A program made the translations under genes and the position numbers. A DNA stretch of 64,000 nt, taken from contig CP006669.1 in assembly GCA_000471925.1 (NCBI GenBank), positions 186,001-250,000 on the forward strand, in the 5' to 3' direction. This document shows positions 1-64,000 of this stretch, one piece after another. Numbering within the stretch: position 1 is the stretch's first letter; each line of letters opens with the position of its first letter. Below the pieces are notes generated by a model, which worked only from the letters and a program-made list of their open reading frames with translations, did not search any database and was not told the DNA's origin. This DNA comes from Ralstonia pickettii DTP0602 (GTDB lineage: Bacteria > Pseudomonadota > Gammaproteobacteria > Burkholderiales > Burkholderiaceae).

Positions 1-392
1 CAGGTCACGGTAATGTCGCGGACCACGTCGGCATAGCGGCCCGACAGGAGATCGTCTACCGACACGTCGCTCACGCCTAGCCGGCTGGCGATCTCGCGCA
101 GCAGCAGGCGGCTGACCGCGTAGGCACCGCCCAGTGCCTTGAAGCTGCCCAGCCCGAAGCGGCCGCCTTCGTCCTTGTAGAGGATCTGGGCGACACCGGC
201 GGCACGCGCGAGGCCGTCGAGGGCGACCAGTGGCGTCGGCGCGTAGCCCGGCCAGCGACGGATCTGCGCGGCCGCGCGGGTGAAGGCTTCGCCGCCGAGC
301 ACGGCTTGCTGGCGGGACCCGTAGGGGGCGCCGGGCGTGGCGGCCGGGTTCAGGGCGCACTGCAGCTTCAGGTTGGGGAGCGGATGATTCAA
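1..392 (-). CDS. Diaminopropionate ammonia-lyase, 5' part (runs off window)
   Basis: About 130 N-terminal residues are visible; the 3' end lies outside the window. The reading frame contains YKDEGGRFGLGSFKALGGAY, with Lys85 in the SFKALGG stretch as the expected PLP-binding lysine. This arrangement is typical of diaminopropionate ammonia-lyases (YgeX family, fold-type II PLP enzymes), which cleave 2,3-diaminopropionate to pyruvate and ammonia in the cytoplasm. The start chosen is TTG at 392, preceded by AAGGAGA at a good distance; no better ATG is in frame. The RpiR/MurR-type regulator gene lies immediately upstream on the same strand, only 21 bp away, so the two are probably co-transcribed from the operator-decorated promoter near 1.3 kb. 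Substrate is inferred from family resemblance; a serine/threonine dehydratase-like activity is the main alternative. Confidence 0.75.
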   Translation of the reverse strand, partial: MNHPLPNLKLQCALNPAATPGAPYGSRQQAVLGGEAFTRAAAQIRRWPGYAPTPLVALDGLARAAGVAQILYKDEGGRFGLGSFKALGGAYAVSRLLLREIASRLGVSDVSVDDLLSGRYADVVRDITVT

Positions 393-413
393 GACAGTCT
401 CCTTGGTTGGGAT

Positions 414-1262
414 CTAGCGATGGAGGTCGCCGTAGTGGTCATGGAGTGACTCGATTTCCTCGAGCCGCTCGCGCGCCGCGTCGCCGAGGACCAGCGCGAG
501 GCATGTGCAAAGGTGGTTGATCAGGCTGACGGCGGCGACGTAGGAGTCGAATACCGCGGCGCCGTGGTTGACGCAGCGGAGCACTACGTCGGAGCGCGCC
601 GGCAGATCCGTCGCGCTGGGGTCGGTCAGGATCACGACCTTGGCGCCGACGCGGTTGGCGTGGGCGACCATCGGCCACAGCAGCGTCACGCGTCGGCGGA
701 AGTCCATCACCAGCAGCACGTCGCCGGCGCCCAGGTCCGCCAGGTCTTCGGCGAGGTTCAGGCCAGCGCCCGGCGCTAGCGTCACATGCGGCCGCAACTG
801 GGTCAGTAACGCCCACGCGTATTGCGCAAGCACGCGGCCGTTGCGAAAGCCCGCGATGAAGACCCGCCGCGCATCGGCGAATATCGCGACGGCGCGCTCG
901 ACGTCGGCCGGATTCAGGCGGTCGAAGGTGTGGGCGAGGTTCTGCATGTCGTTGGCGAGGTGGCGCGCCAGCGGCGCCTGCTCGTCCGCTGGGGCCTGGA
1001 CGCCGGCCAACTCATACAGCGGTGAGCCGCGGTCGGATTCGTCGCGCAGAAGGGACCGGACCTCGTTGAAATTCTCGTAGCCAAGGCGGCGGAAGAACCG
1101 TCCGGCCGTCGCCTTGGAAACGCCGGCCTTCTGCGCCAGCTCGGTTGCCGAGTAAGCCGCAAGGTTGCCGATGCACTCGAGGGTGACGGCGGCCAGGCGG
1201 CGCTCGCTTTCGGTGAGCTGGTCGTGGAGCGCGAGGATCTTGTCTTGCAACGATGGGGTCAT
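414..1262 (-). CDS. RpiR/MurR-family transcriptional regulator (HTH + SIS domain)
   Basis: A 282-aa protein with an N-terminal RpiR-type helix-turn-helix (residues about 1-75, including the GVSKATAGRFFRRLGY recognition region) followed by a SIS sugar/phosphate-binding domain (about 125-255, with FIAGFRNGR and the VLLVMDFRRR stretch). Such proteins bind DNA near the genes they control and sense a metabolite through the SIS fold. The start at 1262 (MTPSLQDK) is preferred over an in-frame ATG at 1322, because the upstream candidate would place the coding region over a near-consensus promoter and two operator copies. The gene is followed at 21 bp by the diaminopropionate ammonia-lyase gene, so the likely role is control of that catabolic unit and of itself. 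The effector is unknown; several RpiR members work on amino acids rather than sugars. Confidence 0.85.
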   Translation of the reverse strand: MTPSLQDKILALHDQLTESERRLAAVTLECIGNLAAYSATELAQKAGVSKATAGRFFRRLGYENFNEVRSLLRDESDRGSPLYELAGVQAPADEQAPLARHLANDMQNLAHTFDRLNPADVERAVAIFADARRVFIAGFRNGRVLAQYAWALLTQLRPHVTLAPGAGLNLAEDLADLGAGDVLLVMDFRRRVTLLWPMVAHANRVGAKVVILTDPSATDLPARSDVVLRCVNHGAAVFDSYVAAVSLINHLCTCLALVLGDAARERLEEIESLHDHYGDLHR

Positions 1263-1275
1263 GATTGGGTCCGGA

Positions 1276-1351
1276 TGAAACTTCGGTTTCAGAAATATAG
1301 GTGAATGAAACTTTAGTGTCAAACAAAATTAAACGTGAAACTTTGGTTTCA
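1276..1351. promoter_or_regulatory. Three phased palindromic operators upstream of rpiR
   Basis: Three 16-bp sites occur at 1276-1291 (TGAAACTTCGGTTTCA), 1306-1321 (TGAAACTTTAGTGTCA) and 1336-1351 (TGAAACTTTGGTTTCA). Each is TGAAAC-N4-GTTTCA, the middle one with one mismatch. Their starts are spaced exactly 30 bp apart, close to three helical turns, so the bound proteins would sit on the same face of the DNA. Site 1 overlaps the predicted transcription start, site 2 the -35 box, and site 3 lies just upstream. The most likely binder is the adjacent RpiR-family protein acting as an autorepressor. Confidence 0.75.
1294..1322 (-). promoter_or_regulatory. Sigma-70-like promoter of the rpiR-type gene
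   Basis: Read on the minus strand, a perfect -35 TTGACA (1322-1317) is separated by exactly 17 bp from a -10 TATATT (1299-1294). This predicts a start of transcription near 1287 and a short leader of about 25 nt before the ATG at 1262. One of the three operator copies covers the -35 and spacer and another covers the start point. The promoter boxes are read directly; activity is inferred. Confidence 0.7.
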
Positions 1352-1727
1352 GAGTATGCATTTTTACGCACATGACGTTGTGGGGGCGGGCTGGTGCACA
1401 CAGCCGAGTAAGCATGTCTTAGAGAGGTTTGCACGCGCCGGTCAGGCGACCAGATCGCCGTTAGCGTCTGGGCGCAGTGCACCACGGCAAAGGTCCGGTA
1501 ACAGAGAAACCGGGTGTGCGGGGTCTTGGTGATGACCGGCGGCTGGCCGTGCGCGAGAACGTGCGTGCAGTGGGCGCGAAAGCTATAGAATCCAAGGCAT
1601 CTCTTTGGGGGAAGCCCATGTCATTACCCTGCACTGCCAGCTATCGAGAGGTCTCGCTTGGTCTCCGGTCGCGAGACGAGCGCGAGTTCATTCCGAAAGG
1701 CAATGCGCAATACGGGGGCAAGCGACA
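1352..1727. other. Intergenic stretch, no gene supported
   Basis: About 375 bp between the operator array and the DUF6988-like gene. Short open frames run through it on both strands, but none has a ribosome-binding site, protein family features or sensible codon use. The frame of the downstream gene stays open upstream to 1605, but that part reads as low-quality arginine-rich sequence. Confidence 0.5.
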
Positions 1728-2369
1728 ATGAGGGCTGAAATGCAGGGTGACTTGCTGGAGCGTACGGCCGCTTTCCACAAAGCGGCCGTCGCGTGCATCG
1801 GGAATTCGCAGCCGAGCGAAGATACGAGGGCGGTATCAGCCTATCAATGTGCGCTCATGTCGGTTGAGCATGCCACGGGGGCACTTGCCTTGCTCAGTAT
1901 CGGCCTGCCGAACGCAGCAATGGCGCTGTTTCGTCCGCAGTTTGAGACATTGGTCCGGGGCGCCTGGCTTCTGGAAGCGGCTGACGAGAAGTGGGTTCTC
2001 CAGTATCACGAGCCACTGTCTCAGGATTCAGGGCGTGCAGCCGAAAAGGCGCCGGGGGTGAACGCCATGTTCGACCAGCTCCTCAAGCTGGGGGAGCCGC
2101 GAGTGCAGGATGTTATCGCCAATCTTGACCAGTATCGCGCGCTGGACTGGGGTGCACTACATAGCTTCACGCATGGCGGCATGCACCCAATGGCAAGATC
2201 CGGTGCCGGGTACACGGATGAACTTGTTGACAACGTCATCCGCAACGCGAACGTGCTGGTCTGCCTGGCGGCGCAGATGGCGGCGCTGGTATCCGCCGAC
2301 CCACAGGCATGCATGGTGCCCGTGCGAAAGCTGCATGAGGACTTCCGGGACTGCATACCGCTTGCCTGA
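1728..2369 (+). CDS. DUF6988-like hypothetical protein
   Basis: A 213-aa predicted all-helical cytoplasmic protein. The start ATG at 1728 begins MRAEMQGDLLER; ATG 1740 is an alternative, and the open frame extends upstream to 1605 without plausible sequence. A central helical region contains MSVEHATGALALLSIGLPNAAMALFRPQFETLVRGAWLL (read here in parts) and a conserved-looking LHSFTHGGMHP motif near residues 143-153. That pattern resembles the uncharacterised DUF6988/DUF5677-type families, in which an early helical pair is followed by an S-x-THGG motif; I recall these families but cannot confirm the match. No transmembrane segment or enzymatic motif is visible. The gene stands alone, convergent with the orphan HigA-like gene. 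Function is unknown; HEPN-like nuclease folds share the helical pattern but the RX4-6H motif was not seen. Confidence 0.6.
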   Translation: MRAEMQGDLLERTAAFHKAAVACIGNSQPSEDTRAVSAYQCALMSVEHATGALALLSIGLPNAAMALFRPQFETLVRGAWLLEAADEKWVLQYHEPLSQDSGRAAEKAPGVNAMFDQLLKLGEPRVQDVIANLDQYRALDWGALHSFTHGGMHPMARSGAGYTDELVDNVIRNANVLVCLAAQMAALVSADPQACMVPVRKLHEDFRDCIPLA

Positions 2370-2504
2370 GACCTTACGTGGGTGGCTGGTGCTAGATGCG
2401 GGTGGCGGTAGTGGAGATCGTCGAAGCTGCGCTGTCACAGGCCCAATCGCAATAACAAGATATCGGCGCGGCCAGACAACTCTCTTTTGGTCATTGCACA
2501 GTAA

Positions 2505-2765
2505 TCAATACAACCGGGAGGTAAGGCGAGCGAGCCAACCGCGCAACTCATCTGCGCGAATATCTTGAAACTTCCCGCAGAGAACCAGGGCGAGATCCGA
2601 CTGAAGCGTCCCGAACACGGCCGCTGCGTCGGACAAGGTAATGCCTGCGGCTCTCATACATACCGTAATGTCTTTCACGATTTCCGCCTTGAGCGGAATT
2701 TCCTCAGCGTCCGCGAAGCCAAGCTGCGCGTAGACATTGGTCGGCCCGTACTCGAATCGAAACAT
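2505..2765 (-). CDS. HigA-type XRE antitoxin, orphan
   Basis: An 86-aa protein starting at 2765 behind a strong AGGAGG six bases before the ATG. The N-terminus (MFRFEYGPTNVYAQLGFADAEE) is characteristic of the small XRE-like antitoxins partnered with Gp49/HigB-type RelE-fold toxins; the helix-turn-helix spans roughly residues 35-75 (AAGITLSDAAAVFGTLQSDL). In a complete module the toxin gene normally sits directly upstream on the same strand. The 248 bp upstream (2766-3013) were examined and hold no toxin-like frame, so this looks like an orphan or solitary regulator. The recognition helix is less canonical than in the family (TLQSDLALVL instead of the common QPKLSRML type), so DNA binding could be altered. 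Confidence 0.7.
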   Translation of the reverse strand: MFRFEYGPTNVYAQLGFADAEEIPLKAEIVKDITVCMRAAGITLSDAAAVFGTLQSDLALVLCGKFQDIRADELRGWLARLTSRLY

Positions 2766-3455
2766 GTGGACCTCCTATGTTGTTGTTTTTGAACATGGCC
2801 ATCGAGCGCGCTGTACCAATACAGTGCCGGCTGAGGGCAGGATTATTGGTGCATACATTCGATAAGACAATGGGGGAAACACTGAGACGCTTATGGCCAC
2901 GGGTAGTTCACGGCGCCAAAGCGATTTCATCACCCCGTAACATTGAGCCAGGCAGCGCAGAGCATGGGCGACGGTGGAATGGGTCATGTCGCTTCCTGTG
3001 TGAGGGCCGCTGATCACCGCAGGGCAATGCCAGACGAGGCGATCACCGATGCGTATTTGGGCAGGTCGCGCGTGAGCGTGGCATCCAGTTCCTGCGCCGA
3101 CGAGGCGACGACCACATAGCCCGCGTCTTCCAGTTGGCTGCGCGTAGCGGGGTCATGCAGGACCGCTGCCACATCGCGGTTGATGCGCTCGACCACGGCG
3201 GCCGGCGTTGCGGCGGGCGCAAGCAGGCCCTGCCAGCTCTCCACGGCAAAACCCGCCGCACCGGCTTCTGCCAGCGTGGGTACCTGCGGCAGCGCCTTGG
3301 AGCGGTAAGGCGTCGTGACCGCCAAGGCGGTGAGCTTGCCGGCGCGTACATAGTCTGTCACCGCCGCCAGCGTGATCAGCGTGGCGTCGATATGGCCGCC
3401 AAGCAGGTCGACAGTAGCCGGCGCGCCGCCGGGGTATGGGATGTAGTTGACTTTA

Positions 3456-4556
3456 CTCAGCAGTCCCAAATATATGCGACAGATGGGGCATCAAAGAATG
3501 ATCGAATGAGGGTGCGCTTTTTCTGCAGCCCACGCAGTTGTTGCTCGACGCGAATCTCCAGCTTCTCGCCGGTGCGCAGCGGATTGCGCGCCACGCCGGT
3601 GCGCTTGAGGTGACTCCATACCAGCTCGTCCGGATTGAGGTCCGGCGCGTAACCCGGCAGGAAGTGCAACGTTAATCTGCCGCCAGTGGATTCGACGTAC
3701 TCGCGCACACTTGCCTTCTTATGGGCTGGCAAGCCGTCAATGACAAGATGCACCGGCTTGCGCCTGCCCCTCATCATCTTCCTGAGCAATTCGATGAACA
3801 GCTCCGCGGTGAGCGCGCCCTTGTACGTCGCGAACCAGAAGCCGCCCCGGGCGTTGACCGCCGAGGCTGCCGAGATCGATTGGCGCTGGCCGGGGCGCTC
3901 GATCACCGGACTCTGCCCTTTGAGCGCCCAAGTCTTGCCGTGCACCGTGTCGGCTCGAAACCCGGATTCATCCCAGAAGTAGATTTCCGCCCCACTACGT
4001 CGGGCCCTTGCTGCAAGGTCAGGATAGGTCTCACGCTGCCAGCGCTCAATCGCCTGCGGATCTCGCTGATAGGCGCGCTGCAGTGGTTTTTGTGGCGTCA
4101 GGCCCAAACGGGCCAGCAACCTCCCCACTGCGGTCAGACCCATGCGCACACCAAACTTTTGCTTAATCAAGGTGGCCACGATTTGCCGCGTCCACAGCCC
4201 GAAGTCCAATCCGAATTGCCGCGGGTCCCTGCCGTTAATCCAGCGTAGAACCTGGGCCTGCTGGTGCGCTGTGAGCTTGGGCGGTCGACCGGTGGCAGGC
4301 CGCGCTGCCAGTGCCCGCTCCCCATTGCCGCGCCCGCTGGCAGCCTTGAGCCATCGGTAGATCGAGGTGCGATTCATTCCCAGGGACTTCACTACCTCCG
4401 ACGGCTTCTCGCCTTCCTTCACCCGGCGCAACGCCAGCAGCCGAAATTCTTCCTGCGTCGCGCGATCCAGTTGGCGGCCATCTCGTTTCATGGCTCATGA
4501 GACTACCGTCGATCCCATTCGTTCAATTTTTGTCGCCTTATTTTGGGACTGGTCAG
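3456..4556 (-). mobile_element. IS630-family insertion sequence
   Basis: An 1101-bp element bounded by TA at 3454-3455 and 4557-4558, the target duplication used by IS630 elements. The two ends are imperfect inverted repeats of about 26 bp sharing CAGTCCCAAA and GCGACA. It carries one transposase gene (3457-4491) and lies inside a Bug gene whose frame is restored by precise removal. The ends and the coding frame are intact, so the copy may still be mobile. Confidence 0.9.
3457..4491 (-). CDS. IS630-family transposase
   Basis: A 344-aa DDE transposase. The N-terminal helix-turn-helix region (residues about 15-75, with EKPSEVVKSLGMNRTSIYRWLK) is followed by an RNase-H-like catalytic domain. 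Catalytic acidic residues are visible in YFWDESGF (first D), LVIDGLPAHK (second D) and APDLNPDELVW (E), the order expected for the family. Length fits a full IS630 transposase. The stop codon (TGA, 3459-3457) falls inside the terminal inverted repeat, two bases from the element edge, so the whole element is essentially this gene plus ends. No accessory ORF is present in this copy, unlike the remnant near 21.6 kb. Confidence 0.93.
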   Translation of the reverse strand: MKRDGRQLDRATQEEFRLLALRRVKEGEKPSEVVKSLGMNRTSIYRWLKAASGRGNGERALAARPATGRPPKLTAHQQAQVLRWINGRDPRQFGLDFGLWTRQIVATLIKQKFGVRMGLTAVGRLLARLGLTPQKPLQRAYQRDPQAIERWQRETYPDLAARARRSGAEIYFWDESGFRADTVHGKTWALKGQSPVIERPGQRQSISAASAVNARGGFWFATYKGALTAELFIELLRKMMRGRRKPVHLVIDGLPAHKKASVREYVESTGGRLTLHFLPGYAPDLNPDELVWSHLKRTGVARNPLRTGEKLEIRVEQQLRGLQKKRTLIRSFFDAPSVAYIWDC

Positions 4557-5311
4557 TAATGCCGACCTGGCGCGAAAGCATTTCATGCGCGACGTGCGCG
4601 ATGCCGCCATTGCCGGGTAGTCCCAGCGCCAGTTCGCCCGGCTTGCGGCGTGCCAGCGATACGTATTCCTGGAAGCTGCGCACGCCGAGATCAGGCCTGA
4701 CCACCAGCACCTGCGGATTGACTACCGCCTTGGTGACGCCGCGGAAGGCGCGGCTGGTGTCATAGGGCAGGTTCTTGAACAGCGATGCATTGAGCGTTAC
4801 GCCTTCGCCGCCGAGCAAGAGTACATGGCCGTCGGGTTTTGCCTTGGCTACCTGCGACGCGCCGATGGTGCCGCTGGCACCGACGACGTTGTCGACCACA
4901 ACCGGCTGTTGCCATTTCTCGCTGAGCTTGGTGGCCAGCGTGCGCGCCAGCTTGTCGGCGCTGCCGCCGGGAGCGACCGGTACGACAATGCGTACCGGGC
5001 GCGAGGGATACACGGCGTCGGTGGCGAAGGCCTGCATGGAAGCGGCGGCCAGCGCGGCAGCGGAAAGACTCAGGGTGGCGCGAAGGAAGTTGCGGCGAAG
5101 CATCGTGATGGCCTGGAATGGGAAGCAGGCAGGCCGCCTGGCGCAAGTTTGCGCTGGGGCCTGCTCGGGACACCAGCATAAGAAGCCGGGCGCGCCGCAC
5201 CAACGAATCTTTGAGCCTATGGATATGCGTTGATGCGGCTCGCGCTGAATTGCATGTCGATCCTTGGAAGCCTTCTTTTGCAGCGCTCGAGGGCGGCGTT
5301 ACAGTCACCGC

Positions 5312-7579
5312 ATGACCGAACAGAACCTATCCCCATCCGCGGTGCCGGGCAACGCTGTTGCCAGCCGGCGCCACGCGGCCGTGGCCGCCTTCCTCAACGA
5401 AGCCAGGCGCCTGCTGGACAGCGCGCCGCGGCGCGATCGCGAGACGCTGCAAGCGGTCGCAGGCGCGCTGGAGCGCCTGGGCCTGCAGCAAGACCTGTTC
5501 CCGCAGGCACACTTCCCGGTGACACCCGACAACCCGGCGCAGGTATATCGCTTGGCGGAAGACCTGGACGGGCGCTATGCGCTGTACGTGTCGGCCGGCT
5601 TGCCGGGCAAGGCGCAGCCGCCGCACGACCACACCATCTGGGCCATCATTGCCGGGATCCGCGGCAGCGAGCGCAACGTCTTCTACCGGCGCGAGCCGAC
5701 GGCCAATCCGGCCCGCAACAAGCTGGTCGAGACCGGCAGCAGCGACGTGGTCGCGGGCACGTCGGTTACGCTGCTGCCAGAGGACGTGCACACCATCGAA
5801 CTGACCGGCAGCGAGCACGGGCTGCACCTGCATTTCTATGGACTGGCGCTGGACCGGCTGAACGAACGCGTGGTGTTCGAGAGCACAGCGGGCGGGAGTT
5901 TCCGCCATTTCGGGCCGCCAGAACGCATCGCCCACGCGCTGATCGATCCGGTGGCGCTCAATGCCGCCCTCGCGGACGGTGAGGAAATTGCGTTGCTGGA
6001 CGTACGCGAGACTGGTGTCTTCGTACGCGGCCACTTGCTGCGCGCGGCATCGGCGCCACTGTGGCGCCTGGAACTGCTGATCGACCGTCTGGTGCCGCGG
6101 CGCAACGCGCGCATCGTCCTGGCCGACAATGGCGAGGAGCGTGAGGGCCTGGCGCATGAGGCGGCCGCCAAGCTGGTGCGCCTTGGCTGGCGCAATGTGT
6201 CGGTCCTCGCCGGCGGCGTGGCGGGATGGGCCGAGGCGGGCTTCGAGGTTTTCAGCGGCAGCAATGTTCCCAGCAAGGCGTTCGGTGAAGTCATCGAACA
6301 CCGCAAGCACACGCCTTGGATCAGCGCCGATGAACTGCAGCAGCGCATCGGGCGCGGCGACGACATCGTCGTCGTCGACAGCCGCACCACCGAAGAATTT
6401 GCCGATTTCAGTCTGCCCTTCGCGCACAGCCTGCCGGGCGCGGAGCTGGTGTACCGGATCGAGGAACTGGTTCCGCGTGCCGAGACGCTGGTGGTCGTCA
6501 ACTGCGCCGGCCGCACGCGCAGCATCGTTGGCGCCCAGACGCTGATCGATGCCGGCCTGCCGAACCGCGTTGTCTCGCTCAAGGACGGCACCATGGCGTG
6601 GCTGCTTGCCGGCCGCGCGCTCGCCACAGGCCGCCATACCCCGCTGCCGGAGCCAAGCGAGGCGGCACGCGCCACAGCTCGCACCCGCGCCGAAGGCGTG
6701 GCCGCGCGCGCCGGCGTGCGCCGCATCGATGCGGATACGCTACAGCGCTTCGAGGCAGAAGCGGGCGAACGTACCTTGTATCGCTTCGATGTGCGCACCC
6801 GCGCGGAATACGAGGCTGGCCACCTGCCGGGCTGGCGCTGGGCACCCGGTGGCCAGCTGGTCCAGGCTACCGACGAGTACGCGGCCACGCGCCATGCGCG
6901 CGTGGTCCTGGCCGACTGGGATGGCGTGCGCGCGCTGACCACTGCTGCATGGCTGGCGCAGCTCGGCGCGCATGACGTGTTCGTGTACGCGCCGCCGCCG
7001 CACGCCGCGCTCGACACGGGGCCGGAACCGGTCCGCGTATTGTCGTCGCGACCGGCGGCGCGACAGGTGTCGGCCTTGCAAGCCGATTCGCTGCTCAAGG
7101 CAGGGCTGGCACATATCTTCGATGTCGAACGCCGCACCAGTTATGAGAAGCGCCACATCGCTGGCGCGCAGTTTGCCGTGCCGGGCAAGCTTGAGTCAAT
7201 CCTTGACGGCCTGTCGCCGAAGGAGACGGTGCTGGTGACGTCGTCAGACGGCGTCCTGGCGCGTACGGTGGCGGCGGAGCTTGCGGCCCGCAGTGGACGC
7301 GATGTCAGAGCGCTGGCTGGCGGTACCCAGGCATGGGTGGCGGCGGGTCTGGCCACTGGCAGCGGGGCGCAAGGTGTGCTGACCGGGGACGATGACTACT
7401 GGTTCAGTCCTTACCAGCATAGCGATATCGCGCAGCGCAATGCCGGCTTCCAGGCCTACCTGGACTGGGAGGTGGGTCTGGTGGCGCAGCTTGAGCGTGA
7501 GGGTGATATTGGCATCCGGTTGGTGCCGGACGCGAACACTGCCGACGTGCCGGTTGTCGGCGAGCAGTCGAGGTCATAG
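5312..7579 (+). CDS. Cysteine dioxygenase-like cupin fused to four rhodanese domains
   Basis: A 755-aa cytoplasmic fusion. Residues about 20-195 form a cysteine-dioxygenase-type cupin with His105 and His107 (PHDH) and a later HLHFYG (His172/174) as metal-ligand candidates. Four rhodanese modules follow: about 215-320, 345-450 (VVVNCAGRTRS with Cys398), 475-580 and 595-690. Only the second carries the active-site cysteine; the equivalent loops of the others read ADNGEER, ADWDGVR and SSDGVLA. Cysteine dioxygenases oxidise cysteine (or related thiols) to the sulfinate, and rhodaneses move sulfane sulfur, so the fusion suggests coupled thiol oxidation and sulfur transfer. The start at 5312 is chosen because the in-frame upstream extension has no family sequence. 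It converges on the sulfur amino-acid operon at 7.8-12.9 kb, which holds a second stand-alone cysteine dioxygenase. Confidence 0.85.
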   Translation: MTEQNLSPSAVPGNAVASRRHAAVAAFLNEARRLLDSAPRRDRETLQAVAGALERLGLQQDLFPQAHFPVTPDNPAQVYRLAEDLDGRYALYVSAGLPGKAQPPHDHTIWAIIAGIRGSERNVFYRREPTANPARNKLVETGSSDVVAGTSVTLLPEDVHTIELTGSEHGLHLHFYGLALDRLNERVVFESTAGGSFRHFGPPERIAHALIDPVALNAALADGEEIALLDVRETGVFVRGHLLRAASAPLWRLELLIDRLVPRRNARIVLADNGEEREGLAHEAAAKLVRLGWRNVSVLAGGVAGWAEAGFEVFSGSNVPSKAFGEVIEHRKHTPWISADELQQRIGRGDDIVVVDSRTTEEFADFSLPFAHSLPGAELVYRIEELVPRAETLVVVNCAGRTRSIVGAQTLIDAGLPNRVVSLKDGTMAWLLAGRALATGRHTPLPEPSEAARATARTRAEGVAARAGVRRIDADTLQRFEAEAGERTLYRFDVRTRAEYEAGHLPGWRWAPGGQLVQATDEYAATRHARVVLADWDGVRALTTAAWLAQLGAHDVFVYAPPPHAALDTGPEPVRVLSSRPAARQVSALQADSLLKAGLAHIFDVERRTSYEKRHIAGAQFAVPGKLESILDGLSPKETVLVTSSDGVLARTVAAELAARSGRDVRALAGGTQAWVAAGLATGSGAQGVLTGDDDYWFSPYQHSDIAQRNAGFQAYLDWEVGLVAQLEREGDIGIRLVPDANTADVPVVGEQSRS

Positions 7580-7591
7580 GTCGCGGGCACT

Positions 7592-7613
7592 GGACGCAGC
7601 TGGCGCTGCGTCC
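7592..7613 (+). terminator. Hairpin after the rhodanese fusion gene
   Basis: GGACGCAGC and GCTGCGTCC form a perfect 9-bp stem around a TGGC loop, 13 bp after the stop codon of the fusion gene. Only TTAAG follows, so the U-tract is weak. It probably helps end transcription between the convergent units. Confidence 0.5.
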
Positions 7614-7826
7614 TTAAGCCGCTCCTGCTACAAGCCAGGAATCCTTGCGAGCATCCCCTCTACCGACGTGGGGGAGAGGGGCGGAGGAGAGGGGCGGAGC
7701 ATGAAGCGCGTCGGTATGCTTGCGCAAGCCTTCTCCCGACTTCATTCATCGGAAGGGCGTGGGCGCACAAACCGACAGCATCAGCTGACCGGTTCAGGAG
7801 TCCGGACACTGTCCGGCCCCTCGCCA

Positions 7827-9005
7827 TCAAACGATAACCCGGTGAAATGCCTGATCCAGATCCACAATCAGATCCTGCGGATCCTCCAGGCCGACATGCA
7901 GTCGCACCACCGGCTCGTTCCCCTGCCATGCGCTATGCTCGCGCAGCCGTTCCGGCGCGGCAACCAGCGCAAGGCTCTCATAACCGCCCCATGACGCCCC
8001 CAGCGCAAACAGTCGCAGCGCGTCGACAAAGGCCGCGGCCTTGCTATCGGCATGGCGCAGCGTAAATGACACGAGCCCGCTGGCGCCACTGAAATCCCGC
8101 TGCCACAGCGCATGGCCGGGGTCATCCGGCAGCGCCGGATAAAACACACGTTCCACCTGCGGCTGCGTCTGCAGCCACTTCGCAATTTCCGTAGCATTGC
8201 GCTGATGCTGGGCCAGCCGCACTGGCAAGGTACGCAGGCCGCGCAATGCCAGGTAGGCGTCGTCGGCACCGATGGTCAGGCCCAGCGCTTCATGCGCCGT
8301 AGCGATTCGCTCGGCCAATGCCGCGCTGTCGACAATCACCGCGCCCTGCATCACATCGGAATGGCCGGCAATGTACTTGGTCGACGCCTGGATCGAGACG
8401 TTGGCGCCCAGCGTTAGCGGTTGCAGGAACCAGCCGCCGCTCCAGGTGTTGTCCACGGCGACCGGGATGTCATGTTCGCGCGCGATGCCGGCCAGCCGGG
8501 GCAGGTCCAGCACTTCATACAGCAGTGAGCTTGGGGATTCCAGGTAGACCAGCTTGGTCTGCGGCTGGATCAATGCAGCGAGATCGTCGCGACCGGGTGA
8601 AAAGTATTGCAGCGTGATGCCCAGCCGCTGTAGCAGCGTCTTGTCCACGCGCCTCAGCGGGGAGTAGACGCTGTCCGAGACTAGCGCATGATCGCCCGGC
8701 CCGAGCAGTCCCACCAGCACCAGCGTGATCGCGGACAGACCGGAAGGTGCGAGGAAGGCGCGATGGCCGCCTTCGAGCGTGCACAGCGCGTCTTCCAACG
8801 CCTGGTGGGTATCCAGGCCATGCCGCCCATACGAAGCCACGCGCTCGCCGGCCGCGCGGCGATGGTGGCGATCGTCCAGCTCGGCGTTGCTCGCGAAGCG
8901 CACGGTGCTGGTCCGGACCACGGGTACGTTGACCGGTCCGGCGCCATCGCGCAGCGACGGCGCGCCGGCGTGGAGCAGTCGAGTGTGCTTGCCGTCCACG
9001 CTCAT
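7827..9005 (-). CDS. Cystathionine beta-lyase-like PLP enzyme (Cys/Met metabolism family)
   Basis: A 392-aa fold-type I PLP enzyme of the cystathionine lyase/synthase family. The sequence shows ASYGRHGLDTHQALEDALC and FLAPSGLSAI near the start, the PLP aspartate region VAVDNTWSGGWFLQP, and the Schiff-base lysine in QASTKYIAGHSDVMQGA. The N-terminus (GKHTRLLHAGAPS) and length fit cystathionine beta-lyase. The family cleaves or forms C-S bonds in cystathionine, cysteine and related thioethers in the cytoplasm. Its start overlaps the stop of the cysteine dioxygenase gene by 4 bp (ATGA), indicating translational coupling as the last gene of the six-gene operon. Exact substrate is not determined; a lanthionine or djenkolate-type thioether is possible given the dedicated importer. 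Confidence 0.85.
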   Translation of the reverse strand: MSVDGKHTRLLHAGAPSLRDGAGPVNVPVVRTSTVRFASNAELDDRHHRRAAGERVASYGRHGLDTHQALEDALCTLEGGHRAFLAPSGLSAITLVLVGLLGPGDHALVSDSVYSPLRRVDKTLLQRLGITLQYFSPGRDDLAALIQPQTKLVYLESPSSLLYEVLDLPRLAGIAREHDIPVAVDNTWSGGWFLQPLTLGANVSIQASTKYIAGHSDVMQGAVIVDSAALAERIATAHEALGLTIGADDAYLALRGLRTLPVRLAQHQRNATEIAKWLQTQPQVERVFYPALPDDPGHALWQRDFSGASGLVSFTLRHADSKAAAFVDALRLFALGASWGGYESLALVAAPERLREHSAWQGNEPVVRLHVGLEDPQDLIVDLDQAFHRVIV

Positions 9006-9628
9006 GCCGCCACCTTGCTGGGCTGCATTTGGGTGGCGTTATAGTTCACGATTTCGCCGGTCTCCAACCGCACACCGTAGCGTCCGGTCAGAGTTTCCAG
9101 CGGTCGCCCATAGAGATGGAAGTGCAGCGTCGGGGTATCGCCGAGCACGTGGATGCTGTGGATGTCATCGGGCAGGAAGGCGATCGACGTACCTGGCTCG
9201 ACCGTTAGCTCCTGCACCAGCTCGAGACGGGCGACGCCGGGCTCCTGGCCGTTGTCGGTGCGCCGGTAGACGCGGTTGTGCTCGCGGCCTTCCACGGCGA
9301 CGATCACGGCCCAGGTGTCGTGGTTGTGCGGGATCGTGGTCTTGCCGGGGTTGATGGCATTCAGGTACAGGGCGATGCCGTCGTCGCCGTCGGCCGGGTT
9401 CAGGCGATAGCGCGTAGAGGCGCCGCTGCCTTCGGCGGCTGAGGGCGGTGGAAAGTCTTCATGTGTGAACAGCGTGCGCTGCGAGGCCAGCGCCAGCAGC
9501 CGCGTGGAAATCGATGCCAGTGTCTCACGGTCGGGCTGGGCGCCGGCGAGACGGCGGATCTCCGTCAGGGCCTCGGCAATCGCCTGGCGGCGCGCGGACT
9601 GGCGTTCTTGTGGTGTGGATTGGCTCAT
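9002..9628 (-). CDS. Cysteine dioxygenase-family protein
   Basis: A 208-aa single-domain cupin. The metal-binding HxH lies in IPHNHDTWAVIVAVEGREHN and the third histidine in TLHFHLYGRPLETLTGRYG. The same sequence features occur in the N-terminal domain of the 755-aa rhodanese fusion at 5.3 kb, so the two are paralogues. Members of this bacterial family oxidise cysteine or 3-mercaptopropionate to the sulfinate with O2 and non-haem iron. It lies between the ABC transporter ATPase gene (12 bp upstream) and the cystathionine-lyase-like gene (4-bp overlap), so imported sulfur compound, C-S lyase product and thiol oxidation are encoded as one unit. Cysteine versus mercaptopropionate specificity cannot be told by eye. 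Confidence 0.85.
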   Translation of the reverse strand: MSQSTPQERQSARRQAIAEALTEIRRLAGAQPDRETLASISTRLLALASQRTLFTHEDFPPPSAAEGSGASTRYRLNPADGDDGIALYLNAINPGKTTIPHNHDTWAVIVAVEGREHNRVYRRTDNGQEPGVARLELVQELTVEPGTSIAFLPDDIHSIHVLGDTPTLHFHLYGRPLETLTGRYGVRLETGEIVNYNATQMQPSKVAA

Positions 9629-9640
9629 GGTGTCCGTCCT

Positions 9641-10504
9641 TCAATGGGCGAGTGGGGATGGGGCGGGAGAGAACGCGGCATCGAAGCCCGCCGGCAGGCG
9701 CGCTACGGCGCCCAGCGCGCGGCGCAGGAAGGCGCGCGTGCGCTCGTGCGTCGGTTGGCCGAAGATCTGTTCGGCGGGGCCGTGCTCGACGATCCGGCCT
9801 GCCTCGGTGAAATAGATCCGGTCGCTGATCTCGGCCGCGAATCGCATCTCGTGCGTGACCAGCACGCAGGTCATGCCGTCCTGCACCAGTTCGCGGATCA
9901 CGGTTAAGACCTCGCCGACGGTCTCGGGATCGAGTGCGGAGGTGACCTCGTCGAACAGGATAAGCTCGGGCTGCATCGCCAGCGCGCGGGCGATGGCAAC
10001 GCGCTGCTGCTGGCCGCCGGACAGTTCCCCGGGGTAGGCGCCGGCCTTTGCCGACAGCCCCACGCGCGCCAGCAGCGCATGCGCGTCGCGCTCGGCGTCG
10101 GCGCGTGGCCGGCCGATGACGCGGGTGGGAGCAATTACCAGGTTCTGCAGCACCGTCAGGTGCGGGAACAGGTTGTATTGCTGGAAGACAAAGCCCACTC
10201 GCTTGCGCAGCGCGATCAGCTCGCTTTCGCTGCGCAGCGCTGGCACATCGGTGTCGCCCACGCGGATCTCGCCGCGCTGTGGCCGCAGCAGGCCGGTGAT
10301 GCAACGCAGGATCGTGCTCTTCCCGGACCCGGACGGCCCGATGATGGTAACGGCCTCGCCGCGCCGCACGTCGAGGTCGATGCCATTGAGCACGGCGTTG
10401 TCGCCGAAGCGTAGGTGCACGTCGCGCAGGCGTACCAGCGGGGCGGTGGCATGGATGTCGGGCGCGTGCGCATCGCTGCGCAGAAACGATTCAGTGGCGT
10501 TCAT
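9641..10504 (-). CDS. Polar amino-acid ABC transporter ATPase
   Basis: A 287-aa ATP-binding subunit: Walker A GPSGSGKST, Q-loop VFQQYNLFPHLTVLQN, signature LSGGQQQRVAIARAL, Walker B LILFDEVTSALD and the switch histidine in LVTHEMRFA. The motif set is that of the polar amino acid (HisP/GlnQ) class. The start at 10504 (MNATESFLRSD) overlaps the end of the permease gene by 14 bp; an in-frame ATG at 10555 is possible but would overlap it far more. A 30-residue N-terminal extension precedes the usual start of the fold. It is the fourth gene of the operon and energises import of the substrate bound by the product of 12034-12864. Confidence 0.9.
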   Translation of the reverse strand: MNATESFLRSDAHAPDIHATAPLVRLRDVHLRFGDNAVLNGIDLDVRRGEAVTIIGPSGSGKSTILRCITGLLRPQRGEIRVGDTDVPALRSESELIALRKRVGFVFQQYNLFPHLTVLQNLVIAPTRVIGRPRADAERDAHALLARVGLSAKAGAYPGELSGGQQQRVAIARALAMQPELILFDEVTSALDPETVGEVLTVIRELVQDGMTCVLVTHEMRFAAEISDRIYFTEAGRIVEHGPAEQIFGQPTHERTRAFLRRALGAVARLPAGFDAAFSPAPSPLAH

Positions 10505-11294
10505 GGCGGCGCTCCAGCGCGCGGGTCGCACGCGCGATCGGGTAGCAATAGGCAAAAAAGAGGACCAGCAAGGTGAAATAGACCAGGATCGTGAAGTCGG
10601 TGCGTGCCACGGTGTTGCTGGCCACTTGCGCGGTGTCGACCACGTCGTGCACGCCTACCAGGGAGGCCAGAGACGTGCTCATGGTGATGCTGGCGTAGAG
10701 GTTCATCCATGGCGGCAGCATGCGCCGCAGGCACTGCGGCAGCACGATCAGGCGGAACACCTGGCGGCGCCGCAACGCGAGCGACTGCGCGGCTTCCCAT
10801 TGCGCGCTGGGAATAGACTGGATGGCACCGCGGAAGATCTCGGCCACGTTGGCGCTGGCGGGCAGCGCCAGCCCGAGCACCACCTTGACCCAGTCCGGGA
10901 ACGGCACGGTCCAGCGTAGCAGCGCAAGCTCGAACGGAAATACATAGGTGGTGAAATAGACCAGCACCAGTACTGGCGCATTGCGAAAGGCCTGGACCCA
11001 GAGACCTGCGGCGCCGCGCAGCACCCGATTCGGCGTCAGCAGCAGCGCGCCGATCACCAGGCCCACGGCGGTGCCCAGTGCCATCGCCAGCACGCTGATC
11101 TGGATGTTTGCCCACAAGCCGCGCAGCAGCGCGGGGGTCCAGGTCCACAGGCTGCGCAGTGCAGCCGGCGGTGGAACCACGAGCGTCCAGCAAACCAGCA
11201 CCAGCAGCAAGGTGCCAAGGATCAGCGCCCAAGGCCCGCGCAGCCATGGTTGGGATCGGCCGCGGCCGTCATGCAGGGCGGTGTCACTGGCCAT
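10491..11294 (-). CDS. Amino-acid ABC transporter permease
   Basis: A 267-aa inner-membrane subunit of the HisM/GlnP type. About five hydrophobic segments are visible (for example WALILGTLLLVLVCWTLVV near residues 23-41 and FTILVYFTLLVLFFAYCYPIA near the end). The coupling motif region contains EIFRGAIQSIPSAQWEAAQSLALRRRQVFRLIVLPQ, the characteristic EAA loop. It starts inside the previous permease gene (11-bp overlap), typical of a translationally coupled pair. Together with 11284-12030 it would form a heterodimeric channel. Confidence 0.9.
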   Translation of the reverse strand: MASDTALHDGRGRSQPWLRGPWALILGTLLLVLVCWTLVVPPPAALRSLWTWTPALLRGLWANIQISVLAMALGTAVGLVIGALLLTPNRVLRGAAGLWVQAFRNAPVLVLVYFTTYVFPFELALLRWTVPFPDWVKVVLGLALPASANVAEIFRGAIQSIPSAQWEAAQSLALRRRQVFRLIVLPQCLRRMLPPWMNLYASITMSTSLASLVGVHDVVDTAQVASNTVARTDFTILVYFTLLVLFFAYCYPIARATRALERRHERH

Positions 11295-12030
11295 AACCGG
11301 GCATCCCTAAGCGAGCTTCGAGCCATCGGCCGGCCTTGCCGACCGGCCAGGTCAGCAAGCCAAACCAGGCAAGGATCAGCAACAGCAGTTCCAGCACGTT
11401 GTCCCGCTGGGTCCAGATCATGATGGATTCGTAGGTGACGTCGCCCACCGCGATCGCCGACGCGACCGCGGTCATCTTCACCAGGTCGACCAGGTTGTTG
11501 ACCAGCGCGGGCAACGCAAAGCGCACCGCCAGCGGCAACTCGACGCGCCACAGCAACTGGCGCCGCGAGAAGCCCAGGGAGCGTGCCGCTTCCAGCGTCA
11601 CGCGCGGCACCGCCTCGATGCCGGCGCGCAGTGCCTCCGCGTGAAATACCGCCTTATGCAGCCCGACCACCAGCACCACCCAGAAAAAGGGCGTGAGCGG
11701 GTTGCCCACGCCGCGGCTGTCCAGGTGCTGGGTGATCAGCATGTTCAGTACCAGGAAGGCGCAGTAGAGCTGGACCAGCGTGGGCGTGTTGCGCGTCAGT
11801 TCTACGAAGGCGCGCGCCGGTGCTACCAGAGCTCGCTGGCCACTGGTCAGCATCGCCGCAATGACCACGCCGGCCAGTAGGCTGCATGGAATGGTGAGCA
11901 GGCAAAGTTGCAGCGTGACGACCAACCCGCGCAGGAACGCGGCGCGCTCGCCTGGGTCGAGCACGAAGGCGTAGTTCAATCCCAGTGCCTTGAGTGCAGC
12001 AATCAGTCCGGGTAACCAATGTTCGGTCAT
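11284..12030 (-). CDS. Amino-acid ABC transporter permease
   Basis: A 248-aa permease of the same class. The EAA-loop region reads AEALRAGIEAVPRVTLEAARSLGFSRRQLLWRVELP, and hydrophobic segments occur around residues 30-60, 85-110 and 200-235. The start at 12030 follows the solute-binding-protein stop by only 3 bp, so expression is tightly coupled. The permease pair, the ATPase and the binding protein make a complete importer with no subunit missing. Confidence 0.9.
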   Translation of the reverse strand: MTEHWLPGLIAALKALGLNYAFVLDPGERAAFLRGLVVTLQLCLLTIPCSLLAGVVIAAMLTSGQRALVAPARAFVELTRNTPTLVQLYCAFLVLNMLITQHLDSRGVGNPLTPFFWVVLVVGLHKAVFHAEALRAGIEAVPRVTLEAARSLGFSRRQLLWRVELPLAVRFALPALVNNLVDLVKMTAVASAIAVGDVTYESIMIWTQRDNVLELLLLILAWFGLLTWPVGKAGRWLEARLGMPGYGQ

Positions 12031-12033
12031 GCC

Positions 12034-12864
12034 TCAGGAGGGATTCTTGAAACGCGACTGCAACTCCACCAATACCGGCTGCGGTGGCGTTATGCCCAGG
12101 CGCTTCTCAGTGGAAATCAGCCAGCCTGAGCGGTGCCATTCCTGCACCACCTTGTCGACCACCGCGATAATGTCGGTTTCGCCCTTGCGGGCCCACACCA
12201 CCGACGGTGCGGGCAGAATCTCGGCGGCGATCGGGGCAGCGTAGTCGGCCCACTCCGGGTTGCTGCGCAACAGCGGGTGGATGAGCGTGGCGTCATGCAC
12301 GGCCGCCACGCACTGGCCGCCGCGGAATGCCAGCAGCGATTCCGCGGCGGTCTTGTAACCGCGCACCTGCGCGCCGTACTGGTCTTGCAAGGGCTTGATA
12401 TAGCTGCTGCCCTGCGAGGCACACACCGGCTTGCCGCGCAGGTCCTCCCACTGGCGGATACCGGTGCGCTTGAGCACGGCGGCGGTGCCGCCGACGCGGT
12501 AGAACGGCGTCGGCGCGTAGCTGAGCAGCTCGGCGCGCTCAGGGTTCAGTTCCATCGACGCGATAAGCAGGTCGACCTTGCCCTGCTGCAGGAACTGCAC
12601 GCGGTTGGAAGGCTGCACATGGACCAGCTCGACCTCCGCACCGATGCGCTTGGCGAGGTCGCGTGCCAGTTCGGGGTTCCAGCCAACGAGCTGTTGCGTG
12701 GCGGGATCGATCGAGCCGAACGGGCCGCCGCTGGCGGCCACGCCGATGGTGACTTTGCCCCGCTGCTTAATGCGATCGAGCGTGGCGTCTGCCCAGGCGG
12801 TGTTCAGGCCGATGACGGAAAGTGCCATCGTGGCAAGCAGGCGGCGTGGGACGGTAATAGACAT
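12034..12864 (-). CDS. Periplasmic amino-acid-binding protein of ABC transporter
   Basis: A 276-aa protein with a signal peptide (RRLLATMALSVIGLNTAWA, cleavage near residue 25) followed by an SBP_bac_3 fold beginning LDRIKQRGKVTIGVAASGGPFGSID. Typical features include LVGWNPELARDLAKRIGAEVELV, the VDLLIASMELNPERAELLSYAPTPFY hinge region and VCASQGSSY. It is the first gene of the minus-strand operon and captures the substrate in the periplasm. Because the operon continues with cysteine dioxygenase and a C-S lyase, the ligand is probably cyst(e)ine, cystathionine or another sulfur amino acid; this is inference from context. Confidence 0.88.
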   Translation of the reverse strand: MSITVPRRLLATMALSVIGLNTAWADATLDRIKQRGKVTIGVAASGGPFGSIDPATQQLVGWNPELARDLAKRIGAEVELVHVQPSNRVQFLQQGKVDLLIASMELNPERAELLSYAPTPFYRVGGTAAVLKRTGIRQWEDLRGKPVCASQGSSYIKPLQDQYGAQVRGYKTAAESLLAFRGGQCVAAVHDATLIHPLLRSNPEWADYAAPIAAEILPAPSVVWARKGETDIIAVVDKVVQEWHRSGWLISTEKRLGITPPQPVLVELQSRFKNPS

Positions 12865-13375
12865 GAAGGCGAAGTAGGGAGCCGGAAAGGAGGAACGATG
12901 CTAGCGCGGCAGGGGCGCCGGTCCAACGAAGGCTTGCGGATATCGATATGGGTTTCTTTCGCTCCAGCGTGGCGTAGCGTTCCCTATCCTGTGAGGCCGT
13001 TGCTGGCGCTCTTCGAGTGCGCCTCGGTGGTGCGTGCGCAAACCCGTATATGGACGTGATCGCCGTGCGCTAGTCGGACAAGAATGCGCTGTGGGTGTCC
13101 GCGATGGGTGACGGCCTGGCAGTCCGAGGAATGCGCAAGTTCATCCAGGCCAAGTACAGGGCTTGGCGATCCCTCTGACCCGGTGCGCGCCGAGCCGCAC
13201 TCAACCAGGGCTTCGCGCAACGCGAGCGAAGCTTTGCGCATGCCGATATGCGATCGCTGCGTCTATGCACATGCAAAATCGGCAGTTCGCCGGCACGATG
13301 CCTCACCGTACGATGCCGGCTGGCCGTCCCCCAACAGCGATCCGATACATGGCGGCCGAAGCACCGACGATACCC
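12865..13375. other. Divergent intergenic region, no gene supported
   Basis: About 510 bp between the ABC-importer operon (leftward) and the Bug/monooxygenase pair (rightward). It should contain both promoters. Short arginine-rich frames are open on both strands, including one fused in frame upstream of the Bug start, but none has a convincing start or family resemblance. No clear palindromic operator was found. Confidence 0.45.
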
Positions 13376-14359
13376 ATGCCTTCCCTAAAGCTCCCCGCCT
13401 GGCCCCGCGCCTTCGCCTCTCTTCTGGTCGCTTTCTCCGTGGCCCCCGTCTATGCCGAGTCGAGCTTCCCGCAAAAACCCATTACTTATGTGGTGCCGTA
13501 CACGCCGGGTGGCACGAACGACAACGTCGCGCGAATCATTACCAAGCGGCTTTCCGAGAAGACCGGGCAGCCGGTGGTGATCGAATACAAGCCCGGTGCC
13601 GGTGGGACGCTGGGCGCGGGCTTTGTCGCGGCGGCTGCCCCAGACGGCTACACGCTGCTCAGCACCTCGATCGGGAATCTGGCCATCGCCCCGCAGCTGA
13701 TGCAGGTGAAGTTCGACCCGTTCACCGACCTGGTTCCGGTCTCCTATATCGGTAACTCGCTGGCAACCGTGGCGGTCAACCCGGCGGTGCCAGCGCAAAC
13801 GCTGCTGCAGCTGATCGCTTACGCGCGCGCCCATCCCGGCACGCTGACGTACTCCAGCTCGGGCAACGGCACGCCCGGCCATCTTGCGGGCGAACTGCTC
13901 AAGCGCGTTGCGAATATCGACATCCGCCATGTCCCGTACAAAGGCAGTGCGCCAGCGGTGGCTGATGTGGTGGCCGGTCACGTCGATATCGTCTTCGATC
14001 CGCTGAGCGCGTCGTACATCAAGGCCGGCAAGCTTCGCGCGCTGGCTTACTTCGGGGGCGCCAAGGCACAGGGGCTGCCGAATGTGCCGTCGATCCGCGA
14101 AGCCGGCGTCAAGGGCTGGGAAGACGCGCTGGCCGGTGCCTTCTTTATCAGTGCGCCCAAGGGCGTGGCGCCGGAGGTGCTGGTCCAATTGCGCCGCCTG
14201 ATTGGCGAGATTCTGAAGGAACCCGACACCATCGCTGCACTCAACCGCGTGCAGGTGGACGTGCAGCCGCTGACGCCGGAGCAGGCCTCGCAACGGATTC
14301 GCCAGGTCCACGACATTGCAGCGCGCGTGGTCAAGGACGGCGCGCTGCAACCCAACTAA
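13376..14359 (+). CDS. Bug/TctC-family periplasmic solute-binding protein
   Basis: A 327-aa receptor. The chosen ATG at 13376 gives a classical signal peptide (LPAWPRAFASLLVAFSVAPVYA), then FPQKPITYVVPYTPGGTNDN, the family opening, and IRHVPYKGSAPAVADVVAGH in the middle. An ATG at 13349 would add nine residues before the signal. Bug proteins bind carboxylates or other acids in the periplasm, sometimes for signalling rather than transport. No TctA/TctB membrane genes are near. The flavin monooxygenase gene follows 42 bp downstream on the same strand, so the ligand is plausibly that enzyme's substrate or precursor. Confidence 0.85.
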   Translation: MPSLKLPAWPRAFASLLVAFSVAPVYAESSFPQKPITYVVPYTPGGTNDNVARIITKRLSEKTGQPVVIEYKPGAGGTLGAGFVAAAAPDGYTLLSTSIGNLAIAPQLMQVKFDPFTDLVPVSYIGNSLATVAVNPAVPAQTLLQLIAYARAHPGTLTYSSSGNGTPGHLAGELLKRVANIDIRHVPYKGSAPAVADVVAGHVDIVFDPLSASYIKAGKLRALAYFGGAKAQGLPNVPSIREAGVKGWEDALAGAFFISAPKGVAPEVLVQLRRLIGEILKEPDTIAALNRVQVDVQPLTPEQASQRIRQVHDIAARVVKDGALQPN

Positions 14360-14401
14360 GCGCCTGCCATTCCTGTTGTCTATTCATCCTAGCGTTTCCC
14401 C

Positions 14402-15700
14402 ATGAAGCTTGGCCTGTTCCTGCTAGCCGCCGGCCACCACGCCGCCGGCTGGCGCTATCCCGACGCTGAATCCGGCACTGAAAACATCGACTTGGTGGTG
14501 CGCATGGCGCAGGCGGCCGAGCGCGCAAAATTCGACATGGTGTTCTTCGGCGACCGTCTGATCACATCCGCCGACGCGCACCCGTCGATGATCACGCGCC
14601 CGGACCCGCTGGCGATGCTGGCGGCATTGTCGATGGTGACCTCGCATATCGGCCTGGCCGGTACTGCATCGACTACGTACAGCGAGCCGTTTAACCTGGC
14701 GCGCACGTTGGCCACCGTCGACAAGCTGTCGCGCGGCCGCGCCGCCTGGAATATCGTCACCACCTTTGCCGACGGCTCGGTCAACTTCAGCCGCAGCCGG
14801 CACCCGGATCATGCCCAGCGCTATGAGATTGCCGATGAGTTCGTCACGGTGGTCAAGGGTCTGTGGCGCTCATGGGATGGCAATCCCTATGTGCAGGACA
14901 AGCGGGCTGGCATCTATGTCGATGTGGCGAAAATGCATGCGCTTAGTCATCAGGGCAGGCATTTCTCGGTGGCGGGGCCGCTGAACGTCACCGGCAGCGA
15001 GCAGGGCCATCCGGTGCTGATCCAGGCCGGCTCCTCCGGACCGGGCCAGGCGCTGGCGGCCCGCCATGCCGAGGTGGTGTTTACCGCCCAACAGGACCTG
15101 GAAGCGGCGCGTGATTTTGCCCAAGGGCTGAAGGCACAGGTCAGAGGGCAGGGCCGCAACCCGGCACATTGCCTGATCATGCCCGGGTTGATGCCGATCA
15201 TCGGGCGCACCGAAGCCGAGGCGCACGACAAGCTCGCAACATTGCAGTCCTTTACCGACCAGTCCAATGCTCTGGCCATCCTGAGCGAGCAACTGGCCGT
15301 CGATGTTTCGGGCTACGACCTCGACAGGCCGCTGCCTCCGCTGGCGCCCGAGGAGGTGGTGCACAGCCGCAGCGCGCTGCTGTTGAAGCTCGCCGAGGAG
15401 CGCGGGCTGACGTTGCGCCAGCTCTATCATCTGGTAGCCAGCGCCCGCGGCCACCAGATCGTGGTCGGGACTGCGGAACAGGTTGCGCAACACATGATAG
15501 ACTGGGTCGCCAGTGGTGCTGCAGACGGGTTCAACATCATGCCGGCGTACTTCCCCGGTGGCTTCGAAGATTTCACGGGCGAGGTTGTGCCGATCCTCCA
15601 GGCGCGCGGTGCCTTCCGGCGCGAGTATGAGGCTGACACACTGCGCGGTAATCTTGGTCTGCCGGTGCCGCCCGGCGCTGCCCTCACGGCATCCTCATGA
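14402..15700 (+). CDS. LLM-class flavin-dependent monooxygenase (NtaA/SnaA/DszA type)
   Basis: A 432-aa protein of the bacterial-luciferase-like group that includes nitrilotriacetate, pristinamycin IIA and dibenzothiophene-sulfone monooxygenases. Recognisable stretches are GWRYPDAESG near residue 20, AERAKFDMVFFGDRL, GLAGTASTTYSEPFNLAR, SRGRAAWNIVTTFADGS, HQGRHFSVAGPLN and the C-terminal ADGFNIMPAYFPGGFEDF. The enzymes use FMNH2 from a separate reductase and O2 to cleave C-N or C-S bonds; no FMN reductase gene is adjacent here. Upstream is a Bug receptor and beyond it the sulfur amino-acid operon, which makes an organosulfur substrate attractive, but this is inference. Confidence 0.88.
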   Translation: MKLGLFLLAAGHHAAGWRYPDAESGTENIDLVVRMAQAAERAKFDMVFFGDRLITSADAHPSMITRPDPLAMLAALSMVTSHIGLAGTASTTYSEPFNLARTLATVDKLSRGRAAWNIVTTFADGSVNFSRSRHPDHAQRYEIADEFVTVVKGLWRSWDGNPYVQDKRAGIYVDVAKMHALSHQGRHFSVAGPLNVTGSEQGHPVLIQAGSSGPGQALAARHAEVVFTAQQDLEAARDFAQGLKAQVRGQGRNPAHCLIMPGLMPIIGRTEAEAHDKLATLQSFTDQSNALAILSEQLAVDVSGYDLDRPLPPLAPEEVVHSRSALLLKLAEERGLTLRQLYHLVASARGHQIVVGTAEQVAQHMIDWVASGAADGFNIMPAYFPGGFEDFTGEVVPILQARGAFRREYEADTLRGNLGLPVPPGAALTASS

Positions 15701-15901
15701 GCGGCGGGCTCTGGGGCGCGTTGCGCTCGAGCGCGACAGTTCGTCGCGGCCTGGAGCGCACTCGCTGCTAAGCCAAGCCTCCTGCAAACCAACAGCAACT
15801 CGTCTGGCTTCTAAAACTCGCGTCGCGACACGCCACCTGCCGGGATCAGCGGGCACCGCTCGCAGATGTAACGGTCCTCGGCAGCGGCTGCGCGCGGGGA
15901 A

Positions 15902-16681
15902 TCAGTCTGGGGCGACAGCCACACGTACCTGCTTCAATGCCTGGAACGGTTCCAACTGCGTTGCCGTGGCCGCCGCGTCGGTGATCAGCGTCCATGCGCG
16001 GTCTAGCGGCGTCCAGTGCTGCTGCTGTGCCCGGCCGAGCTTGGTGGCGTCGGCAAGCACGAAGATATCTGCCGCCTGGCGGATGATGCACTCCTTCAGG
16101 TAGGCCTGCTCCGCGCTGGCTTCGCACAATCCCACGCCCGCGACCACGCCGTCCGCGCCGAGGAACGCTTTGTCGACACTGATGCGCGACAGCGCCACCT
16201 GGGCCAGCGGGCCGAAGGTCCCCATGCTGGAAGGACGCACGTCGCCGCCGATCAAGGTCACGCGGATGCCGGGCAGGCCGGTCAGAGCGGTGACGGCCAG
16301 CAGGTTGGTGGTGTAGACATGGAGGTCCTCGCGCGCCCCCAGCTGCCGTGCCAGCGCAGCGGCGGTGGTGCCGCTGTCGAGCAACACGGCGTCGCCGTCC
16401 TGCACGAAGCTCGCCGCCATGCGGGCGATGGATTCCTTCTGCTCACGCTGCAGCGACTTGCGTTCCTCGAGCGAGGCCTCGGGCTCGTGGCCACCCACCT
16501 GCATCAGCGCGGCGGCACCGCCGTAGGTCCGCACAATGCGGCCTTCGCGGGCCAGCGCGGTCAGGTCGCGGCGCACCGTGGCCACGGAAACCCCAAGACT
16601 GCCAGTCAACTGTTCGACATTGGCGACCTCGCCCGAGAGCACGAGTTCGAGAATGGCGCGGCGGCGGTCGGCGGCGTTCAT
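15902..16681 (-). CDS. DeoR/GlpR-family transcriptional repressor
   Basis: A 259-aa regulator: N-terminal DeoR winged helix (RRRAILELVLSGEVANVEQL then GVSVATVRRDLTALAREGRI) and a sugar-phosphate-binding DeoRC domain (DGDAVLLDSGTTAAALARQL, VTLIGGDVRPSSMGTFGPLA, KAFLGADGV). The start at 16681 (MNAADRRR) matches the family's usual length; an in-frame ATG at 16696 adds five residues. It is the last gene of the leftward cluster kdgT-like permease, acid-sugar kinase, PdxA2, separated from PdxA2 by 79 bp. Family members respond to phosphorylated sugars, so a phosphorylated four-carbon acid is a reasonable inducer. Confidence 0.88.
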   Translation of the reverse strand: MNAADRRRAILELVLSGEVANVEQLTGSLGVSVATVRRDLTALAREGRIVRTYGGAAALMQVGGHEPEASLEERKSLQREQKESIARMAASFVQDGDAVLLDSGTTAAALARQLGAREDLHVYTTNLLAVTALTGLPGIRVTLIGGDVRPSSMGTFGPLAQVALSRISVDKAFLGADGVVAGVGLCEASAEQAYLKECIIRQAADIFVLADATKLGRAQQQHWTPLDRAWTLITDAAATATQLEPFQALKQVRVAVAPD

Positions 16682-16760
16682 GGCTGGCGAAATCAAAATT
16701 GGGGATCCTCAACGATCCCCGATCTTACAGGAGCCGGCAGCCCCGGCGTGCGCCGATGGC

Positions 16761-17762
16761 TCAGGCGCGGCGCGTGGCCAGCTCGGCGCCCTGGCGCAGC
16801 GCCTCAAGCAGGCTGCGTTCGTCGGCGATCCCCTTGCCGGCGATGTCGAACGCGGTGCCGTGATCTACCGACGTGCGGATGACCGGCAGGCCCACCGTGA
16901 TATTGACGCCGGCCTCCAGGCCGAGCACTTTGACCGGCCCGTGGCCCTGGTCGTGGTACATCGCCACCACCAGATCGAAGTCACCGCGGCCGGCGCGATA
17001 GAACAGCGTGTCGGCGGGCAGCGGACCTTCCACGTCCCAGCCGCGCGCGCGCAAGGCCTCGACCGCCGGGATGATCTTTTCCTCCTCCTCGCCGTGGCCG
17101 AACAGGCCGTTTTCGCCGGCGTGCGGATTGATGCCGCACACGCCGATGCGCGGCGATGCAATGCCAGCGCGCTGCAGCGTCTGATGGCCGCGCTCGATCG
17201 TGCGCTGGACCAGGCTCGGCTCGATCTTGCGGATGGCGTCGAGCAGGCCGATGTGCGTGGTGACGTGAATCACGCGCAGCTGCGGCGCCACCAGCATCAT
17301 CGACACCTCTGGGGTGCCGGTCAGATACGCCAGCATTTCCGTATGGCCGGGAAACTTGTGACCACCCGCGTGCAGGGCTTCCTTGTTCAGCGGCGCTGTG
17401 CAGATCGCACTGATCTTCTCGTCGCGGGTCAGTGCCACCGCGCGCTCGATGTAGCGGAAGGCGGCATCGCCGGCGACGGCGGACAGCTTGCCGAAGGGCA
17501 GGTCTTCCGGGATCAGGCCCAGGTCGATGCAGTCGATGGTGCCGGGCTCGAAGCGCGCTTCCTCCGGGGCCTGGATGGCGCGCACCTTAAGCGGGGAGCC
17601 GACGAGCCGGCCGGCCAGTGCCAGCCGGCGCGCGTCGCCGATGACGAGCGGGCGGCATTGCGCACGAACGCTGTCATGCGCGAGGCTCTTGACGATGACT
17701 TCGGGGCCGATGCCTGTGGCATCGCCCATGGTGATACCGATGACGGGGAGGTAGTCGCTCAT
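16761..17762 (-). CDS. pdxA2: PdxA2, 4-phospho-D-threonate/erythronate-type dehydrogenase
   Basis: A 333-aa PdxA-family dehydrogenase. Motifs are ITMGDATGIGPEVI at the N-terminus, HVTTHIGLLDAI (metal histidine), GVCGINPHAGENGLFG and MYHDQGHGPVKVLG. Canonical PdxA acts in pyridoxal phosphate synthesis; PdxA2 paralogues found beside a DUF1537 kinase oxidise and decarboxylate 4-phospho-D-threonate (or the erythronate isomer) to dihydroxyacetone phosphate. The neighbours here, a four-carbon acid sugar kinase 36 bp upstream, a KdgT-like permease and a DeoR regulator, fit the catabolic role rather than vitamin B6 synthesis. Substrate stereochemistry is not decided by sequence reading. Confidence 0.88.
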   Translation of the reverse strand: MSDYLPVIGITMGDATGIGPEVIVKSLAHDSVRAQCRPLVIGDARRLALAGRLVGSPLKVRAIQAPEEARFEPGTIDCIDLGLIPEDLPFGKLSAVAGDAAFRYIERAVALTRDEKISAICTAPLNKEALHAGGHKFPGHTEMLAYLTGTPEVSMMLVAPQLRVIHVTTHIGLLDAIRKIEPSLVQRTIERGHQTLQRAGIASPRIGVCGINPHAGENGLFGHGEEEEKIIPAVEALRARGWDVEGPLPADTLFYRAGRGDFDLVVAMYHDQGHGPVKVLGLEAGVNITVGLPVIRTSVDHGTAFDIAGKGIADERSLLEALRQGAELATRRA

Positions 17763-17798
17763 TTATGTGTCTCTTGTCGAGTGTGGCGCGGCGCGCCG

Positions 17799-19046
17799 TC
17801 AGGCTGACGGCGCGCGGGATTCAGTCATAGCCTGCCACGCAAGCCACAGGGCGGTCTCGGAGCCGAATGCGCCGGCCTTGGTAGCAACGCGGCGCGCGGG
17901 CACGCCGGGCAGCGCAGGCGTGTCGGACAACGGCACACCGGGCTCGACTTCGCGCCGCAGTGTCAGGGCGCCGATGCCGGCCGCCGAGAGCATGGCCCGA
18001 GCCGTCTCGCCGCCGGTGGCAATCAGGCCGCGCGCATGCTGGAAACCGGGCAGGGACAACTGCGCCAGCGCGGCGCTCAGGCGCGGCCCTTCGCCCGGGT
18101 CGAACGCGTCGTCGTGACCAATGCTGACCAGCAGGTCGCCGCCTGCCCGCAGGCATTCGGTAATCGATTGCTGCGCGGCGTCCCACTCAGCGTGGCCTGC
18201 ACCTTCGCGCAGGATCCGCGGCGGGACCACCATCGATGGCATCCCGGTGCGTTCGCGCAGGCACGCGGCCTGTCGCCCGGAGATGCCCGAGAGGCTGCCG
18301 ACCAGCGTCAGGACAGGGCCGCCCTCAGGGGCAGGCAGCGGCTGCGGCGCACCGCCCTCGAACAGGCATTGTGCAGCCAGCGCACGAGCCAGGCCGCCCG
18401 AGCCGACCCAGAATGCGGGGACGTCGAGCTGCGCCGTGGCCGCGGCCAGCGCCGCCAGGTCTTGCTCCGTCTGCGCATCGCAGACGACGGCCTGCACGCT
18501 TTCGCGCGCCAGTCCGGCGATGGTTAGCCGCAGGGCCGCGTCACCCGCGCGCACCGCATCCAGTGGCAACAGGGTTGACCGCAGCCCCTGCGCGGCCAGC
18601 AGCGCGACAAGGTCGGCACGTCCGGTAAGCCCTTCCAGGCGCCAGATGTCGGAGTCTTCCAGCGGCTGGCCGTTCACGAACATGCAGCCGCCGGCCGTGG
18701 TGCGGCCAGTGGCCGGGAAGGCCGGCGCGACGATGGCGAGGCCTGCCAGCGGCGGCAGCGCGGCGGTTTCGACAGCCCAGTTGCCTCGCAACGTGGAATC
18801 GATCTTCTTGTATAGCCGCCGCCTGTCGCCCTGGCCGCGATGCCAGGCTTCGAGATTGCGCGCCGCCGCCTCCTTGGGCGCCATGCGGCGGCTGTCGACG
18901 TCGCAAGCCACTACGTCGGCCGGCGACAGGTCGGCGCCCGCGGGCGCCGCCTCCAGCGTTACGACGGTGCGGGCGCCTGACATGGCGAAGCCGATCGCAC
19001 AATCGGCGGCGCCGGAAAGATCGTCGGCAATGATGAGCCAGCTCAT
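17799..19046 (-). CDS. dtnK: Four-carbon acid sugar kinase (DUF1537; DtnK/OtnK-like)
   Basis: A 415-aa kinase. The N-terminal domain begins [20 protein letters not shown] and contains [15 protein letters not shown], both hallmarks of the DUF1537 acid-sugar kinases; the C-terminal nucleotide-binding domain includes [15 protein letters not shown] and [16 protein letters not shown]. The start at 19046 overlaps the stop of the permease gene by 4 bp (ATGA). The longer open frame above it is only antisense and shadow sequence of the permease. The enzyme phosphorylates D-threonate, D-erythronate or a similar acid; with PdxA2 next, D-threonate to DHAP is the best-supported pathway. The gene symbol is assigned from this pairing. 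Confidence 0.87.
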
Positions 19047-20026
19047 ACGGCGGTCCTCACTGCCGCCTCGGCCCCCTTGCCCGCCACGCGGCGGGCGACC
19101 CAGGCGGTCACCAATGGCGTCAGGACGGCGGTGACCACCACGCAGGCGGCCACCAGGATCGTGGCGCTCCTGGCCGATTCGGCGTAGACCGGATTGGCCG
19201 CCGCGACCAGCGTCGGCACGGCGGCGGCATTGCCGGCGGTGCTGGCGGCCGCGACGCCTGCCACGCCCGTGCCGCCGGAGAGGCGGTCCGCGAAGTAAAG
19301 CGCGCAGCCGGTGACGGCCACCACGGCGAGGCCAAGTCCGAGGCCTAGCATGCCCGCCTGCCAAACCTTGTGCAGGTCCAGGCCGGCGCCGAGCGCCAGC
19401 GCGAAAAAGGGGATCATTACCGGCACGGCCTTGCCCAGGAAATTGCGCATCTCCCGATCCAGGTTGCCCAGCAGCATGCCCAGCATCAGCGGAAGGATGC
19501 TGCCGACCATCGTCGGCCACGGGAACGCGGACAGGCCGGCCACGCCTAGCGTCACCATCGTCAGGAAGGGACCGGACTCCAGCGACATGATGCTGTAGGC
19601 GCCCACGTCCTCAGGCTTGCCGTACTGGCCCATCAGGGCCATGTACAGGCCGCCGTTGGTGTCGTTCATCGCGGCCACCACGGCAAGCGTCGACAGGCCG
19701 GCGAACATGCCGGCACTGATTGGCGCCTCGCCCAGGAAGTGTCCCATGATCACGCCCAGCACCATGGCGGTGCCGACCTTGGTGCCGAACAGCACGCCGC
19801 CCTTCTTGAGGATGTATGGCGTGGCCTTGATGTTGATGCTGGCGCCCATGCAGACATAGAACACCGCGAGGATGGGCAGGGCGCCGGTAAAGAGCGCACC
19901 GGTGAACGATCCGAAGAACTTCGGCCCTTCCGGCGCGAACGTGGCAACGAGCGAACCGATCAGCAGCGGCACGATCATCATGCCGCCGGGCACGCGCTCG
20001 ACGGCGCGCTTGATGGAAATCTGCAT
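19043..20026 (-). CDS. 2-keto-3-deoxygluconate permease-family transporter (KdgT-like)
   Basis: A 327-aa inner-membrane protein with about ten hydrophobic segments. It starts [20 protein letters not shown], followed by [35 protein letters not shown] and [17 protein letters not shown], the conserved blocks of KdgT. KdgT is a proton symporter for sugar acids. The start at 20026 has GGCAGGAG upstream; the open frame continues to 20092 through operator DNA, so longer starts are unlikely. It is first in the kdgT-dtnK-pdxA2-deoR unit and probably imports the four-carbon sugar acid. Two long perfect palindromes lie directly upstream. Confidence 0.9.
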
Positions 20027-20070
20027 GTCTGTCTCCTGCCGCTGGGTGCGGCCATTGTATGTTTCGATCA

Positions 20071-20097
20071 AACACATGATCGAATCGATCATGTGTT
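20071..20097. promoter_or_regulatory. 27-bp perfect palindrome upstream of kdgT-like gene
   Basis: AACACATGATCGA and TCGATCATGTGTT are exact reverse complements around a single A, 45 bp upstream of the permease start. A 13-bp-armed perfect palindrome is well beyond chance and looks like a repressor operator. GATCGAATCGATC at its centre resembles GntR-family operators; the DeoR protein of the same cluster is the other candidate binder. Confidence 0.7.
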
Positions 20098-20123
20098 GAC
20101 AGGAGTGTAGATCAGCAAATTAG

Positions 20124-20165
20124 ATTTGACCACTTCAATCATCAAGGTGATTGAAGTGGTCAAAT
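20124..20165. promoter_or_regulatory. 42-bp inverted repeat with 18-bp perfect arms
   Basis: ATTTGACCACTTCAATCA and TGATTGAAGTGGTCAAAT are perfect reverse complements separated by TCAAGG. It lies 98 bp upstream of the permease start and 27 bp from the first palindrome. As DNA it could hold a dimer or tetramer of a regulator; as RNA it would be a strong hairpin, but no U-tract follows on either strand. Its sequence differs from the first palindrome, so a second regulator is possible. Confidence 0.65.
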
Positions 20166-20688
20166 TCGTGCGAGAGGCGGGCGAGGAGTCTGTTGCCCAG
20201 AGGAATAGCGGCGCTCATATCGCTCAAGTGGTGTTGAGCCGACAAGGATGAACTTGAGGTAGCAAGAGCTGCACGTTGCTGGAGCGGCTACTGCCGAGGC
20301 GGCGCTTGCGCGCCAGTTGCCAGCAGAATCGCCGCATGGCGCCGGGCGAGCGTGCGGACCGTAGGCAAAAGAAAGCCCGCTCAGAGAGCGGGCATGAACC
20401 CTTTAGGAGAAAGGGAGGAGACGGGCGTAAGTATAAACCCTTACGCGAACTCTTGCAGAGTGACGCATTGTCGTGAATCGGCATGCCGATATCGCCGCGA
20501 TGCCTACGATTCCGCCGTGTCGCGTCCGGTTATCGGCACCGGGATGGCACTGATTTGGTCGCTCCGGTGCATTTCTATGTTCTCGCCAGCGGGTGCCTTT
20601 CGCTGACGACCCTCGTCAATGGGGGGTGCCCTTGTTCCAGTACCGTAGAATCGCTCGCGTCCCTTGTCCCGTCCCTGAACGTCATTAG
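20166..20688. other. Intergenic region with one leftward terminator, no protein gene
   Basis: About 520 bp between the kdgT-like operon promoter and the zinc-finger gene. Short frames are open but lack start signals or homology. It contains the minus-strand terminator-like hairpin at 20367-20393 and the smaller hairpin at 20426-20445, which together suggest a small leftward transcript. Confidence 0.45.
20367..20393 (-). terminator. Leftward intrinsic terminator with no obvious gene
   Basis: GCCCGCTC (20375-20382) and GAGCGGGC (20386-20393) form a perfect 8-bp GC-rich stem with a 3-nt loop. On the minus strand it is followed by TTTCTTTT, so it terminates leftward transcription. No leftward gene lies within 900 bp upstream of it, which raises the possibility of a small RNA ending here. 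Confidence 0.6.
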
Positions 20689-21141
20689 ATGCGAATTGGT
20701 CGCCCCGTCCCCGCTGCTCCTCAGCCCAGTTGCGACTACTGCGGTGCCAAGGCGCGTCTCGCTATCGCAGGCGATGAAGCGTATCCCTATCTCGAAGACT
20801 ATGGTCCTGTGTGGCTTTGTTCGCCGTGTGAGGCATGGATAGGGGTCCGGGCACGTAGCAAGCGCCATGTGCCGCTTGGGCGGTTGGCCAACGCCGCGTT
20901 GCGTGATGCGAAAAGCCGCCTGCACGATGCGCTCGAGCCGCTGGTAGCCGCAAAAATGCGGCGCGATGGTGTGAATGCCTTCGAGGCCCGCGGCAAAGCA
21001 ATGAAATGGGTGATTGCATCGTTAGGTTTGGAGGTCGAAACCCCGAGCATCCATGCGCTGTCGCTCGAACAATGCGAGCAGGCGATCCGTTACATCGCGG
21101 ACTTCCGGGCGTCTCGCCGGCGCGATCCGCCGGCTTCCTAA
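20689..21141 (+). CDS. Zinc-finger-containing protein (DUF3268-like)
   Basis: A 150-aa protein with a CxxC pair near the N-terminus (PSCDYCGAKARL) and a second in VWLCSPCEAWIGV, together forming one zinc-ribbon-like finger over about residues 15-50. The remainder is helical and charged, with AFEARGKAMKWVIASLGL and a C-terminal LSLEQCEQAIRYIADFR. This arrangement is that of the small DUF3268 proteins found on plasmids, phages and genomic islands, whose function is unknown. The start ATG at 20689 has no strong ribosome-binding site. It stands at the left edge of the IS-rich scarred stretch, in keeping with an accessory origin. Confidence 0.7.
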   Translation: MRIGRPVPAAPQPSCDYCGAKARLAIAGDEAYPYLEDYGPVWLCSPCEAWIGVRARSKRHVPLGRLANAALRDAKSRLHDALEPLVAAKMRRDGVNAFEARGKAMKWVIASLGLEVETPSIHALSLEQCEQAIRYIADFRASRRRDPPAS

Positions 21142-21289
21142 CCAAATGGCTCGGATTGGTCTCTCTATGGCCTCCGGCGTCAGCACGGCCACGCCTGGTG
21201 AAGACTGCGGCATTGAGTACGCGCAACCCCCTCTTACGCGCCAACAAGCGATTCCTTGATCTATACAGATTCGCCTTGCGATGAAACGG

Positions 21290-21604
21290 CTAGTACCGCT
21301 GCACAGAGGTTATGACAGTTTGGCTGGGTTGTAAGACAGGCAAGCAGTTGTGGTCAACGAGCAGTTCGATGGTGCGAGCGATGCCTGCTTGGCGGCGGAT
21401 CAATCCATTGCGTTCGAGGTTGAGCACCATTTGATGGACGGAAGGAGCCGTGACGGCGAAGAAGCGCTGCATGTCGCGCTCGGCCGGAGAGCGGCCGTTT
21501 ATCAAGCTGTAGGCCCATATGAAGGCGAGATACTGACCTTGCTTGTCGGTGAAGCTCGGACAGGCTGAGCGCTCGCCAGACAATGGAAGCGATTTCTGAT
21601 TCAT
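21290..21604 (-). CDS. LexA/MarR-like winged-helix protein beside IS630 remnant
   Basis: A 104-aa small protein: SFTDKQGQYLAFIWAYSLINGRSPAERDMQRFF is a LexA-type N-terminal helix-turn-helix region, followed by TAPSVHQMVLNLERNGLIRR, the recognition and wing region. There is no LexA protease domain. It is divergent from the truncated IS630 transposase, with 48 bp between the start codons, and both start codons sit inside the two arms of one inverted repeat. That geometry suggests it belongs to the insertion element, possibly regulating transposition. Whether it is functional without an intact transposase is unknown. Confidence 0.7.
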   Translation of the reverse strand: MNQKSLPLSGERSACPSFTDKQGQYLAFIWAYSLINGRSPAERDMQRFFAVTAPSVHQMVLNLERNGLIRRQAGIARTIELLVDHNCLPVLQPSQTVITSVQRY

Positions 21605-21658
21605 TCGGAACCCCCGCAGTCGAAGGAGGCCCCCCAGAAGGAGGCCATCCGAATGAAT
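21599..21658. repeat. 11-bp inverted repeat enclosing two divergent start codons
   Basis: ATTCATTCGGA (21599-21609) and TCCGAATGAAT (21648-21658) are exact reverse complements 38 bp apart. The ATG in the right arm starts the transposase (21653); the CAT in the left arm is the start of the leftward winged-helix gene (21604). The loop also holds two direct copies of AAGGAGGCC, one of which is the transposase ribosome-binding site. Confidence 0.75.
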
Positions 21659-22155
21659 TTACGCTATCGAGTCGAGCTCGACCAATCCGAGCGTGAGGCG
21701 CTTGCTGCCATGCTAAGCGGCGGCAAGCATGCGGCACGCAAGCTCAAGCGAGCGCAAATCCTCCTTGCAGCGCATGCAGGCCAGGATGACGCGAGCATTG
21801 CAGCCACCGTGGCGGTTGGCGAATCCACGGTGTACCGCACCAAGCGCCGCTTCGTGGAGATGGGTCTGGAAGCGGCGCTGAACGAACAGCCTCGACCCGG
21901 GGCGCAGCGCAAGCTCAGCGGCAAGGAAGAGGCGCTGCTGATTGCCACCGCCTGCACCAACCCGCCACCGGGACGTGCGCGCTGGACGCTGGAATTGCTC
22001 GCCGACACGCTCGTCAAACTGACCGAGCACGAAGAGCTATCGCGCGAGACGGTACGCCGGCGCCTGGCCGAGAACGATCTGAAGCCCTGGCGCAAGGACA
22101 TGTGGTGCATTCCCAAGATCGACGCGGAGTACGTTGCACGCATGGAAGACGTGGC
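21653..22155 (+). pseudogene. IS630 transposase, 3'-truncated
   Basis: The N-terminal half of an IS630-type transposase: helix-turn-helix region (HAARKLKRAQILLAAHAG, then VAVGESTVYRTKRRFVEMGL) and the linker through ETVRRRLAENDLKPWRKDMWCIP and DAEYVARMEDV. The DDE catalytic domain is missing: at about 22150-22156 the sequence switches to a HxlR-type regulator in another frame, and the transposase frame runs into unrelated residues to a stop at 22201. It is therefore an inactive end of an element whose other end has been lost. It differs in sequence from both complete IS630 copies in the window. Confidence 0.85.
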
Positions 22156-22443
22156 GTCCTGGCCGACCGTCTGCGCCGGCTGGTGGAGGCCGGTGTCCTG
22201 ACCACCCGACCCGCATCGGATGGCAGTGCATATCAGGAATATGTGCTGACAGCAAAGGGGGAAAGCCTGTTCCCCATCGTGGTGGCGCTGCGGCAATGGG
22301 GTGAACGCTATTTGTTCAAGCGCGGCGAGCGGCACTCTCAGTTGGTGGAGAAGCGCACCGGCAAGGCGGTGCCTTCCATGCTGCCCCGAACGGATGACGG
22401 CGGCGTGCTTGCGCCGGGCGAAGCCGAAGTGCGCAAGCCGTGA
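22154..22443 (+). pseudogene. HxlR-family regulator, 3' fragment
   Basis: From the junction with the IS630 remnant the frame reads VLADRLRRLVEAGVL, then YVLTAKGESLFPIVVALRQWGERYL, the second half of the HxlR winged-helix domain, and continues to a stop at 22443 with an ordinary charged tail. The first 50 or so residues, including the N-terminal helix with the redox cysteine typical of the family, are missing. The fragment has no start of its own and is very likely the target gene cut by the element. Confidence 0.8.
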
Positions 22444-22545
22444 TGACGAACGGCTGTCAGGCTTGATGCCCGCTCATCGGTTCACGGCTGCGACGGATGA
22501 AGGATCGTCATTGATGGCAACATCCACTCGCCACGAGCGCACGCG

Positions 22546-22680
22546 GCAAGACCATTGAACAGCGTCGTGAACAGGTCGGAGACAAGACCCGGTTTGCTAA
22601 CCGACTGATCAACGCACTCAAGCAGTACTATCCTCAAGCCCTGGAGTGGTTCGAGGACATCGACTCAGTTCACACCTGTT
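22546..22680 (+). pseudogene. IS110-family transposase fragment
   Basis: One frame reads IEQRREQVGDKTRFANRLIN and continues LKQYYPQALEWFEDIDS. This is the conserved segment after the DEDD domain of IS110 transposases (GDKTRLTNRL... YYPQVLEWF pattern). Nothing recognisable precedes or follows: upstream is the end of the HxlR fragment and downstream the frame degenerates and stops at 22743. Only about 45 codons survive, so this is a relic. Confidence 0.65.
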
Positions 22681-22860
22681 GGCAGCCCTTGCCTCGCTAC
22701 TGCCACTACGTTGCGATCATCGACGCAATCACTGCCTCGACCTGAGTCCGCCGAGGCAGTGGATCGACCGCGCCGTAGCCTTGCGTGCTCAGCGCCGCGG
22801 CAGGGCTGGCGACCCGCGCGGCATCGACCAGTAGGGTCACCGTGAGCGGCCTGCGCTGCC

Positions 22861-23880
22861 TCAATCGGCCGTGATGTTGTTTGCCTTCACTACGTCGCCC
22901 CACATCTTGTAGTGGGTGCGGGTCAGGGTTCCGAGCTGCTCCGGCGTGCCTCCGCCCGGCTCGTCACCGCGGTCGACGATGCCCTTGACGACGTTTGGAT
23001 CCTTCAGCGCCGAATTCATGGCGCTGTTGGCTTTCTTGACGATGTCAGGGCTCAGGCCAGGCGGCCCATACAGGCCAATGAAGGAGATGATGGTGAAGTC
23101 CTTGATGCCGCTCTCGGTGGCCGTCGGCACATCCGGGATCATCGCCACGCGCTTTGCTCCGGTGACCATCAGCGGCCGCAGCTGGCCCGACTTGATGAAA
23201 GGCGCGACGACCGAAGTCGCATCGAACATCGCATCCAGGCGTCCAGCCATCAGGTCGATCATCGCCGGGCTGCTGCCCTTGTAAGGCACATGGTTCATTT
23301 TCGGGCCGCCCATGCGCTCGCGCAGCAGTTCCATCGTGACATGCGGCAACGCACCGGTGCCACCCGATCCGTAGTCAACGGTCTTGCCCGCCTTGTCCCG
23401 CGCCTTGACCTCCTCGACGAATTGCGCGTAGGTCTTGATGGGCGAGCTGGCAGGCACGACAAGGACCAGCGGGGACTGCAGCAGCACGCCGATCGGCGTC
23501 AGCTTCTGCGGGTCGACGATGCCGAGCTTGGTGTAGACGTGCGGCATGATCGTCATCGAGCCGTTGCCCACCAGCAGCTTGTTGCCGTCTGGCGGCGCTC
23601 GCATTACCTCTACCGATGCGATGTTGCCGTTCACGCCGGCCTTGTTGTCGATCACCACGGGCTGGCCGAGCGAGCTCTGTAAGCCATTGAGCAAGGCACG
23701 TCCTGCGAAGTCGGTCTGCCCCCCGGGCGGGAATCCAACCAACAGGGTAACCGGCTTGGTCGGCCAGGTGGTCTGTGCCCAGGCGGCCGTCGCTGTCAAC
23801 GCGCCAAGACCGAGCGCAGCGAGGCCCAGGATTAGCGCTGAACGGCGCGAAGTCGCGAGAGAGTTCTTGATGATTTCCAT
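22861..23880 (-). CDS. Bug/TctC-family periplasmic solute-binding protein
   Basis: A 339-aa receptor with a long signal peptide (RRSALILGLAALGLGALTATAAWA) and the family opening TWPTKPVTLLVGFPPGGQTD; MNHVPYKGSSPAMIDLMAGR is the mid-protein motif. The start at 23880 (MEIIKNSLAT) follows an AGGTCTCC-poor leader, but upstream in-frame residues do not look like signal sequence. It follows uxuA by 50 bp on the same strand, downstream of a divergent GntR regulator. A hexuronate, aldonate or mannonate-type ligand is suggested by that context. No membrane transporter genes are next to it. Confidence 0.85.
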   Translation of the reverse strand: MEIIKNSLATSRRSALILGLAALGLGALTATAAWAQTTWPTKPVTLLVGFPPGGQTDFAGRALLNGLQSSLGQPVVIDNKAGVNGNIASVEVMRAPPDGNKLLVGNGSMTIMPHVYTKLGIVDPQKLTPIGVLLQSPLVLVVPASSPIKTYAQFVEEVKARDKAGKTVDYGSGGTGALPHVTMELLRERMGGPKMNHVPYKGSSPAMIDLMAGRLDAMFDATSVVAPFIKSGQLRPLMVTGAKRVAMIPDVPTATESGIKDFTIISFIGLYGPPGLSPDIVKKANSAMNSALKDPNVVKGIVDRGDEPGGGTPEQLGTLTRTHYKMWGDVVKANNITAD

Positions 23881-23930
23881 GACAGGTCTCCAATTATGTT
23901 TTTTAGACAGGGCTGCAGTCTCACGGCTCT

Positions 23931-24971
23931 TCAGGCCATCTTCTCCATCGCTTCCCACAGCCCGTTGATGTAGACCGCACCCAGTGCGCGGTCATAGAGG
24001 CCATAACCTGGCTTGCCGGTCTCGCCCCAGATCATGCGGCCGTGATCGGGGCGAAAATAGCCCTGGAAGCCGACGTCATGGTACGCCTTGACGATCGCTG
24101 CGATGTCCAGCGAACCGCAGCTCGACAAGTGGGCGGTTTCTTCAAAATCGCCTTCCGGGGTGACCTTGACGTTGCGGATGTGGGCGAAGTGGATGCGTCC
24201 CATGCCGCCGAACTCACGCACCAGCGCCTCGACGTTATTCTGCGGGCCGGCGCCGAGCGAGCCTGAGCACAACGTCAGGCCGTTCGCCGGCGTGTCGACG
24301 ATCTTGAGGATGCGCGCCAGATCGTCTCGGTTCTTGACGATGCGCGGCAGCCCGAAGATGGGGCGCGGCGGATCATCCGGATGGATGGCCATCTTGATCC
24401 CGCACTCCTGCGCAACCGGAATGACCGCGCGCAGGAAATGCTCCAGATGCTCCCAGAGCCTGTCTTCGTCGATCCCGCGATATTCGCCCAGGAGCGCCTG
24501 CAACTGGTCGGGCTGGTAGCTGGAATCCCAGCCGGGCAGGGCGATGCCTTGGCTGACGTCTATCTGTTCGACTTCCCTGGTGCTGAACGCCAGGCAGGTC
24601 GAGCCGTCATCGAGCTTTTTGGACAGTTCCGTGCGGGTCCAATCGAACACCGGCATGAAGTTGTAGCAGATGACTTCGATGCCGGCGGCGGCCAGGTTCC
24701 GGATGTTCTGCTGGTAATTGGCGATTAATCGCTCGCGCGTCGGCTTGCCGAGCTTGATGTCTTCATGGACCGGGACCGATTCGACTACTTTGAACTGCAA
24801 GCCTGCCGCCTCGATGGTGGACTTGAGCGCCAGGATCTTGTCCAGTGGCCATACCTCACCGACGGGTTCGTCGTAGATGGCAGACACGATGTGGGTCATG
24901 CCGGGGATCTGCCGGATGTACTCAAGACTGATCGGGTCGGACGTTCCGTACCAGCGGAAGGACATCTTCAT
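23931..24971 (-). CDS. uxuA: Mannonate dehydratase
   Basis: A 346-aa UxuA-type dehydratase (TIM barrel, metal dependent). Visible blocks are [25 protein letters not shown] at the N-terminus (quoted here in part), [72 protein letters not shown] and [20 protein letters not shown]. The enzyme converts D-mannonate to 2-keto-3-deoxygluconate in hexuronate catabolism. The start at 24971 is preceded by GGAAGC; the open frame above it is not family sequence. It is the first gene of a leftward pair with the Bug receptor, divergent from a GntR regulator, with two UxuR-like operators between. Downstream KDG-processing enzymes are not in this window. Confidence 0.92.
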
Positions 24972-25086
24972 GGGGGCTTCCTTGGGTCGACTCTGTTGAT
25001 GAAGGAAGGGCGGCTCAAGCGACCCGCTTTGCGTTCCGAGGAGACGATCGACAACATGCCGAGCGTGAGTGCCAGTGGTGAACCAC

Positions 25087-25141
25087 ATTGGTTCACCAAT
25101 TATGAACCGGTTGCCCAATTTTGCCCTCATGGTTTACCATG
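25087..25141. promoter_or_regulatory. Paired UxuR/ExuR-like operators
   Basis: ATTGGTTCACCAAT (25087-25100) and CATGGTTTACCATG (25128-25141) are both perfect palindromes sharing TGGT-N2-ACCA, and start 41 bp apart (about four helical turns). The core matches the TTGGTATACCAA type recognised by UxuR/ExuR GntR regulators in enterobacteria. A wider symmetry, TGGTGAACC-N5-GGTTCACCA, overlaps the left site at 25076-25098. They lie between uxuA and the divergent GntR gene, so control of both is likely. Confidence 0.75.
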
Positions 25142-25268
25142 GGGCACATCAGGCACTGCGCGGCCAAGCCAGCCGACCGCCATAGCATCAGCCTGCGACA
25201 CGAGTCCCGATATGTTCTCGCGCGGGTGGCCAACGGTTACGAAATGTGCGGCTACCGCCGCCCCCACG

Positions 25269-26009
25269 ATGCGAAACACCACAAGCGAGCTTGCACCACC
25301 TCCGAAGATTGAGAATTCGCCTGGTGCCAGCGATCGCTCCTACCTGAGCCTGGCCGGTCAAGTGCATGCACTGATCGCATCCGGGGAGTTTTCTGCGGGC
25401 ACGAGGCTTCCGTCCGAACGCAACCTGGCCGAGCGATTCAGCGTGAGCCGCACATTGGTGCGTGAGGCAATCATTGCGCTCGAGGTCCAGGGAGTGGTAG
25501 AGGTGCGCGTCGGCTCGGGCATTTACGTATGCGCGGCAGCGGCTGCGCCCGCTCCTGACCCGTTCGAACTGCCCTGGCGGCCGGGCCCGATCGAAACGCT
25601 GCGTGCCCGGGTGTTGATCGAGTCAGAAATAGCCGGATTGGCGGCAAGCGAACGCAAGGACAGCGACCTTGACCGGATGTTCTCGGCGCTGAGTCTCATG
25701 CGCGAGCATATGCACGACAAGCAAGCCAATGAGGCAGCAGACCGCCAATTCCACCTTTGCCTTGCAGAATCCACCGGCAACAAGGTCTTGCTGCATATGG
25801 TCACTGCGCTGTGGGACAGCGCGCGCAGCGATCCCTTATGGGACAAGATCGAGGAACACTTTCACACCGCGGAACTGCGGGTCGCGTCGCAAGAGGACCA
25901 CCAACGGATCTTCGCCGCTGTGATGGCCCGTGACGGCGTGGCGGCGCGTGCAGCCATGCGAACCCACCTGGAGCGGGTGATCAGCGAGTTCACTCAGGCT
26001 TGGCGCTGA
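25269..26009 (+). CDS. GntR-family (FadR/FCD subgroup) regulator, UxuR-like
   Basis: A 246-aa regulator. The winged helix (residues about 20-90) shows VHALIASGEFSAGTRLPSERNLAERFSVSRTLVREAI (read in parts) and EVQGVVEVRVGSGIYV; the C-terminal FCD domain spans about 105-240 with RVLIESEIAGLAASER, ADRQFHLCLAESTGN and AMRTHLERV. The start at 25269 (MRNTTSEL) is the best in-frame ATG; the open frame extends far upstream over operator DNA with no family sequence. It is divergent from uxuA and ends 20 bp inside a small convergent gene. By position and by the TGGT-N2-ACCA operators it is probably the mannonate/hexuronate repressor. Confidence 0.85.
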   Translation: MRNTTSELAPPPKIENSPGASDRSYLSLAGQVHALIASGEFSAGTRLPSERNLAERFSVSRTLVREAIIALEVQGVVEVRVGSGIYVCAAAAAPAPDPFELPWRPGPIETLRARVLIESEIAGLAASERKDSDLDRMFSALSLMREHMHDKQANEAADRQFHLCLAESTGNKVLLHMVTALWDSARSDPLWDKIEEHFHTAELRVASQEDHQRIFAAVMARDGVAARAAMRTHLERVISEFTQAWR

Positions 26010-26283
26010 TCCATAGTTCTTGCTGTCTGCCGCTCACCAGATCAGACTCAGCGCTCATTGGTAGCTTATCGACGGCAGGCGGAAACACGCGCCAGCAGCC
26101 GTCATCGTGTCGAAAGAAGAATAGTGCGCGCAAACTGCCCGGTTGCGAGGTCTCAACGTATACGTAACGTCGCCGGCCTGATTGGGTGCGGCTAAATTCC
26201 ACTACGTGGACCGACGTCGTGGAGCCCGGTGCGAGCCACTTTTCGACCTGGAAACGCAGTGACCGCTCGTTCGTGCTTTTCAT
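25990..26283 (-). CDS. Small hypothetical protein
   Basis: A 97-aa protein beginning MKSTNERSLRFQVEKWL behind GGAGG at five bases. Two features stand out: a short aromatic-basic middle (FSRTQSGRRRYVYVETSQPG) and ALFFFRHDDGCWRVFPP. I recall similar short proteins in Cupriavidus and Ralstonia genomes next to accessory genes, but have no function for them. It is soluble and lacks a signal peptide. Its 3' end overlaps the end of the GntR regulator gene by 20 bp on the opposite strand. A longer start (26295 or 26382) is possible but has no better ribosome-binding site. Confidence 0.6.
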   Translation of the reverse strand: MKSTNERSLRFQVEKWLAPGSTTSVHVVEFSRTQSGRRRYVYVETSQPGSLRALFFFRHDDGCWRVFPPAVDKLPMSAESDLVSGRQQELWISAKPE

Positions 26284-26800
26284 TTCCCCCTCCATTACCC
26301 GGCTCTTTATGCTTGCAGCGCCCCTGTGGCTCGGTAGCTGCAGAATCACCGGAGTGCACCGCTGCAATGTGATGTGTTTCATGGTGCACGTCGCATCGCA
26401 GCAAACTCTTGAGAAAGCACTTTAACTCTATGCCACAAAGGGGCGTCCCTGCGTACCCCTTGGCGTAATAGCAACAGCGGAAAGCGGGGATAGCGGGGTG
26501 GCTGCATGCGACGCTAATGTATTAGTCCTGATGCAGCGCAGTATGTGCGTCCGCCCCCAAGGAATCGCGTTACGTTCCAATGGGGAAACGACGGAGATTT
26601 GCAAAAGGTTGACCCCGGGCCGGGCTGTCAGCAGCATGCGCGTTTCGTCGGTCGGATCCAGTCCACGCCGCCACCCTGAACTGGCCTCCAATGGGTCGCG
26701 CAGGTCGTCGGCGTAGCTCCTATTGGAAGCGTGGCGTGGCGTGGCGTGGCGTATTCATCATACCGGACGAATGCTGATCGATCCCTGTCGCGACAGTTTT
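26284..26800. other. Intergenic region, no gene supported
   Basis: About 515 bp between the small hypothetical gene and the next Bug gene, all transcribed leftward. Two short frames (26428-26691 leftward, 26498-26716 rightward) are open but mutually overlapping and without start signals. It contains a perfect pentamer array at 26730-26752. Confidence 0.45.
26730..26752. repeat. GTGGC tandem pentamer array
   Basis: GCGTGGCGTGGCGTGGCGTG and a following GCGT make four perfect tandem copies of GTGGC, 50-70 bp downstream of the Bug gene end. It lies outside any supported gene. Confidence 0.7.
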
Positions 26801-27811
26801 TCAGGCGGCATTGGTCTTGCGCCCCACGCTCCGGATCAGTTGCGTGACGCGCCCCATGTACAGGTCGAACACCTGGCTCGCCTGCGCCTGGCTGTCGATC
26901 GGCTGTGCCACGGTACGCCCCTCTGATTCCAGCTTCGCGCGGATCTCGGGCTTGTTCAGCGCTTCGCCGATCGCCTTGCGCAGCACCGCCACGCGGTCCG
27001 CGGGCGTGCCGTGCTTGACGAAGTAGCCGCCGCTGATTGCGTATTCGAAGTCAGGTACCTGCCGGCTCTGCGTGATCCGCGGGATGTGCTGAAGGGCTGG
27101 GGGTAGTGTCCTGGAGAAGCAGGTCAGTATTCTTAGTCGGCCCTGTTGCTGCATGGCGTCGAAGCTGGACTGGTAGGGCAGGATGGCAAAGTCCACTTCG
27201 CCACCGGCAAGGCCCTGCAGTGCCGGCGCGCCACCTTTGTAGGGCACGTGCAGGAAGGGTGTGCCGATGCGCGCGCCAAGCGCATCGCCCATCAGATGAT
27301 AGATCGAGTCGATGCCCACTGTGGCATAGGTCAGCGGCTTGCCCTTGCTCTGCCTGGCATAGTCGAGGAATTTGTCCAGCGTGTCGGCGGCTATGCCGTT
27401 CCTGACCAGCAGCACGATGTTGGCATCGCTGATGGGCGCGGCCAGTATGAAGTCCTGTGGCTTGTAGCGCGCCGCCGGATTGAGCATGGGGGCGAGGAAG
27501 ACCTCGTTGATCGAGCCGTGGAAGAAGGTGTAGCCATCGGCTGCTGCGCCGAGCACCTTGTTGGCGCCGATCAGGCCGGTGCCGCCACCGTAGTTCTCGA
27601 CGATCACCTGCTGCCTGACGCTCTTGCTGATGGATTCCCCGAAGATGCGAGCGGAGGTGTCGCTGGCCCCGCCGGCAGGGTAGGGCACCACCAGCGACAA
27701 GGGTTTGGTGGGGAAGCTCTCTGCGGCAAGCGCCGGCAGGCTGGCGAGCGCGGAGCTGCCGGCGGCAAGGCCGGCGTATTGCAGGAAGCGGCGGCGGTTC
27801 AGTGAAGGCAT
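26801..27811 (-). CDS. Bug/TctC-family periplasmic solute-binding protein
   Basis: A 336-aa receptor. The N-terminus MPSLNRRRFLQYAGLAAGSS has a twin-arginine-like motif (NRRRFLQ) and cleavage after LPALAA; ESFPTKPLSLVVPYPAGGAS is the family opening and FLHVPYKGGAPALQGLAGGE the mid-protein motif. The start at 27811 gives a normal-length signal. It lies 22 bp downstream of an M20 amidohydrolase gene, and a LysR regulator is divergent from that pair. Its ligand is probably an N-acyl amino acid or amide that the hydrolase cleaves. Tat export, unusual for the family, is suggested by the arginine pair only. Confidence 0.85.
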   Translation of the reverse strand: MPSLNRRRFLQYAGLAAGSSALASLPALAAESFPTKPLSLVVPYPAGGASDTSARIFGESISKSVRQQVIVENYGGGTGLIGANKVLGAAADGYTFFHGSINEVFLAPMLNPAARYKPQDFILAAPISDANIVLLVRNGIAADTLDKFLDYARQSKGKPLTYATVGIDSIYHLMGDALGARIGTPFLHVPYKGGAPALQGLAGGEVDFAILPYQSSFDAMQQQGRLRILTCFSRTLPPALQHIPRITQSRQVPDFEYAISGGYFVKHGTPADRVAVLRKAIGEALNKPEIRAKLESEGRTVAQPIDSQAQASQVFDLYMGRVTQLIRSVGRKTNAA

Positions 27812-27833
27812 GGATGTCCCCTCTAATCGTTGT

Positions 27834-29015
27834 TCAAACCAGGTAGCTTTGCGCCAGATGGGCCCAGAAGGCGGCGCCCACAGGCAGTGCCTTGTCGTTA
27901 AAGTCGTACAAGGGGTTGTGCACCATGCAGCCGCCATCCTCGCCCAGGCCGTTGCCGAGCCGGATGTAGGCGCCGGGCCGGTGCTCCAGCATGTAAGCGA
28001 AATCCTCGCTGCCCATCACCGGTGGGCGCTCCACGACGTTTTCGGCGCCGAGTAGACGGATGGCGGCTTGGCGCGCGTACTCGGTCTGCTCGGCATGGTT
28101 GACCAGCACCGGGTACTTGCGTTCGTAGACGACCTCGGCCTCCAGCCGGAAGCTCTGCGCCTGCGCGGCCACGAACTCCCCGATGCGCTCTTCGACCAGC
28201 GTGCGCACCTTTGGGTCGAGCGTGCGCACGCCGATCTTGATCAGCGCGCTTTCGGGCACGACGTTGTAGGTGGCGCCGGCCTGGATCGAGCCTACCGTAA
28301 TGACAGCCGACCTGAGCGCGTCGATCTCGCGGCTGACGATGGATTGCAGGCCCATCACGATGCTGGCCGCGCATTGCATGGGATCGATGCCGTGATGCGG
28401 CATCGCGCCATGGGCGCCGCGGCCGCGCAGCGTGACCGTGGCGCGGTCGAACGAGGCCATGGCCGGCCCGGAGATGACCCCAATCTGGCCAACGGGCAGG
28501 CCGGGGGAATTGTGCAGCGCGTAGACCTCGTCGCAGGGGAATCGCTCGAACAAGCCGTCCTCCAGCATGCGCAGCGCGCCGCCTTCGTTCTCCTCGGCCG
28601 GCTGGAAAATCAAATTCAGCGTGCCGTTGAAATCCACTGACTCGGCCAGATACCTGGCTGCGCACAGCAGGATGGCCGTGTGGCCGTCATGGCCGCACGC
28701 GTGCATCTTTCCCGCGATGGTGCTGGCATAGTGCAGACCGGTCTTCTCATGGATGGGCAGCGCGTCCATGTCGGCTCGGATGCCTAGTGCGTTGCTCCCT
28801 TGCCCCTTCCGGAGCGAGCCCACCACGCCGGTCGTGCCCAGGCCGCGATGCACCCGGTAGCCCCATGCCGCCAACTGCTCGGCGACCAAGTCGCTGGTTT
28901 GACGTTCCTCGAACGCCAGCTCTGGATGCGCATGGATTCTCCTGCGGATTTCGACGAACTCTGGCGAGATGGCGTGGACGGAATGCCGGAGGTCGGCGAG
29001 TAGGGACTGGGTCAT
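27834..29015 (-). CDS. M20-family amidohydrolase (hippurate hydrolase-like)
   Basis: A 393-aa metal-dependent hydrolase. Signature stretches are FVEIRRRIHAHPELAFEE, LGIRADMDALPIHEKTGL, MHACGHDGHTAILL (metal ligands Cys/His pattern), LIFQPAEENEGGALRM and MGSEDFAYMLEHRPGAYIRLGNG. This is the M20D group that removes acyl groups from N-acyl amino acids such as hippurate. The start at 29015 (MTQSLLADLR) has GGTTATCTCGGGG-poor leader but matches the family N-terminus better than the in-frame ATG at 29078. It begins the leftward pair with the Bug receptor and faces the LysR gene across 155 bp holding a LysR box. Confidence 0.87.
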   Translation of the reverse strand: MTQSLLADLRHSVHAISPEFVEIRRRIHAHPELAFEERQTSDLVAEQLAAWGYRVHRGLGTTGVVGSLRKGQGSNALGIRADMDALPIHEKTGLHYASTIAGKMHACGHDGHTAILLCAARYLAESVDFNGTLNLIFQPAEENEGGALRMLEDGLFERFPCDEVYALHNSPGLPVGQIGVISGPAMASFDRATVTLRGRGAHGAMPHHGIDPMQCAASIVMGLQSIVSREIDALRSAVITVGSIQAGATYNVVPESALIKIGVRTLDPKVRTLVEERIGEFVAAQAQSFRLEAEVVYERKYPVLVNHAEQTEYARQAAIRLLGAENVVERPPVMGSEDFAYMLEHRPGAYIRLGNGLGEDGGCMVHNPLYDFNDKALPVGAAFWAHLAQSYLV

Positions 29016-29090
29016 GGTTATCTCGGGGCGTATTCCTTCCCTCATTTTCCACGCGGGCGCTTGCTGCATCCATGACAATGATTGGCGTGA

Positions 29091-29113
29091 AACGTTGTAT
29101 AAATGACAACATT
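29091..29113. promoter_or_regulatory. LysR box in divergent promoter
   Basis: AACGTTG-N9-CAACATT, an inverted repeat containing the T-N11-A LysR box, lies between the M20 gene and the lysR-type gene (58 bp before its start). A near-identical site follows the same gene at 30104-30126. Confidence 0.7.
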
Positions 29114-29170
29114 ACGGAAACTGCGCGGCGCTTCACTCATGGACGCCGGTGCAAGAAATAGGAGGAAGAC

Positions 29171-30079
29171 ATGGACGATGTGCTGGACCGGCGACGGGCG
29201 CTTTGCCTGTTGCAGATCATTGAAACCGGTACGGTGCGCGGTGCGGCTGAGGTGCTGGAATTGGACCCTTCGGTGGTGAGCCGCGCCGTGGCCAAGCTGG
29301 AGCAGGATACCGGCCTGACCTTGCTGGAGCGGCGGGGCCGGGGCGTGGTGGCTACCGATGCGGGGCGTCTGTTGGCCCTGTTTGCCCGGCGCCAGCAGGA
29401 CCTGAACGAAACCTTCCTGGCCGAGGTCAATAACCTGAAGAACGCGCAGCGTGGCCATGTGGAACTGGTCTTTGGCGAGGGCTTTGTCGACCTGGTGCTC
29501 GAGCCTGTGCTGCAAGGCTTCTTGCATAAGCACCCCGACGTGACCTACAGCATCCAGGTGGCAGGCACCGACGAGACGGTCCGGCAGATCCTGGAAGATC
29601 AGGCGCATATCGGTTTCGTCTTCCAGCCGCCCAATGACGTGCGCCTGCGTTCGCACTACTCTCGGCTGTCGCCCATCCGCGTGCATGTACGCAAGGACCA
29701 TCCGCTGGCGCGCCGGCGACGCGCGCTGACGCTGGCCGACCTGGCGCCGCATCAGGGTGCGGCCCTGGCGGAATCTTTCGGCGTGCGCAAGCATATCCAG
29801 GCGGCGGAGCTGGAAGAGCACATCACGCTGAAGCAGATGCTCGTCACCAACTCGTTCAAGGTGCTATGGGAATTTGCGGCGATGGGGCTGGGCTACATCA
29901 TGACCCCGCGCTCGGTGCCGCTGAAGGGGCCCCAGTTCAAACAGCTGGTTTCGCTGCCGCTGGCCAATCCCATTCTCAACAACAGCCGCAGTCACGTCAT
30001 CACCCGCGCCGGGCGGCCCCTGTCACCGGTGGCGGACAGCATGCTGCGTCATGTGATCAAGGCCTTTCCGCTGGTGTGA
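29171..30079 (+). CDS. LysR-family transcriptional regulator
   Basis: A 302-aa LTTR. The winged helix covers residues 1-65 (IETGTVRGAAEVLELDPSVVSRAVAKLEQD then LLERRGRGVVATDAG, read in parts) and the effector domain about 95-295 with DETVRQILEDQAHIGFVFQP and GLGYIMTPRSVPL. The start at 29171 follows AGGAGGAAGAC at a good distance. It is divergent from the M20/Bug pair, the classical arrangement for an LTTR controlling a catabolic unit. Matching palindromic boxes lie just upstream of it and 25 bp after its stop codon. Confidence 0.9.
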   Translation: MDDVLDRRRALCLLQIIETGTVRGAAEVLELDPSVVSRAVAKLEQDTGLTLLERRGRGVVATDAGRLLALFARRQQDLNETFLAEVNNLKNAQRGHVELVFGEGFVDLVLEPVLQGFLHKHPDVTYSIQVAGTDETVRQILEDQAHIGFVFQPPNDVRLRSHYSRLSPIRVHVRKDHPLARRRRALTLADLAPHQGAALAESFGVRKHIQAAELEEHITLKQMLVTNSFKVLWEFAAMGLGYIMTPRSVPLKGPQFKQLVSLPLANPILNNSRSHVITRAGRPLSPVADSMLRHVIKAFPLV

Positions 30080-30103
30080 GGTCAGCAACAGCCGGCAATG
30101 TCG

Positions 30104-30126
30104 AATGTTGCTCGAGATGCAACATT
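30104..30126. promoter_or_regulatory. Second LysR box, downstream of the lysR gene
   Basis: AATGTTG-N9-CAACATT differs from the upstream box by one base in its 14 arm positions and has identical spacing. It lies 25 bp after the lysR stop codon. As RNA the arms could also pair (extended by G and C to 9 bp), so a terminator role is the alternative reading, but no U-tract follows. Confidence 0.6.
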
Positions 30127-30243
30127 CCGGCCTCTAGCCGTCATGGTTGCGCAGGAGCGGCTTCAAGCTTGCGTGGCGCCCCTCGGGGGGCAGCATCGCA
30201 CTGCGCCACAGGTCTGGAAAAAATGCAATTAATCGCCAGGAGG

Positions 30244-30453
30244 CAAGATCGTCGAGCTGTTCTGGACCTTCGGGGGCGGGACGGCCCTGACTACTCCGGC
30301 ACCGCCATCGCTTTTCACAGGATATCGACCGTTTTGTACCGGATTCGCAAAACCTGGGGTTTGTGACGCCGGGTTTGAGCGAGGCCGCGCAGAGGATCAC
30401 GGGCGACTATGTCGAGCAAGGGAGTTTTGTGAAGCTGTCGCTAGCACACCAAT
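30244..30453 (+). pseudogene. AbiEii-type nucleotidyltransferase toxin, degenerate fragment A
   Basis: Read with one frameshift, this stretch encodes KIVELFWTFGGGTAL, then (after one extra base near 30292) the equivalent of HRFSRDIDLFVPDPQYLGFV and GLSEAAQRITGDYVEQGSFV, ending KLSLAHQ. It is about 85-90% identical by eye in DNA to the segment at 36893-37090. The family is the nucleotidyltransferase toxin of type IV AbiE-like modules, active in the cytoplasm. The 5' quarter and most of the C-terminus are absent and no antitoxin gene is beside it. It retains a downstream piece that fragment B has lost. Confidence 0.7.
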
Positions 30454-30501
30454 AGACTCGGCCATCGTCGGCGCAACTTGAAGCGTCGGCATTCCATCAC
30501 C

Positions 30502-31335
30502 TTATCCTGGCGGTTGAGAGCGCAGCGCTGTCGGTTCAATGCCGAACATGCGCTTATGCGTCCGAGTAAGATGAGCCGAATCCGCAAATCCTGCCTCATG
30601 CGCGGCGTCCGTCCAGGATGCGCCGGACATGGCCGCCTCGATTGCCAGATTGATGCGCAGCCATAGAAGGTACGCTCTGAAGGAGCTACCTGTCTCGGCC
30701 ACGAACAGATGCCGAAAACGACTTTCCGACAGGGCGACCGCTGAGGCTACGTCACTCAGTGTGAGGGGATTCCGTATGTTTGCGCGGATATATTCCAGGG
30801 CCCGGCTAAGACGCGGGTCCAAGTCTTTGCCCTTGTCAGGTCTAGTCGCGGTCCCACACAACTCTGCGATGGCCGACGATGCAGCCTCGACCATGTCCTC
30901 GGCCAGCCGTCTCGACTGTAAGGCTTCGACCAGCAATTTGGCAGCCGCGCGGGCACTTTCGGCCGGAAGTTCAAGGACGGCATTGGAACCGAAGCGTGCT
31001 GTGAGCGCGCGCCCGGCCCTGCTTTCGGGTTCCACGAACAGGTGTGCCATGGTGGCGGCGCCATCAACTTCGAACTGGTGCGTGCATTCACTGGGGACGA
31101 TGGCACCTTCGTAGTCAGTCCAGGCACCGTCGGCTTCGGTGCGGAAGCGGAACCTACCTTTCAACGCTACGACCAGTTGATGGGCATGGTGCTCATGCCA
31201 CTGCGTTCTGCCCTGACCTTCACCTATCCAGAGGCTGCCGCCTTGCCAGAAGTAGACGCGGCCCGTGGACGTGACGGCCGAGAAACGACCGCGCCCGATA
31301 GACGGTTGTACCGAATCCCCATGTATTGCAGCCAC
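30502..31335 (-). CDS. AraC-family transcriptional regulator
   Basis: A 277-aa regulator with an N-terminal cupin-like sensing domain (HEHHAHQLVVALKGRFRFR, residues about 48-66) and a C-terminal AraC DNA-binding domain (about 175-270): YIRANIRNPLTLSDVASAVALSESRFRHLF and AAHEAGFADSAHLTRTHKRMFG (read in parts). The start at 31335 has no strong ribosome-binding site. It is divergent from the DUF3703-YtkA-cytochrome peroxidase group, the likely target. The sensing domain HxH pattern suggests a small-molecule or metal ligand. Confidence 0.87.
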   Translation of the reverse strand: MAAIHGDSVQPSIGRGRFSAVTSTGRVYFWQGGSLWIGEGQGRTQWHEHHAHQLVVALKGRFRFRTEADGAWTDYEGAIVPSECTHQFEVDGAATMAHLFVEPESRAGRALTARFGSNAVLELPAESARAAAKLLVEALQSRRLAEDMVEAASSAIAELCGTATRPDKGKDLDPRLSRALEYIRANIRNPLTLSDVASAVALSESRFRHLFVAETGSSFRAYLLWLRINLAIEAAMSGASWTDAAHEAGFADSAHLTRTHKRMFGIEPTALRSQPPG

Positions 31336-31427
31336 GACGCTACCTCCTCAACTCAGCCGTTTCGTTCAAGTTCCTTCCGTCCGCGGCCCCGACAATCGCT
31401 CTCATACTAGCAATCTTGAGACGCACG

Positions 31428-31798
31428 ATGAACCGCTCTGCCTTCGCCATTCGAATTCGCCCCTATGTCCAGGCAGAACTCGACGCCGCCGCGGCGCACG
31501 AAGCGCGGGACGAGCCAGGCGCGGCGTTCACTCACCTCGAGCGCGCCCACATCCTTGGGCAGGAATCCACTGGGAATACGTCCGCACACACTGGGCGATT
31601 TTCCGCTGGGCGCTTCGCCAGAACATTGCGGGCGAAGCCTTCGGCCAAGCCTGGCGAACCCTCGCCGCTGTGCTGACTACCTGGCTGGGTTGGCTGCCCA
31701 TCGGAAATACCGGCGGCGCCAACGTCAGCGGCTTCAAGGCCATGCCGGTTCCGGCAGACCTGCAGCGCCTCATCGACGCCGCCCGCGCAGTGCCCTAG
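31428..31798 (+). pseudogene. DUF3703 family gene with a -1 frameshift
   Basis: The first frame reads MNRSAFAIRIRPYVQAELDA and continues to LERAHILGQEST; the family pattern then resumes in another frame as EYVRTHWAIFRWALRQNIAG and IGNTGGANVSGFKAMPVPAD, ending LIDAARAVP at 31798. The family normally has STR(E/H)xVRxHW at this point, so one base (probably a C in ACTCGG) is missing near 31572. DUF3703 proteins are about 115-aa membrane-associated proteins of unknown function. The gene heads the group followed by the YtkA-like and cytochrome peroxidase genes. A single-base sequencing error is possible. Confidence 0.75.
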
Positions 31799-31911
31799 CG
31801 ACACACGGCTCAGCCGTCAAAGACGCCACCCAACTCGCAACAGCCTCGTCAGGTGCCTCATCGCGGCACCCGGGCTTTACCTGCACCATCGTTGCTACAA
31901 AGGATTCAACC

Positions 31912-32355
31912 ATGTTCAGACTGTCAGCCCCCACTGCGCTCGTCACAATCGCGTTCACCTTTCTCACCGCGGCCTGCGGCACCCCACCAGCGAACCTTGA
32001 CCTTTCGCTGCAGCAGCCTAGCTCGGGAGGCAAGTTCATGGTGCGCATGGTCCCCCCGGTTTCGGGCCCCGCTGTAAATCAGATGCACGCTTGGCAGGTG
32101 CACTTGGGGACACTCGATGGGAAACCCGTGTCGCGAGCCACCATTGGCTTCGACGGGGGCATGCCGCAGCACGGTCACGGCTTTCCTACCAAGCCCCGCA
32201 TCACTCGCGAGGTAGCGCCTGGCGTCTACGCGCTCGAGGGCATGAAGTTCAGCATGACCGGCTGGTGGGATATGCGTCTGGCAATTCAGGCCGATGATGT
32301 GGCCGACGGAGCCGTGTTTAACGTCATCGTCGACGACTCCGGAATTCAGCGCTAA
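31912..32355 (+). CDS. YtkA/FixH-like periplasmic lipoprotein
   Basis: A 147-aa exported protein: signal with lipobox-like FLTAACGT near residue 20, then a beta-rich domain including MHAWQVHLGTLDGKPVSRAT, DGGMPQHGHGFPTKPRI and GMKFSMTGWWDMRLAI. The GMPxHGHG motif is characteristic of YtkA-like proteins, often found with copper or cytochrome genes. The start at 31912 (ATG within CAACCATG) gives the signal; the upstream open frame is the end of the frameshifted DUF3703 gene. The cytochrome peroxidase gene follows after 26 bp, so both probably act together in the periplasm. The histidines suggest metal binding; this is inference. Confidence 0.8.
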   Translation: MFRLSAPTALVTIAFTFLTAACGTPPANLDLSLQQPSSGGKFMVRMVPPVSGPAVNQMHAWQVHLGTLDGKPVSRATIGFDGGMPQHGHGFPTKPRITREVAPGVYALEGMKFSMTGWWDMRLAIQADDVADGAVFNVIVDDSGIQR

Positions 32356-32381
32356 GTGTCTTGGTTCAAGGCGACAGTTTC

Positions 32382-33701
32382 ATGAGCCAGCTTCACAAAT
32401 TTAGGCTACCTGGGTCCTGGCGGGCGAGCGAGTGCAGAAGGCTGGCGGGCGCGCTGGCTGCTGTGTTCGTGGCCTTGGCGGTGCTTCCCTTGCTCATCGG
32501 CCTCGGACGAGCTGCCGGCGCCCCGGACCTTGACTCGTGGTCGAAGGAAGAACGGGCGGTCTTAGCCTCGATGAGCCTGAAGAAGCTTCCGGCTCCGCCG
32601 CCCGACCCGTCGAACGCCGTGGCAGATAAGCCAGAAGCGATCGCGCTCGGCAAGCGGTTGTTCGCGGATGCACGCCTGTCTCGCAACGGCGCGGTGTCGT
32701 GCGCCAGCTGCCATGCGCCTGACCGCCAGTTCCAGGACGACCTGCCCGTTGGAAAGGGCATCGGAGTCGGAAAGCGCCGCACCATGCCAGTCGCGGCGAC
32801 GGCGTACAGCCCGTTCCTGTTCTGGGACGGCCGCAAGGACAGCCAGTGGTCTCAAGCGTTGGGCCCGTTGGAGGATGGCGTCGAGCACGGCGGCAACCGC
32901 GTCCAGTTCGCCCGGGTCGTGCGAACGCACTACCAGCGGGAGTATGAGTCGCTGTTCGGCGCCCTCCCGAACCTGCAGGACCTGCCTGCCGACGCGAGTC
33001 CGCTTGGCAGCGCAACCGAGAAGCAGGCCTGGTTTCGGCTGACAAGCGAGCAACGCGATGCTGTCAACCGCGTCTTCGCCAACCTCGGGAAGGCCATCGC
33101 GGCATACGAGCGGACAGTGACCTACGGCGAGTCCCGCTTCGACCGATATGTTGAAGCGGTTCTCATAGGTGACCGCGCGGGCCAGCAAACGTTATCGAGC
33201 CAGGAGGTCAACGGCCTTCGTCTGTTTATCGGCAAGGCTCAATGCGCGACGTGCCACAACGGCCCGCTCCTGACCGACCAGGCCTTCCACAACACGGGCG
33301 TCCCGACCAGAGAGCCAGCACGGCCAGACCGCGGCCGCGCTCCTGCCACAGCCACGGTTCTGGCGGACGAGTTCAATTGCCTGAGCCGCTACAGCGACGC
33401 GCTGCCGCAAGTCTGCCAGGAGCTGAGCTTCATGGCGACCGACGAACCGGACTTGGAAGGCGCCTTCAAGACTCCTGGCTTGCGCAACGTAGCGCTACGG
33501 GCTCCGTACATGCACGCGGGCCAACTCGCGACCCTGGACGAGGTAGTGACGCACTACGTACGTTCGCCAGCAGCGGCTGTTGGCCACTCCGAGTTGGCCA
33601 AGGGCGGCAGGAGGGTCCGCTTGACGGAGCAGGGGATGCGAGACGTTGTCGCGTTCCTGCGAACCCTATCGGGTCCCATCATGGAGCGTCCTTCTCGATA
33701 A
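32382..33701 (+). CDS. Di-haem cytochrome c peroxidase (MauG/CcpA family)
   Basis: A 439-aa periplasmic protein with an N-terminal hydrophobic anchor or signal (LAGALAAVFVALAVLPLLIG). Two haem-binding motifs are CASCH (107-111) and CATCH (288-292), the latter followed by NGPLLTDQAFHNTGVP. Typical flanking sequence includes GKRLFADARLSRNGAVSCAS, SPFLFWDGRKDSQWSQALGP and FKTPGLRNVALRAPYMHAG. The family reduces hydrogen peroxide or carries out MauG-type oxidations. Start at 32382 (MSQLHKF) is preferred to an in-frame ATG at 32361. It is the last gene of the group after the DUF3703 remnant and YtkA-like gene. Confidence 0.9.
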   Translation: MSQLHKFRLPGSWRASECRRLAGALAAVFVALAVLPLLIGLGRAAGAPDLDSWSKEERAVLASMSLKKLPAPPPDPSNAVADKPEAIALGKRLFADARLSRNGAVSCASCHAPDRQFQDDLPVGKGIGVGKRRTMPVAATAYSPFLFWDGRKDSQWSQALGPLEDGVEHGGNRVQFARVVRTHYQREYESLFGALPNLQDLPADASPLGSATEKQAWFRLTSEQRDAVNRVFANLGKAIAAYERTVTYGESRFDRYVEAVLIGDRAGQQTLSSQEVNGLRLFIGKAQCATCHNGPLLTDQAFHNTGVPTREPARPDRGRAPATATVLADEFNCLSRYSDALPQVCQELSFMATDEPDLEGAFKTPGLRNVALRAPYMHAGQLATLDEVVTHYVRSPAAAVGHSELAKGGRRVRLTEQGMRDVVAFLRTLSGPIMERPSR

Positions 33702-33815
33702 GAAGCGAGAGGATTGCTCAGTCATTTCAACCGCGTTGCACTGGTGAACATCGACTGCCCGCGGTTCGGTGTTGCCGGAGCAATCGAGGGGGCGCTGCGG
33801 CGCATAGCGCCGGGA

Positions 33816-34175
33816 TCAGTTAGTGCCAGTTCCGGAGACCCTGCGGATCTCTTCTGCCACGATCGCGATCAGTGTGTCTGCGGCAGTGCTCAGTGGCCGC
33901 TGCGGATGGCTGACGCACACCAGATGCCGCACGATACGCGGCGCAAGGATCTGGTGCATGCGCAGGCGGCCCTCATCTACGGCGCCTTGCACCACGATGC
34001 GTGGCAGCACGGTGGCAAGGCGCGTGGCCTCGACAAACTGGACGATCGTGCCAAGGATGTCGATTTCGAATTTTGGTTGCAGCGTGACGTCGCCTGACAC
34101 CGGCTGCGGCGTGAGCGGCGCGGCGTGACGCAAGGCGTCGATCGAAATTGCGCCAGGTGTCGGTCCACGCAAGTG
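33816..34175 (-). pseudogene. LysR-family regulator, C-terminal fragment
   Basis: The frame reads HLRGPTPGAISIDALRHAAP, then FEIDILGTIVQFVEATRLATVLPR and a tail through RHLVCVSHPQRPLSTAADTL. This is the second half of an LTTR effector domain of the CbbR/CynR type (EIDTLGTIxxLVExxxGATVLP pattern). There is no DNA-binding domain: upstream, at about 34180-34210, the sequence changes abruptly to the end of the 363-aa unknown gene. The fragment keeps its own stop codon (33816) and is a relic of a deleted regulator. Confidence 0.75.
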
Positions 34176-34217
34176 AATCTGCCCCCTCGTCGTTGTTGGG
34201 GTCAAGTTTGGAAAATA

Positions 34218-35309
34218 TCAGAACCCATAGGGAACCGTCGCCCACTCCTTCAGCACCTGGTAGTCCCACTCTGGCATCACAATTCGACCGTCCTCCGCGG
34301 CTTCTAGGATCGGATCGCCGATCCAGGCGCTAAGTCGGTTCCCTTGGAGCATGAAAAAAAACCACGCGAACGGATGGCCAGCCTTCACGTCGAAGCGAAG
34401 CAGCTCATTCCAGAGGCCAAACACAGTTCTGCCGCCTTTGTGCTCAATCCTGGGCAGCCGCTTGGTCGTCGTCCAGGCCGGAATCACGCTTAGATTCCGC
34501 TCACCGGTATCCGGGTTCATGTAGTCGGAGATCTCGAACACCCAGTGGCTGGATAGTTCGGCACCGCTACGTCCGGCACTTGATCGGTCCCAGTCGGCGA
34601 AGAACCGGGCCAGCCGTGACTTGTTGCGCCGCAGCTCCGGAAACTTTTCAAATATGCCGGAAAGGCGAACCTCACCGGATTCCATATCCTTGATGCGCAG
34701 CACCTTCTGCTCCACCGCGCGCTTCCTTGCATCATGGAGTGTTGCCTCTAGCCTCAGCACGTCTGCCAAGTTTGCCACGCTGTCCAGCGCATATAACGGG
34801 TCACCGTACGGGGCAGGATCGCTGAAGGGATAGCCCGCGCAGCGATCGAGCCGGCGCAGATCACCTTCGCTGGTAGGCACATTCCAATTGGAATCAGAAA
34901 ATAATGGCCGTTCGACTTTCATCTGGATTTGTCTGATCACCAATTGCAGGAATGCGGCGGATCCCTCACCGTAGGGCGCTATGAGGCGGATCATGACGAT
35001 GTCGGCGCCCGTCAGACGCAGAGTCGACCCTTTGTGCTTGTTCCAGACGGCGCGCCAATCGCCGTCGGCTGTAGTCAGTTCTCCATCGATCCAGTCGCTG
35101 TACCGGCCGAGTGACGTACCATCGGGCGCGAGCACCAGGTTGTGCTCGGCCATGCGGGACGATCCATTTCGTTCGTTTCCTAGCCGAACCGTATCCAGGC
35201 CAGCGGACCTACGCAGCGCTGTAATCAGGTGTTTGTGGCCATGAGATACCTCAGCCACGGCCACAACGGTCTCCAGGAGATCTCTGGAAAGGTCGGGTAC
35301 GGTCTTCAT
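34218..35309 (-). CDS. Unrecognised 363-aa protein
   Basis: A 363-aa soluble protein; start ATG 35309 (MKTVPDLSRDLLETVVAVAE) with AGGTGA upstream. I do not recognise the family. Visible features are an N-terminal helix pair with HGHKHLITALRRSAG, a WRAVWNKHKGSTLRL-TGADIVMIRLIAPYG stretch, a charged helical middle (LRLEATLHDARKRAVEQKVL) and aromatic-rich C-terminal segments (AGHPFAWFFFMLQGNRLSAWIGD, read in parts). No transmembrane helix, nucleotide-binding loop or metal-binding cluster is evident. Codon use is less GC-biased than its neighbours, and it is flanked by a truncated LysR gene and a 1-kb non-coding stretch, both signs of an acquired gene. Its placement among toxin remnants could mean a defence role, but nothing in the sequence proves it. 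Confidence 0.6.
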   Translation of the reverse strand: MKTVPDLSRDLLETVVAVAEVSHGHKHLITALRRSAGLDTVRLGNERNGSSRMAEHNLVLAPDGTSLGRYSDWIDGELTTADGDWRAVWNKHKGSTLRLTGADIVMIRLIAPYGEGSAAFLQLVIRQIQMKVERPLFSDSNWNVPTSEGDLRRLDRCAGYPFSDPAPYGDPLYALDSVANLADVLRLEATLHDARKRAVEQKVLRIKDMESGEVRLSGIFEKFPELRRNKSRLARFFADWDRSSAGRSGAELSSHWVFEISDYMNPDTGERNLSVIPAWTTTKRLPRIEHKGGRTVFGLWNELLRFDVKAGHPFAWFFFMLQGNRLSAWIGDPILEAAEDGRIVMPEWDYQVLKEWATVPYGF

Positions 35310-36287
35310 GGTTCACCTCGTATGCAGTCGCGTCGCACTGAACATTGGCGCTTGCTAGTGCTATCTCCCGCGCCCCAGTTGCGGCGCCGCAGGCAGGAGA
35401 GAGGCTTGACACAGACCTGATATGTGTTGTTGGCCGCCGCACCGTCCCCAAGCGTCAGCTGATGACACGACAATCCCCTTCGTCTGGAAGTGAGCTGAAG
35501 CGGAAAGGGTACCAAGGCATCATTCAGGTGGCTGTCCCATATCAAATAACAAAAAAGGAACCCTCGGCGCCAGGGGGTTCCCAAGGGTAGTAAACGCGAG
35601 GCGAAAACACCTGCCCCGCGCATTCAATGCTGGCCGACAATGATTGAATCGGCATCCGCCGGAGTGTCTACACCGCTGTCCCAATAAGTGTGTTTCAACG
35701 GCGAAACGGCAGCTCCCGGGCCGACAGAGATGGTGTCGCCTTAGTTGTGAATGTGGCACTGACCCGGCCGCTGGAGTTCGTCCAGCGTTGGCGTACGCGA
35801 CCGAGTCCGGCTCAGGGTGGGCGGTTGCCTCCGCGAGGGCGCGCTCCCGATCCAGCCGATTAATCAAGCGTTGCCGTTTGGACCTCGTCGCCGCGCAGGG
35901 GCCGGTACCCATCGAAGCCGCTGCGCGGTACCTTGGTAAAGCGCGCGTTGAAGTCGGCGATAAAGGTCGGTGGGTGAGACGCCCGCCTCTCCGGCGAGTG
36001 GGAGAGAGAAGGGCCGACTGTAGGACACTCAGCCTGGCCTCACTCGGTTGGAGCACGAAAATCCGCCCATTTGAGTAAACGCGTGCCGCAGATCCTGTGC
36101 ATTTGCGATTTCTCCTGGTGCTGGAAAGGAGATGCGGTGCCCACTGCCGTCGCTTCCGCATCAAGAGAAATGGCAAAAAGCTTGTCTGAAAATCGTCCCG
36201 TCCGGGTTCGCCTAGGTGGGCAGCCGGCTTCGACCGAGCCGTGTGCCGAATATGTCACTGGAAAACAGCCGGAACATGGCCTTCGTT
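35310..36287. other. 1-kb stretch without a supported gene; possible transposase relic
   Basis: Several long frames overlap here on both strands and none is convincing. On the minus strand, near 35865-35960, one frame reads DFNARFTKVPRSGFDGYRPL then RGDEVQTATLD and stops; this recalls the FNARF...HRPL signature near the end of the DDE domain of some integrase-type transposases and may be a fragment. Otherwise nothing recognisable. It separates the unknown 363-aa gene from the XRE/AbiEii module. Confidence 0.35.
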
Positions 36288-36307
36288 GTGTCGTCTATAC
36301 TTGACAC
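36288..36307. promoter_or_regulatory. Inverted repeat before XRE gene
   Basis: GTGTC and GACAC flank a 10-bp spacer, 18 bp before the XRE start codon, with TTGACA inside the right arm. The position suits an autoregulatory operator of the XRE antitoxin-like protein. Arms are short, so confidence is low. Confidence 0.35.
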
Positions 36308-36325
36308 GAGATCGGAGATATCGCC

Positions 36326-36829
36326 ATGAACCCCGCACTCCTGGGCAGCGCAATTCAACGCAAGCGGATCGCCCTTGGCCTGACCCAACAGCAACTGGCC
36401 GACATGGCCAAGCTGTCGCGTCAGTCGCTCAACGGCATAGAGCATGGCACCGTTAATGCGACGCTCCAGTCGCTCGGGCGGCTGATGGACGTGCTCGGCC
36501 TGGCGCTCGACATACAGGATCCTGAAGCCAGTCGTCTGGCCAAAGGCGCGCCGACCCGCGCGCTGTGGATGGCTGCGAAAGGTGCCAACGTGAGCTACAC
36601 GGGAGAACTCACAGCAGGGGAACTCGAGCGCGCCCTGTCCACTGGCGAGGTGCCGTCGGAGTATCGCCCGCAAATTGCACAAATTCTGGATGAGGCGCCG
36701 CTGCAGCTCGTCACCAAGGTAGTGGCCGAGGTGGCGGCGAAGCAGCAACGGAATCCGGCCGACATCTGGAAGAACCTCCGACGCCTCGCGCAGTCATTGA
36801 TGGCCACACGCGGGGGCCTGTGGGCATGA
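36326..36829 (+). CDS. XRE-family regulator / AbiEii-partner antitoxin
   Basis: A 167-aa protein. The N-terminal XRE helix-turn-helix spans residues about 5-60 (IQRKRIALGLTQQQLADMAK, then LSRQSLNGIEHG), followed by a helical region with LWMAAKGANVSYTGEL and a C-terminal LQLVTKVVAEVAAKQQRNP. The start at 36326 has GGAGATATCGCC before it. The gene overlaps the downstream AbiEii-type toxin frame by 4 bp (ATGA), the usual geometry of these toxin-antitoxin pairs, so it is probably the antitoxin. Because the toxin frame is broken, the protein may now act only as a regulator or be a solitary antitoxin. Confidence 0.8.
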   Translation: MNPALLGSAIQRKRIALGLTQQQLADMAKLSRQSLNGIEHGTVNATLQSLGRLMDVLGLALDIQDPEASRLAKGAPTRALWMAAKGANVSYTGELTAGELERALSTGEVPSEYRPQIAQILDEAPLQLVTKVVAEVAAKQQRNPADIWKNLRRLAQSLMATRGGLWA

Positions 36830-37095
36830 AGGTTGAGCCCCATGGCGATGTCTGGGAAAGCCTGTTCCCGCATGCCTTCACGCTGATGGAGGAGGTCAGA
36901 AAGCACGGGGGCATCGAGCCGTTCTGGACCTTCGGGGAGGGACGGTCCTGATGCTCCGGTGCCGCCATCGCTTTTCACGTGATATCGACCTCTTTGTACC
37001 GGATCCGCAATACTTGGGGTTCGTGACGCCGCGTTTGAGCGAGGCCGCGGAAAGCATCACGAGCGACTATGTCGAGCAAGGGCCGGTATGGCGCT
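36826..37095 (+). pseudogene. AbiEii-type nucleotidyltransferase toxin, frameshifted and truncated (B)
   Basis: The frame opens MKVEPHGDVWESLFPHAFTL then EEVRKHGGIEPFWTFGEG and stops at 36951; the family continues in another frame as VLMLRCRHRFSRDIDLFVPD and YLGFVTPRLSEAAESITSDY, ending after YVEQGPVWR at 37097. One base is missing in the G-run of the FGGGTxL motif, the nucleotide-binding glycine loop of this fold. The C-terminal half of the protein (about 150 residues) is absent. The start overlaps the XRE gene. The same toxin segment occurs at 30.2-30.5 kb. Neither copy should give active toxin. Confidence 0.8.
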
Positions 37096-37150
37096 AAGCA
37101 AGTTCGGCTTCTGACTGCTATCTGGTCGTGCGCCGATTACCAGGGGGGCG

Positions 37151-38374
37151 CTAAGCGACGACAAGAGGCTCCGCTACCTCATGCGAAACATCGTGCAATA
37201 CGACGCGACCACGCCCCGCCTGCTTGGCCGCATAGAGTGCCCCGTCGGCAAAGCGATACGCAGTTTCGAAATCCCGTGCCGGCGGCAATCCGCAAAGGCC
37301 GATACTCACGGACACACCACTGCCGTCAGGCATGCGGATCGATTCAGCCTGAATGCGGATTCGCTCGGCCAGTTCAATGGCGTCGCTGCCGTCCACATTG
37401 CGCAGCACGATCGCAAACTCATCCCCGCCAAGGCGCCCGACCAGATCGCTCCCGCGTGTGTTGTGCCGCAGGACCTGGCCGATGCTTGCCAGCACGTTGT
37501 CGCCCTGGAGGTGACCGAACGTGTCGTTGATAGCCTTGAAGTCGTCCACGTCCAATAGCAGGAAAGTCATTGCCCTGTTCGCGCTGGCGGCCTCTGCGAC
37601 GGCTTTCGGGGCCTGAATCTCGAAATACGATCGGGACATGACGCCCGTTTGCAGGTCGAAATTCGCCCGCCGTTCAATATCCTGATTGGCCGCGCGCAGG
37701 CGCTGCTCGTTGCGACTCTGGATTAAATAGAGCACGCCGCAGGTACGTAGGAAGGCGGCGAACACCGCGGTGAACGTTTGTAGGGGTAGCCACGTGTCCT
37801 GCTGCCAGGAGATCACCGTATCCATATGGCGCAGCACATAGACCATGCGGCCGAAGAGCGCGGCGCCGACCAGGAAGATTGCGAAAAGCAGCAGTCCCTG
37901 AACCATGCGAAGTCCGGGACCTCGCAGGCTCAGCACATATGCCAGGAAGAGTGTGATCTGTATAAGAAATGCAGCGGAAAACCCGATGACGCGCTGGGCG
38001 TAGGTCCATCCGTCAGTCCAGGTGACGATCCAGGCCAGGAAGATCAGCCCGGAGATGACCCAACGCAAGGCCAGCCCGGGCCAGATCGATTCGCGTCGAA
38101 ACACCCGCAAGCCGGCTTCTATCGTGGGGACATTGCAGAAAATCAGCAAATTGGATCCCGCCAGGATGAGCCACGGTGGCAGCGTGCCCCATGAGAGCAG
38201 CAGCAGCGATGCGATTGAAAGCTGCAAACCATCGAAGATCCACCAGCCAAGCCCCTTGTCGGCTCGACCGGCCCGCCAGCAGCTTGCCAGGATGCCCGCC
38301 AGCAGCCCATGGGAAGCGAAGGCAAAGAAATAGCTGGTGCTGATATCCAGGGAGATCATTAAATCGGCATTCAT
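37151..38374 (-). CDS. Membrane diguanylate cyclase (GGDEF)
   Basis: A 407-aa protein. The N-terminal half has about six hydrophobic segments (for example LQLSIASLLLLSWGTLPPWL, FSAAFLIQITLFLAYVLSL, GLLLFAIFLVGAALFGRMVY), and residues about 245-400 form a GGDEF domain: FLLLDVDDFKAINDTFGH, RGSDLVGRLGGDEFAIVL and SVSIGLC. The active-site GGDEF is intact and the RxxD inhibitory site (RGSD) lies five residues before it, so product feedback is expected. The enzyme makes cyclic di-GMP. The start at 38374 (MNADLMISLDI) is preferred because upstream residues are arginine-rich and not membrane-like. No EAL domain or dedicated partner is adjacent. Confidence 0.9.
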   Translation of the reverse strand: MNADLMISLDISTSYFFAFASHGLLAGILASCWRAGRADKGLGWWIFDGLQLSIASLLLLSWGTLPPWLILAGSNLLIFCNVPTIEAGLRVFRRESIWPGLALRWVISGLIFLAWIVTWTDGWTYAQRVIGFSAAFLIQITLFLAYVLSLRGPGLRMVQGLLLFAIFLVGAALFGRMVYVLRHMDTVISWQQDTWLPLQTFTAVFAAFLRTCGVLYLIQSRNEQRLRAANQDIERRANFDLQTGVMSRSYFEIQAPKAVAEAASANRAMTFLLLDVDDFKAINDTFGHLQGDNVLASIGQVLRHNTRGSDLVGRLGGDEFAIVLRNVDGSDAIELAERIRIQAESIRMPDGSGVSVSIGLCGLPPARDFETAYRFADGALYAAKQAGRGRVVLHDVSHEVAEPLVVA

Positions 38375-38873
38375 GCGGGTGCCTGTGTCGCACTTGGGTG
38401 TGCTGCAGTCGAATCGGTATGCCTTCGCAAGCGACTCATGCCCCTTGCCGCAAACCAGCGGCAGCGATTCTACGTCTGAACGCGTTCTATTTGTAACGGA
38501 GGAACTGGGACTTCCTAAGTCGCAGAGCAGTTCAGCAGTTCGAGGCAGATTGCCTGCAATGGTCAAACGGGGCTCGCCAGGATTCGCGAAAGAATCCGGC
38601 GCAGCTCCGCTAAGCGGCTGATTTGACTAGAAAAATCGATCGATGGATCGAGTGGCGTGCCAACTCAAGGATTTGCCGGAACGCGGGCACCCGTCACGGA
38701 CCAGCTCGGCCTGCGCCTGCAGGGCGGCATCAGGACAGCATGGCCATATCGGCTGTTGCAAGATAGCGCCAACCACGTGTTCGCATTCGCGCTGCGGCAC
38801 TTCCCGACCTAATATAGGCCATGCCATCGGCGGCACGGGGGCTTCCTATGATGATCGATCCGCCAGTCTTGCC
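38375..38873. other. Intergenic region, no gene supported
   Basis: About 500 bp between divergent genes (diguanylate cyclase leftward, molybdenum hydroxylase rightward). Open frames in both directions read into the neighbouring genes but carry no family sequence. No palindromic operator was found. Confidence 0.45.
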
Positions 38874-41198
38874 ATGTTGACGCGCAGAGCCTTCCTGCTC
38901 GGCGGTGCGGGCGCCGCCGGTGTGCTGGTGATTGGATGGGCTTGGCTGCCGCCGCGCCAGCGCCTGGTGGGCGGCGAGCCGCTGGCAGTGCGCGACGGGC
39001 AATTCGCGCTGAACGGCTGGGTCAAGGTGGCGTCCGACAACACCGTCACGGTGGTGATGAACAAGGCCGAGATGGGGCAGGGCGTGCATACCGGCGCGGC
39101 GATGCTGCTGGCCGAGGAGATGGAGGCCGACTGGTCGCAGATCCGCGTCGAGCCGTCTCCCGTCGACAACCTGTACAACAACATCGAGGGCGTGGTCGCC
39201 AACTTGCCGTTCCGGCCGGACGATAAAGGGTGGCCCAGACACGCCGCGGAATGGTTTACGCGCAAGGGTGTGCGCGAGGTTGGTATGATGTTCACCGGCG
39301 GCTCTACAAGCATCAGGGACCTGTGGAATCCGATGCGCGAGGCCGGCGCCGCAGCCCGCATGATGCTGTGCGCGGCAGCGGCGAAGCAGTGGGACGTCAA
39401 GGCCGAGGAATGCCGCGCGCAGGGCGGCAAGGTGGTGCACCCGTCGGGACGCAGTGCCACCTTCGGCGAACTGGCCGCGGCAGCCGCGCGCGAGGGTTTG
39501 CCACGCAAGGTCGAACTGAAGGACCCGGCCAGCTTCAGGCTCATCGGCACCCGCACGGCGCGCCTTGATTCCCCTGCCAAGCTCCACGGCACGGCCAGCT
39601 TCGGTATCGACGTGGTAGCGGACGCGATGGTTTACGCCAGCGTGCAGATGTGTCCGGTGCTGGGCGGCAAGCTGCAGGGATTCCCCCCCGACGACGTGAA
39701 GAAGTTGCCCGGCGTGCTCGACCTCGTCGCGCTGCCTCCGTTCCCGGGCGGCAGCGGCGGGGTGGCGGTGATCGCCAGCGATGCGTGGATTGCCATGCAG
39801 GCGGTGGAAAAGGTCCAGTGCAAGTGGGACGCCGGGGAGGCGCAGAACCTGTCGAGTGCCGGTATCCGCGACACGCTGGTGAAGGCGCTCGACGCCTCCA
39901 ACCCGCGCGTCTGGTACGAGCATGGTGACGGGCGCGCCATGAAGCAGGGCAAGCCCGCCATCCAGGTCTTGTACTCGGCGCCATATCTCGCTCACGCCGC
40001 GCTGGAGCCGGTCAACTGCACGGTACTGGTCCAGGAGGACCGCGCCATCGTGTGGGCCGCCACGCAGATGCCCGGGCTGGCTCGTCGCTGTGTAGCGAAG
40101 ACGCTCAACCTGGACGCCGGTAAGGTCGAACTACGCCAGCAATCCATCGGCGGTGCATTCGGGCGCCGGCTCGAAGTCGACTTCATTTGCCAGGCGGCCG
40201 CCATCGCCGCGAAGCGCAAGGGCGTGCCGGTGCAGACAATCTGGTCGCGCCCCGAGGACATGCGGCATGACTTCTACCGTCCGGCCAGCGTGTCGCGCTT
40301 TGAGGCGTGGCTTGACGGGAACCGCAAGGTCATTGCCGTGCGCAATATCTCGGCCAGCCAGTCAGTGCTGGAGAGCACCGCGAAACGCAATTTCGGCCTG
40401 CCCGACATCTTTGTGTCGCGGCTGGACAAGTCCACGGTGGAAGGCGCCTTCGACCAGGCCTATGACTGGCCAGACATGTGGGTTGGCCACCAGACCGTGG
40501 ACCTCGCCATCCCCGTGGGCTACTGGCGCTCGGTGGGGCACTCGCACCACGCCTTCTTCATGGAGAGCCTCGTCGACGAGCTGGCGGTGACGGTCGGGGT
40601 GGACCCGCTCGATTACCGCATGAGCCTGCTCAAGGATGATCGCCAGCGCGCGGTGCTGGAGCAGGTAAGAAGTATGTCGGCCTGGGGCCAGCCTTTGCGC
40701 AAGAAGCCTGGCATGGTGAAGGTGGGGCGCGGCGTGGCCCTGCACGAGTCGTTCGGCAGTGTGGTGGCGCAGGTGGCCGAGGTGTCGGTGGACAACGCGG
40801 GGCAGGTCCGCGTGGATCGCGTCTTCTGCGCCATCGATTGCGGCATGCCGGTCAACCCGACCCTGATCGAGCAGCAGGTAGAGGGCGGTATCGTGTTCGG
40901 GCTGTCGGCGGCGCTGTGGCAGAAGATCACGCTGGAGCGAGGCAAGGTGCAGGAGGACTACTACACCGCCTTTCCGGCCATCCGCCTGCGAGACTGCCCG
41001 GACATCCAGGTGCAGGTGATGCCTTCGATGCGCCCGCCACAGGGCGTGGGCGAGTCCACCACGCCGCCCATCGCGCCGGCGGTGGCGAACGCCTTGTTCA
41101 ATGCCACCGGCGAGCGCTTGCGCGACCTGCCGCTGCTGAAAACCCTGCCGCCTTCCGGAGCCTGCGATGTCAAACAATCAGATCAGTGTCAACGGTAA
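38874..41198 (+). CDS. Molybdenum hydroxylase large subunit (isoquinoline 1-oxidoreductase beta-like)
   Basis: A 774-aa molybdopterin-binding subunit of the xanthine dehydrogenase/IorB type. The N-terminus TRRAFLLGGAGAAGVLVIGW is a twin-arginine signal, then NGWVKVASDNTVTVVMNKAEMGQGVHTG (read in parts), the GQG block of the family; GGSTSIRDLWNPMREAGAAA, GTASFGIDV, APYLAHAALEPVNCTV, QQSIGGAFGRRLEVDFICQA and HSHHAFFMESLVDELA follow in the expected order, and GVGESTTPPIAPAVANA near the C-terminus holds the active-site glutamate region. The start at 38874 was chosen to give the Tat signal. The [2Fe-2S] subunit gene follows with a 32-bp overlap. No cytochrome subunit or MoCo-maturation gene is adjacent. 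Confidence 0.92.
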   Translation: MLTRRAFLLGGAGAAGVLVIGWAWLPPRQRLVGGEPLAVRDGQFALNGWVKVASDNTVTVVMNKAEMGQGVHTGAAMLLAEEMEADWSQIRVEPSPVDNLYNNIEGVVANLPFRPDDKGWPRHAAEWFTRKGVREVGMMFTGGSTSIRDLWNPMREAGAAARMMLCAAAAKQWDVKAEECRAQGGKVVHPSGRSATFGELAAAAAREGLPRKVELKDPASFRLIGTRTARLDSPAKLHGTASFGIDVVADAMVYASVQMCPVLGGKLQGFPPDDVKKLPGVLDLVALPPFPGGSGGVAVIASDAWIAMQAVEKVQCKWDAGEAQNLSSAGIRDTLVKALDASNPRVWYEHGDGRAMKQGKPAIQVLYSAPYLAHAALEPVNCTVLVQEDRAIVWAATQMPGLARRCVAKTLNLDAGKVELRQQSIGGAFGRRLEVDFICQAAAIAAKRKGVPVQTIWSRPEDMRHDFYRPASVSRFEAWLDGNRKVIAVRNISASQSVLESTAKRNFGLPDIFVSRLDKSTVEGAFDQAYDWPDMWVGHQTVDLAIPVGYWRSVGHSHHAFFMESLVDELAVTVGVDPLDYRMSLLKDDRQRAVLEQVRSMSAWGQPLRKKPGMVKVGRGVALHESFGSVVAQVAEVSVDNAGQVRVDRVFCAIDCGMPVNPTLIEQQVEGGIVFGLSAALWQKITLERGKVQEDYYTAFPAIRLRDCPDIQVQVMPSMRPPQGVGESTTPPIAPAVANALFNATGERLRDLPLLKTLPPSGACDVKQSDQCQR

Positions 41199-41631
41199 GA
41201 GCATCGAAATCCGCTCTGACGGCTGCACGCCGCTGTTGTGGGTGCTGCGCTGCGAGCTGAAGCTGACGGGCACTAAGTTCGGGTGCGGCGTGGGGGTGTG
41301 TGGTGCCTGCGCGGTGCATGTCAACGGCAAGATGCTGCTGTCGTGCCAGCACCAGGCGAGCGAGATGGAAGGAAAGAAGATCGTCACCATCGAAGGACTC
41401 GACGGCCCCGAGGCAAGCGCCCTGCGGACGGCCTGGCTGAAGCACGAGGTCGTGCAGTGTGGCTACTGCCAGAGCGCGCAACTGATGGCGGCGAGCGCGC
41501 TGCTCAAGCGCACACGGAATCCGAAGGAGACGGAGATCGTCGACCAGATGAGCTGCGTGATCTGCCGGTGCGGCACGTATACGCGGATCAGGCGGGCGAT
41601 TGCGGAAGCGGTGGGGATGTTGAGGGGGTGA
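41167..41631 (+). CDS. Molybdenum hydroxylase [2Fe-2S] small subunit
   Basis: A 154-aa ferredoxin-like subunit. Cluster I ligands lie in GVGVCGACAV and SCQHQ; cluster II in CGYCQSAQLMAASALL and CVICRCGTYTRIRRAI. Length and motif order match IorA/CoxS/QorS-type subunits. It accepts electrons from the molybdopterin subunit. The gene follows the large subunit and starts 32 bp inside it, the reverse of the usual small-then-large order in this family. Confidence 0.95.
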   Translation: MSNNQISVNGKSIEIRSDGCTPLLWVLRCELKLTGTKFGCGVGVCGACAVHVNGKMLLSCQHQASEMEGKKIVTIEGLDGPEASALRTAWLKHEVVQCGYCQSAQLMAASALLKRTRNPKETEIVDQMSCVICRCGTYTRIRRAIAEAVGMLRG

Positions 41632-41718
41632 GGGGCATTGGAAATGGCCGGCATCGCGCCGACATGCGCACGTGCCCCAGTCATATGTTGACGAGCTGGA
41701 AGTCTTAGGGGGAAGGCG

Positions 41719-43701
41719 ATGAAGCATTCCGGGTCTGCGCCAGAGTCACCATATCCGGGCGGGTCGCAACCTGCGGCCCATGCTGCCGGCTCCGCGACGA
41801 TCCCTGCCGCGTCTGCTGCAATCGGGCGCGTGGAGCTCTACACGCAAAGATCCATGGTGAACTGGCTGAGCCCGCTACAGCTTCCGTTCACCGCCATGCG
41901 CGTTGCCGTGGCGATGGCAGTCGGCGCCTTTGCAGACCAGCGCATGGTGCAAGCTGCACTCACCACACTGAATCCAAATCCACCGCTCCCGGTACCGGCT
42001 GACGAGCACGGCGGTGTCTGGGTCGACTATCTGGCCGACACAGGCGACGGTTGGGACTCGACATACTCCATGGCGTTGTGCGTCAGTCACGAGGTGACGC
42101 TACGCGAGCAAGGCGTGACGTTGCCGCGGTCAAAGGTGCTGTTGCTGGGCGGCGACCAGGTGTATCCGACGCCTGCCCATGATGGCTATCGGACTCGCTT
42201 CGTCGATCCTTTTCGTGCGGCGCTCCCTGCGCCAGTCGAGGCCGCGCGCCCCGAATACAGCGACCAACCGATCAAGTTGCCGGATGCGCCGTGGATGGTC
42301 GCCACGCCCGGAAATCACGACTGGTACGATGGCTTGCGCGGCTTCGCCCGGCTGTTCTGCAGTGGCAAGCCCGTGGGCGGCTGGGAGACGCACCAGCGCA
42401 CGGGCTACTATGCCTTGCAGTTGCCCGGCGGCTGGTGGATCTGGGGCCTGGATTTGCAACTGGAGTCGGAAATTGACCGGCCGCAGCGCGAGTACTTCCA
42501 GAAGATGTGCACGGCGTTGCAGCGCGGTGACCGCGTGGTATTGTGCGCGCCCGAGGCGAGTTGGGTTGACGAGATGGAGCGCGTGCGCCGTGGGGAACGG
42601 CGGACCGCGCCGTCGATCGAGACCAAGACGCCGCGCTTTCGAAGCCTGAGCGAGATCGAGGGGATGCTGGGCGATCGGCTCGCACTTGTGCTGGCCGGCA
42701 ACTCGCACCATTACGCGCACTACGTGCCACGAGCGGGTACGGCGGGGCCGCATCGCATCACCTGCGGAGGTGGCGGCGCATTTCTTCACGGCACGCATCT
42801 GCTGCCAGATCCACCGAGGCCTATCGTCGTGGGCCCGGCTAAACAGTCCTACGAGTTGAAGTCCGCGTATCCGGAAAAGGCGATCTCCCGGAAATTGCGC
42901 AATCGCGCGTGGCAACTGCCTGCGCGGAACCTCTCGTTCTGTGCGCTGCTGGCGATCCTGTACTTGCTGTTCGTTTGGATCATTCAAAGCGCGAGCCTGG
43001 TATCCGTGCCAGGGCGCGATTACCGCAGCTTCGTGCAAAAACTGGCCGGCCTCGAAGTGACATTCGGGAATATCGGCGAGGTTTATCACGAACTGTTCCG
43101 GGTCATGGCGCACAGTCCGGCGTCAGTGGTGTTCGCAGCGACCATTGTCTTTTGTAGTGCTGCGCTGTCGACCAGAGATGTCAGGCGCGGCGTCCGGCTG
43201 GCGTGCGTTGTCGGCGCATTGCACGGGCTGCTGCACCTGGCACTGGCTGTCGCGCTGCTATGGCTCATCACGCGCCTCAACATCCAAGGCTTTGGCGCGG
43301 ACAATCCGCCAAACATCCTGGTGTTCCTCGTTGAGGCCATGCTGCTGGGTGGGGCCCTCGGCGGCCTGCTGTTTGGCGTGTGGATGGTATTGGGCAACGC
43401 CTTGTGGCGTCTGCACCCCGAGGAGGTGTTCTCCTCCCAGCGCATCGCCGATCACAAGTGCTTCCTGCGGATGCGGTTCGACGGAGCGCAATTGACGATC
43501 TACCCGCTCAAGCTGGAGAAGGTTTGCCGATATTGGAAGCTAGGTGAGGGCGTCAGGCGACTGGCGAAGATCAACAACACCTGGCGCGTACGGGCCCTGC
43601 CCGGCGCAGCCGGCCCGCGGTTCGTCCCGGCAGACGGTCAGGTATCGCCGCCGGAGGCGGTGCAGATGATTGAGGAGAAGGCAATCATCATCCAACGATA
43701 G
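41719..43701 (+). CDS. Membrane-anchored calcineurin-like metallophosphoesterase
   Basis: A 660-aa protein. The first 350 residues hold a metallophosphoesterase core: ADTGDGWDSTYSM, KVLLLGGDQVYP, VATPGNHDWYDGLRGF and LVLAGNSHHYAHY correspond to the metal-binding D, GD, GNHD and H-x-H-type blocks. Residues about 395-575 carry four hydrophobic segments (LSFCALLAILYLLFVWII, ASVVFAATIVFCSAALS, LACVVGALHGLLHLALAVAL, VFLVEAMLLGGALGGLLFGV), then a soluble C-terminal tail rich in KLEKVCRYWKLGEGVR. Membrane anchoring behind a phosphoesterase domain is unusual. The GMC oxidoreductase gene starts 9 bp downstream. The substrate is unknown. Confidence 0.8.
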   Translation: MKHSGSAPESPYPGGSQPAAHAAGSATIPAASAAIGRVELYTQRSMVNWLSPLQLPFTAMRVAVAMAVGAFADQRMVQAALTTLNPNPPLPVPADEHGGVWVDYLADTGDGWDSTYSMALCVSHEVTLREQGVTLPRSKVLLLGGDQVYPTPAHDGYRTRFVDPFRAALPAPVEAARPEYSDQPIKLPDAPWMVATPGNHDWYDGLRGFARLFCSGKPVGGWETHQRTGYYALQLPGGWWIWGLDLQLESEIDRPQREYFQKMCTALQRGDRVVLCAPEASWVDEMERVRRGERRTAPSIETKTPRFRSLSEIEGMLGDRLALVLAGNSHHYAHYVPRAGTAGPHRITCGGGGAFLHGTHLLPDPPRPIVVGPAKQSYELKSAYPEKAISRKLRNRAWQLPARNLSFCALLAILYLLFVWIIQSASLVSVPGRDYRSFVQKLAGLEVTFGNIGEVYHELFRVMAHSPASVVFAATIVFCSAALSTRDVRRGVRLACVVGALHGLLHLALAVALLWLITRLNIQGFGADNPPNILVFLVEAMLLGGALGGLLFGVWMVLGNALWRLHPEEVFSSQRIADHKCFLRMRFDGAQLTIYPLKLEKVCRYWKLGEGVRRLAKINNTWRVRALPGAAGPRFVPADGQVSPPEAVQMIEEKAIIIQR

Positions 43702-43709
43702 GGAGCGTC

Positions 43710-45314
43710 ATGATGAGTGATGCGCTTGCCTACGATGTCGTCGTCATTGGCAGCGGCTTCGGTGGTGCGGTCTCGGCCTGCAGGCTCGCGAAGGCCGGCC
43801 GCAAAGTGCTGGTGCTGGAGCGCGGCCGGCGCTGGAGCCCGGCGACCTATCCGCGCGACGAGAGTGACGCGTGGTTGTGGAACCAGGAGCGCGCACATCG
43901 CTTCAATGGGTGGGCCGATATCCGGACATTCTCTGATGTATGGGTCATCGCCGGGGCCGGTGTCGGTGGCGGCTCGCTGATCTACGCCAACGTTTCCGTG
44001 GAAGCCAAGCCGGAAGCCTTCGAGCACGGCTGGCCGAAAGAGGTTACCTATGCCGACCTGCAGCCCCACTACGAGCAGGTCGGGCGCATGCTCGCAGTGA
44101 GCGAAGTTCCGGATAACCAGTTGAGCGAGCGGGCCCGGCTATTGCGCGAGGGGGCGGAAGCATGCGGATGGGGCGGGCGCTTCCGCAAACTGCCGCTTGC
44201 AGTGTCATTTTCCGAGCATTGGGACCCCACACGGCAAGACGCCCGCGATGACCGTCATTCCGAGAAATTCCTGAATCAGCATGGCAGGTGGCAGGGCACT
44301 TGTGTCCATTGCGGCAACTGCGACGTTGGGTGCCAGGTATCGGCCAGGAATACGCTGGACCTGAATTACCTGGCGGTGGCTGAAGACAATGGCGCCGAGA
44401 TTCGTCCATTGCACCTGGTGGACAGGCTCGAGCCGCTGCAGCAGGGCTGGCGGGTATGCTTCAGGAAAATCGACCCGGAAGACCGAACGACGAGCCCCGG
44501 CGAAGTCACGGCCGCCAGGGTGATCCTGGCCGCCGGCTCTATCGGCAGCACCGAGCTTCTGCTGCGCTGTCGGGATGAGCATCGCACTCTGCCCCGGCTT
44601 TCACCTCGGTTGGGATTTGGCTGGGCCCACAATGGCGACTTCGTGACGCCAGCCTTCTATGACGACAGGACGGTCTCCCCTTCTCATGGCGTGACCATCT
44701 CCGCCGCGATCGACCTGCTAGACCACAGCGGCCCGAACGGACAGGCGCTCTTCGTGGAGGACGGTGGAATCCCGAACCTCGCAGGCAACTTCATTCGACG
44801 CCACTTGAAGAAAGCGCGTTCCCGCAAGCTGCGCGCTGTTTGGAAGGAGGTCGGAGGACTGTTTGACGACGGCGATCCGATTGAGCGAATGATGCCCTGG
44901 TTCGGGCAAGGCGTAGACCCGGGCGATGGCCAGTTGAGGCTGGGCCGCATGTGGTACGCACCGTGGCGTCGTGTGCTGCGGCTCGACTGGTCCTATCAGG
45001 CATCGGTGGCCGTCATCGATGCCATGATTGCAGCGCATACGCAGCTCTCGGAAGCAACTGGCGGGGATCCGTGGGTGCCGCTCACCTGGCGACGATGGCA
45101 CAACCTGATCACACCGCACCCGCTGGGAGGCTGCAACATGGGCACCTCCGCCGCGGACGGAGTCGTCGATGCATGGGGCAGGGCATTTGGCTACAAAGGA
45201 CTGTATGTCATGGACGGTGCGATCGTCCCGCGTCCGCTCGGCCTGAACCCTTCGCGTACCATCGCCGCGCTCGCGGAGCGTAACGTGGTCATGCTCTTGC
45301 GCGAGCAAGATTAA
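43710..45314 (+). CDS. GMC-family oxidoreductase (cholesterol oxidase-like)
   Basis: A 534-aa FAD enzyme. The Rossmann motif VVVIGSGFGGAVSACRLAKAGRKVLVLERGR (read in parts) begins at residue 9; GVGGGSLIYANV, GNCDVGCQVSARNTLDLNYL, AAGSIGSTELLLR and the C-terminal HPLGGCNMGTSAADGVVD and GLNPSRTIAALAER follow. The cysteine cluster CVHCGNCDVGC is conserved in the cholesterol-oxidase-like branch. The start at 43710 is 9 bp after the phosphoesterase stop, so the two are co-transcribed. A sterol or alcohol substrate is suggested by family only. Confidence 0.88.
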   Translation: MMSDALAYDVVVIGSGFGGAVSACRLAKAGRKVLVLERGRRWSPATYPRDESDAWLWNQERAHRFNGWADIRTFSDVWVIAGAGVGGGSLIYANVSVEAKPEAFEHGWPKEVTYADLQPHYEQVGRMLAVSEVPDNQLSERARLLREGAEACGWGGRFRKLPLAVSFSEHWDPTRQDARDDRHSEKFLNQHGRWQGTCVHCGNCDVGCQVSARNTLDLNYLAVAEDNGAEIRPLHLVDRLEPLQQGWRVCFRKIDPEDRTTSPGEVTAARVILAAGSIGSTELLLRCRDEHRTLPRLSPRLGFGWAHNGDFVTPAFYDDRTVSPSHGVTISAAIDLLDHSGPNGQALFVEDGGIPNLAGNFIRRHLKKARSRKLRAVWKEVGGLFDDGDPIERMMPWFGQGVDPGDGQLRLGRMWYAPWRRVLRLDWSYQASVAVIDAMIAAHTQLSEATGGDPWVPLTWRRWHNLITPHPLGGCNMGTSAADGVVDAWGRAFGYKGLYVMDGAIVPRPLGLNPSRTIAALAERNVVMLLREQD

Positions 45315-45782
45315 CTCTCGGCCCCGTCACCGCCCGGCCGCTCTATGCTTGAGTGGGAGTGAAGGCCAACCATGCACCATCGACACCTTCAGCCCGGCAC
45401 GCTGTGGCCGGCTATCTTGCAACGGACGGCGCACGCCCTGCAGAGCGGGAGATCGCGCCTGGCATGCAAGGGGCACCATTGGCTGGTCTTTCGCTCGCTA
45501 TTTGGGGTCATGGTATTTTTGTTGCGAAATCTGGCGGTAGCCGACTGGCGAGCCGTTTGCAGCAAAGGCTACGTGGTCACCGCCATTGTCTGCGTCGAGC
45601 ATCTTGCAAGTCATTGATCGGCATGGATTGTTAGAGCCAAACCGCCAGTTTTCGCATCAAGCCGGACTGATGCGCGACCACCGGCAAGCGGTCCGCACGA
45701 GCCTTGGGTTTGGCTGGCTTCGGGCCCTGGTGCCGCACAGGCTGGCCCGAAGCCATCTCCCCTTTCTGGCAGGAGCGGGAGG
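45315..45782. other. Intergenic region, no gene supported
   Basis: About 470 bp between the convergent GMC oxidoreductase and FAD oxidase genes. Three short frames overlap in it on the plus strand but have no start signal. No hairpin with U-tract was recognised at either gene end. Confidence 0.45.
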
Positions 45783-47663
45783 TCAGCGTGATAGCGTCGT
45801 GCCTCCCAGCAGCGCCGCCACGAAGCTGTTGTGGAAAATTCCCGCCGGATCGCAGCTTCGGCGGTAGGCGTCAAAGGCCTTGGTTCGCGCGCTGCGGCGC
45901 TGGGCGAGATCCTTCAGGAAGGCCGGGTTGAATGGTGGGGAGAACGTTCCGGCAGCTTGGCCCGGGTCGTAGAAGCCGAACATCTTGCCGGTGTGGGGCA
46001 TTCCTCCCAGGGCAACCCAGGCACGCTCGATGTCGGCGAAAAAATGGAGCAAGCGGTCGGGGTACTCGGACGCCGCGACGGCTGGCACGTACCCGATCAG
46101 GTCCAGATTGACGAAGGTCGCATCAGGGGCTTCGGTGTAGGTTCCAGCCAATGCGGTGTCGCCGCCGCGGACGAAGCGGAATTCCATCGGTGCGACCACC
46201 AGGAAGTCGGTGGATCGCTGGAGACGATCCATCACCGCATTCAGGCCCTGCCAGGCCTTGCCCAGTCCCGCGTCGTCGAGCGCCGGCAGTTCGACAAAAT
46301 AGGACATGAAGATGACGCGGGACGCCTTAGTCAGCCATAGGTCGGAGTAGACCGCCGCTGCCTGATCGAAGAGCGTTTCCACCGTCAGGTATCCCGTATC
46401 GATGATCGTGCTTGCAGCAGTGGTGATGCCGGCATACTGCGCCGCGATCAGGGGAGGCTCGATGATGGGCTCCATCGGTATCAGATAGGGAGCGCCAAAG
46501 ATATCCTCTCCCGCCAGGGTGCACGCATCTGGCACGCTTGGGGTCAGGTTCGGCGTCTTGGTCAGTGGGGACGCGTCCACGTCCCACCACAGGACGAGGA
46601 AGTTGTTGCTGTACGGGTTGAAGAAGGATTCTACGCGGTCATGGCTCGTGAGCAGTGGCTTGAACTGGGCGATGAAGGTCGTCTCGTCGGCACAGGTAAT
46701 CTGGTTGTTCTTGCCCGAACGCAGCGTCGTGGCCCATGGGCGTGGCATCACATCCACGGTGACCGAGGTGACGACGCCCAGCGCACCGAGCGAGACGCGG
46801 GCGAACTGCAAGGGCGACCAACCATCCACTGCCGGAGTCCGTGCGTCGATGGTCTTCAGCTCGCCATCCGGACCCATGATGTCGAACGCCGAGACCGTTT
46901 CCGCGAAGATCGGCGCGTTGATTGTCGCGCCGTGCACGTCGACCGCCGTCATGCCGCCAAGGCTGAAGAAACCGCCGGCGGTAACCGTCTTGAGCATCAT
47001 ATTGTTGGCGGTGAGGAACGCATCCAGTTCGTCCTCGCGGACGCCGGCATTCACCGTGACCGTACCGGCCGATGGCTGCAGCACGATGGACTGACTGCCG
47101 CCGGCACCCAGGTCCTTGTAGCAGGAAAGGTCGATCAGCCACTGCTGGGGCGTGGGGGCGAGGCGATTGTCATCGGCGACCAGCGGCGGCTGTGCGTGCC
47201 GCTGGCCGGAAACGCGCACCGTCGCGCCGGCCTGCATGGCCTGGCGTACGATGTCTTGCAGTTCAGCTCGGCTCGTCGGGGAGAAGTAGTATTCGCCATC
47301 GATCGTCATCGCATGGACGATGTTCTGCGCCCAGTTCTTCCACGGCAGGGGCTGAACACTGAAGTCCAAGGTCGTGCCCGTGACTTCGTAAGCGGCTAGC
47401 CTATCGTTATTCGCCGCTTGCACCAAGGGGGTTCCCCGGATACTTTTTCCCAGAACCGCGGAAACGTAAGGCGCCACCCCTATCGCATCCGCCGGGACGC
47501 CGATCGACGCAAGCGGAGGACTGACCTTGTACAGGCCGTTGTCGAAGTTCCCACTATTCCAGTCGGAAGTATGCCAACTCCCTTTCGAATCAAACCATTG
47601 AATCGAAAAGTTCATCTTAAAAATGCCATTGTTAAGGCAACCGATTCTATTGACTTGTCTCAT
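45783..47663 (-). CDS. FAD-binding oxidoreductase with duplicated N-terminal domain
   Basis: A 626-aa protein. Residues about 1-110 are a beta-rich domain (CLNNGIFKMNFSIQWFDSKG, SGNFDNGLYKVSPPLASIGV, TPLVQAANNDRLAAYEVTGT) that also occurs alone in the gene upstream. Residues about 125-320 are an FAD_binding_4 (PCMH) domain: TSRAELQDIVRQAMQAGATV, VSGQRHAQ, LIDLSCYKDLG, GGFFSLGGMTAVDVHGATIN and SLGALGVVTSVTVDVMPRPW. The C-terminal half resembles the substrate domain of cholesterol-oxidase type II/sugar-lactone oxidases. No signal peptide is evident. The start at 47663 (MRQVNRIG) has GGAGAAACTGCC before it and gives the paralogous N-terminus; the longer frame is not family sequence. Substrate is unknown. 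Confidence 0.82.
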   Translation of the reverse strand: MRQVNRIGCLNNGIFKMNFSIQWFDSKGSWHTSDWNSGNFDNGLYKVSPPLASIGVPADAIGVAPYVSAVLGKSIRGTPLVQAANNDRLAAYEVTGTTLDFSVQPLPWKNWAQNIVHAMTIDGEYYFSPTSRAELQDIVRQAMQAGATVRVSGQRHAQPPLVADDNRLAPTPQQWLIDLSCYKDLGAGGSQSIVLQPSAGTVTVNAGVREDELDAFLTANNMMLKTVTAGGFFSLGGMTAVDVHGATINAPIFAETVSAFDIMGPDGELKTIDARTPAVDGWSPLQFARVSLGALGVVTSVTVDVMPRPWATTLRSGKNNQITCADETTFIAQFKPLLTSHDRVESFFNPYSNNFLVLWWDVDASPLTKTPNLTPSVPDACTLAGEDIFGAPYLIPMEPIIEPPLIAAQYAGITTAASTIIDTGYLTVETLFDQAAAVYSDLWLTKASRVIFMSYFVELPALDDAGLGKAWQGLNAVMDRLQRSTDFLVVAPMEFRFVRGGDTALAGTYTEAPDATFVNLDLIGYVPAVAASEYPDRLLHFFADIERAWVALGGMPHTGKMFGFYDPGQAAGTFSPPFNPAFLKDLAQRRSARTKAFDAYRRSCDPAGIFHNSFVAALLGGTTLSR

Positions 47664-47787
47664 GGCAGTTTCTCCGGCGATGGTTTGGGAACTTGACCAT
47701 CGGGCCAGGGGAGGCCCGGCGCCGACCTCCTGCTGGCGATGGATCGTAGGACGGTTGACGCCGGGCCTCGCGGGGCGGGTCTGCCGC

Positions 47788-48114
47788 CTACTCAATCAAA
47801 TTGATGGCAAATCCGATGAAAGTCGTCCCGACCGCGTCATAGGTTGCGATCTGATCGTTCGCCGCGAACGCAAGGAACGGCGTGCCCTGACCGGACGTCC
47901 CGGCCACCGCATGCCCGTAGGGAGTCACCGCCAGCGCATCGGCCGGGACGCCGATGGTATCAAGCGGGGGCGTTGTCCTGGATTGCGCCACAGGGTAATT
48001 GCCGCTGTTCCACTCGGTGGTATTCCACTTGCCGTCGCTACTAAGCCATTGGACTGAGAAATTGAATACGTACGCGCCCTTGTTGTTGACGGTAATCTTC
48101 TGGACCGGTCTCAT
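47788..48114 (-). CDS. Stand-alone copy of the oxidase N-terminal domain
   Basis: A 108-aa protein: MRPVQKITVNNKGAYVFNFS, then WNTTEWNSGNYPVAQSRTTP, DTIGVPADALAVTPYGHAVA and TPFLAFAANDQIATYDAVGT. It aligns along its whole length with residues 1-105 of the downstream oxidase (NGIFKMNFSIQWFDSKGSWHTSDWNSGNF region). I do not recognise the family; the pattern of short strands ending in GTT suggests a beta-sandwich, possibly lectin- or lipid-binding. No signal peptide is present. Start at 48114 has GGGAGG five bases upstream. The two genes are 124 bp apart and co-oriented, so the small protein may pair with or regulate the oxidase. Confidence 0.75.
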   Translation of the reverse strand: MRPVQKITVNNKGAYVFNFSVQWLSSDGKWNTTEWNSGNYPVAQSRTTPPLDTIGVPADALAVTPYGHAVAGTSGQGTPFLAFAANDQIATYDAVGTTFIGFAINLIE

Positions 48115-48936
48115 GGTGCCTCCCGCTACGAAAAATGTATTAAACAAAAAACGCTATATGCCACTGCCTGGTGGTGCGGGTATCTATGTCTTTTCTTGCA
48201 TGATTCTCTCCTTTGGATTTCCGGCGCTGAAACGTTGTTGAGCAAGATCAAGGATGGAGGGGCATTTTTTCCGGGATCTGCCCTGGGGCGCCGGCGAGCG
48301 GGCAGTGCATCCGTGACACTGCCGCCAATCACGATCACGCCGCGGGCGCGGTGCGTGACGTCCGGTGCGGGCAAAGCGCGCATGTTGCCTCCGACAGAAG
48401 CCTGGGAGAGAGTCTGGAAAGCGCCTTTCGGCAGATGAAGCGACGGCTATCGCACGTGCAAGTCGGCGCGATCGTTGCACTCGATGACCCCTTGCCGCGT
48501 CTTGAAATGCTAGTGTCTATGGCGCGGTAGGGAAGTAGAAGATGCTTAAGTCTTACTTGCGTGGGGCGCAAGTCTGCTGCTGCCGATCAGTGAATCGCGA
48601 GCTACGCGCGGGAAGGCGTTTGCGAAATCCGGGGGCACTCCGACCTGAGCGTCGCGTATGAATATGCGATTGGAACAGCAATAGCGACTGGTCCAAGAGC
48701 GCTGGGACAGAATGGCTTGCGGCTGGCGCGAGCTTGCTTTTAAAAGTCCCCACCGTTCTTTTGCCATATGCATCCAACTACATCCTGAATCCAGCGCATT
48801 CGGATGCGAGTGGGGTTAGGGTCGTTGAAGCCAAGCGAGTCGACCACGCCAAACCGGCGGACTCAGGCCGCGCAGCGCAATTCGGAGTTGAAGGAAGGCG
48901 ATTGCCGGCTGAGGATCGGATGCCATGCGCACATTC
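48115..48936. other. Non-coding stretch before IS630 copy; promoter of the small gene
   Basis: About 820 bp. The first 80 bp are A/T-rich (TAATAC and several T-runs on the minus strand) and likely hold the promoter for the 108-aa gene and oxidase. A plus-strand frame ending at 48530 (FRQMKRRLSHVQVGAIVALD) is open but has no start signal and no recognisable family. The remainder shows nothing. Confidence 0.4.
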
Positions 48937-48938
48937 TA

Positions 48939-50102
48939 GTGTAGCGTTCTGTTCTTGATGGAACTTATATGAATTCGGCGTCTCCAATGCCCTACTGCGA
49001 TACAGCGTGGAGAGAGCGAGTGCGAGTTGCCCCCGAGATCATGTTGACCGACGAGGAGCGAACCAAGTTGACGAGGCTGGTTCGGTCGAAGCTCACGAGC
49101 GTGAGGCTGGCGCAGCGCGCGCGCATTGTGCTGCTGGCCGCCAACGGATTGCAGAACAAGGACATCGCCGAGCAGTTGGGAGTCGGACGCGTGCAGGTCT
49201 CGCGTTGGCGTGAGCGGTATGCGCAATCGGGGCTGGCCGGTATCGAACGCGACTTGCCGCGCGGTGCGCCGCCGGTGAAGGTGGACACGGCGCGGCTGGT
49301 GGAGCTGACCACTCAAACGAAGCCCGTGGCGGCCACGCACTGGAGCACGCGCAAGATGGCCGCCGAGTTGGGCGTGAGCGCCAGCACCGTCATGCGCCAT
49401 TGGCACGCCCACGGGTTGAAGCCGCACATCGTGCGCGGCTTCAAGGTCTCGCGCGATCCGCGGTTCGTCGAGAAGCTTGAAGACATCGTTGGCCTCTACA
49501 TGTCGCCACCCGAGCACGCGCTGGTGCTGTGCTGCGATGAGAAGAGCCAGGTGCAGGCGCTGGATCGCACGCAGCCCGGCTTGCCGTTGAAGAAGGGACG
49601 TGCGGCCACCATGACGCACGACTACAAGCGCAACGGCACGACCACGCTGTTTGCCGCGCTCAACGTGCTCGATGGCCAGGTCATCGCCCAGTGCCAGCAG
49701 CGCCACCGCCATACCGAGTGGCTGAAGTTCCTGCGCAAGATCGACCGCGAGACGCCCAAGGACAAAACGCTGCATCTGATCGCCGACAACTACGCCACCC
49801 ACAAGCATCCTGCGGTGCAAGACTGGCTGGCCAAGCATCCGCGCTTCAACATGCACTTCACGCCCACCTCGGCGTCATGGCTGAACATGGTCGAGCGGTT
49901 CTTTCGCGACATCACGACCGAGCGACTTCGCCGCGGCGTATTCACCAGCGTGCCGGAACTGGTCGACGCCATCAACGAGTACATCGCTCACCACAACACC
50001 AACCCCAAGCCGTTCATCTGGACCAAGAGCGCTCGCGACATCCTACAGAAGGTCATTCGCGCCAACCGCCGCTTAAGTTCCAAACAGAATGGAACATTGC
50101 AC
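48939..50102 (+). mobile_element. IS630-family insertion sequence, second copy type
   Basis: An 1164-bp element flanked by TA at 48937-48938 and 50103-50104. Its ends are 29-bp imperfect inverted repeats (21 of 29 matching) sharing GTTC, TTC and TGGAACTTA. It is unrelated in sequence to the copy at 3.5 kb. On its right is a Bug gene lacking its 5' end; removal of the element plus one TA extends that frame by HILVV into the left flank. The element carries one intact transposase and may be active. Confidence 0.88.
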
Positions 50103-50105
50103 TAG
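48969..50105 (+). CDS. IS630-family transposase
   Basis: A 378-aa transposase: helix-turn-helix (RIVLLAANGLQNKDIAEQLG then GRVQVSRWRERYAQSGLAG), linker SVSASTVMRHWHAHGLKPH-like region, and a DDE domain with ALVLCCDEKSQVQALDRTQP, LHLIADNYATHKHPAVQDWL and FTPTSASWLNMVERFFRDI holding the D, D and E. The start at 48969 is the longest; MLTDEERTKL at 49041 is an alternative closer to usual family length. The TAG stop (50103-50105) is formed by the duplicated target TA plus the next host base, so correct termination depends on the insertion site. Confidence 0.92.
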   Translation: MNSASPMPYCDTAWRERVRVAPEIMLTDEERTKLTRLVRSKLTSVRLAQRARIVLLAANGLQNKDIAEQLGVGRVQVSRWRERYAQSGLAGIERDLPRGAPPVKVDTARLVELTTQTKPVAATHWSTRKMAAELGVSASTVMRHWHAHGLKPHIVRGFKVSRDPRFVEKLEDIVGLYMSPPEHALVLCCDEKSQVQALDRTQPGLPLKKGRAATMTHDYKRNGTTTLFAALNVLDGQVIAQCQQRHRHTEWLKFLRKIDRETPKDKTLHLIADNYATHKHPAVQDWLAKHPRFNMHFTPTSASWLNMVERFFRDITTERLRRGVFTSVPELVDAINEYIAHHNTNPKPFIWTKSARDILQKVIRANRRLSSKQNGTLH

Positions 50106-50977
50106 TGGTACCTGGGCCGCCCGGCGGCATCACTGACCAACTGGGCCGGCTGGTGGCCGCCAGGCTGACGAGCAGTTTTGGCGTCAAGGTCATCGTGGAT
50201 AACCGCCCGGGGGCCGGCGGCAACGTGGCAAGCGAGATCGTTGCGCGGGCCGAGCCCGACGGCTACACGATCCTGCTGGGCACCCAGGGCACCATGGCGA
50301 CCAACCAATATCTGTACAAATCGCTGCGCTTCGACCCGGCGAAGGATTTCGTCGCGGTACATGGACTGATGTCGGTGCCGAACATCCTGGTGGTCAACGG
50401 CCGTTTGCCATATCAATCCGTCAAAGAGCTGGTGACGTTTGCCAAAGCGCATCCCGGCAAGCTGACCGTGTCATCCGCGGGCAACGGCACGGGCACACAC
50501 CTGGCAGCCGAACTGTTCCAGGCCCAGGCCGGCGTGAAGTTCGTGCACATCCCGTACAAGGGCAGTGCACCCTCGATCAACGACCTGATCGGCGGACAGG
50601 TTGATATGACGTTCGACTACCCGGTGTCGACGCTGGCGCAAGTCCAGGCCGGCAAGCTCCGCGCGCTCGCCGTGACAGGGCCCACGCGTCTGCCGCTGCT
50701 GCCGCAGGTGCCAACCATCGCCGAGGCCGGCTATCCCGATGCGCAGTCCACCTCCTGGATCGGGCTGTTTTTCCCAGCCCGCACGTCGACGCCGATCGTC
50801 AAGACATGGCAGGATCAGGTGGGGCGTGTGCTGCAAGACGGCTCGGCGATTGAGGCGATCAGCAAGATGGGGGCCATGCCGCTGCCACTAAGCGGCGAGC
50901 GGTTTGCCAGCTTTGTGCAGGCGGAGCGCATCAAATGGAAATCCACGATTGAGCGTTCTGGGGCAACTATGGATTGA
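50105..50977 (+). pseudogene. Bug/TctC solute-binding gene, 5' end lost at IS630
   Basis: From the IS edge the frame reads VVPGPPGGITDQLGRLVAAR, the family opening, and continues with IVARAEPDGYTILLGTQGTM, FVHIPYKGSAPSINDLIGGQ and a normal C-terminus to 50977. About 290 residues survive; the signal peptide and first strand are missing. Left of the element, after removing it and one TA, the frame continues as CHAHILVV, matching the expected strand, but further upstream no signal peptide is recognisable, so the 5' region was already damaged or differs. The VWA-domain gene downstream has its own start. The fragment should not be exported. Confidence 0.85.
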
Positions 50978-51504
50978 AGGCGAGGGGTCAGCTTGAATTT
51001 GAGATCCGCAGTCTGATGACATACTGCGCTGAAGCGCGCCTTTACATAAAGAACTGCCTGCTGTGAAACTCGACGGTGATGGCGACGGCATTCCGTGAGA
51101 CACCACCTCTGCAGTGCAGTTACTTGCCTGGCGCTTCTTGTGGCTAGACCCGTCATGGAACCTCACCTCCGCGCGCAGCGCGTCGGCAATGACGTGGTAG
51201 CTGGTGTGGATGATGCTGCTTTCGGTCACGACCACGCGGAGCCGACGTGGCGGGCTTCGCGCTTGCCGCCTGGCCCGGTCTTGCCGCCAGGCGGTTCGTT
51301 CTTGCCGAGTTCGTCGCGCGGGGTGGGGCGGGATGGTGGGGAAGATTTCGGGCGTGTGGCACGGAGATCACGGCTGGCCTGCGGCGCGGACGCCGCTCGA
51401 GACCCATCCGTAGATCGTTACCCGTTTCATTGCTGGCCCCGAGGTCCCGTCCCGCCGTGGAAAATGCAGTACCATCGTCTTACCCACGCGCCAAGGAGCA
51501 GGGC
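50978..51504. other. Intergenic region, no gene supported
   Basis: About 525 bp between the Bug remnant and the VWA gene. Open frames run into the VWA gene from upstream (to 51247) and leftward (50888-51407) but contain no family sequence or start signals. Nothing else recognisable was found. Confidence 0.45.
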
Positions 51505-52569
51505 ATGCAGTTTCTCTGGCCGCAAATGCTCTGGCTGCTGCTCTCGCTCCCCCTGCTGGCAGCCGCTTACCTGTACCTGATTGCGCGGCGCAAGAAAATC
51601 GCCCTGTTGTATGCCAGTCTTGCGCTGCCGCGCGCCGCGCTGGGTCGCAACCAACGACTGCGTCGTCACATCCCGCCGTTGCTCTTCCTGCTCGCGCTGG
51701 GCGCGGCCCTGCTGGCTTGCGCCCGTCCTACCGCGACCATCACGCTGCCGTCCGACACCATCACCCTGGTACTGGCCATGGATACCTCCCGCAGCATGGA
51801 GGGGACCGACGTCGCGCCCACCCGGATCAGCGCCGCCCAGCAGGCTGCGCGGGATCTCATCGTCGGGCTGCCGGCCAGCGTGCGCCTGGGCATTGTCTCT
51901 TTTGCCGCCACGGCGACCGTGGTGCTGCCCCCCACCGACAACCGGCAGGACATGCTCGACGCGATCGATCGCTTCCAGCTCCAGCGCGGCACGGCGACCG
52001 GCAGCGGACTGATCCAGGCGCTGGCGGTGTTGTTCCCCGACGATGGCATCGACCTGGAAGCGATCCTCTTCAGCGGCGAGTCGCTCGCACCCGGGCCCGG
52101 CGGCAGATCGCTGACAGAGGCCGCCGCGGCGGACGCCGTCCGCAAGCGCGAGCAGGAGCGGCCGGCGGCGCAGCCCGGCTCTTACCGGCACGGTGCGGTG
52201 ATCCTGCTCAGCGATGGTCGCCGCACCACCGGCCCCGACCCTCTGGACGCCGCGCGTATGGCCGCCCAGCGCGGCGTGCGCGTCTATACCGTGGGCTTCG
52301 GTACGCCGCAGGACGCGGGTGCGGCAGTGTCGAGCCTGTCTTACTACATGCAGCTGGATGAAACCGCCTTGCGCGCGGTCGCGACGCTCACTGACGGCGA
52401 GTACTTCCAGGCTGGCTCGGCCGCGGACCTGACGCAGGTGTATCGCAAGCTGAGTGCCCGCTTCGCGCTCGAGCGCAGGGAAATCGAGATCAGTGCCTTG
52501 CTGGCGGCGGCCTCGGTCCTGCTGCTGGTGGCGGCGTGCGGGCTGTCGCTGCTGTGGTTCCGGAGGTGA
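51505..52569 (+). CDS. VWA-domain membrane protein (BatA-like)
   Basis: A 354-aa protein. Two N-terminal hydrophobic segments (MLWLLLSLPLLAAAYLYLIA and IPPLLFLLALGAALLACARP) resemble the BatA/aerotolerance N-terminal region; a von Willebrand A domain follows (about 95-310) with the MIDAS motif DTSRSM and the ATGSGLIQALAVLFPDD and VILLSDGRRTTG blocks; a last hydrophobic segment (LLAAASVLLLVAACGLSLLWF) ends the protein. The VWA domain should face the periplasm. Start 51505 has AGGAG eight bases before. In complete systems the partner genes are a MoxR ATPase and DUF58 protein; neither is adjacent, so this is a stand-alone copy. Confidence 0.87.
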   Translation: MQFLWPQMLWLLLSLPLLAAAYLYLIARRKKIALLYASLALPRAALGRNQRLRRHIPPLLFLLALGAALLACARPTATITLPSDTITLVLAMDTSRSMEGTDVAPTRISAAQQAARDLIVGLPASVRLGIVSFAATATVVLPPTDNRQDMLDAIDRFQLQRGTATGSGLIQALAVLFPDDGIDLEAILFSGESLAPGPGGRSLTEAAAADAVRKREQERPAAQPGSYRHGAVILLSDGRRTTGPDPLDAARMAAQRGVRVYTVGFGTPQDAGAAVSSLSYYMQLDETALRAVATLTDGEYFQAGSAADLTQVYRKLSARFALERREIEISALLAAASVLLLVAACGLSLLWFRR

Positions 52570-52798
52570 ACTGAAGCGCAGGCGACCGGTTCGGCACCCG
52601 CTTCGCGAACCGTCCTGTTGCCTCCGACATGGGTGCAGGGACACGCCTGCACACATCCATACGTTGAGCCCGCTTCCTCAGCGCACATGCCAGCGCGCAT
52701 GGTCCGACCTGCCGGCAGGCAGGGGATGGGCACATGGCTCGATGGGCGCACGCGGCACGGTCGCCGCCATTTGCGCAAAGCGCACGATCTTGCTTGAC

Positions 52799-53494
52799 TT
52801 ACGCCACGGCAGCCATGCGGCTCCGAAATGCGGCAGCAAAGTCTGCGGCATTGCCGATGTGTTCACGCATGCGTTGTTCAGCGAGGTCCGGATCGCGCGC
52901 TTCGAGTGCATCAATAATTCCCTCAAGCTCGGCGACTGCGTCCTTCATACGCAACGGTGGCGACGGGGTCATCTTCTTGAGCCAACGAAGCTTGTCTAGC
53001 AAGTTAAGCAGGCTCTCGGTCATCAGGCCATTGCCAGCGGTACGGTAAATGGTCGAGTGAAACATTGCATCCAGCTCGTTGAACTCGTCGAACACATCTT
53101 CCTCGAAATCCGAATCGCCCTGGGGCATGAACCGCCGGAAGGCTACCCTGAGTTTGCGCAGTGTCTCATCAGTGATGCGCGTTGCGGCGTGGCGGGTGAC
53201 GTAGGTTTCGAGTAACAGGCGGTACTCGAAGATCTCGTGAATCTCCTGTTCGGTCAGGGACCGCACGTAAGTTCCACTCTGAGGACTCACTGCGATCCAG
53301 CCATCATTCTTAAGCTGCGCAAAAGCCGTGCGTATCGGCGAGCGGCCGCAACCTAGCTCGTCGGCGAGTCGGGCCTCAGACAGCTTCTCGCCTGGCGGAT
53401 AGTGCAGGCTAATGATGCGCTGCTTGATTTCCTTGTAGACGAGAGTCGCGACCGCGGAGCTTTCCGGGATCTTCAACTCGTTGCCGATTTTCAC
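52799..53494 (-). CDS. GntR-family (FCD) regulator of the Rieske operon
   Basis: A regulator of 231 aa from the GTG at 53494 (VKIGNELKIPES), chosen because AGGAG lies six bases before it. ATGs at 53500 and 53599 are in frame but have poor ribosome-binding sites. The winged helix is residues about 15-80 (VYKEIKQRIISLHYPPGEKL, SEARLADELGCGRSPIRTAF) and the FCD domain about 90-220 (EYRLLLETYVTRHAA, MFHSTIYRTAGN, RMREHIGNAADFAAAF). It is divergent from the Bug gene heading the catabolic operon; palindromic CTRGTYGACTAG sites sit at that promoter and at the Rieske promoter, so it probably represses both. Confidence 0.88.
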   Translation of the reverse strand: MKIGNELKIPESSAVATLVYKEIKQRIISLHYPPGEKLSEARLADELGCGRSPIRTAFAQLKNDGWIAVSPQSGTYVRSLTEQEIHEIFEYRLLLETYVTRHAATRITDETLRKLRVAFRRFMPQGDSDFEEDVFDEFNELDAMFHSTIYRTAGNGLMTESLLNLLDKLRWLKKMTPSPPLRMKDAVAELEGIIDALEARDPDLAEQRMREHIGNAADFAAAFRSRMAAVA

Positions 53495-53629
53495 TTGCAT
53501 CTCCTGGTTGGCAAGCGTTTCGCTGCAGTGTGAAATTGTATCAAGGTAGTTGTCCAGTTTAGCGCACGCACGATTCCCCGGTGCCGGTCCTTTGTGCATA
53601 TTACACCGCTTTAGTGCCTAGAAAACATT

Positions 53630-53641
53630 CTAGTTGACTAG
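53630..53641. promoter_or_regulatory. Operator-like palindrome at the Bug promoter
   Basis: CTAGTTGACTAG (arms CTAGT/ACTAG around TG) overlaps a -35-like TTGACT at 53634-53639; TAGGAT follows at 16 bp. It lies between the divergent GntR and Bug genes. A related site with the same centre occurs at 54767-54780. Confidence 0.6.
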
Positions 53642-53691
53642 TTTGGTAATTGATCTAGGATAGTAACGCCCCCACGTAGAGGAGAAACCTT

Positions 53692-54657
53692 ATGTCCTTC
53701 AGTCGTGTCGTCCGCGGTCTGGCGTTGGCCGCCGGGCTGCTGTCCTCGGTTGCTCAAGCCCAATATCCAGACAAGCCGATACGCTTTATCGTGCCGTTCC
53801 CACCGGGAGGTGCGGTCGATGTCCTCGGTCGTGTGTCCGCCAAGTTGATCAGTGACGCGACCCATCAGTCCGTGGTGGTGGATAACGTTGCCGGCGCGGG
53901 CGGCGCCATTGGTTCCAAGATCGCCGCACAAGCAAATCCGGACGGATACACCTTGCTGATGGGCTCCACAAGTTCGTTGTCCATCAATCCGCTCTATCAG
54001 AAGGTGGGCTACGACCCGGTGAAGGACTTCACGCCGATTGCGTTGGTCGCCTCGGTGCCGCATGTGCTGGTCGTCGATCCGGCACTGCCAGTGAACACCC
54101 TTCAGGAGTTCATCGCATATGCCAAGGCGAGGCCCGGCAAGCTGAACTTCGCTTCGTCAGGCCCTGGCACGCCTCATCATGTAGCAGGCGAGATGCTCAA
54201 CCAGCTCGCAGGGGTCAATCTGGTACACGTTCCTTACAAGGGTACGGCGCCAGCATTGGTGGACGTGATGAGCGGTCAAGTGTCGGTGATGTCCGTCGAG
54301 ATCCTGGCCGCAGCTCCCCAAGTGCTGGCGGGGAAGGTGCGAGCTATTGGCATCGCCGCCGACCAACGCAGTCCACTACTACCTAACGTACCAACGACGG
54401 GCGAAGCGGGCCTGAAGGGATTCGAGGTGACTTCGTGGTACGGCGTTGTGGCACCGGCTGGCATTCCGGCGACTGTGGCTAAAAGGCTGTCGGCAGCAGT
54501 GTCGCAAGGCCTGACGTCCCCGGAGGCAGTCGAAAAGCTGAAGACGCTTGGGGCCAGGCCAGTGGGTGGTACGCCAGACCAGTTCCATACATTCCTGCAA
54601 AGTGAAAATCAGAAGTGGGGCAAGGTCATGACCGCTTCCAACATTTCGAACAAGTAG
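53692..54657 (+). CDS. Bug/TctC-family periplasmic solute-binding protein
   Basis: A 321-aa receptor: signal peptide SRVVRGLALAAGLLSSVAQA, family opening YPDKPIRFIVPFPPGGAVDV, LVHVPYKGTAPALVDVMSGQ in the middle. Start 53692 has GGAGAAACCTT upstream. It heads the operon of oxygenase and hydrolase genes and presumably captures their substrate or a related acid. No TctA/TctB genes are near. The 189-bp gap to the Rieske gene contains a second operator-like palindrome, so the downstream genes may also have their own promoter. Confidence 0.88.
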   Translation: MSFSRVVRGLALAAGLLSSVAQAQYPDKPIRFIVPFPPGGAVDVLGRVSAKLISDATHQSVVVDNVAGAGGAIGSKIAAQANPDGYTLLMGSTSSLSINPLYQKVGYDPVKDFTPIALVASVPHVLVVDPALPVNTLQEFIAYAKARPGKLNFASSGPGTPHHVAGEMLNQLAGVNLVHVPYKGTAPALVDVMSGQVSVMSVEILAAAPQVLAGKVRAIGIAADQRSPLLPNVPTTGEAGLKGFEVTSWYGVVAPAGIPATVAKRLSAAVSQGLTSPEAVEKLKTLGARPVGGTPDQFHTFLQSENQKWGKVMTASNISNK

Positions 54658-54766
54658 ACCTTTTGCTGCAGGCGCTCGCGTACCTGCTGCGCGGGCTGCA
54701 GCGAGTCCGCCAACATCCCGTGTTGCCGCTTGACTCCTAAACCCCAGTACCTATTCTCATAATTAT

Positions 54767-54780
54767 ACTGGTCGACTAGT
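54767..54780. promoter_or_regulatory. Operator-like palindrome at the Rieske promoter
   Basis: ACTGGTCGACTAGT is a 14-bp palindrome with one mismatch, overlapping a -10-like TATACT (54764-54769) 67 bp before the Rieske gene. It shares CTRGTYGACTAG with the site at 53630, so both are probably bound by the GntR protein encoded at 52.8 kb. Confidence 0.6.
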
Positions 54781-54846
54781 TCTCCAGATGGTGCAAAAAG
54801 CTCAAACAAGCTACTCAGAGCGCAGCTCAAAAACCGAGGATGACAG

Positions 54847-56031
54847 ATGACTCTCGACATTTTTTCGCCCGAACATTACGCCGCCACCCGCCTGCCGCTG
54901 CATGAAGGTTCGCCCCTGCCGGGCTGGTGCTATACGTCGCCCGAGTGGTATCAGCGGGAAGTTGACACGATGTTCCGCAAGGATTGGCTTTGCGTAGGTC
55001 GTGTGGAGCAGGTGGCCGAGCCGGGCAGCTACTTCTCCATTGAAGTCCTGGATCATCCGCTGATCGTCGTGCGCGACGAAAACAACGAAGTCCGTGTCCA
55101 TTCGGCACTGTGCCGGCACCGGGGCGCCATCATCACCGAGAGCGCAGGCAAGTGTCGCGCCTTCACGTGTCCGTACCACAGCTGGACCTACGCTCCGAGC
55201 GGCAAACTGCTTGGCACGCCAGGTACTCCGCCGCCGATGGCTGGCGTCGCCGGCTTCAAGGCATCGGAGCACGGTCTGCGGTCGATCCGCAGCGGCATCT
55301 GGGCCGGCTTCATCTTCATTACGTTCAATGCGGACGCCGAGCCGCTGATGACCTGGCTGGGTGATTTGCCGGCATACATGGCCAGCCACAAGCTCGATGA
55401 AATGCAATGGACGCACCGCGACGAGTATGTCGTCGACTGCAACTGGAAGGTGTGGCTCGAAAACGCCTTCGAGAACTACCACGTCCCGACCATTCACCGG
55501 AAGCACGTCGATCCCAAGAATCCGCAGAACTGGCAGTTCGAGAAGACCCAAGGTCCGTGGGAAGCGATGTACAGCAGGCGAAGCATCGTTGCTTACTCCG
55601 GGCTGCCTGAGGTCCCGGGGATTGATGCGGACAAGGCGAACTGCCTCTTTCACATCTGGGTGCAGCCGACTCTGCAGATCATCGTGACTTCGTCCTACAT
55701 GAAGTTCCGACAGTACTTCCCCGAGGGTCCGGAGAAACTCCGGCTGTACGAAAACTGGACATTCCCCCGCAGTACCGTGGAGCGCGCCGATTTCGACGAG
55801 ATCGTCGGGCCGGCGTACTACGAGAAATACTCACAGGTCGTCATCGAGGACCTGAGCATCAATCCTAACGTGCAGAAGGCAATGCGTACCGGCGCCTACG
55901 AACCTGGCCGCTTCTCGCTCGAAGAATACATCGTGCACCGCATTGCCAACCACGTTCTCGATCGCGTCGTTGGGCCCGACTCCGAATCCTCGCGCCAGAA
56001 CCGTGAAGGTCCTGCATTGAAGGCTGCTTGA
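54847..56031 (+). CDS. Rieske-type ring/quaternary-amine oxygenase, alpha subunit
   Basis: A 394-aa oxygenase. The Rieske [2Fe-2S] ligands are Cys89, His91 (LCRHRGA) and Cys108, His111 (CPYHSW). The catalytic domain carries the mononuclear iron pair His212 and His217 in NWKVWLENAFENYHVPTIHR, with Glu205 in the position of the bridging acid of carnitine/choline-type oxygenases. It is a single-subunit alpha type without a beta subunit gene. The matching reductase gene is two genes downstream. Substrate is not determined; the bridging glutamate and the operon content favour a small N-containing or carboxylate compound over an aromatic ring. Start 54847 has GAGGATGACAG upstream. Confidence 0.92.
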   Translation: MTLDIFSPEHYAATRLPLHEGSPLPGWCYTSPEWYQREVDTMFRKDWLCVGRVEQVAEPGSYFSIEVLDHPLIVVRDENNEVRVHSALCRHRGAIITESAGKCRAFTCPYHSWTYAPSGKLLGTPGTPPPMAGVAGFKASEHGLRSIRSGIWAGFIFITFNADAEPLMTWLGDLPAYMASHKLDEMQWTHRDEYVVDCNWKVWLENAFENYHVPTIHRKHVDPKNPQNWQFEKTQGPWEAMYSRRSIVAYSGLPEVPGIDADKANCLFHIWVQPTLQIIVTSSYMKFRQYFPEGPEKLRLYENWTFPRSTVERADFDEIVGPAYYEKYSQVVIEDLSINPNVQKAMRTGAYEPGRFSLEEYIVHRIANHVLDRVVGPDSESSRQNREGPALKAA

Positions 56032-56066
56032 GCAACGCATCTCGCCCAACTCTCGGAGAAATATCT

Positions 56067-57092
56067 ATGTTGTCCACCGCAATGAGCCGCCAATATTCGG
56101 AGGCGGATCCGCTTCACGTCCACATCGAGAACTCGCGCACGATGATGCCGGTGTTCACCGTGCGACCCGACCAATACGAGGCGGCACTGTCGCGTCATCC
56201 GGACGTCGCGAAGCGCATCCGCACGACGTGGGGCAGTGATCAGGACATCTATCAGGCTGCGATGCAGACCGCCGATGCGATGATCACTTATCGGTTTCCG
56301 TACAAATCGCTGGGCAGCGACGCCAGGCGATTGAAACTGCTGCAGATCCTGGGCGCTGGCGTGGACTACCTGCTGCCACTGGACTGGGTGCCGATGGGCA
56401 TTCAAGTGCTGACTAACAGTGGTGCTCACCTTCCCAAAGCCGCGCAGTCCGGCCTGATGGCGCTCCTGATGGTCAATGCGCGGATGCCGGCGCTCATGTG
56501 GAACCACCGTCGGCATGCCTGGGACCGTCAGTTCACGTCCGCCCTGAATGGCAAGACGGTGCTGATCGTGGGCGTGGGCTCAATTGGTGGGGGCATCGCA
56601 GAGCTCGCCAGGCAGTTCGGTATGCATGTCATCGGCATCCGCCGCAGCGGTGCGGCCCACCCTCATGTCGACAGCATGCATAAGCCGGAGGAGCTCCATA
56701 CACTTCTGCCGCAGGCCGACTTCGTGCTCCTGAACACGGCTCTTACGGATGAAACGCGTTTCCTGATCGGTGCCGACGAAATCGAACGCATGCGTACCGG
56801 CGCTGGCCTGATCAACATGTCTCGCGGGGGCCTGATTGACCCGGCTGCGCTGGATGTGGCGCTACGGGCCGGAAAGCTTAGTGGCGCCATGATTGACGTA
56901 ACCTATCCAGAGCCGCCGCCCGCCGATTGGCGTTACTGGGAAACGCCCAACCTGGTGATCACTCCCCATGTGCTGTCCGATGACATCGAGCACTACATTC
57001 CCCATACGCTGGATCTGTTCTTCAGCAATATTCGGCGCCACTTCAATGGCGAGCCGCTGACCAACCTGGTCGATGTGTCGCGCAGCTACTGA
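56067..57092 (+). CDS. D-2-hydroxyacid dehydrogenase (NAD-dependent)
   Basis: A 341-aa dehydrogenase: NAD-binding VLIVGVGSIGGGIAELARQF, catalytic Arg in GLINMSRGGLIDPAALDVAL, Glu in DVTYPEPPPADW and His in LVITPHVLSDD. The N-terminal substrate domain (ILGAGVDYLLPLDWVPMGIQ) is that of the GhrA-like group acting on glyoxylate, hydroxypyruvate and related acids. The start at 56067 (MLSTAMSRQ) has CGGAGAAATATCT, a good ribosome-binding site; an upstream frame start at 56028 overlaps the Rieske gene by 4 bp. In this operon it may reduce or oxidise an alpha-keto or hydroxy acid made from the oxygenase product. Confidence 0.88.
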   Translation: MLSTAMSRQYSEADPLHVHIENSRTMMPVFTVRPDQYEAALSRHPDVAKRIRTTWGSDQDIYQAAMQTADAMITYRFPYKSLGSDARRLKLLQILGAGVDYLLPLDWVPMGIQVLTNSGAHLPKAAQSGLMALLMVNARMPALMWNHRRHAWDRQFTSALNGKTVLIVGVGSIGGGIAELARQFGMHVIGIRRSGAAHPHVDSMHKPEELHTLLPQADFVLLNTALTDETRFLIGADEIERMRTGAGLINMSRGGLIDPAALDVALRAGKLSGAMIDVTYPEPPPADWRYWETPNLVITPHVLSDDIEHYIPHTLDLFFSNIRRHFNGEPLTNLVDVSRSY

Positions 57093-57106
57093 TAGGAGTC
57101 AATATC

Positions 57107-58072
57107 ATGAGTCAGGCTACCGACGAGCTTCGCCTGGTCAAGGTCGCGGCGAAGCACGAGGTCGCGACCGACATTGTGCAGTTCGACCTATGTGCTGCGG
57201 ACGGTCGGCCCCTGCCGCCGTTTGCCGCCGGCGCGCACATCGATGTGCATACGCCGTCTGGTCTCGTGAGACAGTATTCCCTGTGCGGATTGCCAGGCAA
57301 TACCGAGCGGTACAAGATCGCAGTCAAGCATGAGCGGGGCGGTCGTGGCGGTTCCGCTAGCTTGCACGGCAATGTCGAGGTGGGCAGTGCGTTGGGCATT
57401 TCCGCACCACGCAATCATTTCCCGCTTGCCGATGATGCGGCGCACACGATATTCGTGGCGGGCGGCATCGGCATCACGCCCATCCTCGCGATGATCTCGA
57501 GCTTAGAGCTGGCCGGAAAGTCCTGGGAACTGCACTACTGTGCGCGATCGGAAAGGCATGCTGCGTACCATGCAGAACTGATGGAGCGCCATCCGGACAG
57601 CGTCACCGAGTACTTCAGCGAGACACCCACCTTTCCGGTACAGGAGGTCGTCAGCAAGATGGCGGCATCGCGGGCGAACGTACATCTGTATTGCTGTGGT
57701 CCGGCCGGACTGATGCATGCCGTAGAAGCCGCGACGCCTGAGACCATCGCGTCGCGTGTGCATTTCGAATGGTTCGCCGCGCCGCAAGGCGCTGGCACGC
57801 CCAATGAACCATTTGAGATCCAACTCGCGTCGAACGGGAAGGTGTTTCCCGTATCCGCGGAGGAGACGGCGCTGGAGGTGCTACGCGCCCATGGCATCGA
57901 CATCCCGAGCAGTTGTGAGGAGGGGGTATGTGGCACCTGCGAAGTTCGCGTGCTGTCAGGATGCATTGAGCATCGCGACGTGCTCCTCAGTGAGGCAGAA
58001 CGCCAAAGCAACAAATGCATGATGACTTGCGTGTCCCGCGGCCAGCGCGAGCGCATTGTCCTCGACCTTTAG
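57107..58072 (+). CDS. Oxygenase reductase (ferredoxin-NAD reductase, VanB-like)
   Basis: A 321-aa reductase. FMN/FAD-binding region with VRQYSLCGLPGN, NAD-binding GGIGITPILAMISSLEL, and a C-terminal plant-type [2Fe-2S] domain with CEEGVCGTCEVRVLSG and CMMTCVSRGQ (four Cys ligands). It supplies electrons from NADH to the Rieske oxygenase in the same operon, forming a class IA two-component system. AGGAG at 57094-57098 precedes the ATG at 57107. The gene follows the dehydrogenase after 14 bp. Confidence 0.93.
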   Translation: MSQATDELRLVKVAAKHEVATDIVQFDLCAADGRPLPPFAAGAHIDVHTPSGLVRQYSLCGLPGNTERYKIAVKHERGGRGGSASLHGNVEVGSALGISAPRNHFPLADDAAHTIFVAGGIGITPILAMISSLELAGKSWELHYCARSERHAAYHAELMERHPDSVTEYFSETPTFPVQEVVSKMAASRANVHLYCCGPAGLMHAVEAATPETIASRVHFEWFAAPQGAGTPNEPFEIQLASNGKVFPVSAEETALEVLRAHGIDIPSSCEEGVCGTCEVRVLSGCIEHRDVLLSEAERQSNKCMMTCVSRGQRERIVLDL

Positions 58073-58092
58073 ACCGGCCGACTGGAGAAATG

Positions 58093-59250
58093 ATGGAATC
58101 CACCACACCAAACGAGTACATTCCCTCGCTGCGCCGCGTCGGTCATACGGTCTATGTAGGTATGCAACTGCCCGTCTCCGCAAGCGGCGAGATCGACATT
58201 GCCGAACAGACCGACCAGGTCTTCCGCAGTCTTGTTGCGCGCCTCGAAGAGGCGGGCGGCAGCATGGCGGACCTTACCAAGCTCCATACGTACTACTTGT
58301 TTGAGGGAGATGGGGCAGCCATTACTGAGTATTGGGAGCGTATGACGGCAGTGCGCCTGCGGCATCTCGTCAATCCCGGGCCGGCGGCTACTGCGCTGCG
58401 TGTCCAAGGGGTAGGGCGAGAACAAGCACTGATCGCAGTCGACGGCATTGCAGAACTCAGCAGCGACAAGGAGCGCATCATGCCTGAGCATGCGTGGGAC
58501 TGGAGTATTCCGACGCCGTTCTCACAGGGCTGGCGCGTGGGCGAAAAGGTGTACGTCGGCGGTCAGATATCGGCGGACCGGCAGGGCCGTACGATCGCCC
58601 CGGGCAGTGTGGTCGAGCAAACGAAGAACACGCTCGAATACATCGAGCATGTTTTGCGCGACGCGCAGACGAACTGGTCCAATGTGTGCGCATTGAAAAT
58701 AGCGTACAAGCATGGGACTGACCCCGAGGCATCCCGGCAGCTCGGCGAGCAGATACTTGCGGAAGTCGTGCGTCGCCTCCCGGCACATAAGCCCGCTATC
58801 ACGATCATCGGTGTCGACCTGTTATACGAAGGTCTGCTGCTTGAGATTGACGCGGTTGCGTCCAAGGACATCGGTCTGCCGATCTGGCCAGAGATCGAAT
58901 CTTCGCCGCAGACGACTACCCGGACCTCCTCACCCGGATGGCTCAGCGGTGGCGAGTTGCACGTTGGCGCTCAGGCAAATCCGGATGCCATTGATCTGGG
59001 GACGCAGCTCGAGGGGGCGCTGTCACAGGTCGCGGCAGTGCTGCGAGCGGCAGGTGGTTCCGTTACGGATCTTGTCAAGCTCAACGTGTTCCTGTTGCCG
59101 GGCGAATCTGCCGACGCGGTCCAGCAGATGCTCAAGCAATTCCTTGCGCCGGGCCGTACCGTAGTCAGCATCGTCCAGGTCGCCGGCTTCCTGCTTGACG
59201 GCCAGCGTGTGCAGGTTGATGGTGTGGCCTTACTGGAGGAGGGGGCATGA
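58093..59250 (+). CDS. Three-domain RidA/YjgF-family protein
   Basis: A 385-aa protein with three RidA-like domains: about 5-125 (VGHTVYVGMQLPVSASGEID, DQVFRSLVARLEEAGGSM), 130-260 (VGEKVYVGGQISADRQGRTI, NTLEYIEHVLRDAQTN) and 275-385 (SGGELHVGAQANPDAIDLGT, VAAVLRAAGGSVTDLVKLNV). RidA proteins are homotrimers that hydrolyse reactive enamines/imines, so three tandem domains may fold as a covalent pseudo-trimer. The active arginine of archetypal RidA (ARSCVEV) is not evident in any domain (AATALRV, PAITIIGV, TVVSIVQV), so it is of the non-archetypal Rid groups. The M20 hydrolase gene overlaps its stop by 4 bp. Start 58093 is better spaced from GGAG than 58090. Confidence 0.87.
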   Translation: MESTTPNEYIPSLRRVGHTVYVGMQLPVSASGEIDIAEQTDQVFRSLVARLEEAGGSMADLTKLHTYYLFEGDGAAITEYWERMTAVRLRHLVNPGPAATALRVQGVGREQALIAVDGIAELSSDKERIMPEHAWDWSIPTPFSQGWRVGEKVYVGGQISADRQGRTIAPGSVVEQTKNTLEYIEHVLRDAQTNWSNVCALKIAYKHGTDPEASRQLGEQILAEVVRRLPAHKPAITIIGVDLLYEGLLLEIDAVASKDIGLPIWPEIESSPQTTTRTSSPGWLSGGELHVGAQANPDAIDLGTQLEGALSQVAAVLRAAGGSVTDLVKLNVFLLPGESADAVQQMLKQFLAPGRTVVSIVQVAGFLLDGQRVQVDGVALLEEGA

Positions 59251-60359
59251 TCGATGCTGTCAGCCTTACCCAGGAACTGGTTAGGATTCCGTCAGTCAAT
59301 CCGCCTGGCGACGAAGAGCGCTGCGCACGCTATCTTGCAGGGTTGCTGGCCGACGCCGGCTTTAGTGTGGAACTGGATGTCTTCGGTCCGCAACGATTCA
59401 ACCTGGTAGCAGCGCTGCACGGCAAAGGCGACGGCAAGCCGCTCGGGTTCACCGGGCACCTCGACACCGTGCCCCTCGGTGCGGCGCGGTGGGCGCGCGA
59501 CCCCTTTAGCGCCGAGATCATTGATGGCAAGCTGTTCGGCCGCGGCAGCAGCGACATGAAGGCCGGCATTGCCGCGTTCGTCGTTGCGTGCTGGCAGGCG
59601 CGCGAAGCGCTTCGCGAAGGTAACGGTGTGCGCCTGCTACTGACCGGCGGGGAAGAAACTGGATGTGATGGTGCGCGTGCGCTCGCCGCCAATGGAAAGG
59701 CTGGGCAGCCGCTCTCTCTCCTCATCGTTGGCGAGCCTACGGCCAACTACCCGTGCATCGGACACAAAGGCGCCCTTTGGCTTGAGGGCGTTGCGCTCGG
59801 AAAGACCGCACACGGTTCGATGCCAGAAAAGGGCGAAAATGCGATCTACAAGGCCACGCGAGCCATCGAGACATTGCGCGAGATGCGGTTGGAAGACCAT
59901 CATCCGCTCATGGGCCGGGCAACGCTGAACGTTGGTACGTTCCACGCCGGCCTTAACATCAACTCCGTTCCGGACCGGGCGACGTTCACCGTCGACCTGC
60001 GGACTGTACCCGGTATGGAGCACGATTGCCTGTGCAGAAAACTCAGAAGCCTGTTGGGTAACGGCATAGCGGTTGATCCGCTTGTCGACGTGCCACCCCT
60101 GCATTCTGAAGCCGGGGATCCGGCCATTGCTGCAGTGTTCGGCATCTGCGCGCAGTATCACGATGCACCGCTATTCCCGCGTACCGTTCCTTTCTTCACA
60201 GATGGCAGCACGCTACGTCCACTTACAGGTGACCCTCCGACCGTAATTCTTGGGCCAGGCGAGCCGGCAATGGCGCATCAAACCGACGAGTACTGTCATA
60301 CCGCTCGCATCGACCAAGCGGTCGGCATCTACCAATCAATCATCGAGGCCCGGTGCTGA
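59247..60359 (+). CDS. M20-family hydrolase (ArgE/DapE-like)
   Basis: A 370-aa metallohydrolase of the ArgE/DapE/CPG2 group: FTGHLDTVPLGAARWARDPF (His/Asp ligands), GRGSSDMKAGIAAFV (bridging Asp), LTGGEETGCDGARAL (Glu), and LFPRTVPFFTDGSTL in the C-terminal lid. It removes an acyl group or cleaves a peptide-like bond in the cytoplasm. Translationally coupled (ATGA) to the three-domain RidA gene. It may release the final acid or amine from the oxygenase product. Exact substrate is open. Confidence 0.9.
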   Translation: MIDAVSLTQELVRIPSVNPPGDEERCARYLAGLLADAGFSVELDVFGPQRFNLVAALHGKGDGKPLGFTGHLDTVPLGAARWARDPFSAEIIDGKLFGRGSSDMKAGIAAFVVACWQAREALREGNGVRLLLTGGEETGCDGARALAANGKAGQPLSLLIVGEPTANYPCIGHKGALWLEGVALGKTAHGSMPEKGENAIYKATRAIETLREMRLEDHHPLMGRATLNVGTFHAGLNINSVPDRATFTVDLRTVPGMEHDCLCRKLRSLLGNGIAVDPLVDVPPLHSEAGDPAIAAVFGICAQYHDAPLFPRTVPFFTDGSTLRPLTGDPPTVILGPGEPAMAHQTDEYCHTARIDQAVGIYQSIIEARC

Positions 60360-60457
60360 ACACTGGATAGCAGTATGGCCAGCGGACCGCTCACGCCCTG
60401 GTCGTGCCGGCTTCTGGCTGAGTCCCGCAATGACAACCAATTTCTGGAGAGTGAGAC

Positions 60458-60544
60458 ATGAGCAGGCGGAACTTTGGATTCATGGGCCTCGGTAGCGGAC
60501 GCGAGCCGGCGCGCTGGCGACAGAGCCCTTGCAGATTGAGCAGA
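60458..60544 (+). pseudogene. 3-hydroxyisobutyrate-dehydrogenase-like gene, N-terminal stub
   Basis: MSRRNFGFMGLGS is the Rossmann opening of 3-hydroxyacid dehydrogenases (NFGFIGLGSMG pattern) behind a GGAGAGTGAGAC ribosome-binding site, but the frame leaves the family after residue 13 and stops at 60544. It is co-directional with and 99 bp after the M20 gene, so the operon once continued here. The next recognisable DNA belongs to an AraC fragment on the other strand. Confidence 0.6.
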
Positions 60545-60689
60545 TGAATCAGAGATTTGGCCTCGTGCGTCGGTGGCTTCATATGAACCTTGGTCCGCGT
60601 CGCAGGGTTGACAGCAGCGATTCGCGCGCCCGTGCGCTCAATGCGCACTTCCTTGGTCGGCGCGCAGAACCGGTCCACGAGTGTACCTG

Positions 60690-60800
60690 CTCAAGCGACG
60701 GACAGCCTGAGGGGGGCTGCCCAATGGTACGCACGAATGCGCGCCTCATTCGCTCCCGGTCAGAAAAACCCACTTCGTGCGCAATCACGTCCAGCGAGAC
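60690..60800 (-). pseudogene. AraC-family regulator, C-terminal fragment
   Basis: On the minus strand the frame reads DVIAHEVGFSDRERMRRAFV then RTIGQPPSG, the second helix-turn-helix and end of an AraC/GlxA-type DNA-binding domain. No start or N-terminal part is present; on its other side it abuts an MFS transporter fragment transcribed in the opposite direction. A relic of a regulator, probably once divergent from the transporter. Confidence 0.65.
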
Positions 60801-61396
60801 ATGCGGATCGCGCTTACCTTGCTAACTTCGTTATTCGCGTTCGGCGGGTTCCTGATGGTCTACACGTATGCGGGCGTGGTGCTGGAGCCCGTGACGCGCG
60901 GCGACGAACGCATTCTCGCGGGGATGTTCCTGTTGTGGGGCGTCGCCGCGACGGTCGGGAACCTGCTGTCCGGCCGCCTCGTGGACCGGTTCGAGAGCCG
61001 CAACATTATCAATGCGATGCAATGGGTCGCCATCATCAATTTCTGTGCGCTGCCGTGGACCGATGCGCATGCGTCCAGCGCTGTCATCGCGCTGGCCATC
61101 TGGGGGATATGCGGATGGGGGCTCATCGTTCCGCAACAGCACCGACTCGTGCAACTGTCGCCGCATGTGGCGCCGCTGCTGCTCGCCCTGAACAATACGG
61201 CCCTACATCGGACTTGCCTGCTCGGGCGTGCTTGGCGGTGTAGTGCTCCGGTCGACAGGCGGGCAGTATCTGAGTCTCATCGCGGCCGCGTTGATTGCGA
61301 TGGCTTTCGTTCTCGTCGCGGCCGCACATCGTTGCATGGAGCGGCCGCGTATGCAGCATCGCGCGACGGCCAGCCGCGAGACCGCGCCTGTCTGAT
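60801..61396 (+). pseudogene. MFS transporter fragment with a -1 frameshift
   Basis: The frame reads MRIALTLLTSLFAFGGFLMV, then LAGMFLLWGVAATVGNLLSG and VIALAIWGICGWGLIVPQQH to LLLALNNTAL; the family then continues in another frame as GLACSGVLGGVVLRSTGGQY and SLIAAALIAMAFVLV to a stop at 61396. One base is missing near 61206 (family NNTALYIGLA). Only the C-terminal half of the transporter (about six membrane segments) is present. The 5' half is replaced by the AraC fragment. Confidence 0.75.
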
Positions 61397-61712
61397 TCGT
61401 CGACGCCGCCTCGCTCTCAAGCGCCGTTACAACCAACGCTTATGGCGCGCGTTGGCGGTTCGCGCTCACGCCCAGCGGGCCCTGCTGTTCGACGTGGACA
61501 ATGCCATTTAGAACCTGAACCAAACAGGTGCGGACGACCGGGCGCGGCTGACGTTGATTCGCTGCCACCACAACCTGCTGAGGCAGTGGGGCGAAACCTG
61601 AACGCAAGCCTCGGTCGGTCAGCGAGTCGAGTTTGCGCCCCCCCGAGATGTGAACGAGGCCTCACCGGTGCCTGACCCGGCCGCGCCGTGCGACCCCGGC
61701 TCGTAGCAACGC
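61397..61712. other. Intergenic region, no gene supported
   Basis: About 315 bp between the MFS remnant and the cytochrome gene. Short frames on both strands (for example ending LLFDVDNAI at 61511) lack start signals and family sequence. No terminator hairpin was identified. Confidence 0.4.
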
Positions 61713-63014
61713 TCACAGCGACTTCAGATACTCGGCCAGGTCGGCAATATCCTGGCTGCTCAGCCCCAGTCCCTGCTTCGTGTTGTAGGTCTTCACGACA
61801 TCCGACAAAGTCGCCGCAGACCCATCATGAAAATAGGGGGCGTGTTGCCACACGCCCTTTAGTGGCGTGGTCCGGTATTGCTTGGTCGCGGAGCGTGAGG
61901 CGTAGCTTGGGGTTTCCGGCTCGGCCATAGAGTCGGCAGGCGGATGCAGGACCGAGTTGGCATCTGTAAATGCCGGGCCACTATGGCACGTGGCGCATCG
62001 GCCCGCCCCTTCGAAAACAATCTTACCTCGCAATGCCGCCGCGGAGTCGAAACTGCCTGCCGGCGCCGGTGGAGCGCCCAGGGATAGCTGGTACGCTTGC
62101 AGGGCCGGAAGCTTACTAGTAAGGAGATCTTCCGATCCATGCGTGATGGAAAGATTCAGCCGTGGCTCGGATACGGAGCCAAGGCCGCCCATTTCGGCCA
62201 CGGCGACATAACGGTTCCAGTACATGAGGTCTTCGCCATCGCCGGTATAGGTAATGCGATGAATGCCGTCCAGCCCGAAGGCGGGAGGTATCACGACCGG
62301 CTTGCTGAGGCCGTCGACATTGTTCCGGGGGTCGAACTTGCCTGCGCCCCAGGCATTGAGGACCGTCTTCATGGCGTCGTCAACGGCGGGCGACAGCGCG
62401 ATGATGGCGCCGGGATTCAGATCGCGATTGGGCCATCCGTCCAGTCGCTTGCCGATGCCCGGCGCGAACGAGTTGTCCACCGTCGAATGGCATAGCGCGC
62501 AGGTAATGCCGACCCGAGTGAGCTTGTCCACCCCATTGACCGTCTCGACGGTCCCCTTGATGCCGACGACCGCGTTCAGTTTCAGCAGCGCCACCGTCGT
62601 GGCCGGACTATTGAGGTCGATCGTGCCATTGCGGATTCCATTCACGACCGCCTCGGGCAAGGCCTCGGCGTCCACCTTAAGCCCGACTGACATTGCGGTC
62701 ACGGGATCCACCGCGCTGGCGATAACCTCGTGCATCTTCAGGTTATCGGTCCACTGCACTTCGTCCCCGAAGGTATCGAAGCGGAAGATCTGCTTGCCCT
62801 GCTCGACGAGGGCATTCTGGGCCGCTGCCGTGCCGGCTGCGTCAGCTCCTCCGCCTCCAGAGCCGCCGCCGCATGCCGTGACTGCCGCCACCACGATCGC
62901 CGTTGTTATTGCATTCACCAGACCGCGTCGAGGCATCCCCTCCATCGCCGGATGCCGCAGCGGCACAGGCTGCATTTGCGTTTCAGGTATCAGCGCGGAG
63001 GGTTGCTTCTTCAT
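61713..63014 (-). CDS. Di-haem cytochrome c peroxidase-like lipoprotein
   Basis: A 433-aa exported protein. The N-terminus has a basic region, a hydrophobic core LVNAITTAIVVAAVTACGGG with a lipobox-like cysteine at 48, then a glycine-rich linker (GGGSGGGG). Haem motifs are CALCH (172-176) and CATCH about residue 350 in GAGRCATCHSGPAFTDANSV, followed by FHDGSAATLSDVVKTYNTKQ. Start 63014 (MKKQPSALIPE) was chosen to give a usual signal; the open frame continues to 63143. It is divergent from the ECF sigma-factor gene. Function is probably a periplasmic or outer-membrane redox protein or peroxidase. Confidence 0.82.
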   Translation of the reverse strand: MKKQPSALIPETQMQPVPLRHPAMEGMPRRGLVNAITTAIVVAAVTACGGGSGGGGADAAGTAAAQNALVEQGKQIFRFDTFGDEVQWTDNLKMHEVIASAVDPVTAMSVGLKVDAEALPEAVVNGIRNGTIDLNSPATTVALLKLNAVVGIKGTVETVNGVDKLTRVGITCALCHSTVDNSFAPGIGKRLDGWPNRDLNPGAIIALSPAVDDAMKTVLNAWGAGKFDPRNNVDGLSKPVVIPPAFGLDGIHRITYTGDGEDLMYWNRYVAVAEMGGLGSVSEPRLNLSITHGSEDLLTSKLPALQAYQLSLGAPPAPAGSFDSAAALRGKIVFEGAGRCATCHSGPAFTDANSVLHPPADSMAEPETPSYASRSATKQYRTTPLKGVWQHAPYFHDGSAATLSDVVKTYNTKQGLGLSSQDIADLAEYLKSL

Positions 63015-63318
63015 GATCGACGTCCTTGTCAGGATGAGATGGGGCAATTGACATGGAGGCAACCGACATGTCTCCGACGGCAGTCGCTCGAAAGTATCCG
63101 TTGCATATGTCTTTAGACGCTGGCGGACGCGCAAAGGTGACACGAGGCCCGAGCCACATTGCGATTGGATGTGACGGGTGCGTTCGCCTATGATTGCTGA
63201 CGTGTGGTTCGACCCGAGGCCCGGGATCGCAGCCGGCTACCGTCCGTGCCCCAGTCCTCTGTCACCTTTTCGCAGATGCGCGCGTCTAATGATCAGGAAC
63301 GGGAGCGACATCTCCAAT
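63015..63318. other. Divergent intergenic region
   Basis: About 300 bp between the di-haem cytochrome gene (leftward) and the ECF sigma-factor gene (rightward). No palindrome or gene was recognised; both promoters should be here. Confidence 0.4.
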
Positions 63319-64000
63319 ATGGACACAAACCGGAATGCCAGACCGCCCATGCCGTCTGCCGTCGATACCCACACGGATGCTGACCTGGTCGCCAGCGCCC
63401 GTGCCGGCGCCGCGTCCGCTTTCGAGGTCATCATGCGGCGTAACAACCGCCTGTTGTTCCGGACTGCGCGGGGCTTGGTCCCGGACGATGCCGAAGCCCA
63501 GGATGTGGTGCAGGAAACCTACTTGCGCGCCTTTACCAGCCTGGATTCGTTTCGCTGCGAGGCGGCGCTGAGCACCTGGCTGGCGCGCATTGCCATCAAT
63601 GTCGCCCTGACAGCGCAGCGCAAGCGAGGCCGGCTCGTCCAGTTGCAAGTCCGGGCTGAGGAAGAAGACCTTCCCGGCGAACCTTCGCAGGAGAACGTGA
63701 TGTCCTTCCGCACTTCTGAAGACGAATCACCTGAAGCCATGGCCGAACGCGGTCAGGTGCGGGAGCTCTTGCAGGCTGCGGTCGAAAAGTTGCCGGCTAT
63801 CTACCGGTGCGTTTTCATTCTTCGGGCCGTCGAAGACATGAGCGTAGAGGAAACGGCTTATTGCCTTGGCGTAGGCGGTGACGTGGTCAAGACGCGCTTC
63901 CTCCGGGCCCGCACAATGCTGCGCGAATCCTTGGCTGAAGAGGTAAAGCCTTATCTAAAAAGCACATTCAGCTTTGCGGGCCCACGCTGCGACGCGGTGG
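63319..64000 (+). CDS. ECF RNA polymerase sigma factor, 3' end beyond window
   Basis: About 227 residues are visible and the frame is open to the window edge. Region 2 shows ASAFEVIMRRNNRLLFRTAR, DAEAQDVVQETYLRAFTSLD and LSTWLARIAINVALTAQRKR; region 4 shows LLQAAVEKLPAIYRCVFILR and EDMSVEETAYCLGVGGDVVK then TRFLRARTMLRE. Spacing of about 55 residues between regions is typical of ECF sigma factors, which lack region 3. The start at 63319 (MDTNRNARPP) is the best in frame, though an ATG upstream at 63289 may add ten residues. Divergent from the di-haem cytochrome lipoprotein, which may be its target. No anti-sigma gene is visible in the window. Confidence 0.9.
   Translation, partial: MDTNRNARPPMPSAVDTHTDADLVASARAGAASAFEVIMRRNNRLLFRTARGLVPDDAEAQDVVQETYLRAFTSLDSFRCEAALSTWLARIAINVALTAQRKRGRLVQLQVRAEEEDLPGEPSQENVMSFRTSEDESPEAMAERGQVRELLQAAVEKLPAIYRCVFILRAVEDMSVEETAYCLGVGGDVVKTRFLRARTMLRESLAEEVKPYLKSTFSFAGPRCDAV

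What the first reader, a model, noticed from the sequence alone, without database searches (positions are those of the whole stretch)
53494..60359. GntR-controlled Rieske/hydroxyacid dehydrogenase/RidA/M20 operon with matched operators
Seen: Bug receptor, Rieske oxygenase, GhrA-like D-2-hydroxyacid dehydrogenase, NADH-[2Fe-2S] reductase, three-domain RidA protein and M20 hydrolase in a row, with tight spacing or 4-bp overlaps in the last three genes and a divergent GntR regulator. A palindrome of form CTRGTYGACTAG occurs both at the Bug/GntR promoter (53630) and the Rieske promoter (54767). Family knowledge: Rieske oxygenases of the carnitine/choline type act on N-containing small molecules; RidA removes imine/enamine intermediates; M20 enzymes hydrolyse amides. 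Inference: a pathway oxidising an N-acyl or quaternary N compound through a reactive imine, which I do not recognise as a described route.
Basis: partly seen in the sequence, partly recalled or inferred. Interest (0 to 1): 0.7.

Follow-up and report, generated by a model that had tools for sequence, protein, structure and literature searches.

The report
Uncharacterised Rieske-oxygenase catabolic operon
A bacterium carries a rare, switch-controlled set of genes that looks built to take up and break down an unknown, probably nitrogen-containing acid; the genetic switch is well supported, but the compound is unknown and one enzyme lacks the residue its textbook role needs.

Summary
The gene row and both palindromes are real. 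CTAGTTGACTAG (53630-53641) and CTGGTCGACTAG (54768-54779) are the only exact CTAG-bearing copies outside an ORF in the 8.1-Mb genome. The motif is conserved: in the 200 bp before the Rieske gene it is exact in 6 of 12 loci and within one mismatch in 9 of 12 (shuffle means 0.002, 0.044). All 10 loci with a GntR homolog have it; the 2 without do not. Rieske adjoins a D-2-hydroxyacid dehydrogenase in 12 of 12 loci; reductase 8, Bug 7, three-domain Rid 4, M20 4.

The Rieske model is nearest carnitine monooxygenase CntA and has its bridging Glu, but Ala stands where known quaternary-amine enzymes have an aromatic or Asn. The Rid protein is predicted as a chorismatase-like chain whose three domains lack the deaminase arginine. 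That weakens "quaternary N through an imine". I favour a GntR-repressed catabolic module: Rieske oxidation next to N or a carboxylate, a 2-oxo/2-hydroxy acid step, amide cleavage by M20. Substrate unknown; no listed paper described the set.

The parts
52799..53599 (-). GntR-family regulator with FCD domain, divergent from Bug; the true start may lie near 53503 (inference)
   Evidence: PF00392 and PF07729 above cut-off; homologs 48-88% identical in 9 other loci
53630..53641 (.). operator 1, CTAGTTGACTAG, between the divergent GntR and Bug genes; it contains a -35-like TTGACT
53692..54657 (+). Bug/TctC extracytoplasmic solute receptor
   Evidence: PF03401, 253.6 bits; before Rieske in 7 of 12 loci
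54768..54779 (.). operator 2, CTGGTCGACTAG, 67 bp before the Rieske start codon
54847..56031 (+). Rieske non-haem iron oxygenase, alpha subunit only; motif NWKVWLENAFENYH..TIH, bridging E209, A207
   Evidence: PF00355 and PF00848; Foldseek best hit CntA 6y9d
56067..57092 (+). D-2-hydroxyacid dehydrogenase; ORF opens at TTG 56028, likelier start ATG 56067
   Evidence: PF02826; adjacent to Rieske in 12 of 12 loci; start site
57107..58072 (+). phthalate-dioxygenase-reductase type NADH reductase (flavin, NAD, C-terminal [2Fe-2S])
   Evidence: PF00175, PF00111; 2pia phthalate dioxygenase reductase E 7.2e-66
58090..59250 (+). three tandem Rid domains in one chain, none with the deaminase arginine at its canonical place
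59247..60359 (+). M20 (ArgE/DapE family) amidohydrolase
   Evidence: TIGR01910 230.9 bits, cut-off 217.6; PF01546 and PF07687

Best explanation
This is a rare, sparsely distributed catabolic module for a small, probably nitrogen-containing carboxylate. Without substrate, the FCD-type GntR protein binds the two palindromes and holds back both the Bug receptor promoter and the enzyme operon promoter; the substrate or an intermediate releases it. The Bug protein captures the compound. The Rieske monooxygenase, fed with electrons by its own reductase, oxidises a carbon next to nitrogen and/or a carboxylate. The product is, or collapses to, a 2-oxo or 2-hydroxy acid that the tightly coupled D-2-hydroxyacid dehydrogenase converts. 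The M20 enzyme hydrolyses an amide bond on the substrate or a fragment. The three-domain Rid protein is a single-chain pseudo-trimer that probably speeds a hydrolysis or tautomerisation other than arginine-dependent imine hydrolysis. Shown here: gene content, operator conservation, constancy of the Rieske-dehydrogenase pair in close relatives, and the active-site substitutions. Inferred: repression, direction of each reaction, substrate class.
For: Gene families. Rieske + dehydrogenase adjacent in 12 of 12 close loci, and a dehydrogenase of this family near Rieske in 2 of 4 distant plasmid relatives fetched for their rank (H1, H2 yes; H3, H5 no), against 0 of 6 from a spread listing. Operator conservation with shuffle control and uniqueness of the CTAG form in the genome. 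Operator within one mismatch in 10 of 10 loci that hold a GntR homolog and 0 of 2 that lack one in the fetched stretch. Some relatives lie beside other N-compound enzymes: a gene annotated nitrilotriacetate monooxygenase with dehydrogenase and an ArgE-type enzyme, hydantoinase A/B with M20 and a Bug protein, M20, Rieske and Bug on a Variovorax plasmid, Rieske-RidA with the dehydrogenase 3.5 kb further on. Foldseek ranks CntA and then stachydrine demethylase first for the Rieske model.
Against: No substrate is identified; neighbours outside the core differ between loci (thiamine-PP enzyme and aldehyde dehydrogenase, acyl-CoA synthetase, OHCU decarboxylase), so substrates may differ. Rid and M20 are each missing from 8 of the 12 loci (two of the loci, L002 and L003, are short contig ends). 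L005 and L007 show neither GntR nor operator. The reductase is not seen in 4 of 12 loci (one, L003, ends within the dehydrogenase gene). Away from the close loci the links loosen: of 4 dehydrogenase relatives fetched by their own search, only 1 has a Rieske gene beside it, and a distant one; of 3 M20 relatives only 1; of 2 Rid relatives none. The nitrogen in the substrate rests on enzyme families, not on data. L004 and L008 look alike in all matches, so the 12 loci are about 11 independent ones.
Confidence: 0.5

Rival explanations
1. One reading: an N-acyl or quaternary-N compound is oxidised to a reactive imine, which the RidA protein hydrolyses, with M20 removing an acyl group.
For: Nearest solved relatives of the Rieske model act on quaternary amines; Rid and M20 genes sit in the same operon; single-domain RidA genes directly follow Rieske genes on two other plasmids (the second was fetched because its label showed RidA).
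Against: No Arg at the deaminase position in any of the three domains in 50 of 50 aligned sequences. Ala replaces the cation-binding aromatic or Asn in 40 of 40 Rieske sequences. The three-domain Rid gene is found in only 4 of 12 loci.
Confidence: 0.15
2. Alpha-oxidation: the Rieske enzyme hydroxylates the carbon next to a carboxylate, the dehydrogenase oxidises the D-2-hydroxyacid to a 2-oxo acid and returns the NADH spent by the oxygenase; the 2-oxo acid is then decarboxylated and the aldehyde oxidised. Nitrogen need not be involved.
For: The dehydrogenase is the one constant partner (12 of 12). In Ramlibacter a thiamine-PP enzyme and an aldehyde dehydrogenase follow the M20 gene on the same strand, and a Rhodobacteraceae plasmid has Rieske-dehydrogenase and, 3 kb on, a gene scoring as 5-guanidino-2-oxopentanoate decarboxylase subfamily.
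Against: No such genes follow in the part of the window that I annotated; the Ramlibacter pair is followed by its own Bug and GntR genes and may be a separate unit. M20 and Rid would have no obvious role.
Confidence: 0.2
3. Plain quaternary-ammonium pathway (carnitine, choline or betaine type).
For: Bridging Glu 40 of 40, best Foldseek hit CntA, some sources name close homologs choline monooxygenase.
Against: Neither the group Va aromatic nor the Vb Asn; glycine betaine monooxygenase model 132.7 bits against a cut-off of 670; no aldehyde dehydrogenase in this operon.
Confidence: 0.07
4. Aromatic or heteroaromatic carboxylate degradation, with the Bug protein importing the ring acid and the Rieske enzyme hydroxylating it.
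For: Bug receptors for aromatic acids are known (recalled); by sequence the Rieske domain matches aromatic dioxygenases well; locus L002 has xanthine-dehydrogenase-like and isochorismatase genes.
Against: No beta subunit, diol dehydrogenase or ring-cleavage gene in the operon; over the catalytic half the only PDB sequence hits, both insignificant (E 0.47 and 0.75), are 3n0q and CntA.
Confidence: 0.08

Closest known systems
CntAB carnitine monooxygenase (group Va Rieske oxygenase, PMC7948474)
   Same: single-subunit oxygenase, bridging Glu, nearest solved fold (TMq 0.74-0.77, about 20% identity), flavin/NADH/[2Fe-2S] reductase partner
   Different: Ala instead of the cation-binding Tyr/Phe; partnered with a D-2-hydroxyacid dehydrogenase
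GbcAB / Stc2 betaine demethylases (group Vb)
   Same: fold (stachydrine demethylase 4quq ranks 7th) and bridging Glu region (3n0q)
   Different: Ala instead of Asn at the same place; far below the GbcA cut-off
3x-RidA proteins (PMC4433059, passages seen)
   Same: three tandem Rid domains, presumed covalent trimer
   Different: the deaminase Arg position is filled by non-Arg residues in all three domains; whether the described 3x-RidA proteins keep it was not checked
Chorismatases (4bps, 5a3k)
   Different: about 16% identity; set in a catabolic operon; no residue test of chorismate binding done
FBXO22 C-terminal region and cyanuric acid hydrolase fold
   Different: 7-10% identity; cyanuric acid hydrolase at 5 A rmsd; no shared catalytic residues tested
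FCD-type GntR repressors
   Same: domains and a short palindromic operator near the promoters
   Different: effector unknown; none of the 20 NCBIfam models listed reached its cut-off

Membership tests
Group V quaternary-ammonium Rieske oxygenases | bridging glutamate between Rieske and mononuclear iron sites | tested here: met
   E209 in 40 of 40 aligned sequences; aligned with CntA; role from PMC7948474
Group V quaternary-ammonium Rieske oxygenases | Tyr/Phe (Va) or Asn (Vb) two residues before the bridging Glu | tested here: not met
   A207 in 40 of 40; CntA shows Tyr and 3n0q Asn; rule from PMC7948474 section 6. Three of the 40 rows (L005-L007) came from a scan that used ENAFENY as a search word
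Group V quaternary-ammonium Rieske oxygenases | oxidises a quaternary amine | not testable with these tools
   needs enzyme assay
Rieske non-haem iron oxygenases | Rieske and catalytic domains with iron ligands 2 His 1 Asp | tested here: met
   PF00355, PF00848; H212, H217, D335 each 40 of 40; their role as ligands is by homology to CntA, recalled
Rid superfamily | Rid domain fold | tested here: met
RidA-type imine/enamine deaminases | active-site Arg (Arg105 of RidA) | tested here: not met
   A99, I236 and V358 at that place; R355 lies 3 residues before it in domain 3 and is Arg in 27 and Lys in 5 of the 38 closest rows, so domain 3 is the least certain
3x-RidA | three tandem Rid domains in one chain | tested here: met
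   description from PMC4433059
Chorismatases | converts chorismate; conserved active site | not tested
   only the fold was compared
D-2-hydroxyacid dehydrogenases | family NAD-binding domain | tested here: met
   PF02826 158.7 bits; catalytic Arg/Glu/His seen by eye only, motif recalled
ArgE/DapE M20 deacylases | TIGR01910 curated cut-off | tested here: met
   230.9 against 217.6 bits; the equivalogs among the 25 of 51 families shown stay below their cut-offs, so the substrate is not named
FCD GntR regulators | GntR wHTH plus FCD domain | tested here: met
FCD GntR regulators | binds the palindrome in front of its targets | not testable with these tools
   conservation supports it; binding not shown

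The most novel reading that the evidence does not exclude
A new clade of Rieske monooxygenases, defined by an Ala at the cation-binding place and a constant D-2-hydroxyacid dehydrogenase partner, performs oxidative C-N cleavage of an N-substituted or N-acyl amino acid to a 2-oxo acid. A three-domain Rid protein without the deaminase arginine carries a new hydrolytic or ring-opening activity in that pathway, closer to chorismatase or cyanuric acid hydrolase than to RidA.
Probability: 0.2. Interest if true: 0.65.

Novelty: new variant of a known kind. Interest (0 to 1): 0.42.

Why it matters
Rieske monooxygenases cleave C-N and C-O bonds in many nutrients and pollutants, yet the substrate rules rest on a few solved enzymes. 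Here is a coherent set of relatives with a distinct active-site signature, a constant dehydrogenase partner and a testable operator-regulator pair, so its substrate can be hunted through the regulator. The arginine-free three-domain Rid protein gives a concrete case for what Rid proteins do when they are not imine deaminases, a question the Rid papers seen here leave open.

Tried and rejected
Quaternary-amine reading: considered because of the fold match, lowered because A207 replaces the signature residue. Imine removal by Rid: lowered after domain-by-domain alignment. I first took the domain 3 Arg (R355) for the catalytic one; strand positions in the model and the alignment to PA3499 put V358 at that place.

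Genome-wide operator search with the symmetrised pattern gave hardly any excess over its reversed control (30 against 27); only the CTAG-containing subset is informative, and that split was made after seeing the list. Promoter and terminator scans were no better than chance.

A search for homarine operons returned one unrelated paper; the riboflavin-catabolism paper (passages) uses a different gene set. Purine or ectoine links (L007 OHCU decarboxylase; Mesorhizobium three-domain Rid protein beside ectoine-hydrolase-like and DoeB-like genes below their cut-offs) were seen but not in the other close loci I annotated. The ORF between M20 and Rieske in Variovorax SRS16 is not a Rid protein by profile comparison. 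Viral contigs gave no relative; a near-identity search in plasmids found none. The truncated MFS gene in the window has no tblastn hit at E 1e-3 in the fetched loci.

Selections: alignments used 35 of the 120 listed Rieske homologs plus the window and 4 loci (A4), and 49 of the 120 listed Rid homologs plus the window (A3). The 38-row count leaves out the 12 most distant rows; over all 50 rows the three positions also hold no Arg (Ala, Gly, Thr, Ser; Leu, Gly, Ile, Val, Ala; Val, Ala, Leu, Gly, Ile). The scan used two peptide patterns, one of them ENAFENY, so its 8 loci are not a full list and favour that motif. Of the plasmid Rieske hits I fetched H1, H2, H3, H5 (not H4) as best-ranked, H14 because its label showed RidA (left out of counts), and H86-H91 of ten spread rows as control (not H84 = H1, H85, H92, H93). 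One control (L063) has an annotated M20 gene nearby that my M20 query did not hit. Of the dehydrogenase hits I fetched H35, H36, H37, H40 of 25 listed; of M20 hits H59, H73, H75 of 25; of Rid hits H21, H23 of 13.
Full report
CHECK OF THE OBSERVATION. Both palindromes exist; the second begins at 54768.

REGULATION. In the 200 bp before the Rieske gene of 12 loci (window; L001-L008; G003, G035 and G802) it is exact in 6 and within one mismatch in 9; 500 rounds of dinucleotide shuffling gave means of 0.002 and 0.044, at most 1. Before the Bug gene it is exact in 5 of 7 and within one mismatch in 6 of 7. In L003, where Rieske follows Bug closely, only the Bug site is present. Ten loci carry a GntR homolog and all ten have an operator within one mismatch before Rieske or Bug; L005 and L007 show neither within the 9 kb fetched on each side. 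In the whole 8.1-Mb genome 30 places fit the pattern exactly, hardly more than the reversed control's 27, but only three contain CTAG: the two here and one inside an ORF that I recognise as pstS. In G003 a third copy lies 29 bp before the ORF of a flavoprotein dehydrogenase, with an HdrB-like gene about 0.8 kb after it; the flavoprotein is not found in G000, G802 or G035 at E 1e-80.

WHAT TRAVELS TOGETHER. In the 12 loci the dehydrogenase adjoins Rieske in 12 (in L003 only its first 75 residues fit on the contig), GntR is present in 10 (in L001 about 8 kb away), the reductase in 8, Bug before Rieske in 7, the three-domain Rid protein in 4 (window, L002, G003, G802), M20 in 4 (window, L001, G003, G035), and the whole set in 2 (window, G003). 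L004 and L008 look alike in all matches; L002 and L003 are short contigs. So the core is Rieske + dehydrogenase, usually with reductase, regulator and receptor; Rid and M20 are accessories. Distant plasmid relatives repeat part of the theme: Roseovarius has Rieske-RidA and the dehydrogenase (41%) 3.5 kb on; Caballeronia has Rieske followed by a D-2-hydroxyacid-dehydrogenase family gene and an amidohydrolase; Gemmobacter and Kozakia do not. In six lower-ranked Rieske loci none had a dehydrogenase or Rid hit at E 1e-4. Searches that start from the other genes give looser links: a Rieske gene beside 1 of 4 fetched dehydrogenase relatives, 1 of 3 M20 relatives and 0 of 2 Rid relatives.

DISTRIBUTION. 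Matches at E 1e-100 or better: 2 of 399 genomes of the order and 1 of 398 of the phylum, the source genome included. Of 40 relatives, all have some Rieske match at E 0.001, but only the source, G003 (93%) and G035 (69%) have this one. In the family, 5 of 299 at E 1e-60, three of them (source, G003, G802) at 88% identity or more and two at 33%. The Rid protein at E 1e-60: 3 of 60 genomes of the genus, 1 of 399 of the order. Named relatives of the Rid protein include Cupriavidus, so the source is probably Cupriavidus or close to it; this is inference. The patchy spread from Burkholderiaceae to Acetobacteraceae suggests horizontal transfer; no tree was made.

RIESKE ENZYME. By sequence the Rieske domain resembles aromatic dioxygenases, but the AlphaFold model (pLDDT 87.8) matches CntA first and stachydrine demethylase next. 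PMC7948474 (passages and section 6 seen) gives two marks of quaternary-amine enzymes: a bridging Glu, and two residues earlier Tyr/Phe (group Va) or Asn (Vb). The alignments show Tyr in CntA and Asn in 3n0q; this family has Glu (40 of 40) and Ala (40 of 40). The 40 are the window, 35 of the 120 listed homologs, three loci and the 35%-identical second Rieske of G035. The enzyme thus looks like group V in its electron-transfer residue but fails the substrate mark. The reductase matches phthalate dioxygenase reductase and P450-fused reductases of that type best.

M20 AND DEHYDROGENASE. M20 passes the ArgE/DapE subfamily cut-off but none of the equivalog cut-offs among the families shown. Its relatives sit beside hydantoinase A/B and a Bug protein (Variovorax RA8), near Rieske and Bug genes (Variovorax SRS16) and beside a glutamine amidotransferase (Pantoea). 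The dehydrogenase's relatives include one near a gene annotated nitrilotriacetate monooxygenase and beside an ArgE-type enzyme (Rhizobium) and one between a distant Rieske gene and a gene annotated 2-hydroxy-3-oxopropionate reductase. From recalled chemistry, nitrilotriacetate monooxygenase releases glyoxylate, which a dehydrogenase of this family can reduce; this is the analogy behind the C-N cleavage proposal and is inference.

MECHANISM. Most likely: induction by substrate through GntR; capture by Bug; Rieske oxidation next to N or carboxylate; 2-oxo/2-hydroxy acid step by the dehydrogenase; amide hydrolysis by M20; an unknown helper reaction by the Rid protein. Gene content and operator conservation rest on data above; repression and the chemistry are inference. 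Loci differ in outer neighbours: a thiamine-PP enzyme and aldehyde dehydrogenase in Ramlibacter, an acyl-CoA synthetase of the ADP-forming type in G802 (Pfam) and, judged only from the N-terminal sequence, in L004, L006 and L008. The end product may therefore differ.

LITERATURE. Five searches for this gene set and one for homarine operons of open PubMed Central papers listed none whose title or abstract start describes it; I saw 20 of 103 papers, and subscription journals are not covered. Papers beyond those cited were seen only as listings, except PMC6449761, PMC12746152 and PMC10949508, of which I saw passages.

VERDICT. Real, coherent, with a well-conserved operator and, as far as I could search, uncharacterised, but made of known families: a new variant of a known kind, with one sound lead (the Ala-signature Rieske + dehydrogenase pair) and one oddity (the arginine-free three-domain Rid protein).

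Noticed in passing
window 48969-50977: A transposase-like ORF (48969-50105, by eye) runs up to a second TctC/Bug gene whose reading frame has no normal signal-peptide start; it looks truncated by the insertion.
   Followed up: partly
window 60777-61511: MFS transporter fragment: matches only profile positions 206-339 of MFS_1, just downstream of the operon; probably a remnant.
   Followed up: partly
L019:1353-4968 (genome G003): A third exact operator 29 bp before the ORF of a fumarate-reductase-like flavoprotein, with an HdrB/CCG gene further on: possible extra regulon member; the flavoprotein is not found in the window's genome.
   Followed up: partly
L020:14442-18709 (genome G035): Right next to the orthologous operon lies a second, divergent module: Rieske (34%), D-2-hydroxyacid dehydrogenase (41%), separate [2Fe-2S] ferredoxin and Bug.
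   Followed up: partly
L048:7557-14760 (Mesorhizobium sp. B2-1-8 plasmid): A full-length three-domain Rid relative sits beside an ectoine-hydrolase-like M24 enzyme and a DoeB-like deacetylase (both below their curated cut-offs), hinting at a Rid role in an ectoine-like pathway.
   Followed up: partly
L047:7838-9431 (Paracoccus sp. SCSIO 75233 plasmid): Rid-family gene overlapping an M20 gene (39% to the window's), then an adenine-deaminase-like and a cyclase-family gene: Rid-M20 pairing without a Rieske gene in the stretch shown.
   Followed up: no
L057:8158-9210 (Variovorax sp. SRS16 plasmid 3): A 350-aa protein with no Pfam or NCBIfam match at E 0.001 lies between an M20 gene and a Rieske gene; by eye (recalled) it resembles NicX-type dioxygenases.
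   Followed up: no
window 61713-63143: RoxA-like / cytochrome c family protein on the minus strand downstream of the operon.
   Followed up: no
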